From Polyangiaceae bacterium (GTDB taxonomy: Bacteria; Myxococcota_A; Polyangia; Polyangiales; Polyangiaceae), in the NCBI GenBank assembly GCA_947475525.1, contig CANJMI010000024.1, positions 1 through 64,000 of the forward strand: a DNA stretch of 64,000 bases. Reading direction: 5' to 3'. Position 1 is the stretch's first letter. Every line of letters starts with the position of its first letter. Both the position numbers and the translations under genes were made by a program. The notes under the pieces are model-generated. The model was not told the origin of the DNA and ran no database searches. It worked only from the letters and a program-made list of their open reading frames with translations. Shown one piece after another: positions 1-64,000 of this stretch.

Positions 1-2
1 AG

Positions 3-191
3 GGTGGCGGCTTCGGTGGCCCTCCTCAGGGTGGCGGCTTCGGTGGCCCTCCTCAGGGTGGCGGCTTCGGTGGCCCTCCTCAGGGTGGCGGCTTCGGTGG
101 CCCTCCTCAAGGTGACGGCTTCGGTGGCCCTCCTCAAGGTGGCGGCTTCGGTGGCCCTCCTCAGGGTGGCGGCTTCGGTGGCCCTCCTCAG
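3..191 (+). repeat. 27-bp tandem repeat, seven copies
   Basis: A 27-bp unit beginning ggtggcggcttcggtggc is repeated seven times almost exactly. Differences are silent (cag/caa) apart from one Gly to Asp change in the fifth copy. The near identity suggests recent expansion, so copy number may vary between strains. Confidence 0.9.
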
Positions 192-203
192 GGTTTTCGC
201 TGA
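3..203 (+). CDS. Gly/Pro/Gln-rich nonapeptide-repeat protein, C-terminal end (partial)
   Basis: Only the last 66 codons are inside the window. In this frame the sequence reads seven tandem copies of GGGFGGPPQ (one copy is GDGFGGPPQ), followed by GFR and a TGA stop at 201-203. The upstream part, and so the domain that carries the tail, is outside the window. Gly/Pro/Gln tails like this are common low-complexity C-termini of myxobacterial surface or regulatory proteins and are probably disordered. A second frame is also open across the repeat (VAASVALLR units), but it runs past the stop and the terminator that follow the glycine frame. The glycine frame is preferred because it ends just before that terminator. 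Function unknown. Confidence 0.6.
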   Translation, partial: GGGFGGPPQGGGFGGPPQGGGFGGPPQGGGFGGPPQGDGFGGPPQGGGFGGPPQGGGFGGPPQGFR

Positions 204-231
204 GCCTAGGTTCGGTAGGGCTTCCGTCGGG

Positions 232-272
232 AGCCCGCTTGCCTTCGCGGCGAAGCGGGCTTTTCCCTTTTT
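232..272 (+). terminator. Rho-independent terminator after the repeat protein
   Basis: The arms agcccgctt (232-240) and aagcgggct (253-261) form a 9-bp GC-rich stem with a 12-nt loop, followed by two short T runs (261-264 and 268-272). It lies 29 bp after the stop at 203 and is one of the few intrinsic terminators recognised in the window. Confidence 0.75.
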
Positions 273-498
273 GTGGGATGCCGATAGGCACACCTTCAGG
301 CGAGGCACATAGTGGCACACTATGGCGAATGTGGCGTTGGCGGGGCGTGGAACGACGCGGCGGCTCGCTCGACGGGGCGCTCAATCGCAAGCGTTTTGTA
401 AGCAAAAACGCAGGAAACCCGCGATATTAGCGGGGGCGTGGCACGCGTTTCGCTAAGGCGTCACGCGGCACGGCATTCTTCCAAAGGACGACAGACCC
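273..498 (+). promoter_or_regulatory. Non-coding leader upstream of the 499 lipoprotein, with two dyads
   Basis: No convincing gene is seen. Two dyads stand out. CATAGTG-gca-CACTATG (308-324) is a perfect 7-bp inverted repeat of operator size. GCGTTTT-gtaagca-AAAACGC (391-411) is a 7-bp hairpin about 90 bp before the next start codon. A likely ribosome site, aaagga, lies at about 482-487. Promoter elements could not be fixed with confidence. Confidence 0.35.
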
Positions 499-1101
499 AT
501 GAAATCAACATCCCTCGGCTACGTGAGTTTTTTCGTTCTCGTCGCGACCGCGTTCGCGTCCGGTTGCCTGAAATCGGAGGTGATCGACGAGGCCAATCTC
601 AGCAGTGGCGGCCAATCGCCGACCGGAGGCGGCGGCACGAGGCCCATCGACCCGCTTCACGAAGGCGTCGCGATGAGGTGGGATGCGATCCCGAGCGACC
701 CGGTGGAGAGCGGTACGGTCGTCTCCTCCTCCAGTGGCGGTGGGCCGGCGGGTGATTCCTTGTACGTCACCTTCGGCAGAAACGTCGCGTTCACTTGCGG
801 CACGAGCCCGTTCGCGCCGGTCGCGTGCCCGGGCTGGTCGGTCGGCTTCACTCTGCCCGTGGAGCTCCAGCACCCCGGCAGCATCTCGCTCGACGACCCG
901 CGCATCAACGCAACCTCCTCCGAATCGTTTCCGAACGAGGGCGTCGCCGACGCCAGCTGCTACTTCGGAGGCGGCTCGTTCTTCGATGGAAAGCTGGAAA
1001 TCCTGTCATTCGATGACGGCTTCCTCACGTTCCGCATCGACGGCGCGCCCGTCTTTGCCTTCGACGCGAACGGCGAGCACCAGGTGCCGATCTGCAATTG
1101 A
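499..1101 (+). CDS. Putative secreted lipoprotein, unknown function
   Basis: This 200-residue protein starts with a clear lipoprotein signal: MKST, a hydrophobic stretch, then the lipobox ASGC with lipid-bearing Cys near residue 23. A Gly/Ser-rich linker follows, then a compact domain of about 150 residues with four further Cys, possibly two disulfides. The ATG at 499 follows aaagga with suitable spacing. No family was recognised. It converges on the 1118 gene with a 16-bp gap. The composition is typical of small myxobacterial outer-membrane lipoproteins. Confidence 0.7.
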   Translation: MKSTSLGYVSFFVLVATAFASGCLKSEVIDEANLSSGGQSPTGGGGTRPIDPLHEGVAMRWDAIPSDPVESGTVVSSSSGGGPAGDSLYVTFGRNVAFTCGTSPFAPVACPGWSVGFTLPVELQHPGSISLDDPRINATSSESFPNEGVADASCYFGGGSFFDGKLEILSFDDGFLTFRIDGAPVFAFDANGEHQVPICN

Positions 1102-1117
1102 CGTGCGCGCGGTTCGC

Positions 1118-2749
1118 TCACGGACTGTATTGGCGGAGCCAGCCGTCGACGCCGGTCAACGTCATCGTCTCCACGCCGGCGCCGTACGCGAAGCCGTTCG
1201 CATCGATGGCGACGCCGAAGACGGCATCGTCACCGTTCGCCTTGCCGTTGAAGCTTTGTGTCCACAAAACGTCGCCGTTTGCGTTGAATTTGCGGACCCA
1301 CGTGTCGAGGCTCGTGTCGGCGAGCTGCTCGTAACCACCGACGACGACATCGCCGTTCGCGTTGACCGCCACGCTGCCTCCAGCGTCGACGAGGTTGGCC
1401 TTGCCGTTGTAGCCCTTCGTCCACACCGTGGCGCCGTTCGTGTCGAGTTTTCCAACCCATACGTTGTAATTTTGCGCCACCGTGAACTCTGCGCCCGAGA
1501 CGATCACGTTGCCGTTCGAGTCGGTGACGATGCCGAAACCGAAGTCGTCACCGTTCGCCGCCCCGTTGAAGACCTTCGTCCAGACGATGGTCGGCAGCAG
1601 GCCGCCGTCCGTGTACTTGCGGATCCAAACGTCGTTCTTGTTGGCGTTTACGATCGAGCCGGTTGCGACGATGGCGCCGTTGGCGTCGATGTGAACGGCG
1701 TTCGCGAGGTCGTTGTCGGCCATCGTGCCGGTCGCAATGTCCGCCCACACGATGTCGCCATTCGTCCCTTTGACCTTCGCGACGGCCACATCGAGCCCCT
1801 CGAACACGTCGGTCGTGACGCCCGCCGCGAAGATGGCGTCGCCCATCGAATCGATCGCGACGCCAAAGCCGATGTCGTCGGCACCCGTTACGCCAGCGTT
1901 GTAACGCTGCGCCCACAGCCCCGCGCCAGCCGAGCTCAGCTTGCGCAGCAGAATGTCCCTCGAACCGTCGAAGTCTTCCTCGTAGCCGACGACGAACACG
2001 TTGTCGGCCGCGTCCACGGCCACGCCGTTCGCCGAATCGTTGGCACCGCTGTCGAACGTCTTGCCCCACACGAGCTTCCCGGTCGCGTCGTACTTGCGGA
2101 CAACGATGTCGAGATCGAAGATTCCGACGGTCTCACCGACGACAATCGAATGGCCTTTGGAGTCGATGGCGACACCGTAAAAGTACTCATCGAAATTATC
2201 GTACGTCGTGGTCCACACGGGCGTCCCCGAGAGCACACAGCCCTTGTTGCATCCATCCCCGTCGAGCGCGTTCGCGTCATCGCAAGCTTCGACGCCTTGT
2301 TGGACGAGTCCGTCGCCACAGATGGCTTTGGTGCACGCGGCCGTGCAAGCGCCCGCGTTGGAGTTCTTCGGGCCAAGATCGCACGCTTCGCCCGCTTCGA
2401 CTTTGCCATTTCCGCAAAGGGGCGCGTCGCTGCCTCCGCCGGAGCCACTGGTGCTGGCGGAGGTGGACGCTTGGCTGCTCGAGGTCGAACCGCTGGATGC
2501 CGCGGCGCCGCCCGAGCCATTGCTCGAGGAACCGGTTGTCGACGAATTCGAACTGGCCATTGCGCCGTCACCGCCACTGTCACCGCCGTTGCCCGTCGTC
2601 GTCGCGGAGACCTGTCCGCCAGAGCCGCTCGTCGCGACCGCTGAGGCGCCGTCCGCCGTGTCATCGCTTCCGGTGCTGCCCGTCGCGCAGGCCGCGCCAC
2701 ACACGGCGTAGAGGCACCCTAAAAACAGTGACGTGAGCTTTTTCCCCAT
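1118..2749 (-). CDS. Cys-rich (myxobacterial repeat) and SBBP beta-propeller lipoprotein
   Basis: This is a 543-residue exported protein. The start MGKKLTS gives a typical lipoprotein signal ending in CGAAC; a GTG 24 bp upstream is also possible but would add residues before the charged start. After a long Ser/Gly/Thr linker come two disulfide-rich units matching the myxobacterial Cys repeat (CGNGKVEAGEACD and CGDGLVQQGVEACDD). About six SBBP-type repeats of some 50 residues follow, each of the kind VAIDSKGHSIVVG then a kinase-unrelated W/F-rich strand. These repeats normally build a beta-propeller. Likely a cell-surface binding protein; the ligand is unknown. It lies 43 bp downstream of mutS on the same strand and may be co-transcribed. 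Confidence 0.75.
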   Translation of the reverse strand: MGKKLTSLFLGCLYAVCGAACATGSTGSDDTADGASAVATSGSGGQVSATTTGNGGDSGGDGAMASSNSSTTGSSSNGSGGAAASSGSTSSSQASTSASTSGSGGGSDAPLCGNGKVEAGEACDLGPKNSNAGACTAACTKAICGDGLVQQGVEACDDANALDGDGCNKGCVLSGTPVWTTTYDNFDEYFYGVAIDSKGHSIVVGETVGIFDLDIVVRKYDATGKLVWGKTFDSGANDSANGVAVDAADNVFVVGYEEDFDGSRDILLRKLSSAGAGLWAQRYNAGVTGADDIGFGVAIDSMGDAIFAAGVTTDVFEGLDVAVAKVKGTNGDIVWADIATGTMADNDLANAVHIDANGAIVATGSIVNANKNDVWIRKYTDGGLLPTIVWTKVFNGAANGDDFGFGIVTDSNGNVIVSGAEFTVAQNYNVWVGKLDTNGATVWTKGYNGKANLVDAGGSVAVNANGDVVVGGYEQLADTSLDTWVRKFNANGDVLWTQSFNGKANGDDAVFGVAIDANGFAYGAGVETMTLTGVDGWLRQYSP

Positions 2750-2792
2750 GCGGAAAAATGTAGGCCCATGCACTCAGTTCGTCAATCGCGGC

Positions 2793-5423
2793 TCAGCGCT
2801 CTTCGCCCGCGAGCTTCTTCCACTCGGCGAGCAGCTGCAGCGCGTCGAGAGGTGTGAGTCGGTTGACGTCCAGCGCCTTCAGCTTGCGAGCGAGCTCGGC
2901 TGCGTGGGGTTCATCGCTCCTGGTGGGCGTAGGCGCGACGCTCGAAAATAGCCCGAGCTGCCGTTCGCTCGTCCGCCGGACTTTGGGGCCGCCGGGTGTT
3001 GGTGTGCCTTCGTCTTCGAGCGTGAGCAGCAACTCCCGGGCCCGAGCTACGACGCCGTCGGGTAGTCCCGCGAGCTTGGCGACCGCGATGCCGAAGCTTC
3101 GATTGACGGCCCCCTTGGTGAGCCGGTGTAGAAACACGATGTCGCCGCCGTGCTCGCGGGCGGAGACCGAGTAGTTCGCGAGCCCCGGAGAGTTGTCGGC
3201 GAGTGTGGTGAGCTCGTGATAATGCGTCGCAAAAATCGCGCGGCAGCGTATGCGCTCGTGAAGGTGCTCGGCCACTGCCCACGCGATCGCGAGGCCGTCG
3301 AAGGTACTCGTGCCGCGTCCGATCTCGTCGAGAATGACGAGTGAGCGGCGCGTGGCATCTCGCAAAATCGTGGCCGTCTCGCGCATCTCGACCATGAATG
3401 TGCTCTCGCCGCGCGCGAGGTTGTCGCTCGCACCGACACGCGAGAGTACGCGATCGACGATGCCCACGCGGGCGGCCGCCGCCGGGACGAAACTGCCCAT
3501 TTGTGCGAGGATCGCGAGCAACGCGACTTGCCGCATCAACGTGGATTTACCCGCCATGTTCGGTCCCGTCACGAGCAACATGCGCTCACCGTCGAGGTCG
3601 AGCGTGGTGTCATTCGGGACGAAAGTGCCAACTGGAACGCGACGCTCCACGACTGGGTGACGCGCTTCTGCGAACGCGAGCGCCGGCCCATCGTCGACGT
3701 CGGGGCGTCGGTAGTCTTGGCGATGCGCGACTTCGGCGAGGGCGGACGAGACGTCCCAATGCGCGATGGCCCCCGCGATCGCACGCAATGGCTCGGCTCG
3801 CTCGGCGACGTGCCGGACGAGCTCCGCGAAGAGCCCGGCTTCGCGTTCGGCGTAGTGCTCTTCGGCACCGAGGACTTTTTCCGCGAGCGTGTCGAGTTCG
3901 TCCGAGGTGTAGCGCTCAGCGTTGACGAGCGTCTGCTTGCGGCGCCAAGTTCCGGGCGCCTTGTTCATGTGCGCCTTGGTGACCTCGATGTACCAACCGA
4001 AGCCGCGCGTGTACTTCACCTTCAGCGAGGCGATCTCGAGCTCCTGGCGCAATCGAGCCTCGAGTTTCGCGACACGGTCGCCGCCATTCGCTCGCAGGGT
4101 GCGAAGCTCGTCGAGCTCCGCGTCGTAGCCTTCACGCAGCACTCCGCCGTCGCTCAGGCGCAGCGGGGGGTCATCGACGAGAGCATGCGCCAAGAGGTCA
4201 CGGAGGTCGGCTTGCGGGTCCACGGTGAGCGAGAGCAGTCCTCGGTCGAGCTCGCGGATCGAGGCCAACGCCTGGAGGGCATCGGGAAGGGCGGTCAGGC
4301 TCCGCTCGAGCGCCCCGAGGTCGCGGGGTGAACTCTCGCCGAGGCTCGCACGCACCACGAGGCGATCGATGTCACCGAACCGCGCGAGGGCGGAACGCAG
4401 TTCGTGGCGCGCGCGTGCGTGCGTCAGCATGTGTTCGACGGCATCGTGCCTGCGCCGAATAGCGGCGACGTCGGTCAGCGGCGCGAGAAGCTGTCGTCGC
4501 AAGAGCCGTGCTCCGCCCGCGGTGACGGTCTCGTCGATCATCGTGAGGAGGGCATTGTCACGGCTTCCGTCCGCGCACCGCACGAGCTCGAGGTGGGATT
4601 GCGCCGTCTCGTCGATGCGCATGCACGCATCCGGATCGTATGGAGCGATGCGGCGAACGGGCAGGGTCGTCTCGGGCAGGTTGCGCGCCGCAAAACGCAA
4701 GGCTCGCGCGGCTGCGCGTACGGCCTCGGGTAGGTGCTCACGGACGGCATCGTCGTAGAGCGGTAGTGGAACGGGTCCGTCGAGATGCACGCGTGCGTCG
4801 TCGAGCGGGCCATCCTCACGGAGCGACGCGCGCGGGCAGGCGAGGGCAATGGCGCCGCGTAGTTCGTCGAGCTCGCTTGGGAGGAGCAATTCAGCCGGCT
4901 CGGCGCGGGCGATTTCTCCGAGCAAGAGGGCGAGGCCATTCGTCGTGCAGGCTGACATCTCGCCCGTCGAGACGTCGAGGAGGGCGAGGCCAAACGCGCT
5001 TCCATCTTTGGTGCCGTCGATCGCAACGAGATGGTTTGGGCGCTTGGAGTCGAGTTGGCCGTCGTCGGTGAGTAGGCCCGGTGTGAGCACCCGGACGACC
5101 TTCCGCGGGACGAGCCCTTTCAGCTTGCTCGGGTCGCCGAGCTGCTCGCAGATCGCGACCTTATGCCCGCGGGAAATGAGCTTCGCGATGTATCCGTGCG
5201 CGGCGTGGTACGGCACGCCAGCCATCGGTACCTGCTCCGGAGAGCCCTTGTTGCGACTCGTCAGCGTGAGGTTTATCTCGCGCGCCACGAGGATGGCGTC
5301 GTCGCCAAACATTTCGTAAAAGTCGCCGAGCCGAAAGAACAGGATCGCGTCCGGGAAGGCGAGCTTCGCCTCCCGGTATTGTTCCATTACCGGCGTGAGC
5401 TTTTTCGTCGACGGTCCGTACAA
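2793..5423 (-). CDS. mutS: DNA mismatch repair protein MutS
   Basis: At 876 residues this is full length for MutS. The N-terminal mismatch-binding domain carries the Phe-X-Glu signature within GDFYEMF (residues 34-39). Connector, lever and clamp regions follow. The ATPase domain has Walker A TGPNMAGKST at 619-628, Walker B LVILDEIGRGTSTFDG at about 696-711, and the ATHYHEL segment. It recognises base mismatches and small loops and recruits MutL; mutL is not in the window. The start is a TTG preceded by aagga, chosen because the family has about 10 residues before the conserved MEQY-like segment. It is 31 bp downstream of the 5455-8283 gene. Confidence 0.97.
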   Translation of the reverse strand: MYGPSTKKLTPVMEQYREAKLAFPDAILFFRLGDFYEMFGDDAILVAREINLTLTSRNKGSPEQVPMAGVPYHAAHGYIAKLISRGHKVAICEQLGDPSKLKGLVPRKVVRVLTPGLLTDDGQLDSKRPNHLVAIDGTKDGSAFGLALLDVSTGEMSACTTNGLALLLGEIARAEPAELLLPSELDELRGAIALACPRASLREDGPLDDARVHLDGPVPLPLYDDAVREHLPEAVRAAARALRFAARNLPETTLPVRRIAPYDPDACMRIDETAQSHLELVRCADGSRDNALLTMIDETVTAGGARLLRRQLLAPLTDVAAIRRRHDAVEHMLTHARARHELRSALARFGDIDRLVVRASLGESSPRDLGALERSLTALPDALQALASIRELDRGLLSLTVDPQADLRDLLAHALVDDPPLRLSDGGVLREGYDAELDELRTLRANGGDRVAKLEARLRQELEIASLKVKYTRGFGWYIEVTKAHMNKAPGTWRRKQTLVNAERYTSDELDTLAEKVLGAEEHYAEREAGLFAELVRHVAERAEPLRAIAGAIAHWDVSSALAEVAHRQDYRRPDVDDGPALAFAEARHPVVERRVPVGTFVPNDTTLDLDGERMLLVTGPNMAGKSTLMRQVALLAILAQMGSFVPAAAARVGIVDRVLSRVGASDNLARGESTFMVEMRETATILRDATRRSLVILDEIGRGTSTFDGLAIAWAVAEHLHERIRCRAIFATHYHELTTLADNSPGLANYSVSAREHGGDIVFLHRLTKGAVNRSFGIAVAKLAGLPDGVVARARELLLTLEDEGTPTPGGPKVRRTSERQLGLFSSVAPTPTRSDEPHAAELARKLKALDVNRLTPLDALQLLAEWKKLAGEER

Positions 5424-5454
5424 GGTTCTAAGTCCTTCAGCGGATTCGAGCGGG

Positions 5455-8283
5455 TCACTGATACTGGCGGGACACCGAGAGCGTGCCCGTGCTCAGCATC
5501 GTCAGTCCTTGAAGTGAGCCGTCGCTCACGACCACTTCGCGGGTCAATGGCAAGAACGTCGCCGCCGTGGGCTGCACATCGGTCGAACCGTTCGCGCCAA
5601 AGAGTGTCACTTGCAGCGGATTGAACTGCGCTTGCGTTGCGAAATCGAAGCGCATGTCGCGCCGTGCCGCGGCCCCGCGTCGAATCGCGAACCGAAAGAA
5701 TGGGTTGATGAACGCGCGAACGTCGTCGTCGCGTACCGGGCCCTCCGCCACGATTTCACGCACGCGGCCATTCAACCTGGCAAGATCGCTGTCGCATCGC
5801 GAGCGGCATACGCCGTCGTCATCGCGCGCGCCGTGGCTCAAAAAACCGACCTGCGAGCCTGTCACGATCCACTGAGAACCGCCGCGAATTTTGTATTGCA
5901 CGACGTTCGGGAAGCAGCACTTCAGCTCGGGTGAAGGGAGCCCTTCGCGCGGCGAGACGACCAGCACGTCGTCTTTGGCTACGTCGATGCGGAGGTCGCG
6001 CAAGACGAGGGGATTCTGTGAGGTGCCGTACGTTTGTTGGCACGCCGTGAAGCTGCACACGCTCTGCTCGTTCCAGTATTTGTCGGTGATGACGGGCGTG
6101 TCGCTGATGACCTGAACGTAGTCCGCGAGCGCCCGCGCTTCGAGTCCGGCGGCCGCCGCGGCAAGGCCTTCCAATTCAATAAGCTCGTCTGCGACGGCAC
6201 TCGCGCCCATCACGCCGCGCGCGCAGAAGCTGGTCGAAGGATCGCGGAACTCGTATCCGCCATCCTTCGGTTCGAGGGACGCGAAGCGATTTACAAATCC
6301 GACGAGTGAGCCTTCGTAGGTCACCGACCATGCTTGCGCGAGAATGTGTGCGCGCGGGTCTTCCTGATTCATGGCGAGCACGTGGTCGTTGGCGCCGTCG
6401 GCATCCGTGCCGACGAGGAGACCACTCGTGCGGTCGATGGCCTTCGCCGTCGAACCCACCGGCAATGTCAGATCCACCGAGAGCTCGTGCGTCGGTACCG
6501 TCGCCCGCATCCGCGGAGCATCGGGGGCGTTCGGCTCGAGCGTCGTGCCATCGATATCGAACAAGAGTGGTAGCGCTTGAATGCCGGGCTGAGTCGCGAC
6601 CACGTTCTCGCGGAATGCGAGGTAGCTGCTCGCACGCGGTTGGTGAGGCAGGACGGAGTTGCAGCTGTATTCGGTGCTCGCTCCGGGCAGGTCGGCGGCC
6701 GTATCGCTGCAGCCGAAGAGGGCATCGCGGGTTTTCGGTCCGCGGCACGCGTCGTCGAAGTCATCGATGTCGATCGCGACGACGTTTCCGCTCGCGAGCA
6801 CGGCGAGTCCGAAGACCCCTCGCAGCTTGCGTGGACCCGCTCCACCCGAGAAATCATTGGCCGTGCGGTATTTTGCCGCCGCGTCCGTCGCGCTGGAACT
6901 TGGGTCGCACCGCACCGGGAGCGTGGCGCCCGTCGTCGCGTCGGATTGCTCGGAACGCTGTTCGAACAGAACGATTTCACGCGGTGGCGAGCCAAAGCGA
7001 ATGCGGTCACGCGGCTGGAAAGGGTTGTGCTCGGCGTGAGGTCGCTCGAGTGGACGACGGCTCACCGCGGTGTCGCTCACGTCGAACACCATCAGGCTGC
7101 CATCGACGTCATCGAGGGCGTAGGCGTAACGCTGAAGCTCGAAGGTGAGCGGGCTCACGGCCACGCGGCTCGTCGTGACGACGCGGGTTGGATCTTCGGC
7201 CGAAGTGGCGACGAGCGGCGTGGTCTCGACGGGGTCGCACGGGGTCGGCATGTCGATGCGGTGAATCGTGGGTGCACCCGCGTCCGCGATGTAGGCACGG
7301 AAGCCGCCGCTTGGCCGCGCAGCTATCGCGATGTCCGACGGTTTCGACACGAAGGTCGACACGGAGAGCTCGCTCGGCGGGCGTTCGACGCACGAGACTC
7401 GGTCCGCGAGGGGTAGCTCCTGCTCGGGGCTGAGCGCGACATCGAGCGGTAGGAATCGTTCGACGCGGCACGGCTCAAAAGCCCCGTTTTCCTGGTCGAG
7501 GATGGCCTGCGCGTCGATGACGGCGACGCCGCCTTTCTTCGGCAGCGTCACGAGCAATTTGTAGCGCCCCGGGCTGCCGGCTGCGGCAGCGTCCGTCGCG
7601 AGGTCTCCATGGCAATGCGCGAGGCCGGCGGGGCCGCAGCTCGCGTCGGCGTCGGGGGCACCGTAGGCGGCATCGCAACTCGGGCGCGTGGCTCCGTCGG
7701 GACCAGGCGCGTCGACGACGAGCTCGATGCGGCCGGGCGTCTCGGGCAACGAACACGCGGGCCAGTCGCTCACGTGCGTCGCGCCGCCGCGGATCCGCTC
7801 CGACACGAGCGCGAAAATTCCTTCGTAGCCGACTTCGGCGACGCTGACGAAGCTCGCCATGCCGCCCGGCGTGGAGACGATGTCCGTGGGCATGGCGCCG
7901 ACGGGCAGAAAGTTTGTGCCCGGAGTTGCGGGGTCGGAGTCGACGAGTGGGCTCGCGGTGACCGTGAGGTCGATGACGGCGATTTCACCGCGGAGCGGCT
8001 GCGTCGTCAGCGCGTACAGATGAGGAATCGAGACGTCGGCGGAGCGCGCGCTGCTGCACTGCGAGAGCGGAAGCGCGACCGACGAACCCCCGTCGACGGT
8101 GGGAGGCGCGAGGCATACAAACGAGGTGGGCCCCGTCCCTTGCAAGGCCTTCACCGCGCCGGCTGCGGTCGTGGCCGTGCAGCCCGGATTCGCCGCAACC
8201 GCGATCGCCAACGCCACCACGGTTCCCAGGGCCGTGATGCTGCGGATGCCCCGACCCGCACCGAAGGTTCGACCCCGCGTCAT
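5455..8283 (-). CDS. Large secreted lipoprotein, likely beta-propeller, unknown function
   Basis: This protein has 942 residues. The N-terminus has a basic start (MTRGRTFGAGRG), a hydrophobic segment and the lipobox-like end NPGC near residue 34. The body contains repeated short strands such as PTDIVSTPGGMASFVSV and KPSDIAIAARPSGG, resembling NHL/YVTN beta-propeller proteins, with scattered Cys clusters (CSFTACQ, CRSRCD). No enzyme motif was seen. Its ATG overlaps the stop of the 8280-9881 gene by four bases (ATGA), so the two are translationally coupled and probably act together at the cell surface. Confidence 0.65.
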   Translation of the reverse strand: MTRGRTFGAGRGIRSITALGTVVALAIAVAANPGCTATTAAGAVKALQGTGPTSFVCLAPPTVDGGSSVALPLSQCSSARSADVSIPHLYALTTQPLRGEIAVIDLTVTASPLVDSDPATPGTNFLPVGAMPTDIVSTPGGMASFVSVAEVGYEGIFALVSERIRGGATHVSDWPACSLPETPGRIELVVDAPGPDGATRPSCDAAYGAPDADASCGPAGLAHCHGDLATDAAAAGSPGRYKLLVTLPKKGGVAVIDAQAILDQENGAFEPCRVERFLPLDVALSPEQELPLADRVSCVERPPSELSVSTFVSKPSDIAIAARPSGGFRAYIADAGAPTIHRIDMPTPCDPVETTPLVATSAEDPTRVVTTSRVAVSPLTFELQRYAYALDDVDGSLMVFDVSDTAVSRRPLERPHAEHNPFQPRDRIRFGSPPREIVLFEQRSEQSDATTGATLPVRCDPSSSATDAAAKYRTANDFSGGAGPRKLRGVFGLAVLASGNVVAIDIDDFDDACRGPKTRDALFGCSDTAADLPGASTEYSCNSVLPHQPRASSYLAFRENVVATQPGIQALPLLFDIDGTTLEPNAPDAPRMRATVPTHELSVDLTLPVGSTAKAIDRTSGLLVGTDADGANDHVLAMNQEDPRAHILAQAWSVTYEGSLVGFVNRFASLEPKDGGYEFRDPSTSFCARGVMGASAVADELIELEGLAAAAAGLEARALADYVQVISDTPVITDKYWNEQSVCSFTACQQTYGTSQNPLVLRDLRIDVAKDDVLVVSPREGLPSPELKCCFPNVVQYKIRGGSQWIVTGSQVGFLSHGARDDDGVCRSRCDSDLARLNGRVREIVAEGPVRDDDVRAFINPFFRFAIRRGAAARRDMRFDFATQAQFNPLQVTLFGANGSTDVQPTAATFLPLTREVVVSDGSLQGLTMLSTGTLSVSRQYQ

Positions 8284-9881
8284 CGTGACCCCGCCGGTGG
8301 CAGGGGCTCGCCAATCGACGCGACGATTTGGCCGTACGTCGCTGGGTGCCGGCGATCGAGGTGGAGGATCCCGAGGTACGAGTCGGTAAAATGCGCCACG
8401 TAAGCGAAGCTGTAGGTTTCGCCGTTGTCGGCGCCGCTATCGACTGCGAGTTCTTGGGGCCCGCGGCCCGTGCGAACGATCGCCTCGACCGCGTCGGCGA
8501 CAGGATCGACGATGGCGATCGCGCGTGAGTCGAAGGACAGCGCAAAGACGCGATCGACGAGGCTGCCATCGACGTCGACGACCTGCCCGACGCGAACGTG
8601 AGCCGGGCCGTAGTCGAGCGGCAAGGCGCCGTGCATCTCGACGCTATGAAACACGGCGGTAATGCGGCGCGGTCCGTCATCGGTCGTGTTTTCTCTGACG
8701 AGCGCAGTGTGCACGCGGCCCACGAGCAAGCTTGCCGGGTTCCGGTTCGCGACATAAATGCGGAGCGGCACGGTCTCGGCGCAGTCCGCTTGGCACTCGA
8801 GTGCGGTCGCCGCGTCGAGGCAGCGAGCCTCGCACGCCTCGCGCTCGCTCGAGACGATGGCGAGCCCGCGAGAGTCGACGTTCGACGCGCTGATCGTCAT
8901 CGGAAATTGCTGCGCCATGACGAGGAAGGGTCGCGGCGGGATGGAGCCGCTGTCGGGGTGATACTCAACGAGGTCGAGCTGGGCTGCACCGCGGTACGCG
9001 AGGACGAACGCGTCACGGTAGTTGACGGCGTAGCCGCTCGCGGTCCCGGCCAACTTCGCACTCTCGACCACCGCCGGCCGTGGGATCGAGGTGAGCTCGG
9101 TTGGACCCGCAGCGAGCTTGTTGGTGAAGTAGCTGAGGTACGGCGTCGCGCCCCACGGATTCACGACGACACTGGTCGATGCTTGAGTCTGGTGCGCGCT
9201 GACGAGAGCGATCCCGTCACTCGACGAGGCCGTCCCGAGCGGGTCCGAGGGCAATTGAAGGCCACGGAGCGAGCGGGCGGACGAGCGTCCGACGCGGTGC
9301 GCATCGTTGCAGAAACCGTCGGCCCCGACGTTGCAGTCGAGGGCGAAGCTCGGGGTCACCGGGGCGAGGCGATCGTCTTCGACGTCGAGGTAAGTCAGCG
9401 AGGGATCACCGCGCACGGGCGAGAACAGCCGCGCCCCGCGCCCTTCTGGTGAATGAACGAGGACGAGGCTCGACGCGAATGCCCCGATGAACACGCTGTT
9501 GCGGAGGAAAGGAGCGATGGCGAACGAGCTGCAAGGGCCCGGGCTCAAGTAGGGGTCCGTATTGCGCGCAAGCCCGACGGCACTGCAAGCCGCTGCCGCG
9601 CCGCCCTTTGCGTCGAGGGCTGCCACGAGCGGCCGGACGGCGTCACGGAGGGCACGAGCGTCGAAGGCTTGAAGGGTCCCGCCTGCGTACCGCAGGTCGA
9701 AGTCGGAGTTCGCGACGTAGAGCGTCGTGCGACCCGCCGAGAGTGCGAGCCCGGTCGGAAAGTAAAACTGGTTCGGTTCCGGGGGGCGCCCGTCGATGCC
9801 GAAGACACACGACGAGGCCGCCAGCGCGAGCGAGGCCGCCATCAGGGCCGCTCTTTTTCGAGGGGAACGTCGCGTTGGCAC
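8280..9881 (-). CDS. Secreted lipoprotein with YVTN-like propeller, unknown function
   Basis: About 533 residues. The chosen GTG start gives the basic segment PTRRSPRKR, a hydrophobic stretch and the lipobox AASSC. An ATG 39 bp further in, or a TTG upstream, are alternatives. The early segment FYFPTGLALSAGRTTLYVANSDFD is propeller-like, and a blade-like segment near the end reads PQELAVDSG. A CEARCLDAATALECQADC cluster suggests disulfides. It is coupled by an ATGA overlap to the next lipoprotein gene (5455-8283). The shared architecture suggests the pair arose by duplication or forms a complex; that is inference. Confidence 0.6.
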   Translation of the reverse strand: MPTRRSPRKRAALMAASLALAASSCVFGIDGRPPEPNQFYFPTGLALSAGRTTLYVANSDFDLRYAGGTLQAFDARALRDAVRPLVAALDAKGGAAAACSAVGLARNTDPYLSPGPCSSFAIAPFLRNSVFIGAFASSLVLVHSPEGRGARLFSPVRGDPSLTYLDVEDDRLAPVTPSFALDCNVGADGFCNDAHRVGRSSARSLRGLQLPSDPLGTASSSDGIALVSAHQTQASTSVVVNPWGATPYLSYFTNKLAAGPTELTSIPRPAVVESAKLAGTASGYAVNYRDAFVLAYRGAAQLDLVEYHPDSGSIPPRPFLVMAQQFPMTISASNVDSRGLAIVSSEREACEARCLDAATALECQADCAETVPLRIYVANRNPASLLVGRVHTALVRENTTDDGPRRITAVFHSVEMHGALPLDYGPAHVRVGQVVDVDGSLVDRVFALSFDSRAIAIVDPVADAVEAIVRTGRGPQELAVDSGADNGETYSFAYVAHFTDSYLGILHLDRRHPATYGQIVASIGEPLPPAGSR

Positions 9882-10044
9882 GGGCGCGGAAGGTACTGCC
9901 GTCGCTTGGGAATGACAACCGCGCCGTGCCACGTTTCGTCTGTGTTGCAACCGGTGCGCGGTTCAGCGCGCGGACCTATTCACGCGGTGGCGAGACGATT
10001 CATCGCTCCGAATAGCGCAAGAAAAGGCTCAGGCTCGGGAGCGC

Positions 10045-10230
10045 CTAGCCGAGCAGGTCGAGGATAACGATGCCTCGGTCGGGATCGTCCTCCTCGCTCT
10101 CCACACCGAGCGGTGCAACAGGCAGCGGTGCAACGGGCAGCTCCAGTCGGGGCTGACTGATGTTTTCGCGCCGTTGTCGGTCGCGCTCCTCGCGTTGTCG
10201 GATTTGCTCGATGATGAAAGGGGGGAGCAT
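10045..10230 (-). CDS. Small conserved hypothetical protein of 61 residues
   Basis: The protein begins MLPPFIIEQIRQREERDR and ends RGIVILDLLG. A basic/acidic amphipathic helix is followed by a Pro-rich middle (LPVAPLPVAP), an acidic stretch and a hydrophobic C-terminal strand. I recall small proteins with this 'MLPPF...R.R' start and 'IIDL' end from other myxobacterial genomes, but no function. The ATG at 10230 is preceded by ggaga at good spacing and by a recognisable promoter. A longer reading of the same frame exists but lies across the neighbouring DUF4350 gene and is rejected. Confidence 0.7.
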   Translation of the reverse strand: MLPPFIIEQIRQREERDRQRRENISQPRLELPVAPLPVAPLGVESEEDDPDRGIVILDLLG

Positions 10231-10256
10231 TCTCGTCTCCGAATGCTGATGATCCC

Positions 10257-10284
10257 AATCTAGCAATGCCGTTGGACGGGTCAA
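10257..10284 (-). promoter_or_regulatory. Sigma-70-type promoter for the 61-residue protein gene
   Basis: Reading the minus strand, TTGACC (10284-10279) and TAGATT (10262-10257) are separated by 16 bp. Transcription would start about 20 bp before the ATG at 10230. The motifs are close to housekeeping consensus, and the site sits in the short divergent gap before the DUF4350-like gene. Confidence 0.5.
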
Positions 10285-10324
10285 GTGATGGACGCATATC
10301 GTTCGACAAGATGGTACGAATACG

Positions 10325-11659
10325 ATGATGACGCGGTGCGTCCTCCGACGATGGCTCGCGGTCGCAGCGAGCGCGCTGACGCTGGCCTTCGCGGGCGCGG
10401 CTGGCGCAGCGTTCGAGCTCGCCGACACGAGCTGGGAGGGCTGCAGCGAGTTGCTCGGCATGGCTCGTGAGTTGCTCGGCACCGAGCGCGTCATCCTCAC
10501 CGCGACCCTCGACTGGCGGGCCCTCACGTCGAATGACGCGGTGCTGCTCGTCCATCCGACGAGCCCGCTCGATCCCGACGAGGCGGCCGCGTTTATGAAG
10601 GCTGGCGGTCGGCTCGGTGTGATCGACGACTACGGCAGCGGCGACCGCCTTTTGGAGCATTTTAAGCTCGCGAGGCGCGCCTTGCCGCTGCATCCTTCGC
10701 AAGTTCTTCGGGGCAATTCCGCGCTGCCGGTCGCGACGCCAGCGTACGAGCCGGGGGCTGCCCAAGGGCTCGGTGTGCACCCGACGGTGGTCGATGTGTC
10801 GCTCGTTGTTCTCAACCACGCGACCGGGTTCGACCACCCGAACTTGACGCCCGTTCTCGAGGTGCGCGGGAGCCGCGACGTGTCCGGGGGCGAGCCTGAC
10901 GCGGTGGCAGTCGCCGTGGCAGGGCAGGTAGACAAAGGGCGGCTCTTTGCGGTTGGCGACCCTTCCGCCTTCATCAACTTGATGCTCCGCTACCCCGGCA
11001 ACCGAGCCTTCGCCAAAGGCGTGCTCCGCTACCTCGGCGACGGCGATGCGAATCAACCGCGACGCGGCCGCCTTTATGTCCTCGTCAATGACTTCGACGA
11101 AGCCCACTCGTTCGGTGGGGAGACGCCACTTCGCACGGCAATCGAGCGCGCCTTGCGCACGATGGGGGCAGGACTACGCGAGCTCAAGGCGAACGGACTT
11201 CCTTGGTGGCTCCACACCGTTGCTGCCGCTTTTTGCGCTCTCGCGGTGTTCGCTTGGGCCGTTCGCGCGCCGATGAAGCTCTACGCGGCCCGTCTTCCGC
11301 GTTTCGCCCGTGAAGTGCCGCTCGCCGGGCAGGGCGGTATTGGCGGCAGGTTGGCAGTCCTGGCGGCCCCTGGCACCGCTCCAGAGCTCGCGCTGCTCGA
11401 GCTTCGACAGGCGCTGGTCGAGTCGCTCGCGGCGCAGCTCGACAAACCCGATTCGACGCCGCTCGATGCGCTGCTCCAGGGGTTGCGCGCCTCGGGCGCA
11501 CTCGACGAACCGACCTTCACGCGGGCGAGTCGCATCGCGGAAACGATGCGGGAGGCCGAGACGACGGTCGTCCGCGGGGCACGCTCGAAGGTTCGCCGGG
11601 CGCAGCTTCTCGACGCCGCTCGGCTCGTGGAAGAGCTTCTCGGGCGCACGATAACGTAG
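10325..11659 (+). CDS. DUF4350-like membrane protein
   Basis: This 444-residue protein has an N-terminal signal sequence (MMTRCVLRRWLAVAASALTL) ending at AAGAA. An extracytoplasmic domain contains LLVHPTSPLDPDEAAAFMKAGG and VIDDYGSGDRLLEHF, which resemble DUF4350 proteins. One membrane helix at about residues 294-317 (WWLHTVAAAFCALAVFAWAV) leads to a cytoplasmic helical tail. DUF4350 genes often accompany moxR and DUF58 genes. Both occur about 3-5 kb away here on the other strand, which supports the call and suggests a shared envelope or cofactor-insertion role. Moderately sure of family, not of function. Confidence 0.65.
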   Translation: MMTRCVLRRWLAVAASALTLAFAGAAGAAFELADTSWEGCSELLGMARELLGTERVILTATLDWRALTSNDAVLLVHPTSPLDPDEAAAFMKAGGRLGVIDDYGSGDRLLEHFKLARRALPLHPSQVLRGNSALPVATPAYEPGAAQGLGVHPTVVDVSLVVLNHATGFDHPNLTPVLEVRGSRDVSGGEPDAVAVAVAGQVDKGRLFAVGDPSAFINLMLRYPGNRAFAKGVLRYLGDGDANQPRRGRLYVLVNDFDEAHSFGGETPLRTAIERALRTMGAGLRELKANGLPWWLHTVAAAFCALAVFAWAVRAPMKLYAARLPRFAREVPLAGQGGIGGRLAVLAAPGTAPELALLELRQALVESLAAQLDKPDSTPLDALLQGLRASGALDEPTFTRASRIAETMREAETTVVRGARSKVRRAQLLDAARLVEELLGRTIT

Positions 11660-11662
11660 CAC

Positions 11663-11704
11663 GTGTCACATTGTGACTTGACGTTGTGTCACGCAGTGTT
11701 ACAC
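11663..11704 (+). promoter_or_regulatory. Tandem palindromic operator before the RHH regulator gene
   Basis: Two related dyads each begin GTGTCAC, at 11663 and 11686, spaced 23 bp apart (about two helical turns). The first contains the perfect GTCAC-att-GTGAC (11665-11677). The second is the looser GTGTCAC-gca-GTGTTACAC (11686-11704). They end 8 bp before the ATG at 11713. Ribbon-helix-helix proteins typically bind tandem short dyads at their own promoter, so autorepression is the natural inference. Confidence 0.6.
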
Positions 11705-11712
11705 TTCTCGGC

Positions 11713-12180
11713 ATGAGTGAGCACGACGCAACCGACCCGCCCGGAGAGCCAGAGCCCCGGGACGAGCAGCGCAAGGAGCGCGTCATCCACACCCGGGTTC
11801 CGGCCGTGCTCGAGCAGGAGCTGAAGCGGCTCGCGGGGGCGTTGCGGGTGCCGGTCTCGAACGTGGTGCGGACGATTCTCGAAGACGCCGTCGCGACCCT
11901 CGACTCGGTCGGGCAGCTCGCTGAAGGCGAGTTGCGGCAAGCCGCGGAGAAGCTTCGGCAAGGTCGTGGCGCATTGCGCCGGGTCGCCCGTCCGCTCGAG
12001 CGCGTTGTCGGCTACCAACCGCTCGTCCTCGCACGCGACGAGTCGTGCGAGCTGTGTGGGCGCGCGCTTCGCCCAGGCGATCACGCGTTTTTGGGCATCC
12101 GCGAGGATGCGGCAGGACCGCGGGTGATCCTTGGCAAAGAGTGTCTGCCGTTTTCTGTTTCTGAGGAAAAAAATCAATGA
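11713..12180 (+). CDS. Ribbon-helix-helix transcriptional regulator with C-terminal Cys motif
   Basis: A 155-residue protein. After an acidic/basic N-terminus, residues about 23-60 fit a ribbon-helix-helix fold: strand VIHTRVP, helix VLEQELKRLAGAL, helix SNVVRTILEDAVA. A long charged helix follows, then a small C-terminal module CELCGRALRPGDHAFLG with a later Cys (KECLP), possibly metal-binding. The ATG at 11713 is preferred to an in-frame GTG at 11686 because that GTG lies inside the palindromic operator. Its stop overlaps the next start (ATGA). Likely a DNA-binding autoregulator. Confidence 0.7.
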   Translation: MSEHDATDPPGEPEPRDEQRKERVIHTRVPAVLEQELKRLAGALRVPVSNVVRTILEDAVATLDSVGQLAEGELRQAAEKLRQGRGALRRVARPLERVVGYQPLVLARDESCELCGRALRPGDHAFLGIREDAAGPRVILGKECLPFSVSEEKNQ

Positions 12181-12461
12181 CAAATCCAATCGTTTCTTCA
12201 ATATCCAATCGCTTCGGTGCTGACTTCGAACGCCTTGCTGCCGACGTTCTGGGGGTGGGGCGCATGTGGGCCGCGCACGGCCTCAGCGTCGGGCGCTCCG
12301 CACTTGAAGCCAGCGCGAAGACCCTTGAGGTCTCCGCTCGTCTGCTTGGCGAGCTCGGGGTGCGTGTTGCCATTCCGGACGGAGTGGCCGTGCCCACGCC
12401 GAGCGCTGCGGCCGAGCCTGTGAAGTCCGCACCAAACGACGTCTCCGCAGTCGAGAACTGA
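12177..12461 (+). CDS. Small helical protein coupled to the RHH regulator (possibly phasin-like)
   Basis: This protein has 94 residues with a start overlapping the regulator stop by four bases. Residues about 5-70 form an amphipathic alpha-helical region (FGADFERLAADVLGVGRMW, SALEASAKTLEVSARLL) without Cys, signal peptide or membrane segment. A Pro/Ala-rich tail follows. The pattern is loosely like granule-associated phasins, but no diagnostic motif was recognised, so this is only a suggestion. The coupling implies that it works with, or is controlled by, the regulator. Confidence 0.6.
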   Translation: MTNPIVSSISNRFGADFERLAADVLGVGRMWAAHGLSVGRSALEASAKTLEVSARLLGELGVRVAIPDGVAVPTPSAAAEPVKSAPNDVSAVEN

Positions 12462-12537
12462 TTTCGGCGGGCGCCGGTCACGCCAGGGCCTAGCGTGCTT
12501 GCCTGCGCGGGCCACCTCGGGTGATAACGCTCGGCCT

Positions 12538-13929
12538 ATGCGTGGCGCTCGCATTCTTCCGCTCCTGCTGGCCGCGTGCGCGGCTCCTTTCGGTCGCGTC
12601 GCGCCCGTAAAGCCAGCTCTCGTCCCAACGGCGGCGCAGCTCGACACGACCCCTAAACCTGCCCGAGTTCAAGAAGCGAGCCCCACCCAAGCGGCGTCGG
12701 CAGCGGCCGTAACCTCGGTTCCGCCGCCGGCGCCCGCGCCTCCGATCGTGGCGGCGCCGAAGCTCAACGTGATCCTCATCACCGTCGACGCGCTCCGCGC
12801 CGACATGCCCTGGCAGGGCTACCCGCGCGACATCGCGCCAAACCTCACGGCCCTCGCGAACGCGAGCGTCAGCTACTCGCGCGCCTATTCCGTCTCGTCC
12901 TACACCGCGATGAGCATCGCCGCCTTGCTCTCGGGACGGTATCCCGCCGAGCTCGAGCGCAGCGGCTACTTCTTCAGCGCCTACCCGGATGAGGTGACCT
13001 TCTTCCCCGAGCTCTTGCGGCAAGCGGGAGTTCGCACGGTGGGGGCCCACGCGCACTTTTATTTCGATACGAAATCGGGCTTTCGGCAGGGCTTCGACGA
13101 TTATCGCATCGTCGCCGGTATCTCGGATGATCGCACGACGGCGCGCGAGATCACGAGCCCGCAACACCTTGCGCTCGCGCTCGACATCCTCGGCAACCCG
13201 GTGAACACCGCGGGCCAGTTCTTCTCATGGTTCCACTTCATCGATCCCCACGATCTCTACCTCGCTCACCCGGGCATCGCGTTCGGCGGCAAACCGCGGG
13301 ACCATTACGACGGTGAAGTCTTTTTCACCGACCAGCACCTCGGCAAGCTTTTCGAGTTCATCCGAAGCCAGCCTTGGGGCGAGCGCACGGCGATCATCGT
13401 GACGGCCGATCACGGTGAGGCTTTCGGCGAGCATCGCATGGTGCGTCACGGCTTCGAGCTGTGGGAGCCTCTCACCCGCGTTCCGCTGATCATCCACGTG
13501 CCCGGCGTGGCCGCAAAGCGCGTGGACGTGCCCCGCAGCGACATCGACCTCGCGCCTACGATTCTCGAGTTGATGGGCGTGCCCTCGCCCTCGAACTTCC
13601 AGGGCAAGAGCCTCGTCGGCGAGCTCACCGCCACCACCGCTCCCGAGCTACGCGATGTGATCCTCGACTTGCCACGGACGAGTGACAGTTACCGCCGCCG
13701 TGCGCTCGTTCACGACACCTACAAAATCATCGCGTACGACGACGACTACCGCTTCGAGGTCTACGATCTGGCGAAAGATCCCGGTGAGAAGAGGGATCTG
13801 CGCAAGGTGAACCCTGAACTCTACGAGACGATGAAGGCGCGCTACCTCGAGCACATCAAGACGATCCACGAGGTGTGCCCGAAGATGCGGAATCGTTTGA
13901 AGGGCAAGCGCCGAGAGAAGCCCTGCTGA
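12538..13929 (+). CDS. Sulfatase-superfamily lipoprotein lacking the formylglycine motif
   Basis: 463 residues from the ATG at 12538, chosen because it gives a lipoprotein signal MRGARILPLLLAAC; an upstream in-frame start would bury it. A Pro/Ala linker precedes an alkaline-phosphatase/sulfatase-like domain: LNVILITVDALRAD (metal Asp at about 84) and TADHGEAFGEHRM (metal Asp/His). The nucleophile segment reads SYTAMSIAALLSG, placing Thr123 where sulfatases have the Cys/Ser of CxPxR. A Thr nucleophile is used by phosphoethanolamine and lipoteichoic acid transferases of the same superfamily. The role may therefore be phosphotransfer or phosphodiester cleavage at the envelope rather than sulfate release. 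Confidence 0.8.
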   Translation: MRGARILPLLLAACAAPFGRVAPVKPALVPTAAQLDTTPKPARVQEASPTQAASAAAVTSVPPPAPAPPIVAAPKLNVILITVDALRADMPWQGYPRDIAPNLTALANASVSYSRAYSVSSYTAMSIAALLSGRYPAELERSGYFFSAYPDEVTFFPELLRQAGVRTVGAHAHFYFDTKSGFRQGFDDYRIVAGISDDRTTAREITSPQHLALALDILGNPVNTAGQFFSWFHFIDPHDLYLAHPGIAFGGKPRDHYDGEVFFTDQHLGKLFEFIRSQPWGERTAIIVTADHGEAFGEHRMVRHGFELWEPLTRVPLIIHVPGVAAKRVDVPRSDIDLAPTILELMGVPSPSNFQGKSLVGELTATTAPELRDVILDLPRTSDSYRRRALVHDTYKIIAYDDDYRFEVYDLAKDPGEKRDLRKVNPELYETMKARYLEHIKTIHEVCPKMRNRLKGKRREKPC

Positions 13930-13969
13930 GGAGGCTCAGCGGTTATTCACGTTCTGTTCGAGCGCGCGC

Positions 13970-14812
13970 TCAGCGAAAGCCCGCCGGAGCCCGCACCGCC
14001 ATCGCCGCAAAAGCCTCGATTGCCAGCGTTTCTCCTCGCACCGTGAGTTCGATGCCCGCTTGAACGGCGTGGGCCTCGAGCTCGGACATCGACCAGCCGA
14101 AGAGACCTTTCCACGCGTTGCGAAGGGTCTTTCTGCGCTGCCCGAATGCGCGCTTCACGACCTCTTGGAACGCTCGAGTCTCGGTTGCGCGGGGTGGCAC
14201 GAGCGGAGTCAGCACGACGACCGCGGAGTCCACGTTGGGCGCGGGAAAAAAACACCCCGAAGGCACCTTGAGCGCCCGCTCGACCGTGAACGCAGCCTGC
14301 GCGAACACGCTGGCCGCGCCGTAATCATCGTCATCCGGTTGGGCCGCGAGGCGGTCGGCCACTTCGCGCTGCACCATGAACACGGCACGATCGATGCGCG
14401 TGGCGGCGTGAACGGCCTGCTCGATAAGCCGCCCCGTGATTTGATAAGGAAGGTTCCCGGCGATCACGTGAGGGCGCGGCGTCCCGTCCAAGAGCGTGAC
14501 CCAGTCGAGTTGAGCCGCGTCGGCTTCGAGGACCGTCACGTGAGAGGCGCCGGCGAAAAGCTCGCTCAGGACGGGCACCAGATCGCGGTCGCGTTCGACT
14601 GCGATGACGCGGCTTGCGCGATCGGACAGCGGGGCCGTTAGCGCCCCGATGCCTGCGCCAAGTTCGAGCACGGTCCCCCCGGTCGGTGTCGTGGCGAGCT
14701 CGGCAATGCGCTCGGAGATCGCCGCATCCTGTAGGAAATTTTGGCCGAAGGACTTCTTCGGCGTGAGGCCGCGTTCACGCAATACCTTCGCACTTGACCA
14801 GCGTTCACTCAC
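13970..14812 (-). CDS. rsmA: 16S rRNA (adenine(1518/1519)-N6)-dimethyltransferase RsmA/KsgA
   Basis: 280 residues, typical length. It shows the family start LTPKKSFGQNFLQD, SAM-binding motif I VLELGAGIGALTAPL, the acidic motif II AVERDRDLVPVL, and the catalytic NLPYQIT that contacts the target adenine. The C-terminal helical domain includes SGCFFPAPNVDSAVV and FGQRRKTLRNAW. It dimethylates two adjacent adenines in helix 45 of 16S rRNA during 30S maturation. The start overlaps the stop of the DUF58 gene by four bases (ATGA), so it is co-expressed with moxR-DUF58, an unusual setting. Confidence 0.97.
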   Translation of the reverse strand: MSERWSSAKVLRERGLTPKKSFGQNFLQDAAISERIAELATTPTGGTVLELGAGIGALTAPLSDRASRVIAVERDRDLVPVLSELFAGASHVTVLEADAAQLDWVTLLDGTPRPHVIAGNLPYQITGRLIEQAVHAATRIDRAVFMVQREVADRLAAQPDDDDYGAASVFAQAAFTVERALKVPSGCFFPAPNVDSAVVVLTPLVPPRATETRAFQEVVKRAFGQRRKTLRNAWKGLFGWSMSELEAHAVQAGIELTVRGETLAIEAFAAMAVRAPAGFR

Positions 14813-16437
14813 GCAGTTGCTCCTCGTGGGTCAGGGCGCCGCGCCGAGACCTTGATGCCCATGCTCCGAAGGAGCGCGTCCCCTCGAGCGGCGACGAGGT
14901 TCGCCCGCGCTCGTGCCGGCCCGCGAAGGGCCGCGAAGACCTCCGCATTGGCGGCGAACGCGCGTGCATCCGACTCGTCGTGCAGGGCGTCGTGAGAACC
15001 ATTGGGCTCGCGCTCCGTTTCGCCAAGCCCGGTTGCGAGATCGGGCTGCGACCAACGTACCGCGACCCCCTTTTTCTTCAAGGCAAGCACGGCGGCTCGT
15101 AGCGGTGCTGCCCGCTCGGTCGCCGGTGCAGGCGCGACGACGTGCACGATGCTCGGGCGCGTGCTCCGGACTCGCGCGAGACCGAGCAGCGTGGTGACGA
15201 GCGTGGCATACGCCGCGTCCTTTTCAGGTTCGAGGCTAGGCGGTCCATACAGGCCGAAGGCGGCGGCGTAGCGACGGAGTACCGCGTCCGACGTGGTCCG
15301 TGTGTCGGGTGCCGACCGCGCAAACGGAGCGTCGCGCCCTGCAGCAGCGGCACGTTCCGCCAGCTTGTCGTAACGACCGCGCCGCAAATCGCGCAGCCCC
15401 CGCGCGTCGACGGGTCGAAGGTGCTCGGCGACTTGCACGGCCACGTCGGCTTCGTCCCACCCGGAGCGGTCGGCGGCCAGCACACCCGTGTGTTCGAGGA
15501 GCGCGCGGGTGATCGCTGCACCTTGGGCCCGGCCGCCATCGCTCGGGACGCGCGCGAGCTCGCGTGCGGCGACGATAACGAGCCCGACGTGATCGCCTTG
15601 CGTCAGGTGGGCCTCCGCGAGCGCGGCTACGGTGTCGATCGCGTGGTCGAGCGGCGCATCTCCCAGCGCCCCAGCCCAAAGTTCGAGGGAGGCGTCGAGT
15701 ACGAGCGCCACCACGTCGCGCTCCTCACGTTCAAGCTCGCGCGCCATCAACTTTCCTCGGCGAGCGCTCGCTTTCCACGCGATTCGTCGGAACGAGTCGC
15801 CAGGGACGATGTCGCGGAGCTCGCGCAGTTCGCTGCCGTCGCCACGTCGGGTGCCGCTGCGGCCCGTCGCCGACACGGTGTGGCTCTTTCCGCCATGCGG
15901 GACAGATACCATTCTCGCGCGCGGCCTCGGGACAACCTCGATGCCGAGCGCATTGGCGAACGTCAGCGGGACTTCGAAGAGCGCCGGCGCCCCGCGTACT
16001 TCAAGGGCCAGGCCGTGGATCCCGTGAAATCCCGTGCGGAGCGCGCGCACCTTCACCGTGAGCGCCACCGAGCCCGTCGCCTTGACCTCGCCCGCCGGGG
16101 GGTCGACAACGCAATCGAGTGCCGGAGACGCGACCACCCGAAGTTTGTCGTAGCGCGCGGCAAGGGTGTCGCGGTTCCGGACCTCGGCGCGAAGCTCGAT
16201 GGTGCTTCCGCGAGTCATTCGAACGACGCGGCGTGCGTCGGGCCAAAGCATCTCGAAGCCCGCGTTGCGGATCCGCATCACGCTAAACAGGGTCACCGAC
16301 CGCGTCAGCGCGACGCCCACGAGCACGGCCCCTCCCCACGCGACGACGTTCGGCTCACGCAGCGCAATTCCAACCGAAAGAGCGACCACCCCTGCGAGGG
16401 CGAGGTGGGCTGCGGTACGAGTCGGGTAGACGTGCAT
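14809..16437 (-). CDS. DUF58 membrane protein, MoxR partner
   Basis: About 542 residues from the ATG at 16437, one base after the moxR stop. Two membrane helices occur near the N-terminus (AAHLALAGVVALSVGIAL and VVAWGGAVLVGVALT). A beta-rich region follows, then the DUF58 signature SELRELRDIVPGDSFRRIAW, and a vWA-like segment VVALVLDASLELW that keeps part of the metal-site DxS motif. DUF58 proteins work with MoxR AAA ATPases, probably in cofactor insertion or assembly of envelope complexes. A longer upstream reading would overlap moxR and is rejected. Confidence 0.85.
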   Translation of the reverse strand: MHVYPTRTAAHLALAGVVALSVGIALREPNVVAWGGAVLVGVALTRSVTLFSVMRIRNAGFEMLWPDARRVVRMTRGSTIELRAEVRNRDTLAARYDKLRVVASPALDCVVDPPAGEVKATGSVALTVKVRALRTGFHGIHGLALEVRGAPALFEVPLTFANALGIEVVPRPRARMVSVPHGGKSHTVSATGRSGTRRGDGSELRELRDIVPGDSFRRIAWKASARRGKLMARELEREERDVVALVLDASLELWAGALGDAPLDHAIDTVAALAEAHLTQGDHVGLVIVAARELARVPSDGGRAQGAAITRALLEHTGVLAADRSGWDEADVAVQVAEHLRPVDARGLRDLRRGRYDKLAERAAAAGRDAPFARSAPDTRTTSDAVLRRYAAAFGLYGPPSLEPEKDAAYATLVTTLLGLARVRSTRPSIVHVVAPAPATERAAPLRAAVLALKKKGVAVRWSQPDLATGLGETEREPNGSHDALHDESDARAFAANAEVFAALRGPARARANLVAARGDALLRSMGIKVSARRPDPRGATA

Positions 16438-16438
16438 G

Positions 16439-17407
16439 TCAGACCGGACGCACGGCCTTGCGGTAGCTGATCCGTCCGAGCGCCGTGCGAACCACGTCCT
16501 CGCGAATCGCGTGATCGCCGGTGACGTCGTCACGCAAGATCAGCCGGTGAGCCAGCACCGGGATCGCAAGCTCGCGCAGGTCATCCGGTGTGACGAACGT
16601 GCGTCCTCGCATAACTGCCAATGATTTTGCTGCTTGAATGAGGCCGAGCGTCGCTCGTGGTGATGCGCCGAGCAGCACGCGTTGGTCGCTGCGCGTGTGG
16701 TCCGTGAGCCCGACGGCGTAATCGTAGAGGTCGTCTTCGACGTGAATTTCCTGCACGACCGCTTGCATGGTGGCCACGGTCTTCTCGTCGAGGACGGCAG
16801 CTGCGGCGACGGGCGTGGCTTGGTGCGCGCGCAGCATCGCGATCTCGTGCTCGCGTTTGGGGTAGCCCATCGCGAGGTGAATGAGGAAGCGATCGATTTG
16901 CGCTTCAGGCAGCGGGTAGGTGCCTTCGAGGTCGATTGGGTTTTGAGTCGCGACGACGATGAACGGGGCGGGCAGGGCGAAGCCGTCGCCTTCGACCGTC
17001 ACCTGTTGCTCCTGCATCGCTTCGAGGAGTGCCGCTTGCGTTTTTGGGGGCGCGCGATTGATCTCGTCGGCGAGCACGAGGTTCGCGAAAATTGGGCCAC
17101 GGCGAAACGAGAACGTGCCATCGCGCGGCGACAAGACGTACGTCCCCGTGATGTCCGCGGGCAACAGGTCGGGCGTGAATTGAATGCGCCGCACGGTGAC
17201 GCCGAGGGCCTCCGCGAACGCCTTGGCGAGAGTCGTTTTTGCGACGCCAGGCACGCCTTCGAGCAGCACGTGTCCGCGTGCCAGCAGCGCGACCAGCATA
17301 TGGTCCGTGGGTGAACTCGAGCCGATGTAGACCCGCGCCACTTCGCGACGCACCTCGTCTAGTCGCTCGCGCGCCGTCGCGACCCGATGCTCCAACTCAG
17401 CCTGCAT
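16439..17407 (-). CDS. MoxR-family AAA+ ATPase
   Basis: 322 residues, family-typical. Walker A is GVPGVAKTT at residues 51-59, Walker B is NLVLADEINRA, sensor 1 lies in VVATQNPIDLEGTYPLPEAQ, and the C-terminal lid contains LGASPRATLGLIQAAK. MoxR proteins act as chaperone-like ATPases with a DUF58/vWA partner, here the next gene (one base gap). It is the first gene of a three-gene unit ending in rsmA, and is divergent from the glycosyltransferase gene at 17535 across a 127-bp gap that should hold both promoters. Confidence 0.93.
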   Translation of the reverse strand: MQAELEHRVATARERLDEVRREVARVYIGSSSPTDHMLVALLARGHVLLEGVPGVAKTTLAKAFAEALGVTVRRIQFTPDLLPADITGTYVLSPRDGTFSFRRGPIFANLVLADEINRAPPKTQAALLEAMQEQQVTVEGDGFALPAPFIVVATQNPIDLEGTYPLPEAQIDRFLIHLAMGYPKREHEIAMLRAHQATPVAAAAVLDEKTVATMQAVVQEIHVEDDLYDYAVGLTDHTRSDQRVLLGASPRATLGLIQAAKSLAVMRGRTFVTPDDLRELAIPVLAHRLILRDDVTGDHAIREDVVRTALGRISYRKAVRPV

Positions 17408-17534
17408 TGGCTCGCCAGCCTACACCGAATCGTGCGCTCGCCGGCCCCGGTTTTCGCTGGGAGCTCGTCCCGCGGGGGAGCACGCTGCCCCTTGCCGACC
17501 CGACTGCGACGAGGTAGGGCCACGGCGACCTTCG

Positions 17535-18668
17535 ATGACGCAACTCACGGTGATGATGGACGGCCGTTACCTCGGCCCGAATCCGAGCGGCACCGGCCGT
17601 TACTGCTCCGAGCTCGTGGCGCGCATTCAGGCGTTCGAGCCTGAGACTCGCTGGCGACTTGTCGTCAAACACGCTGGTGACGAGGGGCGACTCGCGTGCC
17701 GCGACGTGCTCCCGTTCGACCATGAGGTCTACGGTCCGTGGACGAGCTTCGTGCTCGGGAACAGGCTTGGGCCAAGGCCCGCGGATGTCTACCACAGCCC
17801 GTTTCACGTGCTCCCGCGCGGACTCGAATGTCCGACCGTGCTCACGATGCACGACATGTTTCACTTTCATCAGCCCACGAACACGAGCAAGTCGTTCATC
17901 GTCAGCGGGGCGGAGTGGGCGTACTTCCTCGTGGCGATCCCCGAGTCGCTCGCGCGGGTCGACCGCATCGTGTGCGTGAGCCAAGCGACAGCCGATGCAC
18001 TCGTCGCTCGCTGCCCCGCCACGCGCGCAAAGTTGCGGGTCATCCACCATGGCGTGACCGCGCCGTTCGGCCGCGCGGCGACGTTGAACGAAGGCGACGC
18101 CACGCGGCGGCGGCTCGTAGGTGACCGGCCGTACTTTCTTTGCGTGGGCGGGATGTCGCCCAATAAGAATCACGCGCGCACGCTCGAGGCCTACGCCCGC
18201 GCCGTCGGAGATCGCAGAGATGCCCCGATGCTCGTTGTGGTCAGTCGTCGCGGCAACGCCAAGCGTCTTGAGATGCGGGCGGCTGAGCTCGGCGTCGCGG
18301 ACCGGTACCTCGGTATTCAGACGGTCACCGATACCGAACTCGCGATGCTCTACAACGGAGCGACGGGGCTGCTTTTCGTGTCGCGCGCGGAAGGGTTCGG
18401 CTTGCCCGCGCTCGAGGCGATGGCGTGTGGCTGCCCGGTCGTGACGTCGAATGTCTCGGCAATGCCCGAGGTCGTCGGGGACGCGGCTCTTCTCGCAAAC
18501 CCGCTCGATCTCGAGGACGTCGCGCGGCAGATTCGGCGTCTCGCCGTCGAGCCGTCGCTTCGCGTGGAGCTCGGCGAACGAGGCCTCGAGCGCGCCAAAC
18601 AATTTACCTGGGAAAAATCAGCAAAGGCGCATCTCGAAGTCTACCGCGAGGCTGTGGCCGCTCACTAA
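17535..18668 (+). CDS. Glycosyltransferase family 4 (GT-B fold)
   Basis: 377 residues. The N-terminal half starts LTVMMDGRYLGPNPSGTGRYC, typical of mannosyl/glucosyltransferases with the conserved Gly-rich acceptor-side loop. The C-terminal half has YFLCVGGMSPNKNHARTLEAY and the nucleotide-sugar signature EGFGLPALEAMACGCPVV (E-x7-E), followed by LANPLDLEDVARQIRRL. No signal or membrane segment, so it is cytoplasmic. It probably transfers a hexose to an envelope polysaccharide or lipid intermediate; the sugar cannot be told from sequence. No other sugar genes are adjacent. Confidence 0.9.
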   Translation: MTQLTVMMDGRYLGPNPSGTGRYCSELVARIQAFEPETRWRLVVKHAGDEGRLACRDVLPFDHEVYGPWTSFVLGNRLGPRPADVYHSPFHVLPRGLECPTVLTMHDMFHFHQPTNTSKSFIVSGAEWAYFLVAIPESLARVDRIVCVSQATADALVARCPATRAKLRVIHHGVTAPFGRAATLNEGDATRRRLVGDRPYFLCVGGMSPNKNHARTLEAYARAVGDRRDAPMLVVVSRRGNAKRLEMRAAELGVADRYLGIQTVTDTELAMLYNGATGLLFVSRAEGFGLPALEAMACGCPVVTSNVSAMPEVVGDAALLANPLDLEDVARQIRRLAVEPSLRVELGERGLERAKQFTWEKSAKAHLEVYREAVAAH

Positions 18669-18721
18669 AGAGCGCCACTCACGGAAGATCTCCCGACGTC
18701 CGATCGGCCCGACGCCCGACG

Positions 18722-20527
18722 CTAGCTCTTGCCCTGCTGAGTCCAGGTCTGCTCGCGATCGACGGCCAGCCACTGCAGCGTCGCCTTGTTCTTGCCGATC
18801 GTGGCTTCGAGCTCCGGAGCCCACGCTTTGGGCAGCGTGAGCTTCAGCTCCTTCTGCTTGCCAACGGCGGTGATGACGGCGGCAGGAGCCTGGAAGCACG
18901 CGACACCTTCGCTCGCCAGGGTCGTGACAATCTGACTCGGTATTGTCGGCGCGATGACCGCGCGAATGCGCGTAATTCCCGCGATAATGGAGTCGCACAG
19001 CGCGCGAACTTCCTCGAGCTTCGACAACACGACAACGATGCCGTCGTCGCCCGCTTGGGGCTTCGGCGCGCCATTGGGGAGTCCTGGCCACACCTCGAGG
19101 GTAGCGGGCAGTTTCCACGGCTGAGCCGGCGCCAGTTCCGTCGCTTTGAACGGCAAAATGCCGGGTCCCTTCTTCTGGCCCTTCTTGCGAACGACCAGCA
19201 CGTCTTCTGTCGGAAGGGTGCGGGGCACCGTGACGCGCGCCGGTCGCTTGAACGAGCGCGGGTCGCCGACCTGGCCATGCGCAACCGCGTAGGCGAGCGT
19301 TTCCGGCGAGGCGACGAGGAACGAGCGACGCCCTTCGACGTGCGGTTCCGGATCCATGTTGCGCATCGAGACCCCGCCGATTGGCGCGGGATAGATTTCG
19401 GCCGTGGTGACGCGCCGGTCGGGCTCGATGATGCGCGCGCCGGTCGCGACGAGGTCGACGAGGGCCCCATCTTGGCCGAGCACCTCGAGCATTTGCCGAG
19501 ACGGCGGGGCGAGCAAAAGATCGAGGCGAGGAGGGATGCGTTTGCTCTTCAAGAGGCTTGCAGCCGCGAGCAAGTCGCGAAGCGTCGCACCGGAGTCACC
19601 ACCGAGGAGGACCTGACCGACGGGCTTGCCTGCGAGCTCACGCGCCGTGCGCACGCGACCGTCTTCGTCCATGATCAGCGGATCGACCGTGTTCAGGTCG
19701 AGTGTGATCACTTCGTCGCACGGGGCTCCCGGGTCGGGGGCGAGTGCGCGATGAGCCTTGCTCCGACGCTGGTCACGGAGGAAGGCCTCGGACTTGTCGT
19801 CGCTGATGAAGACCGCCGCCGCCGCACCGACTTGATGCGCCACCCCGCAAAGCACGGCGCGACTACCGACCGACAGAAGGCGAGCACTCGGTCCCGCGAA
19901 CTCGAGCACGACGGGCGCGTGGTGACGAGCCTCGACTTCTTGCACGAGCGCCCGGAGATCACGACGAATCAGCTCGAGCGAGATGTCCCGAGCGCACACG
20001 AACGGACGCGTTTTACCCGCGAGGTGGATCTGAATCGACCGCGGGGGCCGGAGCCACACTTGGCCGGTCGCCATCGCATCGCCAAGCTGGGCGGGCGAAA
20101 CGACGAGGCAGAGCATACCGAGTCCGCCGACGGGGGCGAGGCGCGCATCGTCGGTCAGGGCGAGCCGAGCCGGCGCCGCAAAGCGCTCGATGTGCACCGG
20201 GGCCGGGTAGCCGATGCCAGCCCGTGCCACGAGCACATTGTACTCGGGAAATGCCGACGAAACCGAGTCAGGCGCGCCGTTGGCGGCTGCATTCAGGGTC
20301 GCCTGGTCCGATACGGCGAAGGCGTCGTACGCGATCGTCAATTCGGGGAGGGCTTTCTTCATCCCAAGTCGGAGGGCTTCAGAGACCGCACGAGCCGGCG
20401 CTCGCGACAGAATCACCTGATCGACCTTAATTCGAATGAGGTCGCCTCGCAGTTGTGGGTCACCCGTACGTCCTGCGAGGACTTTTTGGGGCATCGTGCG
20501 AGGCGGGTCACCAGCTCGTGCGCGCAT
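18722..20527 (-). CDS. Aconitase/isopropylmalate isomerase-like protein lacking the Fe-S cysteines
   Basis: 601 residues. The whole length follows the aconitase/LeuC core: start MPQKVLAGRTGDPQLRG, then GGLGMLCLVVSPAQLGDAMATG, SVGSRAVLCGVAHQVGAAAAVF (C227 fits the first cluster ligand), VGQVLLGGDSGATLRDLLAAA, ARIIEPDRRVTTA, and EGRRSFLVASPETLAYAVAHG. Active enzymes have GSCTN and a CxxC pair at the fourth and fifth of these; here they read GGDSG and DRRVT, so two of three cluster cysteines are gone. Catalysis by a 4Fe-4S cluster is therefore unlikely. It may be a structural or RNA-binding paralogue. ATG 20527 follows aaagga; ATG 20494 would start at MPQKV. Confidence 0.75.
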   Translation of the reverse strand: MRARAGDPPRTMPQKVLAGRTGDPQLRGDLIRIKVDQVILSRAPARAVSEALRLGMKKALPELTIAYDAFAVSDQATLNAAANGAPDSVSSAFPEYNVLVARAGIGYPAPVHIERFAAPARLALTDDARLAPVGGLGMLCLVVSPAQLGDAMATGQVWLRPPRSIQIHLAGKTRPFVCARDISLELIRRDLRALVQEVEARHHAPVVLEFAGPSARLLSVGSRAVLCGVAHQVGAAAAVFISDDKSEAFLRDQRRSKAHRALAPDPGAPCDEVITLDLNTVDPLIMDEDGRVRTARELAGKPVGQVLLGGDSGATLRDLLAAASLLKSKRIPPRLDLLLAPPSRQMLEVLGQDGALVDLVATGARIIEPDRRVTTAEIYPAPIGGVSMRNMDPEPHVEGRRSFLVASPETLAYAVAHGQVGDPRSFKRPARVTVPRTLPTEDVLVVRKKGQKKGPGILPFKATELAPAQPWKLPATLEVWPGLPNGAPKPQAGDDGIVVVLSKLEEVRALCDSIIAGITRIRAVIAPTIPSQIVTTLASEGVACFQAPAAVITAVGKQKELKLTLPKAWAPELEATIGKNKATLQWLAVDREQTWTQQGKS

Positions 20528-20819
20528 GGCTTCGAGTCGTCCTTTGGGAGCGTGAGCCTGACGGTACGAGGCCCATGAGGGTTGAAGGACTCAGGACCTT
20601 AGTCGTTGCCCAATCGACCGGTCAAGGCTCGTCCGCAAAGAAGGCCCCCTTCGGTGGGGAATGGCCCAGCTTCAAGGCGGAAGCAAGGTCTTCTGGTTGC
20701 GCTCAAACGGTAACTTCTTGACTCCACCGAATAGAGTCAAAATCGACGCGCGCGGAGCTGCTCGCGGGTCACCGAATCGCGCGCTCGCAGGAGCGACCTC
20801 ATGGTAGCTTGCGCGGACC
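20528..20819. other. Non-coding gap between divergent genes, one hairpin
   Basis: No gene or known RNA family was recognised in these 292 bp. A CCCCC-TTCG-G(T)GGGG element at 20645-20659 would fold in RNA as a UUCG tetraloop hairpin with one bulged U. The segment must carry the promoters for the aconitase-like gene (minus) and the roadblock-acc operon (plus). Clear -35/-10 pairs were not found. Confidence 0.4.
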
Positions 20820-21179
20820 ATGTTTCAGGCGCTCTTACAGGACGTCGTCGAGTCGACCGAAGGAGCGCTCGCCTCGCTAATCATGGGCCTTGATGGCATC
20901 ACGGTCGACAGCTACACGAGCGGCGGCGAGGCGCCGGATGTCAAGACGGTTGGCATCGAGCTGACGGTCGTGGTCCGTGCCGTCACTCAAGCGGTGAGCA
21001 TGCTCGAGGTCGGTCTCACCGAGGAGATTGTCCTGGTGGCGGATCACCTCACGACGCTCATCCGCATCGTGAATGAGAATTATTTCGTGGTCGTCGCGCT
21101 CGCTCCGGGGGGCAACCTCGGTCGAGCGCGTTATTTTCTGCGTACGCGTGTTCCAGAACTGGTGAGCGAGCTGTCCTGA
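20820..21179 (+). CDS. Roadblock/LC7-domain protein
   Basis: 119 residues, a single roadblock/LC7 domain. The family-like stretch [24 protein letters not shown] is followed by a beta-strand core and the C-terminal [12 protein letters not shown]. Bacterial roadblock proteins such as MglB usually regulate small GTPases by dimerising against them. No Ras-like GTPase gene lies nearby. The stop overlaps the accB start (TGATG), so it is translationally coupled to the carboxylase genes, suggesting a role in controlling or assembling the carboxylase. That role is inference. Confidence 0.85.
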
Positions 21180-21631
21180 TGGAAATCGATCTAAAGAAGC
21201 TCAAGGCGTTGCTGCGCACCCTGGCCGAGGGTGACGTTGCTGAGTTTGAATGGCGGGACAACGACGCGACGCTTCGGCTCGTGCGCGGTCCCCGTTTCGT
21301 CGCCTCGGCCGTCGCCGGTCCTGCGGTGGCGAATCACCCGCAGCCGACGGCGTCCGTCGCGAGTCCGCCCGAGCTCGAGAATAGCGATGCCTACGTGATC
21401 GTGACCTCGCCGTTCGTCGGGACTTTTTACCGGTCGCCGTCGCCGGACGCTCCTTCGTTCGTCGAGCCCGGGAGCTCCGTCAACGTCGGGCAAACGCTCT
21501 GCATCATCGAAGCGATGAAGCTTATGAATGAGATTGAGGCCGACTGCGCGGGCGTCGTTAAAGACGTGCTCGTCGAGAGCGGCAAGCCGGTCGAGTTCGG
21601 ACAGCCGCTCTTTCGGTTGCTCCGCAGCTGA
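21179..21631 (+). CDS. accB: Biotin carboxyl carrier protein of acyl-CoA carboxylase
   Basis: 150 residues, the usual AccB length. The N-terminal part ([20 protein letters not shown]) and a Pro/Ala-rich linker lead to the biotinyl domain. The biotin-accepting Lys sits in [14 protein letters not shown], followed by FGQPLFRL. It carries carboxybiotin from AccC to the carboxyltransferase. Start ATG overlaps the roadblock stop; accC follows after 29 bp. The carboxyltransferase subunits (accA/accD or a PccB-type protein) are not in the window. Confidence 0.96.
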
Positions 21632-21660
21632 GGGCTCGGTCGTACGCTCGCGGAGCCGCC

Positions 21661-23003
<1,343 letters not shown>

Positions 23004-23007
<4 letters not shown>

Positions 23008-24140
23008 GTCACGAGCCCGAGGGAACCGCCGTTCTGCATCCGCTCGCCGCGAAGGTGATCGCCGGAGACCCGCGTGCGCTCGCTCGGGTGTGCCGCTTGG
23101 TCGACGATGGCGTTGGCGAATTCCGCGCGATCTTGAAGCAGCTTTTTCCCTATACGGGGCGTGCGTGGACGGTGGGCATCACGGGCACTCCGGGCGCGGG
23201 AAAGAGCACGCTGACGGACAAACTTATCGCGGGGCTCCGCGCGCAGGGAAAGAGCGTGGTCGTCATAGCGATTGACCCGACCAGCCCGTTTTCGGGTGGC
23301 GCGATCCTCGGCGATCGCATCCGAATGCAGCAGCACTTCGAGGATCCTGGTGTCTTCATCCGGTCGCTTGCGACGCGTGGTGCACTCGGTGGCCTCTCGC
23401 GCTCCGCGGCCGACATCGTCCGCGTTGCCGATGCCTGGGGCGCGGACGTCGTGCTCGTCGAGACGGTGGGCGTAGGTCAGGACGAACTCGAAGTGACGCG
23501 AACGGTCGACACGACCTTGGTGGTGATGGCGCCGGGAATGGGCGACGACATCCAGGCGATCAAGGCCGGCATTCTCGAGTGCGCCGACGTGTTTGCCGTC
23601 AACAAAGCGGACCGCGACGGCGCGGACATCGCGGTGCGCGATCTCGAGTTGATGATCGCGCTCGGCCACACGACGCGCCGGCGTGACACACCGGGCAAGC
23701 TCGCGAGTATGCAGCGCGGTCATCATGGCGCGGAGGCGGCATGCGGCGCGGCACATGGGGCGTGTGGAGCCGTGTCTCCAAAGACCGCCGCCAGCGGCTC
23801 CGAAGATTCGCGAGGCCTGGCGCCTACGGGCCAGGACGACCGTGGCCATTGGGACGCTCCAATCGTGCGCTGCGTCGCCCTGCGAGGCGAAGGCGTGGCC
23901 GAGTTGCTCGGGCATCTCGCTGCCCACAAGGCGTGGCTCGAGGGCAGCGAGGCGGGGCGTGAACGTAAGCTTGTGCGGCTGCGCGAGGCGATGCGCAATC
24001 AACTTCGGCAGACGCTCTTCGAGCACGCGGAGCACGTCATGGGCGAGGCCATCGACACGGCGGTGATGGCCGTGTCGCGCCGCGAGCAGGACCCTTACAC
24101 TGCGGCAGAGCAGCTCCTCGCGATGTTCACCCGAGGCTGA
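23004..24140 (+). CDS. meaB: Methylmalonyl-CoA mutase-associated G-protein chaperone MeaB
   Basis: 378 residues from a GTG at 23004 that overlaps the accC stop (GTGA). MeaB/ArgK motifs are present: LFPYTGRAWTVGITGTPGAGK (Walker A GTPGAGKST), IAIDPTSPFSGGAILGDRIRM, SLATRGALGGLSRS, VLVETVGVGQDE, and NKAD for guanine specificity. It gates cobalamin loading and protects the mutase from inactivation. Odd point: an insert of roughly 45 residues, rich in Ala, Gly and His, lies before APIVRCVALRGEGV, making the protein longer than the usual 330 or so. The mutase catalytic gene is at 32021. Confidence 0.93.
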
Positions 24141-24171
24141 ACTCGCGCGACGGTCCCCCGCGCCTCTTAGG

Positions 24172-25959
24172 CTAACTGATGAACGCGCGCGTCTTGGACT
24201 CGTGCTCGTCGAGCAGCTTTTCGATGCTCGAGATCGAGTTCTCCACGGAGTCGCGCACCATCTGAACGAGAGCCGTCGCCGAAGGGGCCTTCAGCGCGTC
24301 GTAATAACGCTGCCGTTCGCTGTGGTGCATGATTGCCGGTGGGAAACCGCCGCGCATCAGAATCAAATTCATCAGCAAGCGCGAGACCTTACCGCTGTCC
24401 TTCGGGAACGGATAAATCCGCGCGAGGTCGTAGTGGGCTTTCGCGGCGAGCTTGAGCGGCCCGACGGACTTCGCGGTTTCGGGTGCGGCGAGCCAATCCG
24501 TCAACGTACGGAGCCTCAACGCGATCTTGTCGGGCGCTGCGTACTCGTGGAAGTAGAGCCGATGCTGCGGAATGTCACGGCGGTACTTGGCCGTCTTGAT
24601 GTCACCTTCGTCGGGGTGGAGCATCACGTAGAGCGTGCGCACGAGGTCGAGGGTGATCGGCGTCCGCTGCTCCACGACCATCTGTCGCACGAACCCGATC
24701 GCTTCCTGGTTGCGCTTGATCGCCTGAAAAATCGGGACGACGCTCGAGTCGAGGTGGCTGACATCCACGCTGTGGAACGCGCTGCGCAGCTCGTCGAAAG
24801 TGTAGATCACGCCTTCGAGGCCGGTGTCGTGAAACACCCATGACATGTCGAAACTATCGTTGTAGGTCTTGATAAATTCAGTCGATTGACGACGCAAACG
24901 CGTTTCAATCGAGGCCGCGCGCTCTTCGAGCGAAGGCAGTTTCGGCAGCTCCTTGACGGGCAGAGGAATGCTTACCGCCGGCGGCGTGGCGGCGCGTGGC
25001 AGAGCTTCGGTGCGGGGCCCACGTCGCGCCGCCCGTCCGCCGTCCTCGTCGTCGTCATCATCCGAATCGGCTTCGTCTTCGTCTTCGTCACGATCTGCTG
25101 CCGAAGTCGGACCGTCCTCGTCGAAGGCTTCGGACTCGCGGTCCTCGTCGTCTTCGTCTCCAGCGTCGCGCGGCCGACGACGAACTTCGCTCCCGCTCTC
25201 GGGCACCTCGTCGTCAGCGCTACCGCGTTTTGGTTTTGCGGACGTCTTCGTCGGCTTGGTGAGTGTCGGCTTGGTCAGTGGCGCCGGGGCGACCTTTCCG
25301 CCTTTGGCGGGTGCGGCCGCAGGATTGGCCTTGGACTCGGTGCCCTTCTTGACGGCCGACGTCGTGGGTTTCGGTAGGCTCCGCGTTTGAGGAGCCACGG
25401 CCGTGAGGGTCACCTTCGGCTTGGCTGCGGGGACCGATTTTTTCGGCTTCGCTGCGGGAACGGATTTTTTCGGCTTCGCTGCGGGCACGGATTTCTTCGG
25501 CTTCGCTGCGGGCACGGATTTTTTCGGCTTCGCTGCGGGCACGGATTTCTTCGGCTTCGCTGCGGGCACGGACTTCTTCGGCTTCGCTGCGGGCACGGAC
25601 TTCTTCGGCTTCGCTGCGGGCACGGCCTTCTTAGGCTTCGCTGCGGGCACGGACTTCTTCGGCTTCGCTGCGGGCACGGCCTTCTTAGGCTTCGCTGCGG
25701 GGACCGGCTTCTTCGGCTTCGCTGCGGGCACGGCCTTCTTAGGCTTCGCTGCGGGCACGGCCTTCTTAGGCTTCGCTGCGGGGACCGGCTTCTTAGGCTT
25801 CGCTGCGGGCACGGCCTTGTTCGGCTTCTTCGGCTTCGCTGCGGGCTTGTTTGCCTTCGCGGCCGCCTTCGCGCGCGTGCCCTCTGCGCTCTTGCCCAAC
25901 GGCTTTTTGGCCGACGGTGCGGGGCGCGCCTTGCTTTTGGCGGTCTTGACTTTGCTCAC
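24172..25959 (-). CDS. Fic-fold protein with degenerate active site and histone-H1-like N-terminal repeats
   Basis: About 595 residues from GTG 25959 (a TTG 18 bp upstream is also possible). The N-terminal 200 residues are Lys/Ala/Pro-rich, with about 15 copies of AAKPKKxVP, like eukaryotic H1 tails and myxobacterial DNA-binding tails. An acidic Asp/Glu tract of about 60 residues follows. The C-terminal 230 residues match Fic proteins (TFDELRSAFHSVDVSHL, LVRTLYVMLHPDEGDIKTAKYR). The catalytic HPFxDGNGRxxR reads YPFPKDSGKVSR at residues 516-527: the essential His is Tyr and the phosphate-binding Asp-Gly-Asn is lost. Likely a pseudo-Fic acting as a binding module on DNA. Confidence 0.75.
   Translation of the reverse strand: MSKVKTAKSKARPAPSAKKPLGKSAEGTRAKAAAKANKPAAKPKKPNKAVPAAKPKKPVPAAKPKKAVPAAKPKKAVPAAKPKKPVPAAKPKKAVPAAKPKKSVPAAKPKKAVPAAKPKKSVPAAKPKKSVPAAKPKKSVPAAKPKKSVPAAKPKKSVPAAKPKKSVPAAKPKKSVPAAKPKVTLTAVAPQTRSLPKPTTSAVKKGTESKANPAAAPAKGGKVAPAPLTKPTLTKPTKTSAKPKRGSADDEVPESGSEVRRRPRDAGDEDDEDRESEAFDEDGPTSAADRDEDEDEADSDDDDDEDGGRAARRGPRTEALPRAATPPAVSIPLPVKELPKLPSLEERAASIETRLRRQSTEFIKTYNDSFDMSWVFHDTGLEGVIYTFDELRSAFHSVDVSHLDSSVVPIFQAIKRNQEAIGFVRQMVVEQRTPITLDLVRTLYVMLHPDEGDIKTAKYRRDIPQHRLYFHEYAAPDKIALRLRTLTDWLAAPETAKSVGPLKLAAKAHYDLARIYPFPKDSGKVSRLLMNLILMRGGFPPAIMHHSERQRYYDALKAPSATALVQMVRDSVENSISSIEKLLDEHESKTRAFIS
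25415..25819 (-). repeat. 27-bp tandem repeat encoding AAKPKK(A/S/P)VP, about 15 copies
   Basis: Near-identical 27-bp units differ mainly at the codon for the seventh residue (Ala, Ser or Pro). Several neighbouring copies are identical at the nucleotide level, indicating recent expansion. The start and end are approximate to a few bases. The repeat is open on the opposite strand too (GFAAGTDFF), but that reading is a shadow. Confidence 0.9.
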
Positions 25960-26121
25960 GGCGTTGCCCGATCCCAACGAACGCCAGCGCTCGATGACGC
26001 TGGGGGGTAGAATTGGCCGGACGTTAGCAGGCCACGATCGACTCAGTCAACCGCTCGTCGCGTGGTCGCCTTGCCTTGGATGCGCTAGGCGACAGCCGCT
26101 GGAGTTTTTCCAGACGCCCAC

Positions 26122-29100
26122 TCACGAATCAATCGCAATCCCAAGCCGCTGGCGAAGGCCGAAATACTTGGGATCCACGGAAAATAGAGTGAGTTCCTTG
26201 ATTCTGTCGCGGTGTGGAATCGCCGCGCTCGCCTCATCGGACCCCTTGATCATCTCGCACGCGAACTCCAGGTCGTGGCAAACCACGAAGCCGGCACGGT
26301 CGGCTGACAAGTCGATCCCGGCGACCCATCGCTTGAGATCGATAGAGCCCCCTTGCAAGAGTTTGGTGACCAGGCTCGTGAGCTGTTCGCGCGCCGGTCC
26401 GTCGATCGCCGGGCGGATCGCCTGGCCGTTCTCTTTCACCGTGCTCTCGAGCTCTGCTGCGACCGGGAAGGCGTCGTGTACCAAGCGAATAGCCCCAAAT
26501 AGCCACGCGCGGAGCCCCGTTCCCGTTGGGACGAGGTGCCGGACGTAGAGGCCGGGACGGTAGTAGGTCATGTGGCGAGCGGCGATGAACGCGCCGGCCT
26601 GAGTCGGCAATCCGGTCGCCAGCGCGGCGTGGCCGAGCATGATCGACGGTGGCGTTGAATGCAGGAAGCCGATGCAGCCAGGAGCCTGCGGGTTATGGAG
26701 GGTTGGCGGAGGCGTCATGCCGAGCACGCCGGCCGCGTAGAAGAGGGTCTGCGGGATCGGGTACGCGAACGACTGGAGGTCCACGGCGTCGCCCGGGTGG
26801 AGGCCGAGTTGTTCGAGTGACTTGGCATTCCGAGCGATGATCGCCGGCTCGATGAGCTGGAAGATCTGCGTGAGGATGGGATCGACGAGCTCGTGGGTCA
26901 GCACGGTTGCCCAGTCCTCCGCCGACACGGCCGTCTTCGCTTCGGCCGACGTTTCCGCACGCATCCGTCCGTAGAAACGGTCTTCGTCGGGTTCGGCCGA
27001 CTTCATCACGTGGAGTGCCTGGCAGGTGCACCACGCCGGGTCGGGCTCCTTCTTGTGGGTGTAGAGCTTGCGGAGTGCGCGATAATTTGCAGGATTGAAT
27101 GGGTCGCGCCGCAGCAGTTCGTGTTGGGATACCAGCGCCTTGTCGGCAAACTGGTCGAGGTCGCTCGCGTAGATCTCCGCGAGGGCAGCCGAGCGCGCGA
27201 GGTCCTCCGGGGCAAGGTCGCGGGCCTTTTCGAGTTGGGCCACAGCGGCATCGACGCGCTCGAGCTTTTCCTTAAAAACATGGGCAAGCCGGTCGTGGAG
27301 TTCGATTCGGCGGGCCGGCTCGGACGCCTTCTCGGCGCGCTCGAGCTGTCCTTGGAGCAACTCGGCGACGTCCTCCCAGTCTCCTTTGCCCTCACGAGCT
27401 TCGATCGAATCGGCCACGGCCTTTTCGCTCTCCGGATCGAGTTCGAGAACGCGCGCAAGCAGGCTGAGTGACTGGTCGTAGTCGTTGATTTGACGGAGGG
27501 CGATTCCGGCGGCCGTGTGGATGTACTTGGCCTTCTGCTTGGGCTCGTCGATGCTTTCGGCGAGCTTGACGACGACGTCGAGCAGCTTTGCCCAGTCTTT
27601 CTCCTCGGAGTAGAGGCGCATCAAACGCGTGAGCACGCGCCGGTCGTCGGGTCGTTCTTCGAGCGCGGCCACGAGGCTCTTTGCAGCCCGAGTCGAGTCC
27701 TTGATGTGGGTCGCAAGAACCTCGCCCATCTCGATCAGCAGCGTCGCGCGGTTTTCTCCTTCGGCGACGTCGAGCTGGCGCTGTTTTACGCGCAAGACGT
27801 CTTCCCATGAGTTTGCCGCCTCGTGGGCTCTCACGAGTTCTTCGAGCGGTGTCGTCGATAGCGGCAAGAGCTCGGAAGCTTCGACGAGTAGGGCGATAGC
27901 CTCGCTCGGACGGTCGAGGAGACGCAGCGCCTTGCCTCGCTGCAACACGGCCTGCCCGCGTTCTTCGCCTTCGAGTGTCGCTCCGAAACGTTCGAATAGT
28001 TTGTCGAAGGTTTCCGCTGCACCGCGGGCGTCGCCCGAATCGAGCTGCACCCGAGCCGCGCGCGAAAGGGCCCCGTGGTCGTCGGGGGCGAGCTCGAGCA
28101 GCGCGTGCACGGTGCTCATCGCCCGTTCGGTCGAGCCGGTTCGAGCGAGCGCGTCGATGAACTGAACGAGGAGTCGCTTCGCATCAGGCTTCGCCAGGGC
28201 ATCGAGCCGCGTCGAGAGCACGGCGTAATGCGACGCAGCCTCGTGGAACTGGTCGCGGTCGAAGGCGATGTCTCCGAGTAGGAGGAGTGCGCCCGCATGC
28301 CCTGGGTCGGCGTCGAGCGCCTTCATGGCGACGTCGCGCGCGCCGTCTGCGTCATTGAGCTTGTCGCGCTTCAGCATCGCGAGCTCGTGGTAGAGGCGAG
28401 CCTTCGCGAGCTTGCCGTCTTTGCGCTCGATCTCGGCTTCGATCAGCTCGGCCGCGCTCGTCGCGTCGCCGCGTGCGAGGTACGTCCTGCGGAGCGCCTC
28501 GGATGCGACCGGGTTTTCGGGCTGAGCTTCGAGCGCGAACTTGTAGCGTTGAATCGCTCCGTCGCGGTCTCCGTGCTGCTCGAGGATATTGCCGGCACGA
28601 TTCCATTGTTCGGCCCGCGCGTCCGGGGACTCGGCCTTTTCGGCGAGCGACTCGACCGCGGTGAGGGCCGCCATGGCGTCTCCCATTGCGGCTCGGACAT
28701 GCGCAAGCGCGTCGAGAGCCGCGGCGTTCTGAGGCTCGATCTGTAAGATCGCCTCGTAGGCGTGCCGGGCCCGCTCGGGCGAGCCAATTTGTTGCAAGAG
28801 GATGCCACCTTGCGCGAGCAGGAGTTGCACGCGGCGTGTCGGCTCGGCGGCCACTTTGAGCGCGCGGTCGTAGAGCACACTCACATCGTCCCAGCGGTCG
28901 AGTGCGCGGTAGTGGCGCATCAGTGCCGTCAATGCAGCTTCGCGGCTCGCGTCGAGCGCAAGCACCTTCTCAAGGGTGTCCGCGGCCTTGGCGTGGTCGA
29001 GGAACTCTTCGTCGTGAATGCCCGCAATTCGCTCGAGAAGCGCGATTTTTTGGCGCGGCGTTGCGCTCATCGTCACCTGTTGCTCGAGGTTTACGAGCAG

Positions 29101-31482
29101 CTCCGAATAGCGGCCGGTGCGGCTGTAGACGCGGTCGAGACCGCGAATAGCAGCGAGGCAACCGGGGTCGAGCTCGAGGGCCAACGTGAAGCGCCGTTGT
29201 GCTTCCGAAAAGTCGGTGAGATTGTCTTCGTAGATTTCACCGATCCGCGCGAGCGTCTCGGCGCGTGCGGTTCCCGTAAAGGCCTCGGCCTGCCGCTCGA
29301 GGAGCTTGACGTAGCCGGCCCAGTCTCCGTTGCGCTGGTAGAGCCGCGCGAGGGCGTCGACGGTTTGATGGTGCCCAGGATCTTCCGCGAGATTCACCTC
29401 GTAGAGGGCGCGTGCGCGGCCGACGTCGTTCAGGCGGGTCTCAAGGGTTTCGGCGGCTTCTGACCGAAGGTCACGAGCCCGCTGCGGAGTCACGGCGCGA
29501 TCCGCGCGGGTGACCAGCACGGCGATGAGCTCGTTCCACTGTTGTGCTTTTCGGTAGACGTCCGTCATGCCCTGAAGCGCGCCTTCGTGGGCAGGCTCGG
29601 CGGTCAAGACGGTGTCGAAGCATGGCAGCCCAAGGTCCGGGCGGTTGATCTTCTCGATGTACCAACGGCCGAGTCGCATGAAGAGCGCGATTCGCGTCTC
29701 TTGTGGCAATCGTGGATGTGCGGAGACTTCGTGGAGTTCACGCATCGCCTCGGCCCAGAGGCCCATGTCCAGACCGGCGGTGCGCTCGAGATCGTCTGCG
29801 TAGACGTCGTTTTGAACGTCCTGCGCCAACGCTTGCGCGAAGGCGAACGCCGCCTGCTCCTTGTCGTCGAGCGGCCCCGCATAGAGCTGCCCGATCTTGT
29901 TCAAGGCACGCGCACGTTCGCTGTGGCTCGGGTTGTTCTGGCTCACTTCGAGAAGCTTTTCGACGAGCTCGTCGAGCTTGTCTTGCGCTTTGAGCGCCGC
30001 CTCGTAGCCAGTCTGTGCGACGTCGTCGTTGGGGTCGATCGCGAGGATCGCTTTGAACGCGTCTTCCGCGGCTTGATGGTTCTTGAGCTTGCTGTCGAAC
30101 AGGCGCGCGGCCCGGAAAAAGAGCCCCTTCTTTGCCTGGCTGGCTCGGTCGCGAGCGGCGTCGCCTTTCGCTTCGCGGACAGCTGCGCTCTCTTCGCCTT
30201 CCGCCGCGAGGCGGGCTGCGTCCTCGACATCGAGCATTTCGGCCGCAATCAAAAAGGCCTCCGCGACCTTCTGTGGATCCGCGCGGCGCTCCAACGTGAG
30301 CTCGAGCGAGATCGCCGACTCGGCATCGTTCGGATCTGCCACGAGCGCGTCGACAGCTGCCGTCAGCTCCTCTTCTCCGATGGTGCTGCCCCCTTGGTCG
30401 AGTGGACCGAGGACTTCCAAAATCGCGTCCAGGCTGGGTCGAACGGCCGGGTTTTTGTCCAGCAACCGCGCGCAAAGATCGCTCAAGGGTTGAGCGACCC
30501 AGCCCTTCGGGGCAAGCTCGATGGCACGCGACGGCTCGCGGGATGCGCTGTTTAGCGCGAGGTCGGCCGCGGACGTGCCTTCGATCGGCGGCTTGCCGGT
30601 CAAGAGCTCGAAGAGCACCGCGCCAAGGCCATAGAGGTCGCTCTTCGTGGTGCTGCCCTGGCCCTTGAACTGTTCGGGCGCGAGGCTCTTGACGCGATTG
30701 GCACTCGCGGAGTCGATGTCGGAGTGAATCCAGGCCGACCACAGGAGGTCGCCGCCACCGTCGATAAGCTCCACGCGCGTCGAGCCGTCTTCGGTCTTGC
30801 CGACGAGGATGTTCTCGAGCTTCACCGCACCGTGCGGCAGCTTTCGAGCATGAAGTGCGCGCAACGCGGCCACGACCGCGTGCAAAATCGGGCGCGCCTC
30901 GTTGATGTGAAGTGCTCCGCTGCGGCCGATGCGCTGCGCGAGTGGGCGCCCGTCGAAAGCGTCGTAAGCGACATAAGGTTTTCCGTCGACGATCCCGGCC
31001 GTGATGTTGGCAGGCAGGTTCGTGGCACCGAGCGATGCCGCGAGGCGGTTTCGCGTCAGGAACCGGTGCACCGAGCTCATGTCGTGGACGGCTGCGGCGT
31101 GGAGCACCTTCAAGGTGACGCTCACGTCGCCGCGCTGGGCGGCATAGACGGTCCCGTTGGCACCGGCTCCGATTTTGCGGGTGATTCTGAGGTCACCAAA
31201 CGTGTCGCCGACTCTCAAACCGACGGGCGCACGAAGCACCTCGTCGATGATCTTGGAGAGCTGGGAGGACGCGTCGCTCTTGGTGCCGAGGACGGCTTCG
31301 ATCAGCGCGGCGACGGCGTCCCGTTGCTGGCAATGGTCGGTTAGCGCGCGCGCAAACGAGGCGGTCGATGCGGTTCCGCCGACCTCGCGAGGCTCGAAGC
31401 CGAGCACTCGGCTCGACAGGTCCATCATTTCCGCGAGCGAGTAAAGTCGCTCGAGCTCTCCCCGAATCAGTTCGATCGACAT
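26122..31482 (-). CDS. Very large pseudokinase with TPR repeats
   Basis: 1786 residues. Residues about 95-360 are a Ser/Thr kinase-like domain: glycine loop GAGANGTVY (106-113), VTLKVL with Lys125, and SLAPEQF (APE) with SDLYGLGAVLFELLTG. The catalytic HRDxKxxN reads HGAVKLEN (217-224), so the catalytic Asp is Ala219, and DFG is DGG (241-243). Phosphotransfer is therefore doubtful. Residues about 370-1500 are tandem helical TPR-like repeats (ALDADPGHAGALLLLGDIAF is typical). The last 300 residues are a helical domain that I do not recognise. No signal peptide or membrane helix, so it is probably a cytoplasmic scaffold. It stands alone, 116 bp downstream of the FtsB-like gene. Confidence 0.85.
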   Translation of the reverse strand: MSIELIRGELERLYSLAEMMDLSSRVLGFEPREVGGTASTASFARALTDHCQQRDAVAALIEAVLGTKSDASSQLSKIIDEVLRAPVGLRVGDTFGDLRITRKIGAGANGTVYAAQRGDVSVTLKVLHAAAVHDMSSVHRFLTRNRLAASLGATNLPANITAGIVDGKPYVAYDAFDGRPLAQRIGRSGALHINEARPILHAVVAALRALHARKLPHGAVKLENILVGKTEDGSTRVELIDGGGDLLWSAWIHSDIDSASANRVKSLAPEQFKGQGSTTKSDLYGLGAVLFELLTGKPPIEGTSAADLALNSASREPSRAIELAPKGWVAQPLSDLCARLLDKNPAVRPSLDAILEVLGPLDQGGSTIGEEELTAAVDALVADPNDAESAISLELTLERRADPQKVAEAFLIAAEMLDVEDAARLAAEGEESAAVREAKGDAARDRASQAKKGLFFRAARLFDSKLKNHQAAEDAFKAILAIDPNDDVAQTGYEAALKAQDKLDELVEKLLEVSQNNPSHSERARALNKIGQLYAGPLDDKEQAAFAFAQALAQDVQNDVYADDLERTAGLDMGLWAEAMRELHEVSAHPRLPQETRIALFMRLGRWYIEKINRPDLGLPCFDTVLTAEPAHEGALQGMTDVYRKAQQWNELIAVLVTRADRAVTPQRARDLRSEAAETLETRLNDVGRARALYEVNLAEDPGHHQTVDALARLYQRNGDWAGYVKLLERQAEAFTGTARAETLARIGEIYEDNLTDFSEAQRRFTLALELDPGCLAAIRGLDRVYSRTGRYSELLVNLEQQVTMSATPRQKIALLERIAGIHDEEFLDHAKAADTLEKVLALDASREAALTALMRHYRALDRWDDVSVLYDRALKVAAEPTRRVQLLLAQGGILLQQIGSPERARHAYEAILQIEPQNAAALDALAHVRAAMGDAMAALTAVESLAEKAESPDARAEQWNRAGNILEQHGDRDGAIQRYKFALEAQPENPVASEALRRTYLARGDATSAAELIEAEIERKDGKLAKARLYHELAMLKRDKLNDADGARDVAMKALDADPGHAGALLLLGDIAFDRDQFHEAASHYAVLSTRLDALAKPDAKRLLVQFIDALARTGSTERAMSTVHALLELAPDDHGALSRAARVQLDSGDARGAAETFDKLFERFGATLEGEERGQAVLQRGKALRLLDRPSEAIALLVEASELLPLSTTPLEELVRAHEAANSWEDVLRVKQRQLDVAEGENRATLLIEMGEVLATHIKDSTRAAKSLVAALEERPDDRRVLTRLMRLYSEEKDWAKLLDVVVKLAESIDEPKQKAKYIHTAAGIALRQINDYDQSLSLLARVLELDPESEKAVADSIEAREGKGDWEDVAELLQGQLERAEKASEPARRIELHDRLAHVFKEKLERVDAAVAQLEKARDLAPEDLARSAALAEIYASDLDQFADKALVSQHELLRRDPFNPANYRALRKLYTHKKEPDPAWCTCQALHVMKSAEPDEDRFYGRMRAETSAEAKTAVSAEDWATVLTHELVDPILTQIFQLIEPAIIARNAKSLEQLGLHPGDAVDLQSFAYPIPQTLFYAAGVLGMTPPPTLHNPQAPGCIGFLHSTPPSIMLGHAALATGLPTQAGAFIAARHMTYYRPGLYVRHLVPTGTGLRAWLFGAIRLVHDAFPVAAELESTVKENGQAIRPAIDGPAREQLTSLVTKLLQGGSIDLKRWVAGIDLSADRAGFVVCHDLEFACEMIKGSDEASAAIPHRDRIKELTLFSVDPKYFGLRQRLGIAIDS

Positions 31483-31598
31483 CTCGATTTGGCTCTCGTT
31501 GCCGCCTGCGCGGTGAGGGATCTATAGCCAAAGCGTCGGGCGCGGGACAGTGCGAAAGATGCCGCACGGCGTCGCCAGGGTGGGCGAGGGTGCTCGCG

Positions 31599-31919
31599 TC
31601 AGTCCGGAAACTGAAAGACGACTTCGCTCTGCCGAATCATTCCAAGGTCGTCACGTGCGAGCCGCTCGACCGAAGCCGGGTCGTCCCGAAGGGTCTTGGC
31701 TCGCGCCCGTAGCGTATCGATTTCGCGGCGCAATTCGACATTTTCGCGGTCGACGGAGCTGAGCTCCTTCTGCACCGTGGAGAGGCGCGGCAGCCCTTCT
31801 CTCGAGAGGACCATCACCGGCACGCTGCCGATGGCAAGCGCCAGCAGGCCGATCGGGAGGCCTCGCTCGATGAGGAGCGTCCTTCGGGACGGGCCGGGCG
31901 GCTGCGGCTGTGGGCGCAT
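31599..31919 (-). CDS. FtsB/DivIC-family septum formation initiator
   Basis: 106 residues from the ATG at 31919 (a TTG 39 bp upstream is less likely). After a Pro/Gln-rich cytoplasmic start, there is one membrane helix ([19 protein letters not shown]). A periplasmic coiled coil follows, [21 protein letters not shown], then [20 protein letters not shown]. The last segment (ARDDLGM..xxEVVFQF) is the hallmark of FtsB, which links FtsL and FtsQ in the divisome. Divergent from the mutase gene. Confidence 0.85.
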
Positions 31920-32020
31920 GCTCGCCTCCGCATCGCACGCCTCGCCGTTGCGTACCAACTTTTCGGCTAGGGCCCCACGGTCGTTGCCGTGCGCGGCGGT
32001 CGAAGGTAATTCCTAAGCAA

Positions 32021-33682
32021 ATGGCGACCGGAAAAGACGTATTTCGTGGGCGACTTCTCGAAGCAAGCCGAGGTGCGAGGCGCCGCAGCGGCATTCTGTC
32101 GGGCGGCCCGAGCGAGGCCCAACATGACGCCGCCGATCTCTACGACGAGGAGTCGCTCGCGGCGCTTGGGTTCGAGCCTGGCCGCGATCTCGGTTATCCG
32201 GGAATGCCGCCTTTTACGCGGGGCGTGCAGGCGAACATGTTTCGCGGCCGATTGTGGACGATGCGGCAGTACGCGGGATTCGGGACCGCAGAAGAATCGA
32301 ACCGCCGCTACCGTTACCTGCTCGAGCAAGGGCAGACGGGATTGTCGGTCGCCTTCGACTTGCCCACCCAGATGGGCTTCGACAGCGACCACCCGCGGGC
32401 TGCGGGTGAGGTCGGTCGCGTCGGGGTCGCCATCGATTCGCTTGCCGACATGCGGGCGTTGCTGGCGGATCTGCCGCTCGAGCGCGTGTCGACCTCGATG
32501 ACGATCAACGCGACCGCCCCGATGTTGCTCGCGCTTTACGTCGCGGTAGCGGAAGAGCGTGGCGTGGCCCGCAGCGCCCTGCGCGGCACGATCCAGAACG
32601 ATATCTTGAAGGAGTACATCGCGCGTGGCACCTACATCTTCCCGCCGCGCCCTTCGCTGCGCTTGATCCGCGACGTCTTCGCCTTCGCCGAGCGCGAGCT
32701 GCCCTCGTGGAACACGATTTCAATCAGCGGCTACCACATGCGTGAGGCCGGCAGCACGGCTGTTCAAGAAGTGGCCTTCACGTTGGCGGACGGCATCGCC
32801 TACGTCGAGACCGCGATCGCCGCTGGGCTCGACGTCGACAGCTTCGGCAAGCAGCTCTCCTTTTTCTTCAACGGACACAACAACTTCATCGAGGAGGTTG
32901 CGAAATTTCGAGCCGCGCGGCGCCTGTGGGCGCGCATCATGACGGAACGGTTCGGCGCGACAAACGAGCGCGCGATCGCGTTGCGTTTCCATTGTCAGAC
33001 AGCGGGGGTGACGCTCCAGGCCCAGCAGCCCCTCGTCAACGTCGTTCGGGTCGGGCTTCAAGCTGCCGCGGCCGTGCTCGGAGGCTGTCAGTCGCTCCAT
33101 ACCAACAGCTACGACGAGGCTCTCGGGCTGCCGACCGAAGCGGCCGCTACGCTCGCGCTCCGGACCCAACAGGTGATTGGTTACGAGTCGGGCCTGGCCG
33201 ATTTCGTGGACGCCCTCGGAGGCAGCTACGCGGTCGAGTCGCTCACCACCACGATCGAGAAAGGCGCGACCGAGTACATCGCGCGCATCGACAAGCTTGG
33301 TGGAATGGTCGCGGCGATCGAGCAGGGCTACGTCCAGCGCGAGATCCAAAACGCAGCCTACCAGTATCAACTCGACGTCGAGGACAAGCGGCGCATCGTC
33401 GTCGGCCAGAACGAGTTCATGTCGGAAACGCCACCGATGCCCGTCCTCAAGATCGATCCCGACCTCGAGCGCTCGCAGGTGGAGCGGGTTCGAGCGTGGC
33501 GCGCCGGCCGCAATGCCGATGCGCAGAAGCAGGCGCTTCTCGCGGTCGAACAGGCGGCACAGGGCGACGTCAACATGCTTCCGCTCCTCATCGACGCCGT
33601 TAAGGTTGGCGCAACCGTCGGCGAGTTGAGCGATGTCCTACGTGGCGTGTGGGGACAGCACCGCGAGACGCTAACCCTCTGA
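32021..33682 (+). CDS. Methylmalonyl-CoA mutase-type acyl-CoA mutase, catalytic subunit
   Basis: 553 residues from ATG 32021, preceded by aaggta. It comprises only the TIM-barrel catalytic domain: [66 protein letters not shown]. The Tyr of RQYAGF and the Arg of EYIARG fit methylmalonyl-CoA mutase; isobutyryl-CoA mutases have Phe and Gln there. The C-terminal B12-binding domain is absent, so a separate small subunit must exist outside the window. It isomerises methylmalonyl-CoA to succinyl-CoA, or a close analogue (ethylmalonyl-CoA mutase cannot be excluded), via adenosylcobalamin. MeaB at 23004 is its likely chaperone. Confidence 0.88.
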
Positions 33683-33762
33683 AGTTGTCGCTCGAGGACC
33701 GGACCATCCCTTAGGGCTTCTTTTGCCGCCCCTGCAATCGTGTAGGGGGGGAGGGTTCCAGT

Positions 33763-33790
33763 TTGACAATTGGCCCCCCTTGCGTATCCT
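33763..33790 (+). promoter_or_regulatory. Strong sigma-70 promoter for rpsB-tsf
   Basis: TTGACA (33763-33768) and TATCCT (33785-33790) are separated by 16 bp; the -35 is exact consensus. A CCCCTGCA-atcg-TGTAGGGG hairpin (33729-33748) sits just upstream. Transcription should begin near 33797, giving a leader of about 160 nt before the rpsB ATG. Confidence 0.75.
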
Positions 33791-33800
33791 TGCCGCCCCC

Positions 33801-33849
33801 GCGACCAGAGGAATTCCTTTGGTCGCAGGCTGCGCCCTGAGGTGCAGCC
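33801..33849 (+). promoter_or_regulatory. Two-hairpin rpsB leader, probable r-protein autoregulatory element
   Basis: Two adjacent hairpins lie in the 5' leader. The first, 33801-33826, begins GCGACCAGAGGAATT and is almost fully self-complementary (one G-T position that would be a G-U pair in RNA). The second is GGCTGC (33828-33833) with GCAGCC (33844-33849). Genes for S2 often carry a leader bound by S2 itself. The structure is seen in the sequence; autoregulation is inference from other bacteria. Confidence 0.5.
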
Positions 33850-33956
33850 ATGTTTGCCAACTCACACGCTCTCCAGCACGTACCGGCGGCCCGGTGCTGC
33901 GCCATGCGCGGCGACCCGTCGGGGAGAGCGGAGGAACAACCGGAAGGAAGTGCATT

Positions 33957-34871
33957 ATGACCGAGAACCTTGTCACTGAGACGCCTGCGACCGAAAACCT
34001 TGCCCCTGAGGCACTCGCGCCCGAGGCTTTCGCGCCCGAGACCGCAGCAACGGAGCGGTTTGAATACGCTGCCGGCGACAACACCATCGACCTTCGCCAG
34101 CTGATCGAAGCCGGCGTCCACTTCGGGCATCAGACCCGTCGCTGGAACCCCAAAATGCGCCGCTACATCTACGGCACGCGCGCGGGCATCCACATCATCG
34201 ATCTCGACCAGACGGTCACCCTGTTCAAGCGCGCCTACGACTTCATCGTCCAGGCCGTCGCTCGTGGTGGTCACGTTCTCTTCGTCGGTACGAAGCGCCA
34301 GGCGCAGGAAATCATCATCGACGAGGCACGTCGCTCGGAGATGTACTTCCTGACGAACCGCTGGCTTGGCGGTACGCTGACGAACTTCCGTACGATCAAA
34401 GGTGGCCTCGAGCGCCTCCGCACCCTCGAGCGTATGCGCGACGAAGGCACCTACGAGCAGCTGCCCAAGAAAGAGGTCGTCCGTCTTGAGCGCGAGCGTG
34501 AGCGGCTTGAGAAGTTCCTCGGCGGCCTGAAGGGCATGGGCGCGCTCCCCGCAGCGCTGTTCGTCGTCGACCCGAGCATGGAGCTCATCGCGGTCTCCGA
34601 GGCACGCAAGCTTGGCATTCCGGTCGTCGCGATCACGGACACGAATTGCAATCCCGAGTTCATCGACTACGTGATCCCCGGCAACGACGATGCCATTCGC
34701 TCGATCTCGATGATCACGAAGCGCATCGCGGACGCGTGCATCGAGGGTCGCCTTCGTCGCAAGCACGATGATTCGGGCCACGGTGGTGGTGCTCAGGGGG
34801 GCGGCGATCGCGGTCGTCAGGCCGAGGTTTCGGTGTCGCGCTTCCGTGCTGATCGCGGCGGCGCTCGCTGA
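33957..34871 (+). CDS. rpsB: 30S ribosomal protein S2
   Basis: 304 residues, longer than the usual 240-260. The ATG at 33957 follows ggaaggaag; an upstream reading of the frame is not supported by a ribosome site. An extra Glu/Ala/Pro-rich N-terminus (repeats like TENLAPEA) precedes the S2 core: [67 protein letters not shown] Gly/His/Arg tail extends the C-terminus. Both extensions probably lie at the ribosome surface. First gene of the rpsB-tsf operon. Confidence 0.97.
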
Positions 34872-34919
34872 AACGAGCAGGACCCAAGGCACAGACCGTC
34901 CGACTCCAGGAAACGAACA

Positions 34920-35846
34920 ATGGCTATCAGCATCGAATTGATCAAAGAGCTTCGCGAGCGCACCCAGGCCGGTATGGCCGACTGCAAGTCTGCGCTCTCG
35001 GAAGCCGACGGCGACATGGATAAGGCTCTCGAAGTCATCCTAAAAAAAGGCCAAGCGAAGAGCGCCAAGCGCGCAGGTAACATCGCCGCCGAGGGCGAGG
35101 TGACCGCAGAGGTGTTCGGTAACGGTCGCGAGGCCGTGATTGTCGAAGTCAACATCGAGACCGACTTCTCTGCGCGCAACATAAAGTTCAAAGAACTCGC
35201 GCAACGTGTTCTCGCGGCGGCGAAGGCTGCCCCGGCAGGCGCGGCTCTCGAGACGCTGTCGTTCGAGGGTAAAAATCTCGTCGATGACGCCAATGAGCTC
35301 ACCGCCATCGTCGGTGAGAAGATCACGTTGCGTCGCTCGAAGAAACTCGCCCTCGCGGACGGGAAGCACGGCTTTTGCTCGAGCTACATCCACATGGGTG
35401 GCAAGATCGGCGTCGTTCTCGCGCTCGAGACTTCGTCTCCTGCGGTGGCCGAGAATGCGGCCGTGCGGACGTTCGCCGAGGAAACGGCGATGCAGGTCGC
35501 GGCGATGGAGCCTCTCGCGCTTACGAGCGCAGAGCTCGATCCGGCGATGATCGAAAAGCAGCGTGCCCTCTTTTTGGCCCAGCTCAGCGAAGAAGCGAAG
35601 CCGAAGCCGGAGGCGATGTGGCCGAAGATCATCGACGGCAAGGTCGCCAAGTGGTTCCAGGAGGTCACTCTCGTGGACCAAGAGTCAGCGCAGCACAAGA
35701 AGGCGATAAAGGAGCTCATGGCTGAGGCTGGTAAGGCCGCGGGCGGTGACGTGACCATCGTTGGCTTCGCGCGCTTTGCTCTCGGTGAAGGCCTCGAGAA
35801 GAAGGTCGAAGACCTGCGCGCAGGCGTAGCCGAGCTTCTCCAGTAA
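34920..35846 (+). CDS. tsf: Translation elongation factor Ts
   Basis: 308 residues, typical of EF-Ts. The N-terminal UBA-like domain starts SIELIKELRERTQAGMADCK. The EF-Tu contact TDFSARN has Ser where most have Val. Core dimerisation segments include MGGKIGVVLALE and MQVAAMEPLAL, and the end is QVTIVG-like (GGDVTIVGFARFALGEG). It catalyses GDP release from EF-Tu. It follows rpsB by 48 bp, the usual gene order. Confidence 0.97.
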   Translation: MAISIELIKELRERTQAGMADCKSALSEADGDMDKALEVILKKGQAKSAKRAGNIAAEGEVTAEVFGNGREAVIVEVNIETDFSARNIKFKELAQRVLAAAKAAPAGAALETLSFEGKNLVDDANELTAIVGEKITLRRSKKLALADGKHGFCSSYIHMGGKIGVVLALETSSPAVAENAAVRTFAEETAMQVAAMEPLALTSAELDPAMIEKQRALFLAQLSEEAKPKPEAMWPKIIDGKVAKWFQEVTLVDQESAQHKKAIKELMAEAGKAAGGDVTIVGFARFALGEGLEKKVEDLRAGVAELLQ

Positions 35847-35880
35847 ACGAAGCGGGGAGCTGCTCCTCGCAACACGTGAT

Positions 35881-35912
35881 GCAAGCCTCGGCGGTCATTC
35901 GTCGGGGCTTGC
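35881..35912 (+). terminator. Possible terminator hairpin after tsf
   Basis: GCAAGCC (35881-35887) pairs with GGCTTGC (35906-35912), with an inner partly paired loop. It lies 34 bp after the tsf stop and before the convergent lipoprotein gene. There is no real T run (gtcgtttgt follows), so the call is weak. Confidence 0.35.
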
Positions 35913-35934
35913 GTCGTTTGTAGCCGCGAGGCCG

Positions 35935-36696
35935 TCAGCGCTTGAGCGTGACTTTCCCGTTCCAGCTGCCTGGCGATGGAAACCGCAGCTCCATCAGCGC
36001 ACCGGCCGCGCAGTCGAGGTGCGGCAGCATGGCGGGCTCTCGTGTCGCGGCGCCGGCACCGAGCGGATGGCCATCGGGGTCGAGATACACCGTCACTGCG
36101 AGGTCGCCCGAACCGCATTGGGCGAGGAGCGCGCGTGCCGTGTTGGCCTGGTCACCTAGTTGACGCGCGTCAACCGCAATCGCGTCGCGTCCACGCGGCG
36201 GAAAGCCGAACTCCTGCCGCACTTCGCCGACCTTGCCTCCGACTGGGGCGGGCCACGCAGCCTTCGCGAAGACAGTCATGACGCACCGTTCCGTCGCGCG
36301 ATCGCCGATGGTCGAGCTCGCTGGCAACACGTCGAGCACGCGCCCGCCTTTGCCGACGTGGATGACGAGCGCGATGTCCCCGCCGAGGAAGCTCTTTCGC
36401 TGGCCCGCGAGGTCGATGCAGTTCGCGAGGTCGCCTCTGAGCCCCTTGACGGTCTTCGCTACGGCGTATTCGTCCATCGCGCCGACGTCCGATTCGGTCA
36501 TCGGCACGGCATCAGGGCGGTCGATTCGCGCACCGCCGTCGTGGAGCCGCGACGACGCGTCGTGCGCCTCATGGGCATGTCCGCCGCACGCGCCCAGCAT
36601 CGAGGTTAGCGCAACCCACGCGACAAGTTTTGGCCACGACCCGAGCGATGACGTGACAAGCCTCGCCGATTGGCCTCCGTGGCTAGCCGAGCGCAC
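35935..36696 (-). CDS. Putative lipoprotein, AgmX/PglI-like C-terminal pattern, unknown function
   Basis: About 253 residues. The start is difficult: the only plausible codon giving a signal peptide is GTG 36696, overlapping the end of the acyl-CoA dehydrogenase gene by 14 bp. It yields a basic start, the hydrophobic LVAWVALTSMLGAC and a lipobox Cys. The mature part has IALVIHVGKGGRVLDVLPASS with a Cys pair (NCIDLAG, ERCVM), and a second similar half (LAVTVYLDPDGHPLG, HLDCAAG). This duplicated unit resembles TonB-like or AgmX/PglI C-terminal domains in myxobacteria. Function unknown. Confidence 0.6.
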   Translation of the reverse strand: MRSASHGGQSARLVTSSLGSWPKLVAWVALTSMLGACGGHAHEAHDASSRLHDGGARIDRPDAVPMTESDVGAMDEYAVAKTVKGLRGDLANCIDLAGQRKSFLGGDIALVIHVGKGGRVLDVLPASSTIGDRATERCVMTVFAKAAWPAPVGGKVGEVRQEFGFPPRGRDAIAVDARQLGDQANTARALLAQCGSGDLAVTVYLDPDGHPLGAGAATREPAMLPHLDCAAGALMELRFPSPGSWNGKVTLKR

Positions 36697-37825
36697 TCTT
36701 CGCGATGACCATGCGCTGAATCTCACTTGTCCCCTCGTAGATTTCGGTGATGCGTGCATCGCGGTAGTGGCGCTCCATTCCGTATTCCGTGGTGTAGCCG
36801 TAACCGCCGAATACCTGGAGCGCACGGTGCGTCACGCGGGTCGACATCTCCGAGGCGTAGAGCTTCGCCATCGCACTTTCGGCGGAGGTCCTGAGCCCCC
36901 GATCCTTGAGCGAGGCTGCACGGAGCGTGAGGAGGCGAGCCGCATCGAGCTCAACGTCGCTGTCGGCAATCATCCATTGGATAGCTTGGAAGCTCGCGAG
37001 CGGCTGCCCGAACGATTTGCGCTCCTTCGAGTAGGCGATGGCTTTTTCGAGGGCTGCCCGCGCGATGCCGAGCGCCTGCGCCGCGATGCCGATTCGCCCA
37101 CCATCGAGTGTGGCCATCGCGACCTTGAAGCCGCCTCCTTCTTCGCCGAGGACGTACTCCTTCTCGACGCGCACATTCTCGAAGTAGATCGTGCACGAGT
37201 GTGCGGCGTGGATGCCGAGCTTTTCATCGTGCGGAGACTGCGCGTAGCCCGGCTGGCCCTTCTTCACGATCAGCGCCGTGTGCTTCACTTTGCCGTCGCT
37301 GCGGGAGGTGATCGCGAAGACGATCACGTGGTCGGCTTCGGGTCCGTTCGTGATGAAGTTTTTGGACCCGTTCACGATCCATGAGCCGTCGGCCTGCTTT
37401 TCCGCGGTCGTTTGCATCGTTTGCGCATCGGAGCCGCTCGAGGGCTCCGTTAGACCGAATGCGCCGAGCAATTGACCGCTCGCGGTCGGGGTCAAAAGCT
37501 CCCGTTTTTGCCACTCCGTGCCGAACTTCAGCAGCGGGTCGCAGAAGAGGGAATTGTTCACGCTCATGATGACCCCGCATGACGCGCAGGCGCGGCTCAC
37601 CTCTTCGCAAACGATGGCGTAGCTGACGGTGTCGAGCCCGGCCCCGCCGTATTCGGTTGGGATCGCCATCCCGAGAAACCCAAGCTCCCCCATCCGCGCG
37701 ACGATTTCGCTCGGCCAACGGGCTGTCTTGTCGAGGGTTGCGGCGATAGGCTCGATCTCGCGGGTTGCAAAATCCCGCGCCATTTGCTGGATTAACTGCT
37801 GATCGTCCGAGAGTTCGAAGTCCAT
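36683..37825 (-). CDS. Acyl-CoA dehydrogenase (short/medium-chain type)
   Basis: 380 residues from ATG 37825, giving the standard MDFELSDDQQLIQQMARDFA start. It contains the FAD/acyl-binding LGAFGLTEPSSGSDAQT, WIVNGSKNFITNG, GGRIGIAAQALGIARAAL, QVFGGYGYTTEYGMERHYRD, and the catalytic Glu in ITEIYEGTSEIQR. It forms the trans-2 double bond of acyl-CoA, passing electrons to ETF. The sequence looks like butyryl-CoA-type enzymes. Its gene is divergent from the HEAT protein (112-bp gap). Placed with carboxylase and mutase genes in this region, it fits branched or propionyl-CoA metabolism. Confidence 0.95.
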   Translation of the reverse strand: MDFELSDDQQLIQQMARDFATREIEPIAATLDKTARWPSEIVARMGELGFLGMAIPTEYGGAGLDTVSYAIVCEEVSRACASCGVIMSVNNSLFCDPLLKFGTEWQKRELLTPTASGQLLGAFGLTEPSSGSDAQTMQTTAEKQADGSWIVNGSKNFITNGPEADHVIVFAITSRSDGKVKHTALIVKKGQPGYAQSPHDEKLGIHAAHSCTIYFENVRVEKEYVLGEEGGGFKVAMATLDGGRIGIAAQALGIARAALEKAIAYSKERKSFGQPLASFQAIQWMIADSDVELDAARLLTLRAASLKDRGLRTSAESAMAKLYASEMSTRVTHRALQVFGGYGYTTEYGMERHYRDARITEIYEGTSEIQRMVIAKSALG

Positions 37826-37937
37826 GTAACCGGATTGATACACCGGAACGCTGCGGCTCGCCACCGGGGCCGCTCGACCGAAACCCAATGGCTTGGGCCT
37901 CGATTGTCCATTATGGTGCCGCGCGCGGAGACCTCCC

Positions 37938-40523
37938 ATGAACGACCTCGATCTCGACATTCAGCCGAAGCGAAGCAACAAGACGCCGATGATCGCCGCG
38001 GGGGTGCTCGCGCTCCTTGTCGGCGGCGGCGCGATCGCCTTTTTCGGCATGAAGCCTGGGCCCGTCAAGATGACGGTCGAGGCGCGCATGGAAAAGCAGC
38101 GCAGCTTGTTCCTGCTGCCGAAGGCGGAGCAGGCTCCGGAGTGGCGCAAGGCGGCGACAGACGAAAGAGCCGACGAGGATTTCCGCTCCGAAGCGCTGGC
38201 GCAGGTGGGATTGCTCAACGATCCCGAAGCGGTGGCGATCGCGACGAAGGGGCTCGAGTCGCCGAGTCACAAAATTCGAGGCATTTGCGCGCAGGTTCTC
38301 GCCCATTACGGACGCAAGGCCTCATCGTCCATTCCGGCACTCACCAAGGCGCTCGCCGAGGCGAAGGAGAACGACCGACGTCAGATTCTTTGGGCGCTCG
38401 TCGAACTCGGTGAGCCGACCGTCTTCAATGCGGCAGTCGAAGCCTACAAGGCCGGTGACTTGACCCACGTCGAGCGGCTCCAGGGTGGCGTCGCCTTCGA
38501 TCCCATGCGCCTGGCTACGCTCGTTCCGGTCGATGAACTCGCGGCAAAATCGGACGACTCGAGCGCGGCCGTGCGCCAGCTCGTCGCCACCGTCCTCTCG
38601 ACGAAGGCCGATCCGAAGTACACCGACAAGTTGATCAAACTCGTTCAAGACTCGGAGCTGTCGGTCGCGCGCGAGGCGGCGAGCGGCCTCGGGAAGATCG
38701 GCGACGAGAAGGCGCGCACTCCGCTGCTCGAGGCGCTCCGCAAGGCAGACGCGGACAGTCGGCAGAAGTTCCTCGAGGCGCTGCGTGACGGCATCGGCGG
38801 CGTTGGCATCGTGCTCGCTCTGGACACGGTCGTCACCGACAAGGAGGAGCGTCAGTGGTTCCAGACCAAGCAGCTCTTCGAGTTGATGCACATCCTCGGT
38901 GATCCGCGGATCGGCGACGCGCTCGTTTCTTGGGTCGATCGCGTAAAGCCACACCCGCACTGGCGGGCCGAAGCCGGGATTGCGTTGGCCGAGGTGGGTG
39001 ACGTGCGCGGAGCTGCGTACATCGCGGGCCGCATGAACATCGCGCCCGAGGAGATCTACCAGAAGGAGAAAATCTGGCAGTCCGACAAAGGAGGCCATCT
39101 CCTGCGTGGTGATGAACAGCGCACCGTGTCAGGACGCATGCTCGCCGACCTGGCAGCGATTCATCCGGCGAAGGCGTCGGAGTTGAAGGAGGTCGCGGAG
39201 AGCGCCGTGTTGAAGTGGTCGATGGACCGAAAGCAGCCGAGCGCGAACGGATTGCGTTTCCTCGCCGGCGTTCGCTCGGACAAGGCGCTGCCCGAGATCC
39301 GCAAATGGGCATTCCCGACGACCGCGCTCCCGCTCGAAGGCGCGCAGCCACCGTTGCCATCCGAGTTCGAGACCGCTGCGGGCGCGCTCCGTTACGTAGG
39401 CATGATGCACGACGCACAGAGCAAGCCGAAGTTGCTCGAGCAGTTCGATCGCAAGAAGGACAAGAAGATGGACATCACCCAGGACGGCCTCAACGGCGCC
39501 GGCCTGGCGATTCTCGGCATGGTCCTGCGCGGCATCGTCGTCGGTTCCGCGGAGGGGCTCGCCGAGTGGGGGCCGGAGATCGCGAAGGACTCGGTGGACA
39601 AGCTCATCGAGTTCGCGGAGGACAAAACTTGGCATGAAGACGCGCGCGAACGCGCCTGCGCGGCCGTCGGATGGATCGCCGATGACGCGGGTATCAAGAA
39701 GGTCGTTGAGAAGTTCGGAAAATACGCGGCGAGCAAAGACGCAAAGGATCAGGTCATCGCCGCTTGTTTCGCCGTCACGCTGACGCGCCGTCCACAGCCG
39801 TCGGCGTTGCCGATGCTCGTCGATGCTCTCGATGCGAAACTCGAGATTGGCGTCAGAAATTACATCGCAAGAGCGATCGGGGTGACCGGGCTGAAGGGCA
39901 ACACGACCGAGGTCGAAAAGCTCTTCAAGAAACTCGAGGACCCTGAGCTACGGAGCTTCGCGGCGCTTGCGTTGATCATGGGCGGCGACACCGACATCGC
40001 GTCGCGCGCAGTGGCGGCCTACGGCAAGCCCGACAGCCAGGCCGCGCTCGACGACCTGAAGACCCTGTACTTCAACGCGTACGGCTACTGGTCCGATAAA
40101 GACGTCGAGAACGGCAACCTCTACCGCTGGGTCGAGAACGCAGAAGCGCTCCGTCGCGTGAAGATCGCCGACTCGCCGCAGGAGTGGGCGCGCGAGCTGT
40201 TGAAGCGCCAGTTCGACAACCTCACGTTCAACAATGGCCCGCACTCGGAGACCAAGCCGGTGCTCCTCAGTCGTCTGTACAAGGCGGCGAAGGCCGGGGA
40301 CTCGGCGACCAAGGTGAACGCGATTCGTACCCTGAAGTTCATCGGCATCGGCGACATCGGCATCACCGGCGCGCAAGGCGTGCTGATGGCCCTGAAAGAC
40401 GAGCCCGGCGAGACCGGTGAGCTCGCGAGCCGAGCGTTCCACGAACTCTTGAATCCGGCGACAGCGGGCGCCGAGCAAGTGAAAAACGTGCAGACCACGA
40501 AGGACGACAAAGGTCGGGAGTGA
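37938..40523 (+). CDS. HEAT-repeat membrane-anchored protein
   Basis: 861 residues. A short cytoplasmic N-terminus (DLDLDIQPKRSNKT) is followed by one membrane helix (MIAAGVLALLVGGGAIAFF). The rest is a long helical region of HEAT-like repeats, for example AREAASGLGKIGDEKARTPL and LRSFAALALIMGGDTDIA. The C-terminal part is expected outside the cytoplasm. No catalytic motif was seen. Such repeats form a protein-binding solenoid. It begins a cluster of envelope genes on the plus strand, followed after 6 bp by the 40530 gene, so both are probably co-translated. Confidence 0.8.
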   Translation: MNDLDLDIQPKRSNKTPMIAAGVLALLVGGGAIAFFGMKPGPVKMTVEARMEKQRSLFLLPKAEQAPEWRKAATDERADEDFRSEALAQVGLLNDPEAVAIATKGLESPSHKIRGICAQVLAHYGRKASSSIPALTKALAEAKENDRRQILWALVELGEPTVFNAAVEAYKAGDLTHVERLQGGVAFDPMRLATLVPVDELAAKSDDSSAAVRQLVATVLSTKADPKYTDKLIKLVQDSELSVAREAASGLGKIGDEKARTPLLEALRKADADSRQKFLEALRDGIGGVGIVLALDTVVTDKEERQWFQTKQLFELMHILGDPRIGDALVSWVDRVKPHPHWRAEAGIALAEVGDVRGAAYIAGRMNIAPEEIYQKEKIWQSDKGGHLLRGDEQRTVSGRMLADLAAIHPAKASELKEVAESAVLKWSMDRKQPSANGLRFLAGVRSDKALPEIRKWAFPTTALPLEGAQPPLPSEFETAAGALRYVGMMHDAQSKPKLLEQFDRKKDKKMDITQDGLNGAGLAILGMVLRGIVVGSAEGLAEWGPEIAKDSVDKLIEFAEDKTWHEDARERACAAVGWIADDAGIKKVVEKFGKYAASKDAKDQVIAACFAVTLTRRPQPSALPMLVDALDAKLEIGVRNYIARAIGVTGLKGNTTEVEKLFKKLEDPELRSFAALALIMGGDTDIASRAVAAYGKPDSQAALDDLKTLYFNAYGYWSDKDVENGNLYRWVENAEALRRVKIADSPQEWARELLKRQFDNLTFNNGPHSETKPVLLSRLYKAAKAGDSATKVNAIRTLKFIGIGDIGITGAQGVLMALKDEPGETGELASRAFHELLNPATAGAEQVKNVQTTKDDKGRE

Positions 40524-40529
40524 ATAGCG

Positions 40530-40943
40530 ATGACCACTTGGCGAGATGAGTTGCTCGAGACGATCAAGACCCGCGCGGAGCGCGACACGGAAGAAGAAAC
40601 CAAGCGAAAGAAGCGTCTCGACGAGGCGTTGACCATCGCTGAAGATGCGCTGCTCAAAGCGCACGACGGACTCACCTTCACGCACGAGCAACTGCTCGCG
40701 AAGGCGCAGGCGGCGACGGTGTCGCGCGACGGTGACGCCGCGACCATCGAGCTTCAAGGTCAGACGCTGACGGTCGGTCTGGATCGCGCAGAAGCGACCT
40801 TGAACGTCACCGTCAACGGAGGGCGCCCGCGGGCGTTCGACTTCGCAAAAGATCGCCACATCGTCCCGAAAGACGTCGAGGAGTACGTCGGACGACGCGT
40901 GCTCGAGCTGGTGCGCGCGGCCCACAAAGTCGCGCCGTGGTGA
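40530..40943 (+). CDS. Small coiled-coil protein, unknown function
   Basis: 137 residues with no signal peptide. Residues about 5-65 are a highly charged helix likely to form a coiled coil (IKTRAERDTEEETKRKKRLDE). The C-terminal half is beta-like (DAATIELQGQTLTVGLDRAEA) and ends in a helix EEYVGRRVLELVRAAHK. It starts 6 bp after the HEAT gene and ends 10 bp before the SUMF1-like gene, so it belongs to the same transcript. No family was recognised. Confidence 0.7.
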   Translation: MTTWRDELLETIKTRAERDTEEETKRKKRLDEALTIAEDALLKAHDGLTFTHEQLLAKAQAATVSRDGDAATIELQGQTLTVGLDRAEATLNVTVNGGRPRAFDFAKDRHIVPKDVEEYVGRRVLELVRAAHKVAPW

Positions 40944-40953
40944 CACAAGACTC

Positions 40954-41937
40954 GTGCAGCGGCGCTCACTGATTGCTCTCTGGACTGGGCTCGTCGCGTG
41001 TGAGGCCCCCCCGTCGGACTCAGTCGCAGGAAAGGCTCCCGAGGGAAGCGCGAGTGCGGCGACGGAGGCCACGGCGCGTCCTTCCGTTGGACTCGCGCCG
41101 TCGGTCTCCGCAAGCGCCTCGGCATCGGCATCGGCATCGTCCGCAGCAGCATCGGCTGCACCAGAAGAGGTTGTCGATCCGCATTGCCCAGCGGACATGG
41201 CTTACGTCTCCGGCGACTACTGCCCGAACCCGCGCCAGCATTGCCTCGAGCACGCGAAGGAATGGGCGAGCCATCAAAAACGCTTCGCTGCCCTCGCCGC
41301 GAAGGGTGCGAGTGGCGCCACGACTGCAAGCGAAGTCTGCGCGCGTTTTGAAAAGCCCACCACGTGCATGTCGGCGCAGCGTCGCACGATCAACGTGTGT
41401 GTCGATCGTTACGAGTGGCCGAATCGACGAGGTGAGTTGCCGCTGAACCTCGTCGATTGGAACGAAGCAAAAAGCGCGTGCGCATCCGTCGAAAAACGCC
41501 TCTGCACGGAGGCGGAGTTCAACTTCGCCTGCGAAGGCGAGGAGATGTTGCCGTACAGCTACGGCTACGAGCGCGCGCCCGAGCTGTGTCACCTCGACAA
41601 GCCTTACCGAAAGCGCGTGCGGACCTTGAAGCGCCAGGCGAACTGCCTCGCCGACCCCGTGTGCAAGGCCGAACTCGAGCGACTCGACCAACGGGAGCCG
41701 TCCGGTTCGCGGCCGGACTGCCATTCACCGTTCGGTGTGTTCGACATCAACGGAAACGTTAACGAATGGGTGGAGTTGCCAGGCATGACCTCGCCCAACC
41801 GCAGCGGACTGAAGGGTGGTTGGTGGGGCCCCGTTCGGAGCCGTTGCCGCCCGACCGTCACGTTCCACAAGGAGGCGGATTACGGCTACGAGGTCGGCTT
41901 CCGCTGCTGCAAGGATTCGCTGGCGGGTCCGCGTTGA
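40954..41937 (+). CDS. SUMF1/FGE-domain lipoprotein, probably non-catalytic
   Basis: 327 residues starting at a GTG. The signal [16 protein letters not shown] ends in a lipobox. A Ser/Ala-rich linker ([12 protein letters not shown]) precedes a formylglycine-generating-enzyme-like domain: [72 protein letters not shown], and VGFRCC. True FGE uses two Cys near the end of the domain; only one fits here, so it is more likely a ligand-binding C-type-lectin-like module with disulfides. Outer-membrane location expected. Confidence 0.82.
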
Positions 41938-41998
41938 GCCGGACGTTGCACACGCTCGAATTGGTGTAGGCTCGCGCTGCGGTTCAAGGAGTATGACG

Positions 41999-42520
41999 AT
42001 GAAGTTAATTGGCGGATTGGGCTCAGTTTTTGTGGCGATGGCGATTGCGGGATGTGACCGTGAGCCGCAGCAACCGCCCGCGAATTTTCCGCAACAGCCG
42101 CAGCCGGGTTATGGCCAGCCGCAGCCGGGTTATGGCCAGCCGCAGCCGGGTTATGGCCAGCCGCAGCCGGGTTATGGCCAGCCGCAGCCAGGTTACGGCC
42201 AGCCGCAACAGCCGCAGCCAGGTTACGGCCAGCCGCAACAGCCGCAGCCAGGTTACGGCCAGCCGCAACAGCCGCAGCCAGGTTACGGCCAGCCGCAGCC
42301 CGTCGCGACGGCCCCCGCTCAGCCGTCTGCGCCACCAAATCCGCTCGCGCTCCCCTGCCAAAGCGACGTGACCTGCGGGACGTTCCGCTGCAACGTGCAG
42401 GCGCAACGTTGTGCGATGCCGTGCGCGAATGCCGCAACGGATTGCCAGGGCGGCCTCGCATGCCTCGCGGGGATTTGCGTGCCGAGCGTTCCCGGCATGC
42501 CGGGCTTACCTACTCAATGA
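41999..42520 (+). CDS. PQPGYGQ-repeat lipoprotein with Cys-rich end
   Basis: 173 residues. ATG 41999 is chosen because aaggag lies at the right distance (a second ATG 6 bp upstream is too close to it). The signal [19 protein letters not shown] ends in a lipobox. The mature part begins with a Pro/Gln/Gly/Tyr repeat tract, then a Cys-rich module ([32 protein letters not shown]) with about eight Cys resembling small disulfide knots. The repeat is probably an extended spacer lifting the Cys domain from the membrane. Function unknown. Confidence 0.8.
42094..42300 (+). repeat. 21/30-bp tandem repeats encoding QPQPGYG and [10 protein letters not shown]
   Basis: Four 21-bp units (cagccgggttatggc core) are followed by several 30-bp units that add a cagccgcaa block. 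Copies are nearly identical, so length is probably variable between strains. The boundaries are approximate. Confidence 0.85.
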
Positions 42521-42567
42521 GCGTGAAGCCCGCTGGCGATGCGGCTTTTGCGTGAGGGAGGATTGAC

Positions 42568-44280
42568 GTGGCCAAGACGAATTTGAGCGGTAGCCCCGGT
42601 GCTGCGGAGGAGTCGGTCTTCGAACTCAAGACCGGGGGAAAGCTTTCAACTGTCCGCCTGATCGAGCCCGTCGAATCCGGGACGAAGGTGGCCGTCTGGC
42701 GCGCGCAACGCCAAGACGGCGGCTCGGTCACGGTGCATGCGCTCCTGCCCGGGGCAAGCAAGCGCGAGCGCGAGACGTTCGTGAAGGCGGCCCAGCGCAT
42801 TGCCGCGGCTCGTGCGGAGCAACCCTTGCCTGGGGTTTCTCCGATCATCGAGGTCATCCCCGCGGCCGCAGCCTTGATTGCCGAGCTTTCGCCATCGGGA
42901 ACGCTCGCAGACTTGCCGGTGCTCGACTGGGAGTTCACCCGCAAGCTTGGCCTCGTGCGGCGCTTGGCGCTGACCCTCGCGACGCTGCACAAGCGGGGCC
43001 TTTTTCACGGCAGCATGCGGCCCCAGAACATCCTGCTCGATGATCAGTTCGAGCCGGTGGTCTCGGAGGTGGGCTCGATCGTGCTGGAAGATTCGTTCCC
43101 GGGCACGGCCGAAACGCGCAATGAATATTGGGCGTACGCGGCGCGCGAGGTGCGGCAAGGCCAGGCTCCGAACGCCCGCTCCGACATCTTCAGCCTCGGG
43201 CGCATTCTGCAATTCGTCCTCTCTGGTGATGACCCAGACGAGCAAGACGAGAACCTGCCGAAGCTCGACAAACTCACCGAGCCTCCGCCGGGCCTCGTGC
43301 GAATCGTCCGCCGCGCGACGCTCCGAGATCCGGCACAGCGGTACGAGAGCGTTGACCAGTTCCTCGACGAGCTCGGTCGCTATCATGATGCGGGTTCCGT
43401 TGGCATTGCCCATCCGGATGGAAACGAGGGCAAAGAGAGGCGGCGCGAGACGTTGCCGCCAGGCTCTATTCCGGATGCGCGTGAGTCGAAGTCCTCGGTG
43501 AAAGTCGACTCGAAGAAGGGCGAGCCGTCGCGCCCGGACTCCGCAAAAAAATCCGAACCAAGCAAGCTTGCCGAGGGGGAAAAAGTTCGCGTCGCGCCGA
43601 TGCAATTTGTGACCTCGGCCACGAAGCGCGATTCGGAAGATCCCGTCACCGCCACGGTTGCGGTCGTGCTCGGCGTCCTCGGCATCGTGGCATGCGGTGT
43701 CGCGGCCTACCTCGCGTACCGCACGGGCGAGGTTCGCCGCGTCGCTCGGATCGTGGGCATCATCGGAGCCTTGCTCGGCAGTGTTTGGCTGCCCGGGTTC
43801 AGTCGCTGGTACGTTTTTCGCCCGATTTGGGCGGCAAGTTGCGTCGCGCTCGTCCTCTTTGGCGACCCGTGGGAGCAGGTGGCGGCGGCGGGAAGGCGAG
43901 CCCAGTTCTCACGCGGCACTCCCACGCAGAGGGCCGCGGCGGTCGTCTCACTCGCGCGCGGAGGACGTACTAATTTTCGAGAGATCGACCTCACCGGTGC
44001 CGATTTTTCGGGGAGGGCATTGCCAGGCATCGATTTGAGCGGGAGCAAGCTCGTCGGCGTGAATTTTGCGCGCGCCGACATGTCGAATGCCAACTTCGCG
44101 GATGCGGATGTCGGGCACGCCGACTTCCGAGGAGCCCGGCTCCAAGGTGCGAAGATATCCGGCAGCATCGGGTGGCGCGACGCGGTTTGCAATGACACCA
44201 CGGTCATGCCGGACGAGTGGTCGTGCCCAGGTGCGAACTCCAATCCGCGCAGCGATCATGACGTCGCTGGCAGTCGCTGA
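42568..44280 (+). CDS. Membrane pseudokinase with pentapeptide repeats
   Basis: 570 residues from a GTG preceded by gggaggat. Residues about 15-275 follow a protein kinase fold (GLFHGSMRPQNILLDDQF, SDIFSLGRILQFVLSGDDP) but all three key sites are altered: the VAIK Lys is His57, HRD is HGS (147-149), and DFG is lost (EVG). Phosphotransfer is therefore very unlikely. A Lys/Ser/Pro-rich linker leads to two or three membrane helices (ATVAVVLGVLGIVACGVAAYL, IVGIIGALLGSVWLPGF). The C-terminal tail carries pentapeptide repeats (ADFSGRALPGIDLSGSKLVG). It is probably a membrane scaffold or sensor. Confidence 0.85.
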   Translation: MAKTNLSGSPGAAEESVFELKTGGKLSTVRLIEPVESGTKVAVWRAQRQDGGSVTVHALLPGASKRERETFVKAAQRIAAARAEQPLPGVSPIIEVIPAAAALIAELSPSGTLADLPVLDWEFTRKLGLVRRLALTLATLHKRGLFHGSMRPQNILLDDQFEPVVSEVGSIVLEDSFPGTAETRNEYWAYAAREVRQGQAPNARSDIFSLGRILQFVLSGDDPDEQDENLPKLDKLTEPPPGLVRIVRRATLRDPAQRYESVDQFLDELGRYHDAGSVGIAHPDGNEGKERRRETLPPGSIPDARESKSSVKVDSKKGEPSRPDSAKKSEPSKLAEGEKVRVAPMQFVTSATKRDSEDPVTATVAVVLGVLGIVACGVAAYLAYRTGEVRRVARIVGIIGALLGSVWLPGFSRWYVFRPIWAASCVALVLFGDPWEQVAAAGRRAQFSRGTPTQRAAAVVSLARGGRTNFREIDLTGADFSGRALPGIDLSGSKLVGVNFARADMSNANFADADVGHADFRGARLQGAKISGSIGWRDAVCNDTTVMPDEWSCPGANSNPRSDHDVAGSR

Positions 44281-44327
44281 TTTTCCAACGCTGATTTTCC
44301 AACACCGTTCACCGAGGCCCCCGCTGC

Positions 44328-44753
44328 ATGTCGCTCGTGCGCCGCTTGACCGTTCTTCAGAACGAGGCCGGTAATACGCCGGTCCCGTCTCGAAAATACT
44401 TCCATATTGGCCAATCCGAGACCATCGAGGAGGTCGGTGAGTGCGTGCCGATGGTGGCGCTCGTGGACGACAACCTGTCGCGCTTCATCGTCTCGGATGC
44501 TGCGAGTCACCGCTGGGGGCGCCCGGAAGTCCTCCTCCACAGTCTGCCGAATCTCGACGTCAAAAGTGGCGACGGCGTCTTCCTCCTCGCGGCGGCGGGC
44601 GAGGACCGCACGGAGGCGCACCCCGAAGGCAAAGGACGGATGCACTTCATTCACCTCGGGCTCGCGCGCCCAATCGCCGAGCGAGGGATAACCAAGCTCT
44701 ACGTCTACCGCTTGGATGGCGTTCAGGTTCACGGGCTTCGCTCGAAGGCTTAG
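44328..44753 (+). CDS. Conserved hypothetical protein, 141 residues
   Basis: A soluble mixed alpha/beta protein with no signal peptide or membrane helix. A typical stretch is YFHIGQSETIEEVGECVPMVAL. No family was recognised and there are no Cys clusters or catalytic-looking motifs. It starts 47 bp after the pseudokinase and may be the last gene of the envelope cluster. It converges on epmA across a 70-bp gap that holds the palindrome CAAACGTTTG (44761-44770). Confidence 0.6.
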   Translation: MSLVRRLTVLQNEAGNTPVPSRKYFHIGQSETIEEVGECVPMVALVDDNLSRFIVSDAASHRWGRPEVLLHSLPNLDVKSGDGVFLLAAAGEDRTEAHPEGKGRMHFIHLGLARPIAERGITKLYVYRLDGVQVHGLRSKA

Positions 44754-44823
44754 CGCGCACCAAACGTTTGATCGGTGGCGCGGCCGACTTGCGGCCTCGT
44801 GAGTGCGCGGCGACCGTCCAAGC

Positions 44824-45822
44824 TCAAAGGCGACCGACGGGAAAGGCCATCCCGTCGCCGATGGCATCGAGGCCCGCCACCGCGGCGACAAGGCGGTCGA
44901 TTCCGACGGCGTTGCCTGATGACTCGGGCATTCCAGCGGTCATCGCCGCGAGAAAGCGCTCGTCGATCGGGTAGACCGGCAAGCCGCGCTCTCGCCGTAC
45001 CCGCTGGTCTTCTTCAAAGCGATGGCGTTGCTCGATGGGGCAACAGAGCTCGCCGAATCCGTTGCAGAGCTCGACCTCGCCGAGATAGAGCTCGAACCGC
45101 TCACACAGCGCCGCATCGCCTGGCTTGGTTCGCGCGAGCGAAGCCTGGCTGGCCGGGTAGTCGACGAGAAATACCGGCCGATCGAGGGATGCAAGACCCG
45201 GCTCGACGCGCTCGATGAGGATGCGGAAATAGCGTTCTTCATCGTGGGCTGCGAGGTTTTGCATCGCATCACCTGACACGTCGGCGAATCGCTCGAAGGC
45301 CTCGGTCACCGTCACCCGCTCGAAGGGGAGGCTCACGTCGAACTCGCGGCCCGCCCAGAGCTTTCCGCTTCGGTGCCGCTCGGCCACCGTGCGAACGAGC
45401 GCTTCGGTCTCCTGCATCAGGCCTTCGTAGTCGAGCCCGCTCGCGTACCACTCGAGCATCGTGAATTCCGGATTGTGCCGCTGCCCCACCTCGCCACTGC
45501 GAAAGCAGCGTGCGAGCTGGAAAATGCGACCTATGCCTTCGCAGAGCAGGCGCTTCATCTGGTACTCGGGCGACGTGATGAGGTAACCGGAACGCGCGCT
45601 GCCCAGGCCCCTAACGACCTCGAACGCGTCCAGGTGCACGTCCATGCCAGGGCTCGGTACGAGGCAAGGGGTCTCCACCTCGAGGTATTCGCGCTCAACG
45701 AAAAACTCGCGAACCGTCGCCAGCACAGCGGCTCGCAACCGCAACCGATCGTAGAGAGAGTGGATCATCCGCCGTGCCGCGGTCGAGCCGTAGCGCCAAG
45801 CTTCGGTCGCGGGAAGCGCCAA
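44824..45822 (-). CDS. epmA: EpmA-like lysyl-tRNA synthetase paralogue (EF-P lysyltransferase)
   Basis: About 332 residues. The class II synthetase motifs are present without the N-terminal anticodon-binding domain of LysS: REYLEVETPCLVPSPGMDVHL, SPEYQMKRLLCEGIGRIFQLARCFR, HNPEFTMLEWY, ELCNGFGEL and the last motif GIDRLVAAVAG. E. coli EpmA (325 residues) attaches beta-lysine to elongation factor P. The TTG at 45822 is favoured because it keeps a Trp-containing segment (TEAWRYGS) that EpmA proteins have upstream; ATG 45768 is an alternative. epmB and efp are not in the window. Divergent from the TPR gene. Confidence 0.88.
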   Translation of the reverse strand: MALPATEAWRYGSTAARRMIHSLYDRLRLRAAVLATVREFFVEREYLEVETPCLVPSPGMDVHLDAFEVVRGLGSARSGYLITSPEYQMKRLLCEGIGRIFQLARCFRSGEVGQRHNPEFTMLEWYASGLDYEGLMQETEALVRTVAERHRSGKLWAGREFDVSLPFERVTVTEAFERFADVSGDAMQNLAAHDEERYFRILIERVEPGLASLDRPVFLVDYPASQASLARTKPGDAALCERFELYLGEVELCNGFGELCCPIEQRHRFEEDQRVRRERGLPVYPIDERFLAAMTAGMPESSGNAVGIDRLVAAVAGLDAIGDGMAFPVGRL

Positions 45823-45883
45823 TGAAAGGGGCTGCGCGTTCGTGCTTGCCGCAGGGGCTAGCCCGCCGGTACGGTTCGCCCCG

Positions 45884-47392
45884 ATGAGCCGACAAGCGGA
45901 TGCAGGGTCGCAAGAGCAAGAGTGGGTTTTGATCGGCCTCGAGCAGAAGATGGCGCGCAAGCAAGGCATGCCGTTTCGCATCCCCGTGCCCAAACAAGAG
46001 TTCGAGGGCCTCGCCGACAAGGGCCTAAAACCCGATGTTCTCCGCGGCTGGATCAAGACCTTCCTCGTCGATTCGCCGATGGGCAAAGACGGCAACTGGC
46101 GCCGCCGCAACTCGGAACTGATCACGCAATTCGAAGGTTTCGTCGACAAGCAGCCGCTGTGGGAAAAGGCCCAGAAGCTCTTCGCCGAAAGTGACTTCGA
46201 GAATGCGCTCAAGACGTTGAAGCGCATCACGATCATGTGCGCCGATGACCACGCCGCTCGCTACAATTACGCCAACGCGCTCGGCAACCAGCGTGAGTAT
46301 GACAAGGCCCTGAAGGAGCTGAAGCAGGTCCGCGAGACGTTCGCTGACGACCCTGACTTTCAAGTCACTTACGCGCAGATGAGCCTGATGAAGGGCGACG
46401 AGGCCGGTGCGACCGAGGCGCTTGTGCGCGCCCTCGAGCTCAAGCCCGACCACATGCCCGCGATGGACGCCCTCGCGAAACTTGGTTGGCTCGCGAAGAT
46501 CTACGAAAACCCCCGTGACGCGGCCTCGCTCGTCTACGTGAAGGGCGAGTCGGTGCGCGAGTATCTCGAGGAGTACGTCTGGAACCAGGGGGAGCGCACT
46601 GCAGACTATTTCGTCGAGCAGATGGGCTACCACGCGAGTGAAAAGCGTTTCGACGTGGCGCTCGCGGCAGCCGAACGCGGCATCGAAGGCGCGCTCGGCC
46701 GCACTCGTGAGCGTGCGACATCCGGGAAGATCGCCGCGCTGCGCGACCTCGGGCGCACCGACGACGCGATCGCTGCGGCTAGGGCGTTTCTCGACGAGAA
46801 CGAGGGCTCGGCGGCGGTGTGGATCGAGCTATCGGGTTGCTACGCGCGCGCTGGAAACTCCGAGGGAGCCGAGCAAGCCGTGGACCGGGCGCTCGCCGTC
46901 GACCCGGGTGATCCGATGGCGCTCGCGCTGAAGTTTTGGCCTGCGGATCGGGAGAACTTGATGGAAGTGAAGGAGGCTCTCCCCAAGCTTCAGGCGTGGA
47001 CCGAGGCGCATCCTGAGGTCGCGGGAACGTGGCGCTCGCTCGCCCGCGCGAAGCTCGCTACGGGTGCGGAAGAGGAGGCTCTCGCATTGTTCGAGAAGGC
47101 CGTCGGCCTCGCTCCCGAGAACGATGACCTGCGGAGCGAGTTGTGGGCTGAGCTCGCGAAGCTCAACCGGTACCAAGAGGTGATCGACGACACGAAGAAG
47201 CTGGCCGACATGACGACCCGCTCGTGGCAGCTCCGTTGGAATGAAGCCGAGGCGTACCGAGGTCTCAAGCGGTTGATGGAGGCGCGCGGCTGCTTCATGC
47301 AGATAAACTCGGACGAGACCCTCGCTATCGACATTCGTAAGCGGGCCAAGCGTGCGGCCGGCGATCTGGCCGCGCCTCCTTCGGCGGGCTGA
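45884..47392 (+). CDS. TPR-repeat protein
   Basis: 502 residues from ATG 45884. No signal peptide. The first 110 residues are charged and unlike TPRs; after that, tandem 34-residue units occur, such as ARYNYANALGNQREYDKALKEL, GDEAGATEALVRALELKPDHMPA, and EEEALALFEKAVGLAPEN. The solenoid probably recruits partner proteins in the cytoplasm. It is divergent from epmA across 61 bp and has no co-directional neighbour close by. Function unknown. Confidence 0.85.
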   Translation: MSRQADAGSQEQEWVLIGLEQKMARKQGMPFRIPVPKQEFEGLADKGLKPDVLRGWIKTFLVDSPMGKDGNWRRRNSELITQFEGFVDKQPLWEKAQKLFAESDFENALKTLKRITIMCADDHAARYNYANALGNQREYDKALKELKQVRETFADDPDFQVTYAQMSLMKGDEAGATEALVRALELKPDHMPAMDALAKLGWLAKIYENPRDAASLVYVKGESVREYLEEYVWNQGERTADYFVEQMGYHASEKRFDVALAAAERGIEGALGRTRERATSGKIAALRDLGRTDDAIAAARAFLDENEGSAAVWIELSGCYARAGNSEGAEQAVDRALAVDPGDPMALALKFWPADRENLMEVKEALPKLQAWTEAHPEVAGTWRSLARAKLATGAEEEALALFEKAVGLAPENDDLRSELWAELAKLNRYQEVIDDTKKLADMTTRSWQLRWNEAEAYRGLKRLMEARGCFMQINSDETLAIDIRKRAKRAAGDLAAPPSAG

Positions 47393-47420
47393 CGGCACGT
47401 CACGTACAACCCGGCGCGAT

Positions 47421-47465
47421 TGGCGCTGTGCTTACTGACGCTGTGCTTACTGGCGCTGTGCCGAG
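47421..47465 (+). repeat. 15-bp tandem repeat, three copies
   Basis: Units tggcgctgtgcttac, tgacgctgtgcttac and tggcgctgtgccgag lie head to tail, starting 29 bp after the TPR gene stop. They do not form a terminator stem. Confidence 0.7.
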
Positions 47466-47536
47466 GGGCGCGCGGCTCGTCCGCAATGGGGCTTCCAGCC
47501 TGTTGCGCGAGTCGACGTCTTCTTGCGCGATTCAAG

Positions 47537-47573
47537 TGCCGACGTTTGAGTAGCGGACACTCAAACGTCGGCA
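47537..47573 (+). repeat. Perfect 15-bp inverted repeat (hairpin) in spacer
   Basis: TGCCGACGTTTGAGT (47537-47551) is followed by agcggac and then by its exact reverse complement (47559-47573). The resulting hairpin is strong and lies between converging genes, so it could act as a bidirectional transcription barrier. There is no T run on either side. Its right arm merges with the first 14-bp tandem unit. Confidence 0.8.
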
Positions 47574-47635
47574 TTCAAGCGTCGGCATTCAAGCGTCGGC
47601 ATTCAAGCGTCGGTACTGAAAGGCCGGTATTTAGA
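47566..47635 (+). repeat. 14-bp tandem repeat, three exact and two degenerate copies
   Basis: CGTCGGCATTCAAG is repeated at 47566, 47580 and 47594, then decays to CGTCGGTACTGAAA at 47608 and a further weak copy. The reverse complement of the first half of the unit is the left arm of the adjacent hairpin, so repeat and hairpin share origin. Confidence 0.8.
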
Positions 47636-47721
47636 AGGTTCTATTCAGTATATGCAGAAGCGCACGGAGCTGCCCGAGCCGAAGCCCGCGTTGCTCCCCG
47701 CGGAGGGGTCGTTTTGCCCGC

Positions 47722-49710
47722 TCAACTCTTGGCGTCGGCGGCGGCAGGAGTCGCCGCAACGGAGCGACGCCAGAACATGCCCACGAGAAGGCAGCACCAG
47801 CCGAGCGAGACGATCGTGAGCAGCGTGTACTTGTTGTCGTTCCAGTGGCTGTTCATCCAGATGATCTGGGTGATAGCGGCAACGCCGAAGAGACCGAGCT
47901 CGAGCGAGCGACGCACGCGCGTCAGCGGGGCGGCGAGGATCATGAACGTGTAGTAATAACAAGTGAGCTGCGACAGCAGGATGATGAAGACCTGCCCGAG
48001 ACACTGCGCTATCCAGAGCGATTTGGTCCGCCGCACGATTGAGGCGAAGGCGACGATCGACGCGAGGATGAGCGCATAAGCGAGGTAGCGGAACCGATGA
48101 TAGCGCTCGTTGCGCATGTCCTTCCAGACCTTGAAGGGATCGTTCTGCTTCTCGTCGCGGACAAATTCCATCTGGCCGCTGCTCGGGCCCGAGGCCACGC
48201 GGAGCGGCAGCTGAACCGCAGCCGTCCAACCGAAAAGCCGGCGCTGGGCATCGGGGAGGCCATTGCGCCAGGCGAGCCGTTCTTCGGGGGAACGCACCCG
48301 CAGCGCCTGCGTCTCGACGAACTTGTGCGCGACGATCACGCGCAGACCCATGTGGTTGGTCAGTGGCGTCTTGTCGTGGACTTGGAGCGTATGCTCGTAA
48401 AAGCTCACGTAGGGGTCGGCGAGGCGCTGCGCGAGCGAGCCGCCGCCGTCTTTCATCGTCATGACGCTTGAGAGCGGCACGAGGACGAGGGCGGCGATCG
48501 TGCCACCGATCAACGCCTGCTTATGGTCGGGGTGGATGCGGCGTTTCTTCACGAGGTGCGTGATGAAGGGCACGAGGGTGCCGATGACGACGAGCCCCGG
48601 GAAGACACGCAAGAGCCCCGCATAGACCAGCGCCGCTCCGCCCAGCTTGAAGTAGCGCCGGTGCATCGCGGACGTGCTCAGGACGAGAAAAAACAGCCAG
48701 TCTTGGCGTAGGAACGCGCCGCCGGTCCAGTAGAACGGCGCCGAGGATTGGCAGCCCCAGAAGATCGCTCCGACCGCGAACACGCGCCAGCCAAAGCCCC
48801 ACCAGAGCGCGGCGAACATACCGGCCAAGTAGAGGAGGTCGAGGGAGGCGAGGAACTGCAAAAACTGCACGCTCGTCGGGGCGAGATCGCTGAAGAACCG
48901 ACCCATGATCGTCCAGACCGGCGGCGGGTTGAAGCCGTGGTCCTTCTGCATGTCGGTCCAGTACTGTTTGCCCGAGACGACCCGAAAGAACGCGACGTCT
49001 TCCTTGTATTTCTCCCAGCGCTCGGGCGTAAAGGCGCTCCTGCACTGTTCAGGGTGCTCAAGGATTTTCTGCACCGGGATGAGCAGGTTGTCGCCGCCAT
49101 ATTCGGCCGAATACTCCGCACCGAGGTCACGGACCTTCTTGTCGGCGTCGTGGGTTTCGGCTCGAAAATCGACAAGGGACGAAGGGGCCGTGGTCTGTCC
49201 CGCGGCGCGATCGAGCGCCACCCGGCGGGTGCCAAGCTCATCTTCCGCGATCACGGCACACTTGTAGAGGTTGGTGTAACCGAGCTCGGGGAAGTACTTT
49301 GCCCCCATGTAGTAATGGTACTGATCCCACCGGTGGTAGTACCTCGGGTAACCGAAGTTAAACCCGTTGAAGTACGCCGTGATGGCCGCCAGCGCGAGCG
49401 TCACCCCGATGAACTTCTTCCATCGCTCGGCGACCGGCTGCTGCGAAGCTTTGCGGTGCTGCTCGTAGAACACCGCACCGGCGGCGGCGATGGCGATCGC
49501 GGCCTTCGTCAGCTCGACGCAGCGGTCGTGCTGCGTAACGAAACGGCTGACGACGAAAAAATAGGCGCCGACGGTAACGAACGCCGCGAGGTAAGCGAAC
49601 GGCGCCCGGGCTCGAGGTGGCAACGCGAGCGTCGCGAAGTAAATCGCCGCTGCGTACAGCAGCACGCCAACGACGGTCAGAAGGACTTGCCCGATCGATA
49701 ATTGCAGCAT
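47722..49710 (-). CDS. Polytopic membrane protein, possibly GT-C glycosyltransferase-like
   Basis: 662 residues with about 10-13 predicted membrane helices: N-terminal IGQVLLTVVGVLLYAAAIYFA, APFAYLAAFVTVGAYFFVV, a large extracytoplasmic loop after FNFGYPRYYHRWDQYHYYMGA, then clusters such as LYLAGMFAALWWGFGWRVFAVGA and LAQCLGQVFII-like stretches. The His/Tyr-rich loop after the third helix, with RWDQYHYYMGAKY, is reminiscent of GT-C mannosyl/arabinosyl transferases, which use polyprenyl-phosphate sugars. The family assignment is tentative. It lies upstream of the repeat spacer and downstream of moeA, and shows no obvious partner. Confidence 0.7.
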   Translation of the reverse strand: MLQLSIGQVLLTVVGVLLYAAAIYFATLALPPRARAPFAYLAAFVTVGAYFFVVSRFVTQHDRCVELTKAAIAIAAAGAVFYEQHRKASQQPVAERWKKFIGVTLALAAITAYFNGFNFGYPRYYHRWDQYHYYMGAKYFPELGYTNLYKCAVIAEDELGTRRVALDRAAGQTTAPSSLVDFRAETHDADKKVRDLGAEYSAEYGGDNLLIPVQKILEHPEQCRSAFTPERWEKYKEDVAFFRVVSGKQYWTDMQKDHGFNPPPVWTIMGRFFSDLAPTSVQFLQFLASLDLLYLAGMFAALWWGFGWRVFAVGAIFWGCQSSAPFYWTGGAFLRQDWLFFLVLSTSAMHRRYFKLGGAALVYAGLLRVFPGLVVIGTLVPFITHLVKKRRIHPDHKQALIGGTIAALVLVPLSSVMTMKDGGGSLAQRLADPYVSFYEHTLQVHDKTPLTNHMGLRVIVAHKFVETQALRVRSPEERLAWRNGLPDAQRRLFGWTAAVQLPLRVASGPSSGQMEFVRDEKQNDPFKVWKDMRNERYHRFRYLAYALILASIVAFASIVRRTKSLWIAQCLGQVFIILLSQLTCYYYTFMILAAPLTRVRRSLELGLFGVAAITQIIWMNSHWNDNKYTLLTIVSLGWCCLLVGMFWRRSVAATPAAADAKS

Positions 49711-49792
49711 GCCGACGGACCCTCCCTAGCGGCGCACGCCGCGGACGGCAATCTCCGCGCGGCGCTGCGTCAGCGCGCTCGAGGGTGAACGT

Positions 49793-51028
49793 TCAGCCGC
49801 CAAGGTCGGAGAGGAGCAGCGTCGGTAGGCGGTCGCCGTCATCGATCCGCTCGCGTGTTCCCGCTAGCCGGACGAGCGCGTCGGCGCGGGCGAAGCTCGT
49901 CACGGCGCCTGAACTTTGTTGGCTGGCGAGGCGCACGTTGAGCTCGCCGTCGTTCACCTCGAGTGCCGCCCGGAGGAAGTCGTCGCGGCCATCGCAGTGC
50001 CCGCCGAGAGTGCGCGTGTGATGCCCGCGGACGGGTACTGCAATCGAACGAGGCTGCGCGGCCAGATCGCCTTGAAGGCTGCGCAGGAGCGGCACGCCGA
50101 ACAGGTGGAAGGCGAGCGTGGCCGATGCGGGGTTACCGGGTAAACAGAGGATCCGGGTCGTGCCGCGTGTGGCGAACGCCGTCGGTTTTCCTGGGCGCAT
50201 CGAGACGCGGTGAAACGCGAAGCGCGCGCCGAGGGCTTCGAGCGACGGGCGAACGCGGTCGTGATCCCCAACGCTCGCACCGCCAATCGTGACCAAGAGA
50301 TCGCAGTCTTCAAGTGCCGCAGCGAGGGCGGCCGACAACGGGGCTTGGGCGTCGCTCGCATAGGGTAGGGCATGGACTTCGGCACCAACTCGGCGGGCGA
50401 TCGCCGTGACGACGTGGGCATTCGATTCGGGGATTGAGCCCGGCCACGCTGGCGTGCCAGGGGCCCGGAGCTCGTCGCCGGACGCGAGCACCGCCACGCG
50501 CGGGCGTCGTGCGACCAGGAGTGAGGTCACGTCGAGGGTGGCCGCGACGCCGAGCATTGCGGGAGTGATGCGGGCCCCTTCGGACAGGGCAAGCGTCCCC
50601 TCGGCGAGCTCGGAGCCACTGCGGCGGATGTGCTGGCCGGCGCGCGGCTTCGTGTGGCTCGCGATGGTGATGCGCCCGCCGTCGCGCGTGACGTTTTCCT
50701 GCAAGATGACGGTGTTCGTGCCCGATGGTAGCGCCGCCCCAGTGAAAATGCGGCACGCCGTGCCACTCGCGAACGCAGGCACGTTGCCGCCGGCGCGACT
50801 CTCACCCGCAACCGTTAGCTCCCACGGCCCGTCGCCTCGGAGGGAATCGAGGTCGAGCGCGTATCCGTCCATCGCGGAGTTGTCGAATTCAGGCAGCGCG
50901 CGGTGCGCGATGATGGGGGTGGCGAGCACCCGGCCGGCCGCATCATCGAGGCCGACTTGAACGACGCCAAGCCGCCCCGCGCCCAGCAGCGTGAGCTCGA
51001 GCGCATCCTCGAAAGCGATAAGCGGCAT
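49793..51028 (-). CDS. moeA: Molybdopterin molybdotransferase MoeA
   Basis: 411 residues, family-typical. The start has AAGRVLATPIIAHRALPEFDNSAMDGYAL, the hallmark PxFxxSxMDGYA. It continues with GGNVPAFASGTACRIFTGAALP, TIGGASVGDHDRVRPSL, and the GNPASATLAF of the C-terminal cytosolic domain. It inserts molybdate into adenylated molybdopterin, the last step of molybdenum cofactor synthesis. Other moa/mob genes are absent here. It is divergent from lgt across 47 bp. Confidence 0.96.
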   Translation of the reverse strand: MPLIAFEDALELTLLGAGRLGVVQVGLDDAAGRVLATPIIAHRALPEFDNSAMDGYALDLDSLRGDGPWELTVAGESRAGGNVPAFASGTACRIFTGAALPSGTNTVILQENVTRDGGRITIASHTKPRAGQHIRRSGSELAEGTLALSEGARITPAMLGVAATLDVTSLLVARRPRVAVLASGDELRAPGTPAWPGSIPESNAHVVTAIARRVGAEVHALPYASDAQAPLSAALAAALEDCDLLVTIGGASVGDHDRVRPSLEALGARFAFHRVSMRPGKPTAFATRGTTRILCLPGNPASATLAFHLFGVPLLRSLQGDLAAQPRSIAVPVRGHHTRTLGGHCDGRDDFLRAALEVNDGELNVRLASQQSSGAVTSFARADALVRLAGTRERIDDGDRLPTLLLSDLGG

Positions 51029-51075
51029 CTACCCAATCTACTTGTTCCGAGCCCGAATGTGCTAACGGGATCCCC

Positions 51076-52047
51076 GTGTCTCACCCGCTGATTCCCTACA
51101 TCGACGGCGCAAGTTACGAGATTCCGATCCCGTTTCTCGACTTCATCAACCCGCAGCACCCCCCGTCGATCAAGCCTTTCGGGACGCTCGTCGCCATCGG
51201 CGTGTACGTCGGTTCGATGCTGACGTTGAAGCGCGCCCGTGAACGCCACCTCGACGAGAAGGTCTTCAATGACTTCATCTTCTGGGTCGTCGCGACGGGC
51301 TTCGTGCTTTCGCACATGCTCGACGCCGTTTTCTACCACCCCACGCGAGTGGCCGCCGATCCGGTCTACCTGATTCGAATCTGGGACGGGCTGTCGAGCT
51401 ACGGAGGCTTCGTCGGCGCCCTCGTCGGCGGGCTCGCGTGGCGTCTCTACCGCCGGCGCCCAATCCTCGAGTACGTCGACATCACCGTCAGCGCCTTTCC
51501 CCTCGCATGGGTGTTTGGCCGCGCAGGATGCTCGATTGTCCACGACCACCCGGGTGCCCTCTCGAACGCCTGGTACGCCGTGAAGTACCCGGCCTCACAG
51601 CTCGTTCGCGGCTACGAGGGGCGCGTCGATCTCGGCTTCATCGAGTTCGCGCTCACCATTCCGCTGGCGCTCGCGTGCCATCTCCTTTGGAAGAAGCGTC
51701 CGCTTCGCGCCTCCGGCTTTTACGTCGGTGTCACCCTGACGACCTACGCTCCGGTGCGATTTCTCCTCGACTTCCTTCGCGTGGAGCCAACGGACATCGG
51801 CCGCGTCGTCGAGGCCGATCCGCGTTACGCGGGGCTCACCCCGGCTCAGTGGATGTGCTTTGCGGCGCTCGCCTGCGGGCTCTACTTCGTTGCGAAGACA
51901 CGGGGCGGAGACTACCTCCGCACAGCCGAGTTGGCCGCTCCCGAAGACGACGCCGCCGACCCAGCCGATGAGGCCGCCGGGGCTGACGAGGCTGACGAGG
52001 CCGACGAGGCCGGCGCTTCAAGTGACGGCGACGACCCCACTCGCTGA
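51076..52047 (+). CDS. lgt: Prolipoprotein diacylglyceryl transferase
   Basis: 323 residues starting at GTG 51076. Seven-helix Lgt family protein: IKPFGTLVAIGVYVGSMLTL, SSYGGFVGALVGGLAWRLYRRR (the conserved HGG/YGG site), and AWVFGRAGCSIVHDHPG, the delta-type variant of the GRxGNFxN signature. The C-terminal catalytic-side PVRFLLDFLRVEP is followed by an unusual acidic Ala/Asp/Glu tail of about 45 residues. It adds diacylglycerol to the lipobox Cys, the first step in maturing the many lipoproteins of this window. Located just before rpmG-mreB. Confidence 0.95.
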   Translation: MSHPLIPYIDGASYEIPIPFLDFINPQHPPSIKPFGTLVAIGVYVGSMLTLKRARERHLDEKVFNDFIFWVVATGFVLSHMLDAVFYHPTRVAADPVYLIRIWDGLSSYGGFVGALVGGLAWRLYRRRPILEYVDITVSAFPLAWVFGRAGCSIVHDHPGALSNAWYAVKYPASQLVRGYEGRVDLGFIEFALTIPLALACHLLWKKRPLRASGFYVGVTLTTYAPVRFLLDFLRVEPTDIGRVVEADPRYAGLTPAQWMCFAALACGLYFVAKTRGGDYLRTAELAAPEDDAADPADEAAGADEADEADEAGASSDGDDPTR

Positions 52048-52089
52048 ACGCACGTGCGGGCAATTTCGTCCGCATGTGGTCCATCGACG

Positions 52090-52117
52090 TTGACAATTCT
52101 TGGGAATTCCTTAAGCT
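52090..52117 (+). promoter_or_regulatory. Likely sigma-70 promoter for rpmG and perhaps the mre operon
   Basis: A consensus -35 TTGACA (52090-52095) is followed after 16 bp by taagct (52112-52117), a weak -10. It lies 33 bp before the rpmG ATG. The -35 is convincing, the -10 less so. Confidence 0.45.
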
Positions 52118-52149
52118 TCGCGTCCGTTTCCTGATCTGGAGTGATCGTC

Positions 52150-52311
52150 ATGAGCGATAAATTGATGCTGAGGTGCGGGGCCTGCGACCGTCACAATTAC
52201 GTGCGAACGAAGAACAAGCGCACGATGACCCAGAAGTTCGAAATCAAGAAGTACTGCCCTTCGTGCCGCAATCATCAGCCGCACAAAGAGGGCAAAATCT
52301 CCAAGGGTTAG
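52150..52311 (+). CDS. rpmG: 50S ribosomal protein L33 (zinc-ribbon form)
   Basis: 53 residues: MSDKLMLRCGACDRHNYV, then TKNKRTMTQKFEIKKYCPSC and HQPHKEGKISKG. The two CxxC pairs (CGAC and CPSC) show the zinc-binding L33 form. ATG 52150 follows ggag with 8-bp spacing. The protein lies on the 50S surface near the E site. It is followed after 131 bp by mreB, so it may be transcribed with the cell-shape genes. Confidence 0.95.
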   Translation: MSDKLMLRCGACDRHNYVRTKNKRTMTQKFEIKKYCPSCRNHQPHKEGKISKG

Positions 52312-52412
52312 GCTAGACCCCTTGACCGTTGGATTGGGTTGCATCTGCGCCCGATCCGCCGCACGATCGCGGCTCGGCGGGCGGGCGTCTCCAAGAGTGG
52401 AGGCGACTGTGA

Positions 52413-53477
<1,065 letters not shown>

Positions 53478-53479
53478 CC

Positions 53480-54382
53480 ATGAGCGTTCGGCGCTACCGC
53501 GATGCTGTCGTTGTCGTCCTGGCGCTTGCCGTGCCGTTTTGGTTCCTCCGGTACAACATCAAGCGTGACGCGCGTGGCCTCTCGGGGCCCGACCGGGTGA
53601 TCATGAAGCTCATCGCGCCGGTGCAGTACGCTTCGGCCACCCTGGCGCACGGCGTCTCGAGCATCGTGAGCGACTACGTCTACTTGGTGGACGTGAAGAA
53701 GAACAACGCCGATCTCGCGGCTGAAGGCGCGCGGATGCGTGCGCGCGTGAGCAAACTCGAAGGTCTCGAAGCGGAGAACCGCCGGCTCCGTGGTCTCTTG
53801 CAGCTGAAGAACCACATCAACGCCGACGTGGTGAGCGCGGAAGTGATCGCCAAGGATACGGTCGAGTTCTTCCGCGTGGCCCAAGTCATGCTCGACCGGC
53901 CTTCGCGCGAGATCGCGAACAACGCACGCCTGCCGGTGGTGACCCTCGATGGCGTCGTTGGGGTGACGGGCAAGGTTGCCGGCGACACCGTCGAGGTCCT
54001 CCTCGTCGTCGATGCATCGAGCGGAGTCGACGTCGTCGATGAGCGCACCGGGGCTCGTGGATTCGCGCGCGGCATTGGTGACGAGACGAAGTACCAGTGC
54101 AAGATTGAGTACGTGAGCCGCACCGACGCCGTCGAGGTGGGTGATCTGCTGGTCACGAGTGGCCACGGACGCAGATTTCCGCCCGGTTTGCCTGTCGCGC
54201 GGGTGACCTCCGTCGAGAAAAAACCGTTCGGGCTCTACCAGGCGGTGGTGGCCACGCCGACGGTCGACATGTCGCGACTGCGCGAGGTCCTCATCGTGTT
54301 GTCTTCGCCCGAGGCTGGCGAATTGAAGGATGCCGCGCCGGCCGCCGGGGCGAAGCCCAAGGCCGCTCAGGCTGCGCCGTGA
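53480..54382 (+). CDS. mreC: Rod shape-determining protein MreC
   Basis: 300 residues. One N-terminal membrane helix (DAVVVVLALAVPFWFLRYNI) is followed by a periplasmic coiled coil (GARMRARVSKLEGLEAENRRLRGLL). The beta-rich MreC domain contains VEFFRVAQVMLDRPSRE, VVTLDGVVGVTGKVAGDTVEV and GDLLVTSGHGRRFPPGLPV. A Pro/Ala tail ends the protein. MreC links MreB to PBP2 and activates the transpeptidase. Separated from mreB by 2 bp and from mreD by 40 bp. Confidence 0.97.
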   Translation: MSVRRYRDAVVVVLALAVPFWFLRYNIKRDARGLSGPDRVIMKLIAPVQYASATLAHGVSSIVSDYVYLVDVKKNNADLAAEGARMRARVSKLEGLEAENRRLRGLLQLKNHINADVVSAEVIAKDTVEFFRVAQVMLDRPSREIANNARLPVVTLDGVVGVTGKVAGDTVEVLLVVDASSGVDVVDERTGARGFARGIGDETKYQCKIEYVSRTDAVEVGDLLVTSGHGRRFPPGLPVARVTSVEKKPFGLYQAVVATPTVDMSRLREVLIVLSSPEAGELKDAAPAAGAKPKAAQAAP

Positions 54383-54422
54383 TGCGCGCTCTCGCCGGGC
54401 GAGCTCTCAACGGGCCATCGCA

Positions 54423-54947
54423 ATGAGAAATACGGCGTTTTTGCTCCTCGGGCTCGGGCTCATTTTGGCTCAGAGCAACCTGTTTCGACTGGTCGGCTAC
54501 CTGCACGTCGCGGGGATAACTCCGAGCCTCGTGTTGCCCCTCATCGTGTTCATGGGCGTGCACGAGTACGTGCTCTGGCGCGGTGCGCTGCTCGCTTTCG
54601 GCATTGGCTATCTGCTCGACGTCGCGTCTGCAGCTCCCCTCGGGCTCTATACCTTCACGAGCGTCGCCGTCTTTGTCATCGCGCGCGGCGCGGGCGTGCG
54701 GCTTGCGGCTCAAACCCTCCTTACGAAGGTCGCGCTCGCGTTCGCGTTTTCGCTGCTCGAAGCTGCCCTCATCTTGATCGTGATGGCGATATTCGGCGCG
54801 GACGCGGCTCGTCCGCGAGCGTTGGCGGCGCTCGTCTTGCCGCATGCGCTTGCGACCGCGTTCACCTCTCCGCTCGTCTTTCGGATCGCGGAGCGCGTCC
54901 ACCACGCGACGCTCGCCCAACCTGGCTCGGAAGCGGGGGAGCGATGA
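54423..54947 (+). CDS. mreD: Rod shape-determining protein MreD
   Basis: 174 residues with five to six membrane helices: NTAFLLLGLGLILAQSNLFRL, TPSLVLPLIVFMGVHEYVLW, GALLAFGIGYLLDVASAAPLG (the conserved GxxxD region), YTFTSVAVFVIARGAG, and VALAFAFSLLEAALILIVMA. ATG 54423 is chosen by family length; an upstream in-frame ATG at 54330 would extend it by 31 charged residues into mreC. It completes the MreCD membrane complex. The next gene, mrdA, starts 37 bp further on. Confidence 0.93.
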   Translation: MRNTAFLLLGLGLILAQSNLFRLVGYLHVAGITPSLVLPLIVFMGVHEYVLWRGALLAFGIGYLLDVASAAPLGLYTFTSVAVFVIARGAGVRLAAQTLLTKVALAFAFSLLEAALILIVMAIFGADAARPRALAALVLPHALATAFTSPLVFRIAERVHHATLAQPGSEAGER

Positions 54948-54984
54948 GCGTGCCGCGCAGGCTCTCCACCGTAGGCTCGAAGCC

Positions 54985-56931
54985 ATGAGCCTGCTCGTCC
55001 AGCGCCCCGACGTCAGGGAGTTTCGAAAGCGTTTTCGCTGGCTGACGCTGGCCGTGCTGATTCTGTTCTTGGCTGTCGTCGGGCGGCTGGTCCAGCTGCA
55101 GCTCGTGCTCGGCGAGGATTACGCCGCGATTGCCAGGGAAAACATTGTCCGAAAGATCTCGCTCGCGACGACGCGCGGCATTGTGCGCGATCGCAAGGGG
55201 GACGTCCTCGCGGCGAGCCGTGCTTCGTACGACATGTTCGTCGAGCCGAAGCGCATCACCGCGGTTGACGCGAACGGCAACCCCAAGATGGGCGAGATAT
55301 GGCCGCGCCTTGTCGAACTCACGAACTTGAGCGACGAGGAGAGCCACCGCTACGAGCAACGAGTCCTCGCCGTGCGTGGTCGCGGCGGCGCAACGGCGGA
55401 CCAGCAAGTCGTCTTGATGGAGGACCTCTCGCGCGACATCGTCGCCGCGTTGATGACCCACGCGCGCGATCTGCCCGGCGTTCATGTCGTGCCAGTCAGC
55501 GTGAGGTTTTATCCGCATGGTTCGGCCGGCGCGCACCTGCTCGGCTACATGCGTGAGGTCGACTCGGAGATGCTCGCCGACCTTCGCAAGCAAGGGTATG
55601 CCGAAGGCGATCGCATCGGCGCGAGCGGGCTCGAGCGCGGTTGGGAGAGCTACCTTCGCGGCACGCGTGGCTGGGAGAAGGTGCTCGTCGACGCGCGCGG
55701 AACGAGGCGCCCTGTCCGTGACGACATCATCGATGACCCGAAGCGAGTCGATGCGATTCCCGGGCGTGATCTGCGCCTCACGGTCGATGCCCGCATCCAG
55801 CAAGCGATGGTAAAATCGATGCAGAGCGAGCTCGCTGGGGGCGCGGCGCTGGTCGAGGTTCGCACTGGACGCATTCTCGGTCTCGTGTCGAAACCGAGCT
55901 ACGATCCGAACCAGCTCTCGGGCGGCTTCGGCAAGCAAACCATTCGCGATGCCTTCCGGCGCCTCTTCAACGACCCACTCACTCCCGCGATCGACAAAAC
56001 GGTCTCGGGTGCGTATCCGCCGGGCTCGACCGTCAAGCCTTTTACAGCACTTGCGGCGCTCGAGAAGGGGCTGATCGATAAGCGGTTGAGCAGCGTTTGT
56101 CGGGGCTTTTTGTCCTTCGGTCGTCGCATCTTCCGTTGCACGCAATCGCACGGGCCGACCGGCTTTCACAAGGCGATAGCTCAAAGTTGCAACGTCTACT
56201 TTTACCGCCTCGTATCGGAGTATGGCCTGACGATGGACATGATCGCCGAAGTGGCGATGCGCTTTGGCTTCGGCCAGAAGACGGGGCTTGGCATCAACGC
56301 CGAGGCGAGCGGACGAATCCCGACGCGTGCGTGGATGACACGCCGCAACAAGGGGCAGTTTCGAGTCGGGTTCACGGTCAACGCGGCGATCGGGCAGGGC
56401 GCTACCACCGCGTCGGTCATGCAGCTCGCCCTCGCTTACGCCGCCCTCGCGAATGGCGGAACGCTGTACCAACCGCAGCTCGTCCGTGCCGTCGAGACTG
56501 CGGACGGTGCCGTGGTTCAAGACCTCGCGCCGCGGGTGCGCCGCCGGATTCAAATCGATTCGGCACACCGGCAACTTATCGCCGACGCGCTATGGGGCGG
56601 CGTTAACGAAGAGGGCGGCACGTCGAGTCGAGCGCGTCTCGTCGGCCTCGACGCGGCAGGCAAGACCGGCACCTCGCAGGTGTCGCATCGGCCCACGAAC
56701 AGCGCCGAGCTCGAGAGCACCTGGTACTTCAATCGCGATCACGCGTGGTTCACGGGCTATTCCCCGTCGAAGGCTCCCGAAGTTGCGATCTGCGTGCTGA
56801 TCGAGCACGGCGGCTCCGGCGGCAAACACGCGGCGCCGGTGGCGTTCGAGATCCTTCAGGCCTACCATCGCATCGTGGAGCAAGACCGGCAGGCCGATTC
56901 GAAGGCGCTCGGGGGTCGCGCAACGCCGTGA
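54985..56931 (+). CDS. mrdA: Penicillin-binding protein 2 (elongasome transpeptidase)
   Basis: 648 residues from ATG 54985. Cytoplasmic start, membrane anchor (RWLTLAVLILFLAVVGRLVQL), then the pedestal (SVRFYPHGSAGAHLLGYM). The transpeptidase domain has STVK at 348-351, SCN at 401-403 and KTGT at 560-563. It crosslinks new peptidoglycan with RodA, the glycosyltransferase partner encoded next. The rodA GTG overlaps its stop. The order mreBCD-mrdA-rodA is conserved in many bacteria. An ATG inside the mreD stop is out of frame and not used. Confidence 0.97.
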   Translation: MSLLVQRPDVREFRKRFRWLTLAVLILFLAVVGRLVQLQLVLGEDYAAIARENIVRKISLATTRGIVRDRKGDVLAASRASYDMFVEPKRITAVDANGNPKMGEIWPRLVELTNLSDEESHRYEQRVLAVRGRGGATADQQVVLMEDLSRDIVAALMTHARDLPGVHVVPVSVRFYPHGSAGAHLLGYMREVDSEMLADLRKQGYAEGDRIGASGLERGWESYLRGTRGWEKVLVDARGTRRPVRDDIIDDPKRVDAIPGRDLRLTVDARIQQAMVKSMQSELAGGAALVEVRTGRILGLVSKPSYDPNQLSGGFGKQTIRDAFRRLFNDPLTPAIDKTVSGAYPPGSTVKPFTALAALEKGLIDKRLSSVCRGFLSFGRRIFRCTQSHGPTGFHKAIAQSCNVYFYRLVSEYGLTMDMIAEVAMRFGFGQKTGLGINAEASGRIPTRAWMTRRNKGQFRVGFTVNAAIGQGATTASVMQLALAYAALANGGTLYQPQLVRAVETADGAVVQDLAPRVRRRIQIDSAHRQLIADALWGGVNEEGGTSSRARLVGLDAAGKTGTSQVSHRPTNSAELESTWYFNRDHAWFTGYSPSKAPEVAICVLIEHGGSGGKHAAPVAFEILQAYHRIVEQDRQADSKALGGRATP

Positions 56932-58121
56932 TAGGTCCCGTTCTTCCGACGAAGTCAGGTGGCTTGCGAGACTTCGGCGTTCGCAGCGCAGGGTTTTCCG
57001 CGCGGGCCCGTGACCACATCGACTGGCCACTTTTCATCGCGGCCGCCACGATCGCGGTGATGGGGGTCGTCAATTTGTACAGCGCCACCAGCGTGTACTT
57101 CGGGACGGCGCGCGGAGGTCTCGCGGAGATCTACATCAACCAAGTTTACTGGCTCGCCATCGGCGGGGCGGCGGGCGCGGGGGTCGCGGCGATCGACTAC
57201 CGGCACATCGAACGGTACGCTTACCTGATCTACGCGGCTGGGGTCTTCTCGCTCGCGCTCGTGTTCGTCCTCGCCCGCGATGTCCGGGGCGCTTCCCGTT
57301 GGATCAACATCGGCTCGTTCAGCTTTCAGCCGAGCGAGTTCATGAAGCTCTGCCTTATCGTAGCGCTCGGAAAATACCTGCATGACGACCCGAAGAACGA
57401 GCCGCGAACACTGCGCGACTTGGTGGTTCCGGCGGGGCTCACGGCAATCCCCGCGCTGCTGATCGTCAAGCAACCGGACCTCGGTACTGCGCTCATGATC
57501 TGCTTGTTGTTCGCCTCCATCATGGCGATAACCCGCATCAACAAACGGACGCTTGTCGGCTGCTTGCTCACGGGTGCGATCGGCGGTCCGCTCCTCTGGA
57601 CCTTTGCGCTGCCGTACCAGAAGGCTCGCCTGACGACCTTCCTGAATCCCGCCGCCGACATCAGTGGGTCGGGCTACCACGCCTACCACGCGCGCATCGC
57701 CATCGGGAACGGACGGCTCTTCGGCAACGGCTACATGAACGGATTGCAGAATCAGTTCCGATTCGTGCCCGACCAGTACACTGACTTTCCGTTTCCGGTG
57801 TTCGCCGAGGAGTGGGGCTTCGCTGGGACGATCGTTCTGCTCTTGCTCTATTGCTTCATCGTGCTCTGGTCGATTCGCATCGCTTCGCAGGCGCGTGACC
57901 GCTTCGGCGCGGTGGTGTCGGTCGGGTGCGGCGCTCTTATTTTTTGGCACGCCTTCATCAACGTTGGGATGGTAAGCGGGATGCTTCCGGTGGTCGGCAT
58001 GCCGCTGCCGCTCTTCAGCTACGGCGGGTCGAGCGTCCTTACGATCACGCTGTCGCTCGCACTGCTGATGAACGTATCGATGCGCAAGTACGCTGGGTTC
58101 TCGGCGCTGTCGCGTTTCTAG
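56928..58121 (+). CDS. rodA: Peptidoglycan glycosyltransferase RodA (SEDS family)
   Basis: 397 residues from a GTG overlapping the mrdA stop (GTGA). Ten membrane helices expected: DWPLFIAAATIAVMGVVNLY, YWLAIGGAAGAGVAAIDY, with the SEDS signature FSFQPSEFMKLCLIVALGKYL, KQPDLGTALMI, FAEEWGFAGTIVLLLL, and GMLPVVGMPLPLFSYGGSSVL. It polymerises lipid II into glycan strands with PBP2. No gene follows on the same strand closely enough to suggest more operon members except a lipoprotein 40 bp on. Confidence 0.97.
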   Translation: MIGPVLPTKSGGLRDFGVRSAGFSARARDHIDWPLFIAAATIAVMGVVNLYSATSVYFGTARGGLAEIYINQVYWLAIGGAAGAGVAAIDYRHIERYAYLIYAAGVFSLALVFVLARDVRGASRWINIGSFSFQPSEFMKLCLIVALGKYLHDDPKNEPRTLRDLVVPAGLTAIPALLIVKQPDLGTALMICLLFASIMAITRINKRTLVGCLLTGAIGGPLLWTFALPYQKARLTTFLNPAADISGSGYHAYHARIAIGNGRLFGNGYMNGLQNQFRFVPDQYTDFPFPVFAEEWGFAGTIVLLLLYCFIVLWSIRIASQARDRFGAVVSVGCGALIFWHAFINVGMVSGMLPVVGMPLPLFSYGGSSVLTITLSLALLMNVSMRKYAGFSALSRF

Positions 58122-58160
58122 CCGAATTGACGCTCGCCGAAGTTGAGGCCAAACTAACGA

Positions 58161-59069
58161 ATGCCACGGCTCCTTCGTTCGCTCGGGCTCACGGGCTCGC
58201 TCTTCGCAATGGCCTACGGCTGCGGCGCGCGAAGTTCGCTCGAGGTTCCACGTGCGCGCGGGACAACTGGCGAGGGCGGTTCCATTGGCGAGGGTGGGGC
58301 GGGTGGCGACGGTGGGGCGGGTGGGGCGGGTGGCGCGGGTGGCGCGGGTGGCGTTGGTGGCGCGGCTGGCGCGGGTGGCGGTCCCTCGTGTGATGAAGGC
58401 ACCGCTCGGAGCTGCGGCGTCGACGAAGGCGAGTGCGCGCTCGGTAAGGAGCTTTGTACCAACGGGCAGTGGGGTCCGTGCAGCGGCGCCATCGAACCTG
58501 CCGACGAGCTCTGCAATGGTTTGGACGACGACTGCGACGGGCAGACCGACGAGGGCTTCAAGCTCGGGGCGGCATGCGATGGCCCCGATACCGATTTTTG
58601 CGCGGACGACGTCATCACGTGCGCCGGTTGTTCGCCGGGACCCGACGCTGTCGAGACCTGCAACGGCAAGGACGACAACTGCAACGGCACCATCGACTCG
58701 GACTGCGATACCGGCGGGTGCAAACCTGCGCTGCTCGTGACCGGCTCTACGCCATCGAACATCAATTGCGTGGATTTCCCCGTCGAAAAGGGGGCAACAG
58801 GTGTGATTCAGTATCCCTGCTCCGGGGGCAATGTCTCAGCCAAGCTCGGTTCGCTCAGCTTTTCGGGCAACGTCGTCGGTGGCGTGGTCACGCTGAGCGC
58901 CACCGGAAGCTACCTGGGACCCGACGGCTGCACTTGGCAGACGCAGCACTCGATCACGGGGACGCTTCCCGATGGGGTCCTTACGTATTTTTACTCCGAA
59001 GCGCCGATCGCGGGCATGAACTGTTGGTTCGCCTGCACCGAGACCGGGACCGTTCAAGTCAACTGGTAG
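58161..59069 (+). CDS. MopE-like lipoprotein with Gly/Ala repeats and DxDxDG-type motifs
   Basis: 302 residues. The signal LLRSLGLTGSLFAMAYGC ends in a lipobox. A Gly-rich stretch (GGAGGDGGAGGAGGAGGAGG) of 9-bp units serves as a linker. Two metal-binding units follow: CNGLDDDCDGQTDEGF and CNGKDDNCNGTIDSDC, the putative metal-binding motif repeated in MopE/SACCP-type proteins and common in myxobacteria. The C-terminal half is a beta-rich domain with two Cys pairs. Probably a surface calcium/copper-binding protein; the ligand is inferred. Confidence 0.8.
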   Translation: MPRLLRSLGLTGSLFAMAYGCGARSSLEVPRARGTTGEGGSIGEGGAGGDGGAGGAGGAGGAGGVGGAAGAGGGPSCDEGTARSCGVDEGECALGKELCTNGQWGPCSGAIEPADELCNGLDDDCDGQTDEGFKLGAACDGPDTDFCADDVITCAGCSPGPDAVETCNGKDDNCNGTIDSDCDTGGCKPALLVTGSTPSNINCVDFPVEKGATGVIQYPCSGGNVSAKLGSLSFSGNVVGGVVTLSATGSYLGPDGCTWQTQHSITGTLPDGVLTYFYSEAPIAGMNCWFACTETGTVQVNW

Positions 59070-59173
59070 CCTGGCTCCACGCGGCCTCGCGGCCAAGCCA
59101 CGCGACCGACCTACAAACGCGCGAAGGGCGCGGGAAGATCCCCCACGCCCCTCGTGATGGCGATGACGATCGC

Positions 59174-60436
59174 TCAGTACCCGGGCGGCAGGACGACGTC
59201 GCTCCAAGGGGTCGTGCGACCCGTGCACTTGGCGGGATCCTTCGGATCGGCTTGATCGGGGCACCACGCGATCGGCCCGTTCAGGTAGGCCATGTAAAGA
59301 TCGTGGTAGCCGGGGAAGCCAGGCGCCGAAGAGCGGTCATCACGGAATGCACCCCACGAGTTTTTGATGCGCATGAACGTGATCGAGCTCGTCGGAAGGA
59401 GCGCCGCGCTGAGTTTTTTCGCGTCGGCGTCGTTCGTGGGATCGAGCGTCACGCCGGCTTTCAGCAGGCCGAAGTCCGCCGTTTCGACTTCGTAGTCCTC
59501 GAGCACCGTCATGTGGCCGCCCTGGCGACCGGGCTTGCCCGCGTTCTTGAGGGTGACCGTGTTGAACGAGCCTTTCAAGACCGGGTCGGAGCTCTCCATC
59601 GCGTTAAAGTCGACGTCCCAGGTGATCACGACCGGCTGACGATCGTGCAGTGCCTTTTGCACTCGGATTTGGAAGCCGCGCTTCGAGTCGTCACTCCATG
59701 ACGGGTAGCTCGTTTGACGCCACTGGTTGATGGCGACGTCGAGGGTCGTGGTCCGCTCCGTGGCCTTGTTCTTGTTCGTCAGGCGCTCGGTGTACCAAGC
59801 CTTGAAGTCTTTCGGATGGATGAGCGACGCGCTCGTGGTTTTCGTCGACGAGCTGCGGAAGGTCTTCTCGTACTTCGTGCCGAACACCGAGGTGAGTTGC
59901 TCTTTGGCGGCAGGCGAAAGCTTCCAGGCCTCCTCGAGGACCTGGCGCACGAGGGCGGCATCGGAGCGCGAGGACGGGTCCTTCAGGCGGCCCGTCTTCA
60001 GCTCGGCTTGTACCGCGTCGAGCGCACCCTTTTGGACGGGCGACATCTCGGCGTTCGAGTCTTCGGGGATGAACGCGGCTTCCTGCATGACGCCGCGCTC
60101 GAGGACGATGTCGTTCGCACGGTCGAAGTGCCCGCCGGTCTCCAGTTCCTCGTGGGTCTCGCCGCCGGTGATCTTTGAGAACCAATCGAAGTACGTCCAG
60201 TACGACTGCGAGACGTCGAAGGGTTCACCCGTTGCGCTGTAGTTCATCGACTCGACCCAGCTCGCGTGGGCGTAGAGCCAGCAGTTGCCGATCGCCTGGC
60301 GCTCGACGTCCGTGTGCTTCACGTCGGTGACGTCGTCGCTCGAGTTGCCAACGTCACTGGTGCAGCCGGCCGCGAGTGGGGTTGCGGCGACGAGGGCGCT
60401 GAAGAGCCAAGTTCGAAGGGCATTGGGTCGCATCAT
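59174..60436 (-). CDS. Papain-family (C1) cysteine peptidase lipoprotein
   Basis: 420 residues. ATG 60436 gives a lipoprotein signal (NALRTWLFSALVAATPLAAGC). The catalytic triad of papain-like enzymes is readable: Q47 and C52 in RQAIGNCWLYAHASWVES, His in QGGHMTVLEDYE, and Asn in IKNSWGAF. The pro-region typical of papain is very short; the insert between Cys and His domains is long and charged (KTGRLKDPSSRSDAALVRQVL). The layout resembles bleomycin-hydrolase/aminopeptidase C. It is likely an outer-membrane or secreted peptidase. A longer upstream reading lacks a ribosome site. Confidence 0.85.
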   Translation of the reverse strand: MMRPNALRTWLFSALVAATPLAAGCTSDVGNSSDDVTDVKHTDVERQAIGNCWLYAHASWVESMNYSATGEPFDVSQSYWTYFDWFSKITGGETHEELETGGHFDRANDIVLERGVMQEAAFIPEDSNAEMSPVQKGALDAVQAELKTGRLKDPSSRSDAALVRQVLEEAWKLSPAAKEQLTSVFGTKYEKTFRSSSTKTTSASLIHPKDFKAWYTERLTNKNKATERTTTLDVAINQWRQTSYPSWSDDSKRGFQIRVQKALHDRQPVVITWDVDFNAMESSDPVLKGSFNTVTLKNAGKPGRQGGHMTVLEDYEVETADFGLLKAGVTLDPTNDADAKKLSAALLPTSSITFMRIKNSWGAFRDDRSSAPGFPGYHDLYMAYLNGPIAWCPDQADPKDPAKCTGRTTPWSDVVLPPGY

Positions 60437-60552
60437 GTTGGCGCCGCCATGCATACATTGGGCCACTGATGCCCTACATCGACATCGTAAACGTTTCGAT
60501 AACTTCCCGCCGCGGAACTCCCGAGACATGGGCGAATTACGATCCGGTTGAA

Positions 60553-60570
60553 TGGATCAAAATTGATCCA
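60553..60570. promoter_or_regulatory. 8-bp palindrome between peptidase and rhomboid genes
   Basis: TGGATCAA-aa-TTGATCCA is a perfect 8-bp inverted repeat with a 2-bp centre. It lies 10-27 bp after the rhomboid stop and about 120 bp before the peptidase start on the same strand. It is A/T-rich relative to its surroundings and of operator size. The role is unknown. Confidence 0.45.
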
Positions 60571-60579
60571 GACCGCGGG

Positions 60580-61515
60580 TCAGCCGAGACCCAGTAGCAG
60601 CTCCGGAAGATCCGAGATTCGGGCGAGGACGAGCGAGGTGAGGACCGCGACAGCGCATGCGCCGGCGACGAGGCGCTGCCAAAGCGTCGAGGGCAGCGGG
60701 GCGCCGTCGCCGACGAGCCAGCCAAAGAGCACTCCGGAGAGAAGTCCGGAGATGTGCGCCGCGTTGTTCACTCCGCCCATCGCGAAGCCGAAGAGCACGC
60801 TGTAGGCGATCGTCTGTCCAAGCCACGTTTTCCAGCGCTCGTCTTTGCGCCGAAACATGAAGCCGAGGACCGCGCCCATCAGTCCGAAGATGGCGCCGCT
60901 CGCGCCGGCCGTCGGGCTCGGGTGATGAGTGAACGTGTAGTACGCGAGCGAGCCTGCAAAGCTGATGATGCCGGACAGGACGTAGAGGATCAGGAGCCGC
61001 ACCGAACCTATCGAGGGCTCGAGGAGGCGGCACAGGTTGATGAGGCCCAGCATGTTCATGCCGATGTGCAGGAGGCCGAAGTGGACGAAGCATGCCGACA
61101 AGAGGCGCCACGGTTCCATCGCAACGAGGCGCGGATCCGACAGCATCGCTCCGGCACGCAGCGCGTCGATGACGCCGCCGCCGCTGAAGATCGTAGCGAG
61201 GGATGGCTCCTGCCGGTAGGCGAGCAAGAACTGCATGCCGTAGACGGCCAACGTGATGGCGAGCAGTGCCTTGGCGACCGGGAGCGACTCGGCACGCCAT
61301 TGCCCGAGCAGCCGCTCGTCTCCAGCCCCCATTCGCGAGCGCGTTCGCGTGACGGGGACGCGGGCCCGGCCGAACGCGACTGCGGCGTTGGGGTCCAGCG
61401 GACTGGCGCAGCGGATGCAACTTTTGAAGTCGGCGCCGTTTAGCGCGCCGCAATTTGAACACGCGACCGGGACGCTCACTCGGAGGTCATAGCGTGGCTC
61501 GTGGAAATCCGCCAT
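60580..61515 (-). CDS. Rhomboid-family intramembrane serine protease with zinc ribbon
   Basis: 311 residues from ATG 61515. The N-terminus has a zinc ribbon (CSNCGALNGADFKSCIRC). Six membrane helices include LLSACFVHFGLLHIGMNMLGL (HFG and GMNM, early rhomboid motifs), the catalytic Ser in TAGASGAIFGLMGAVLG (GASG) and catalytic His in NNAAHISGLLSG. These match active rhomboids. It cleaves membrane-spanning helices of unknown substrates. A longer upstream reading is not supported. Divergent from the sigma factor gene. Confidence 0.93.
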   Translation of the reverse strand: MADFHEPRYDLRVSVPVACSNCGALNGADFKSCIRCASPLDPNAAVAFGRARVPVTRTRSRMGAGDERLLGQWRAESLPVAKALLAITLAVYGMQFLLAYRQEPSLATIFSGGGVIDALRAGAMLSDPRLVAMEPWRLLSACFVHFGLLHIGMNMLGLINLCRLLEPSIGSVRLLILYVLSGIISFAGSLAYYTFTHHPSPTAGASGAIFGLMGAVLGFMFRRKDERWKTWLGQTIAYSVLFGFAMGGVNNAAHISGLLSGVLFGWLVGDGAPLPSTLWQRLVAGACAVAVLTSLVLARISDLPELLLGLG

Positions 61516-61637
61516 CGACGCGCAGCGTAAGGTCCGCCTGGCTGCGGCGTTCTCAACGCATGTCGTGCGTAGTGTCCAATGTGGCGTGGAGTCCTTTGCG
61601 GCTTCACGCGCACGCGCGGCCGAGTATTCTCCGGCCC

Positions 61638-62288
61638 GTGACCGCGGCCCCGACTCCCGTTGCCCCGTTCGAGCAGCGCCTCGACCCGGCCCGGCTGGCG
61701 GAGCTCGAGGCAGAGCGGCTCCTCGCCGAACGAGCGAAGGCGGGAGATCGCCGCGCACTCGCCGAAATTCTCCGCAAATTCGGGCCAATTCTGTATCGAT
61801 CGGTGCTCTTGCCGAGGCTTGGCAGCGAGGCCGTCGCGCAGGATGCACTCGGCGACACGTACGTGCGGGTGGTCGAGAAGTTCGCGCAGTTCGAGTGGCG
61901 GGGCTGCGGCGTGTACCCATGGCTGCGGGTTGTCGCTATGCGCATCGCGCTCGACAGCTTGCGGTCGCGCAAGCGCGAGACGCTCTTTGATCCCGATGAC
62001 CTCGCCCGCGCGGCCGATGCCGCCGAGCGTGACCTCGACCAGGGACTCGACCTGAAGCTCTGCGAAGAACGTGACCGCGAAGCCGCGAAGATCAAGCTCG
62101 ACACCGCGCTCGGAGCGATCAACAGCCGCTACGCACTCGCGATTCGCTTGCGGGTGCTCGAAGAGAAGAGCCGCGAAGAAGCCGCGGGAAGTTTGGGTGT
62201 CACTGTTTCCACCCTCGATGTCGTGCTTCACCGTGCGCTGAAAGCCTTGAAAAAGGCCCTTGGCGGCGACGATTCGGAGTCACCATGA
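61638..62288 (+). CDS. ECF-type RNA polymerase sigma factor
   Basis: 216 residues from a GTG at 61638. Region 2: GSEAVAQDALGDTYVRVVEKF and WLRVVAMRIALDSLRSRKRE, the -10 recognition and core-binding helices. Region 4: AINSRYALAIRLRVLEEKSREE and SLGVTVSTLDVVLHRALKALK, the -35-binding helix-turn-helix. The stop overlaps the next gene (ATGA), which is a single-pass membrane protein expected to be its anti-sigma factor. No target promoter could be identified by eye. Divergent from the rhomboid gene by about 120 bp. Confidence 0.93.
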   Translation: MTAAPTPVAPFEQRLDPARLAELEAERLLAERAKAGDRRALAEILRKFGPILYRSVLLPRLGSEAVAQDALGDTYVRVVEKFAQFEWRGCGVYPWLRVVAMRIALDSLRSRKRETLFDPDDLARAADAAERDLDQGLDLKLCEERDREAAKIKLDTALGAINSRYALAIRLRVLEEKSREEAAGSLGVTVSTLDVVLHRALKALKKALGGDDSESP

Positions 62289-62932
62289 AGACGCGTCCGG
62301 AGCTCGATCTCGTCGATGCACCCGTCCCGAGCAAGAAGGAACTCGACGCGGCGTCGGCGGCGATTCGTGCGCTCGTCGGCGGCTCGATCGACCGCTTCGA
62401 CAACGAGGCGTTGCTCGCTCTCGCCCTCGGCGATGACGTGGCCGACGAGGCGATTCTCGACGAGGAGCGCGTGGACGCGAACCTTCTGCGGCACGCCCTC
62501 GATGGTCAAGGAGAGCATCCGCTCGCCGAATTGGCCTCGGCCCTTCGCGTTGCCACCGGCTCGAAGGAGGTCGATGAGTTGACCCACGAACGGCTCGTGC
62601 GGCGGGCCCTCCACGAACGCGAAAACCGCGCGGCTCCCCGGCGCTACTGGCCGATCGCGAGCGCCATCGTGGCGCTGGCGGCCGGCATCGCGCTGCTCAT
62701 CGGGAATGTGACGGCGGACCGTTCCGAGCGCGAAGTTGCGGCGTCGCTGCCGCGTCTTCGGGCGGCCGCGGCTACGGTCGCGTTGATCCCGTCGAGGTCG
62801 ACGGAGTCTTTGTTCGATGCGTCGACGGCGTTTGGCGCGCGTGGCGGAGAGAGTGCGCGGGTTGGACGCATCGTCGCTTCGCGAGCGTCGGATTTTCGCG
62901 CGAATCGCTTTGCGCGTTGGGGGGTGCGGTGA
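62285..62932 (+). CDS. Putative anti-sigma factor, single-pass membrane protein
   Basis: 215 residues, start overlapping the ECF sigma stop by four bases. The cytoplasmic half (about 115 residues) has EELASALRVATGSKEVDEL-like charged helices, then one membrane helix (IASAIVALAAGIALLIGNV), then a short periplasmic segment. The layout is that of a membrane-anchored anti-sigma that holds the ECF factor until a signal. It lacks the ZAS zinc-binding HxxxCxxC motif, so recognition would be by another fold. Inferred from position. Confidence 0.8.
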   Translation: MKTRPELDLVDAPVPSKKELDAASAAIRALVGGSIDRFDNEALLALALGDDVADEAILDEERVDANLLRHALDGQGEHPLAELASALRVATGSKEVDELTHERLVRRALHERENRAAPRRYWPIASAIVALAAGIALLIGNVTADRSEREVAASLPRLRAAAATVALIPSRSTESLFDASTAFGARGGESARVGRIVASRASDFRANRFARWGVR

Positions 62933-63513
62933 TGCGCGTCACGAGCAGGCTCACCTTGATCTGCGCGCTTGTGCTGACGGCGTGCAAAGCGCAGCCGTCG
63001 CCGGACCCGGCTCTAGTGGCTGCGGGATGCCATGAGGACGCGCCCGCCGTCGATGAGACCTTGCTTGCGTTCTTATCGAAAGCCCGCGCCGTGCACCTTC
63101 AAGTCGATCTTGCCGAGGCGGACGCGAAGATCGATGAAGCGGTTCGGCTGCTCGACGGGCTCGTTCGCCCCCCGGCTCCCGGCGGTGAAAACGCGAGCCC
63201 CGAGGTGGCCGAAGTGCTCGCGGATTCCTTGGCCCGGCTCGCCGAACTCGAGGGACAGCGCGGCAATTTCGAAGCGGCTCGCGTCCTCGTTCGTCGCGGT
63301 CTCGGCATTGCAAAAGGGCGCACGCAGTTTCGCGGACGCCTCTTCGAGGTCTTGGGTTCGGTTGAGAAGCGCTCGTTCGATGCGCTGCGCGAGCGGCGTG
63401 ACGACGAAGGCGCGACAGCCGCAAAGCTACGGTCGCTCGCGGCCTTAAAGGAAGCCGTCTCGATCCAGGAAGACGTGATCGACCGCGCGCTCGGTACGGC
63501 CCCGAGCCCCTGA
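62932..63513 (+). CDS. Putative lipoprotein of the ECF operon
   Basis: 193 residues. ATG 62932 overlaps the anti-sigma stop (TGATG). The signal MRVTSRLTLICALVLTAC ends in a lipobox. The mature protein is mostly helical (ADAKIDEAVRLLDGLVRP, AELEGQRGNFEAARVLVRRGL), TPR-like in periodicity, without Cys beyond the lipid site and one more. It may be the periplasmic sensor or target of the ECF/anti-sigma pair. Function unknown. Confidence 0.75.
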   Translation: MRVTSRLTLICALVLTACKAQPSPDPALVAAGCHEDAPAVDETLLAFLSKARAVHLQVDLAEADAKIDEAVRLLDGLVRPPAPGGENASPEVAEVLADSLARLAELEGQRGNFEAARVLVRRGLGIAKGRTQFRGRLFEVLGSVEKRSFDALRERRDDEGATAAKLRSLAALKEAVSIQEDVIDRALGTAPSP

Positions 63514-63670
63514 CCGTCAGCGTGCGGCACGTTTTGGGGGGAGGCGAGCCCGCTTTGGGCGGGGAGTCACCCTGAGCGCGAAGGCAAATATGCGAGCTGA
63601 AGGAAGGACGCGGCTTCATCGAACCGACCGACTAGGGTAAGGTTCGTCACTTCCACGGATTCATTCGATA

Positions 63671-64000
63671 ATGGCTCGCATTTCCAGACGGCTGCCCGGA
63701 GTTCCCGCGTTCGTGTTGACTGCCCCTGAACGGCATCTGCTCGACTGCGTAGACGGTACCCTCGACGAAGCTGCGCTCGCCTTCATGTGTGGTCGCGAAC
63801 CTGGCGACGTCGGCGTGATGCTCGCTCGCCTCGTCGAGGCCGGCGTCGTCAGCTTCGATGTGGCACCTGTGGTTCAAGCGGCGCCCGTCAATCCCGCGTA
63901 CGGCGACGGCATCGAGCTGCCTCGCGAATTTCGGGACGAGGTCGACGCGTTGTGGAAGCGCCTCGAGCTCGAGGATGGCTACCAACTCCTCGGTGTCGCG
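63671..64000 (+). CDS. Probable J-domain (DnaJ-like) protein, N-terminal part (partial)
   Basis: 110 codons are in the window, running off the end. The first 70 residues start MARISRRLPGVPAFVLTAPE and include HLLDCVDGTLDEAALAFM and LARLVEAGVVSF, resembling N-terminal winged-helix-like DUF4388-type modules of myxobacteria. The last residues, DALWKRLELEDGYQLLGV, have the look of a J-domain start (xxYxLLGV). The rest is outside the window, so the J-domain call is tentative. The ATG at 63671 is the first in frame. Confidence 0.55.
   Translation, partial: MARISRRLPGVPAFVLTAPERHLLDCVDGTLDEAALAFMCGREPGDVGVMLARLVEAGVVSFDVAPVVQAAPVNPAYGDGIELPREFRDEVDALWKRLELEDGYQLLGVA

What the first reader, a model, noticed from the sequence alone, without database searches (positions are those of the whole stretch)
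24172..25959. Pseudo-Fic domain fused to a histone-H1-like repeat tail
The C-terminal region keeps Fic secondary structure and flanking motifs, but the catalytic HPFxDGNGR has become YPFPKDSGK: the essential His is Tyr and the anion-hole Asp-Gly-Asn is gone. It is joined to about 15 copies of AAKPKKxVP, the kind of basic tail that binds DNA, and to an acidic tract. An inactive Fic module placed on DNA-binding repeats is an architecture I do not know of. It may recognise AMPylation targets or nucleotides without modifying them. Active-site loss is seen in the sequence; the DNA link is inferred from the tail.
Basis: partly seen in the sequence, partly recalled or inferred. Interest (0 to 1): 0.75.

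Follow-up and report, generated by a model that had tools for sequence, protein, structure and literature searches.

The report
Ancient dead Fic enzyme, basic tail
This gene encodes a protein with the fold of Fic enzymes, which attach nucleotides to other proteins, but its catalytic site is dismantled; relatives throughout one myxobacterial class keep the same dismantled form, so it seems to have been kept for another job, and one family has added a long DNA-binding-like tail to it.

Summary
Window 24172-25959 (-) encodes 595 aa: a Lys/Ala/Pro-rich tail (net +71) with 14 exact AAKPKKxVP units, an acidic linker (-21), and a full Fic core (Pfam Fic E 1.1e-10; AlphaFold pLDDT 90.5; Z 27 to human FICD). 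The catalytic His is Tyr516; the metal-binding Asp, the Asn and the first Arg are gone too.

It is not isolated decay. A profile finds the gene in 142 of 144 sampled genomes of the class and in 42 genomes of other classes. In 130 aligned rows the His position is Phe, Tyr or Trp in 128. Family rows form one branch against 16 His-bearing Fics (100/99, motif columns removed), show low dN/dS, keep the inhibitory Glu and last motif Arg, and have gained new conserved residues. One early loss of catalysis is the simplest reading. The long basic tail came later: 36 of 60 complete N-termini on the Polyangiaceae side, 0 of 61 elsewhere.

Best reading: a non-enzymatic Fic-fold binding module, tethered to nucleic acid by the tail in Polyangiaceae. 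Its partner is unknown; a new chemistry (as in AvrB) is not excluded. Four relatives at least 90% complete lack the gene, so it is not indispensable everywhere.

The parts
24172..25959 (-). complete gene, GTG start, 595 aa plus stop
25219..25959 (-). N-terminal Lys/Ala/Pro-rich basic tail, residues 1-247, net charge +71
25414..25828 (-). 27-bp tandem array encoding AAKPKKxVP (14 exact protein copies, 15.4 DNA copies)
24934..25218 (-). acidic linker, residues 248-342, net charge -21
24175..24933 (-). Fic-fold core, residues 343-595
   Evidence: AlphaFold pLDDT 90.5, pTM 0.87 on residues 329-595; Z 27.2 to FICD 6i7g over 242 residues
24358..24660 (-). Pfam Fic/DOC match, residues 434-534
24811..24828 (-). 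remnant of the class II inhibitory motif, D378-T-G-L-E382-G; Glu382 aligns with FICD Glu234
24532..24597 (-). flap region, residues 455-476, with gained conserved residues P464, H466, R467, Y469, H471
24379..24414 (-). degenerate Fic motif Y516-P-F-P-K-D-S-G-K-V-S-R527

Best explanation
A vertically inherited, catalytically dismantled class II Fic-fold protein. SHOWN by computation: predicted full Fic fold; loss of the His, the acidic metal ligand, the Asn and the first Arg of the motif; the altered form as one branch among the sequences compared; low dN/dS; retention of the inhibitory Glu, the second Gly and the last Arg; new conserved residues in the flap and inhibitory helix; a long basic tail limited to one lineage. 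INFERRED: the domain no longer transfers a nucleotide. Its inhibitory Glu (382) and last motif Arg (527) stay as a structural lock, and the remodelled pocket and flap bind a conserved cytosolic partner (a protein strand or a phosphate-bearing ligand), so that it works as a scaffold or switch. In Polyangiaceae the Lys/Ala/Pro-rich tail tethers this module to DNA or another polyanion, raising its local concentration on the nucleoid.
For: Fold. Motif loss in 130 rows: His position F 79, Y 46, W 3, H 1, L 1; last Arg 130 of 130; second Gly 129; inhibitory Glu 128 plus 2 Asp. One branch against 16 His-bearing Fics, 100/99, motif columns left out. Spread: 142 of 144 class genomes; 42 of the 100 matching genomes in the phylum sample of 282 lie outside the class. 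dN/dS 0.126 against the nearest congener, 0.306 against the next, 0.021-0.243 in 15 other pairs. Residues conserved here but different in the six nearest His-bearing Fics, such as Y141 (46 of 46 rows; Ala or Ser in 6 of 6) and D50 (42 of 46; Ser in 6 of 6). Within the class the flap ranks 8th of 226 windows in conservation. Precedents: the authors conclude that BepC acts through its Fic domain by protein binding rather than catalysis (PMC7842960, passages); [quoted passage not shown]
Against: No partner, ligand or phenotype is known. No neighbour was conserved across the loci compared (largest cluster 17 of 82). Four relatives at 99, 98, 93 and 91% completeness lack the gene. Tail length varies widely among relatives, so the tail could be nearly neutral. 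The flap ranks only 50th of 226 when other classes are included. AvrB, whose motif is also divergent, proved to be an enzyme.
Confidence: 0.55

Rival explanations
1. Repurposed enzyme: the Fido fold kept its anion-binding nest and evolved a different chemistry (for example glycosyl or other diphosphate-donor transfer), as AvrB did. New residues (Y141, H138, R139, H143, E144, D193, K196 of the domain) would replace the lost ones.
For: AvrB, with a divergent motif, is a rhamnosyltransferase (PMC10866546, passages). The second Gly and last Arg, part of the phosphate site, are kept. Flap His, Arg and acidic residues are highly conserved within the class. FICD's pocket accepts isoprenoid diphosphates (PMC12974487, abstract).
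Against: H138 and R139 are each absent in 12 of 130 rows and H143 in 17, so this set is not phylum-wide; the Mg-binding acid is gone in the window; AvrB itself aligns far more weakly (Z 12.5) than FICD (27.2).
Confidence: 0.2
2. AMP or AMPylation reader: the closed pocket still binds adenine nucleotides or AMPylated proteins and reports on them without turnover.
For: Inhibitory Glu, last Arg and the R..YY segment shared with the nearest His-bearing Fics are kept.
Against: The Asp that holds the Mg in FICD (Asp367, PMC8373988, passages) is Lys in the window and varies in the family. In the window's genome (98.9% complete) only two other Fic-family hits were found, Doc-like by my reading and one of them cut before its motif, so no canonical class II writer is evident there.
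Confidence: 0.15
3. The basic tail is a near-neutral low-complexity expansion by repeat slippage and has no DNA-related role; only the core matters.
For: 27-bp units about 90% identical to each other; tails from about 20 to over 470 aa among relatives, with different repeat sequences; 19 of 60 complete N-termini on the Polyangiaceae side have under 60 aa.
Against: Every complete tail of 100 aa or more is strongly basic (net +21 to +138); none is neutral or acidic. Two same-genus copies cut by contig ends (L002, L003) show a net-acidic visible part, like the window's linker. A start of the form M-A-[AV]-[KR]-K recurs in Sorangium and its relatives.
Confidence: 0.3
4. Isolated decay, sequencing error or a dying toxin remnant.
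For: Loss of catalytic residues alone would look like this; 10 of 145 match rows contain a stop, and three genomes have the gene in two pieces.
Against: The same form in 129 of 130 rows and low dN/dS; the 10 rows with a stop still have open frames of 260-574 aa, so the stop lies near a match end.
Confidence: 0.01

Closest known systems
FICD/HYPE and class II Fic AMPylases
   Same: whole Fic core including the helix that carries the inhibitory Glu; Z 27.2, phmmer E down to 1.5e-17 for the C. elegans homologue; Glu234 and Arg374 equivalents kept
   Different: no His363, Asp367, Asn369 or Arg371 equivalents in the window; no TPR or membrane segment in the chain; S/T of the inhibitory motif is Asp
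BepC of Bartonella (Fic domain thought non-enzymatic)
   Same: a Fic domain thought to act by binding, with a positively charged tail in the protein
   Different: BepC keeps His, Gly-Asn-Gly and both Arg and is an injected effector; here the site is dismantled and the gene is chromosomal
AvrB (Fido fold with a divergent motif)
   Same: Fido fold, divergent motif
   Different: AvrB is an enzyme acting on a plant protein and structurally more distant (Z 12.5)
CbFic2 of Coxiella (DNA-binding class II Fic)
   Same: class II Fic joined to a DNA-binding part
   Different: CbFic2 has an intact HPFDDGNGR motif and a helix-turn-helix, and is active
CarD/CarG of myxobacteria
   Different: two proteins, unrelated folds; here pseudo-enzyme and basic tail are one chain
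Doc clade D2 (His to Gln) of Khater and Mohanty 2015
   Same: earlier report of Fic/Doc sequences without the catalytic His
   Different: Doc-like, motif otherwise kept; the section read describes nothing like this family

Membership tests
Fic/Doc superfamily (Pfam PF02661) | profile match above the curated cut-off | tested here: met
   40.6 bits against 24
Fic/Doc superfamily (Pfam PF02661) | Fic fold | tested here: met
   predicted model
active Fic AMPylase | catalytic His of HxFx(D/E)GNGRxxR | tested here: not met
   Tyr in the window; 1 His in 130 rows
active Fic AMPylase | acidic metal ligand, Asn and first Arg of the motif | tested here: not met
   K192, S194, K196 of the domain in the window
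active Fic AMPylase | nucleotide transfer activity | not testable with these tools
   needs biochemistry
class II Fic | N-terminal inhibitory motif (S/T)xxxE(G/N) | tested here: inconclusive
   Glu/Asp-Gly kept in 130 of 130 rows, but S/T is Asp (124) or Glu (6)
histone-H1-like tail | long Lys/Ala/Pro-rich low-complexity region | tested here: met
   69 K, 58 A, 48 P in 247 residues
histone-H1-like tail | DNA binding | not testable with these tools
   needs a binding assay

The most novel reading that the evidence does not exclude
A phylum-scale family in which the Fic fold was converted once, early in Myxococcota history, from a protein-modifying enzyme into a housekeeping sensor or scaffold with a new conserved pocket (or a new chemistry), later wired to the nucleoid in Polyangiaceae through an H1-like tail.
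Probability: 0.35. Interest if true: 0.8.

Novelty: new variant of a known kind. Interest (0 to 1): 0.62.

Why it matters
Fic proteins are usually sporadic and enzymatic (general knowledge, not from a call). A mostly single-copy, vertically inherited Fic without its His, kept across a class, would be a clear case of a pseudo-AMPylase with a housekeeping role and a natural system for asking what the Fic fold can do without catalysis. The natural series of short-tailed and long-tailed orthologues makes the role of the H1-like tail directly testable.

Tried and rejected
Isolated decay and sequencing error were rejected by the orthologues. A toxin-antitoxin role was considered: no partner gene is shared by the loci compared. 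Neighbours gave no clue: RecN-like (16 of 82 loci), RibA-like (14), RsmH/MraW-like (11), kinase-TPR (8) and MeaB-like (7) clusters belong to different clades; many loci have short flanks, so these are lower bounds. The names are my reading of the sequences, except MeaB and kinase-TPR in the window, which Pfam supports.

My first motif regex missed the Pro-Trp forms and picked a wrong stretch in L033 and L133; aligned columns replaced it. A FastTree of the rows printed only 0.596 for the family branch after re-rooting; the careful tree without motif columns gave 100/99. Six Doc-like loci with a canonical-type motif (L165, L168, L169, L173, L176, L178) and four in which the regex found none were left out of the trees; looked at afterwards, L166 and L177 are Doc-like with Gln for His, L172 has His (HPFAGGNGR), and in L171 I found no motif. 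None of these four scores better with the family profile than with a profile of the His-bearing Fics.

Five relatives without a match were searched again with the profile and still had none; of the two class genomes missed, G095 has a fragment at a contig end and G123 only a weak match. G027 had only a weak partial match and was not searched again. PADLOC candidate family PDC-S04 and SoFic match at domain level; no defence context was looked for.

Literature: the listings show no paper describing this family, but several list only the best of many hits (15 of 246, 10 of 107, 8 of 63), one search was swamped by unrelated hits, and the library lacks most subscription papers. Outside the phylum only plasmids were searched: 61 records matched, and in the 20 listed the identity is at most 29.6%; of the 7 fetched, 5 have the canonical motif and 2 have His with one changed residue. 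Residue pairing with FICD rests on the phmmer alignment; the structural aligner printed ranges only. The tail itself was not folded. In one search a missing family excludes nothing.

Full report
WHAT IS THERE. The gene is 24172-25959 on the minus strand, 595 codons from GTG to TAG. Residues 1-247 are a basic tail (69 K, 4 R, 2 E; net +71) with 14 exact AAKPKKxVP copies in a 27-bp tandem array. The degenerate DNA pattern for this repeat has 14 exact matches in the window's genome, all here. Residues 248-342 are acidic (net -21). Residues 343-595 are the Fic core. Third-position GC is 0.785 in the tail, 0.663 in the linker and 0.81 in the core.

FOLD. Pfam Fic scores 40.6 bits against a cut-off of 24. 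phmmer against PDB sequences puts 11 FICD-type chains and one Bacteroides Fic protein at 1.5e-17 to 6.4e-15. An AlphaFold model from 44 aligned sequences has pLDDT 90.5 and pTM 0.87. Foldseek ranks FICD first (4u0u, E 3.2e-10), and VIA-align gives Z 27.2, 2.5 A over 242 residues, to FICD 6i7g. The match covers model residues 13-264, so the helix carrying the inhibitory Glu is included.

ACTIVE SITE. In the phmmer alignment the window's Y188 of the domain (Tyr516) falls on the FICD motif His, K192 on the acidic residue, S194 on Asn, G195 on the second Gly, K196 on the first Arg, R199 (Arg527) on the last Arg, and E54 (Glu382) on the inhibitory Glu. With FICD numbering (inferred from the chain positions) these are His363, Asp367, Asn369, Gly370, Arg371, Arg374 and Glu234. 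In FICD, Asp367 holds the Mg, His363 is the putative general acid of deAMPylation and Glu234 the gatekeeper (PMC8373988, passages). Of these three only the gatekeeper remains.

FAMILY. A single-protein search finds a match in 54 of 59 genomes (own genome included) at E up to 1e-3; one, G027, is weak and partial, so 53 are convincing. The profile finds the gene at E up to 1e-20 in 142 of 144 sampled genomes of the class (Polyangia by my inference from record names), including 91 of 91 that are at least 90% complete with at most 5% contamination. One match in 139 of the 142, two in the others. In a phylum sample it is in 100 of 282, of which 42 lie outside the class. Against this: five relatives without a match, four of them at 99, 98, 93 and 91% completeness, had none with the profile either, so the gene can be lost. 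Ten of 145 match rows contain a stop codon; their open frames are 260-574 aa, so the stop lies near a match end. In G153, G313 and G378 the gene is in two pieces. In the window's genome two other Fic-family hits exist, both Doc-like by my reading.

CONSERVATION OF THE ALTERED SITE. The motif was examined in the loci held, not in every matching genome. 130 aligned rows (the window's own sequence is in twice, as WIN and L001; identical domains and those under 180 aa were dropped) give at the His position F 79, Y 46, W 3, H 1, L 1. The one His (L095) sits in HPFARHSGK, without the Asp and Asn, inside the family. The following Pro is in 129, the second Gly in 129, the last Arg in 130, Asn203 in 130, the inhibitory Glu in 128 with 2 Asp, Gly55 in 130. 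The loop varies by clade: xxDSGK or xxHSGK near the window, PW-type in other orders, PFDERTG and PFRRNPG in other classes.

ORIGIN. With the motif columns removed, 46 family rows (L095 included) and 16 His-bearing Fics separate on one branch with 100/99 support, in 100% of 200 bootstrap trees. Of the 16, 14 have a canonical motif; L190 and L194 have His with one other residue changed. Several of the 16 have long branches and the tool warns of false joins among them; a FastTree of the same rows printed 0.596 on the family branch after re-rooting. One loss at the base is the simplest reading. dN/dS is 0.126 to the nearest congener (L002), 0.306 to the next (L003), and 0.021-0.243 in 15 other pairs (Nei-Gojobori, high dS in some).

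GAIN AS WELL AS LOSS. Against the six nearest His-bearing Fics, the family keeps E54, G55, R132, H181, P189, G195, R199, N203, R221, Y224 and Y225, but has switched or gained, among others, S45, D50, P136, H138, R139, Y141 and H217, each in at least 80% of 46 rows. Y141 is present in 130 of 130. Within the class (110 rows) the flap ranks 8th of 226 windows in conservation; over all 130 rows it ranks 50th. In canonical Fics the flap registers the target protein (PMC7842960, passages). This is what suggests a conserved partner rather than decay.

TAIL. Taking the first ATG (or else GTG/TTG) of each open frame as the start, a tail of at least 100 aa and net charge of at least +20 occurs in 36 of 60 complete N-termini on the Polyangiaceae side (grouped by locus number; includes family f8 and unnamed bins), 0 of 41 in the rest of the order and class (two f1 rows, L096 and L097, fall in this set) and 0 of 20 in other classes. 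Long tails are K/A/P-rich or KEKER-like. K/A/P-rich DNA-binding domains, H1-like in some species, are known in myxobacterial CarD (PMC9304148, passages).

MECHANISM. Shown by computation: fold, site loss, conservation, new conserved residues, tail distribution. Inferred: no nucleotide transfer; a binding function through the remodelled pocket and flap; tethering by the tail. BepC's authors conclude that a Fic domain can act by binding without catalysis. AvrB shows that a Fido fold with a divergent motif can be an enzyme of another kind (PMC10866546, passages). FICD's pocket also accepts isoprenoid diphosphates (PMC12974487, abstract). Nothing here decides between scaffold, sensor and new enzyme; I put the scaffold or switch first because no complete new catalytic set is conserved across the family.

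NOVELTY. His-less Fic/Doc sequences have been reported (clade D2, His to Gln; PMC4454073, section 6). I saw no description of this family in the listings searched. I file it as a new variant of a known kind: a Fic-fold pseudoenzyme family, with an H1-like tail in one lineage.

Noticed in passing
26122-31482 (-): 1786-aa protein with a Ser/Thr kinase domain and many TPR repeats (Pfam), 162 bp upstream of the gene on the same strand; a similar protein lies upstream in 8 of 82 related loci, 5 of them Sorangium.
   Followed up: partly
L158, 1501-1740 (-): A Doc-like protein of the same genome reads TRAFIDGNKR, with Arg where the catalytic His is expected.
   Followed up: partly
L166, L177: Doc-like proteins of relatives read NQPF(I/V)DGNKR, Gln for His, like the reported clade D2.
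   Followed up: no
L095: One family member has His at the catalytic position (HPFARHSGK) but lacks the Asp and Asn.
   Followed up: partly
L119, L121-L123, L125-L128, L133-L135: In these loci of other families of the class the gene is divergent from an RsmH/MraW-like gene, in 9 of the 11 followed by an FtsI-like gene, as at the head of a cell-division cluster (names by my reading).
   Followed up: no
L126, L132, L134, L140, L142, L145, L146, L149, L151-L156: A GTP cyclohydrolase II (RibA-like) gene follows on the same strand in 14 loci, 11 of them in other classes (name by my reading).
   Followed up: no
G003, G006, G032, G053: Four relatives at 91-99% completeness, G003 of the window's own genus, lack the gene.
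   Followed up: partly
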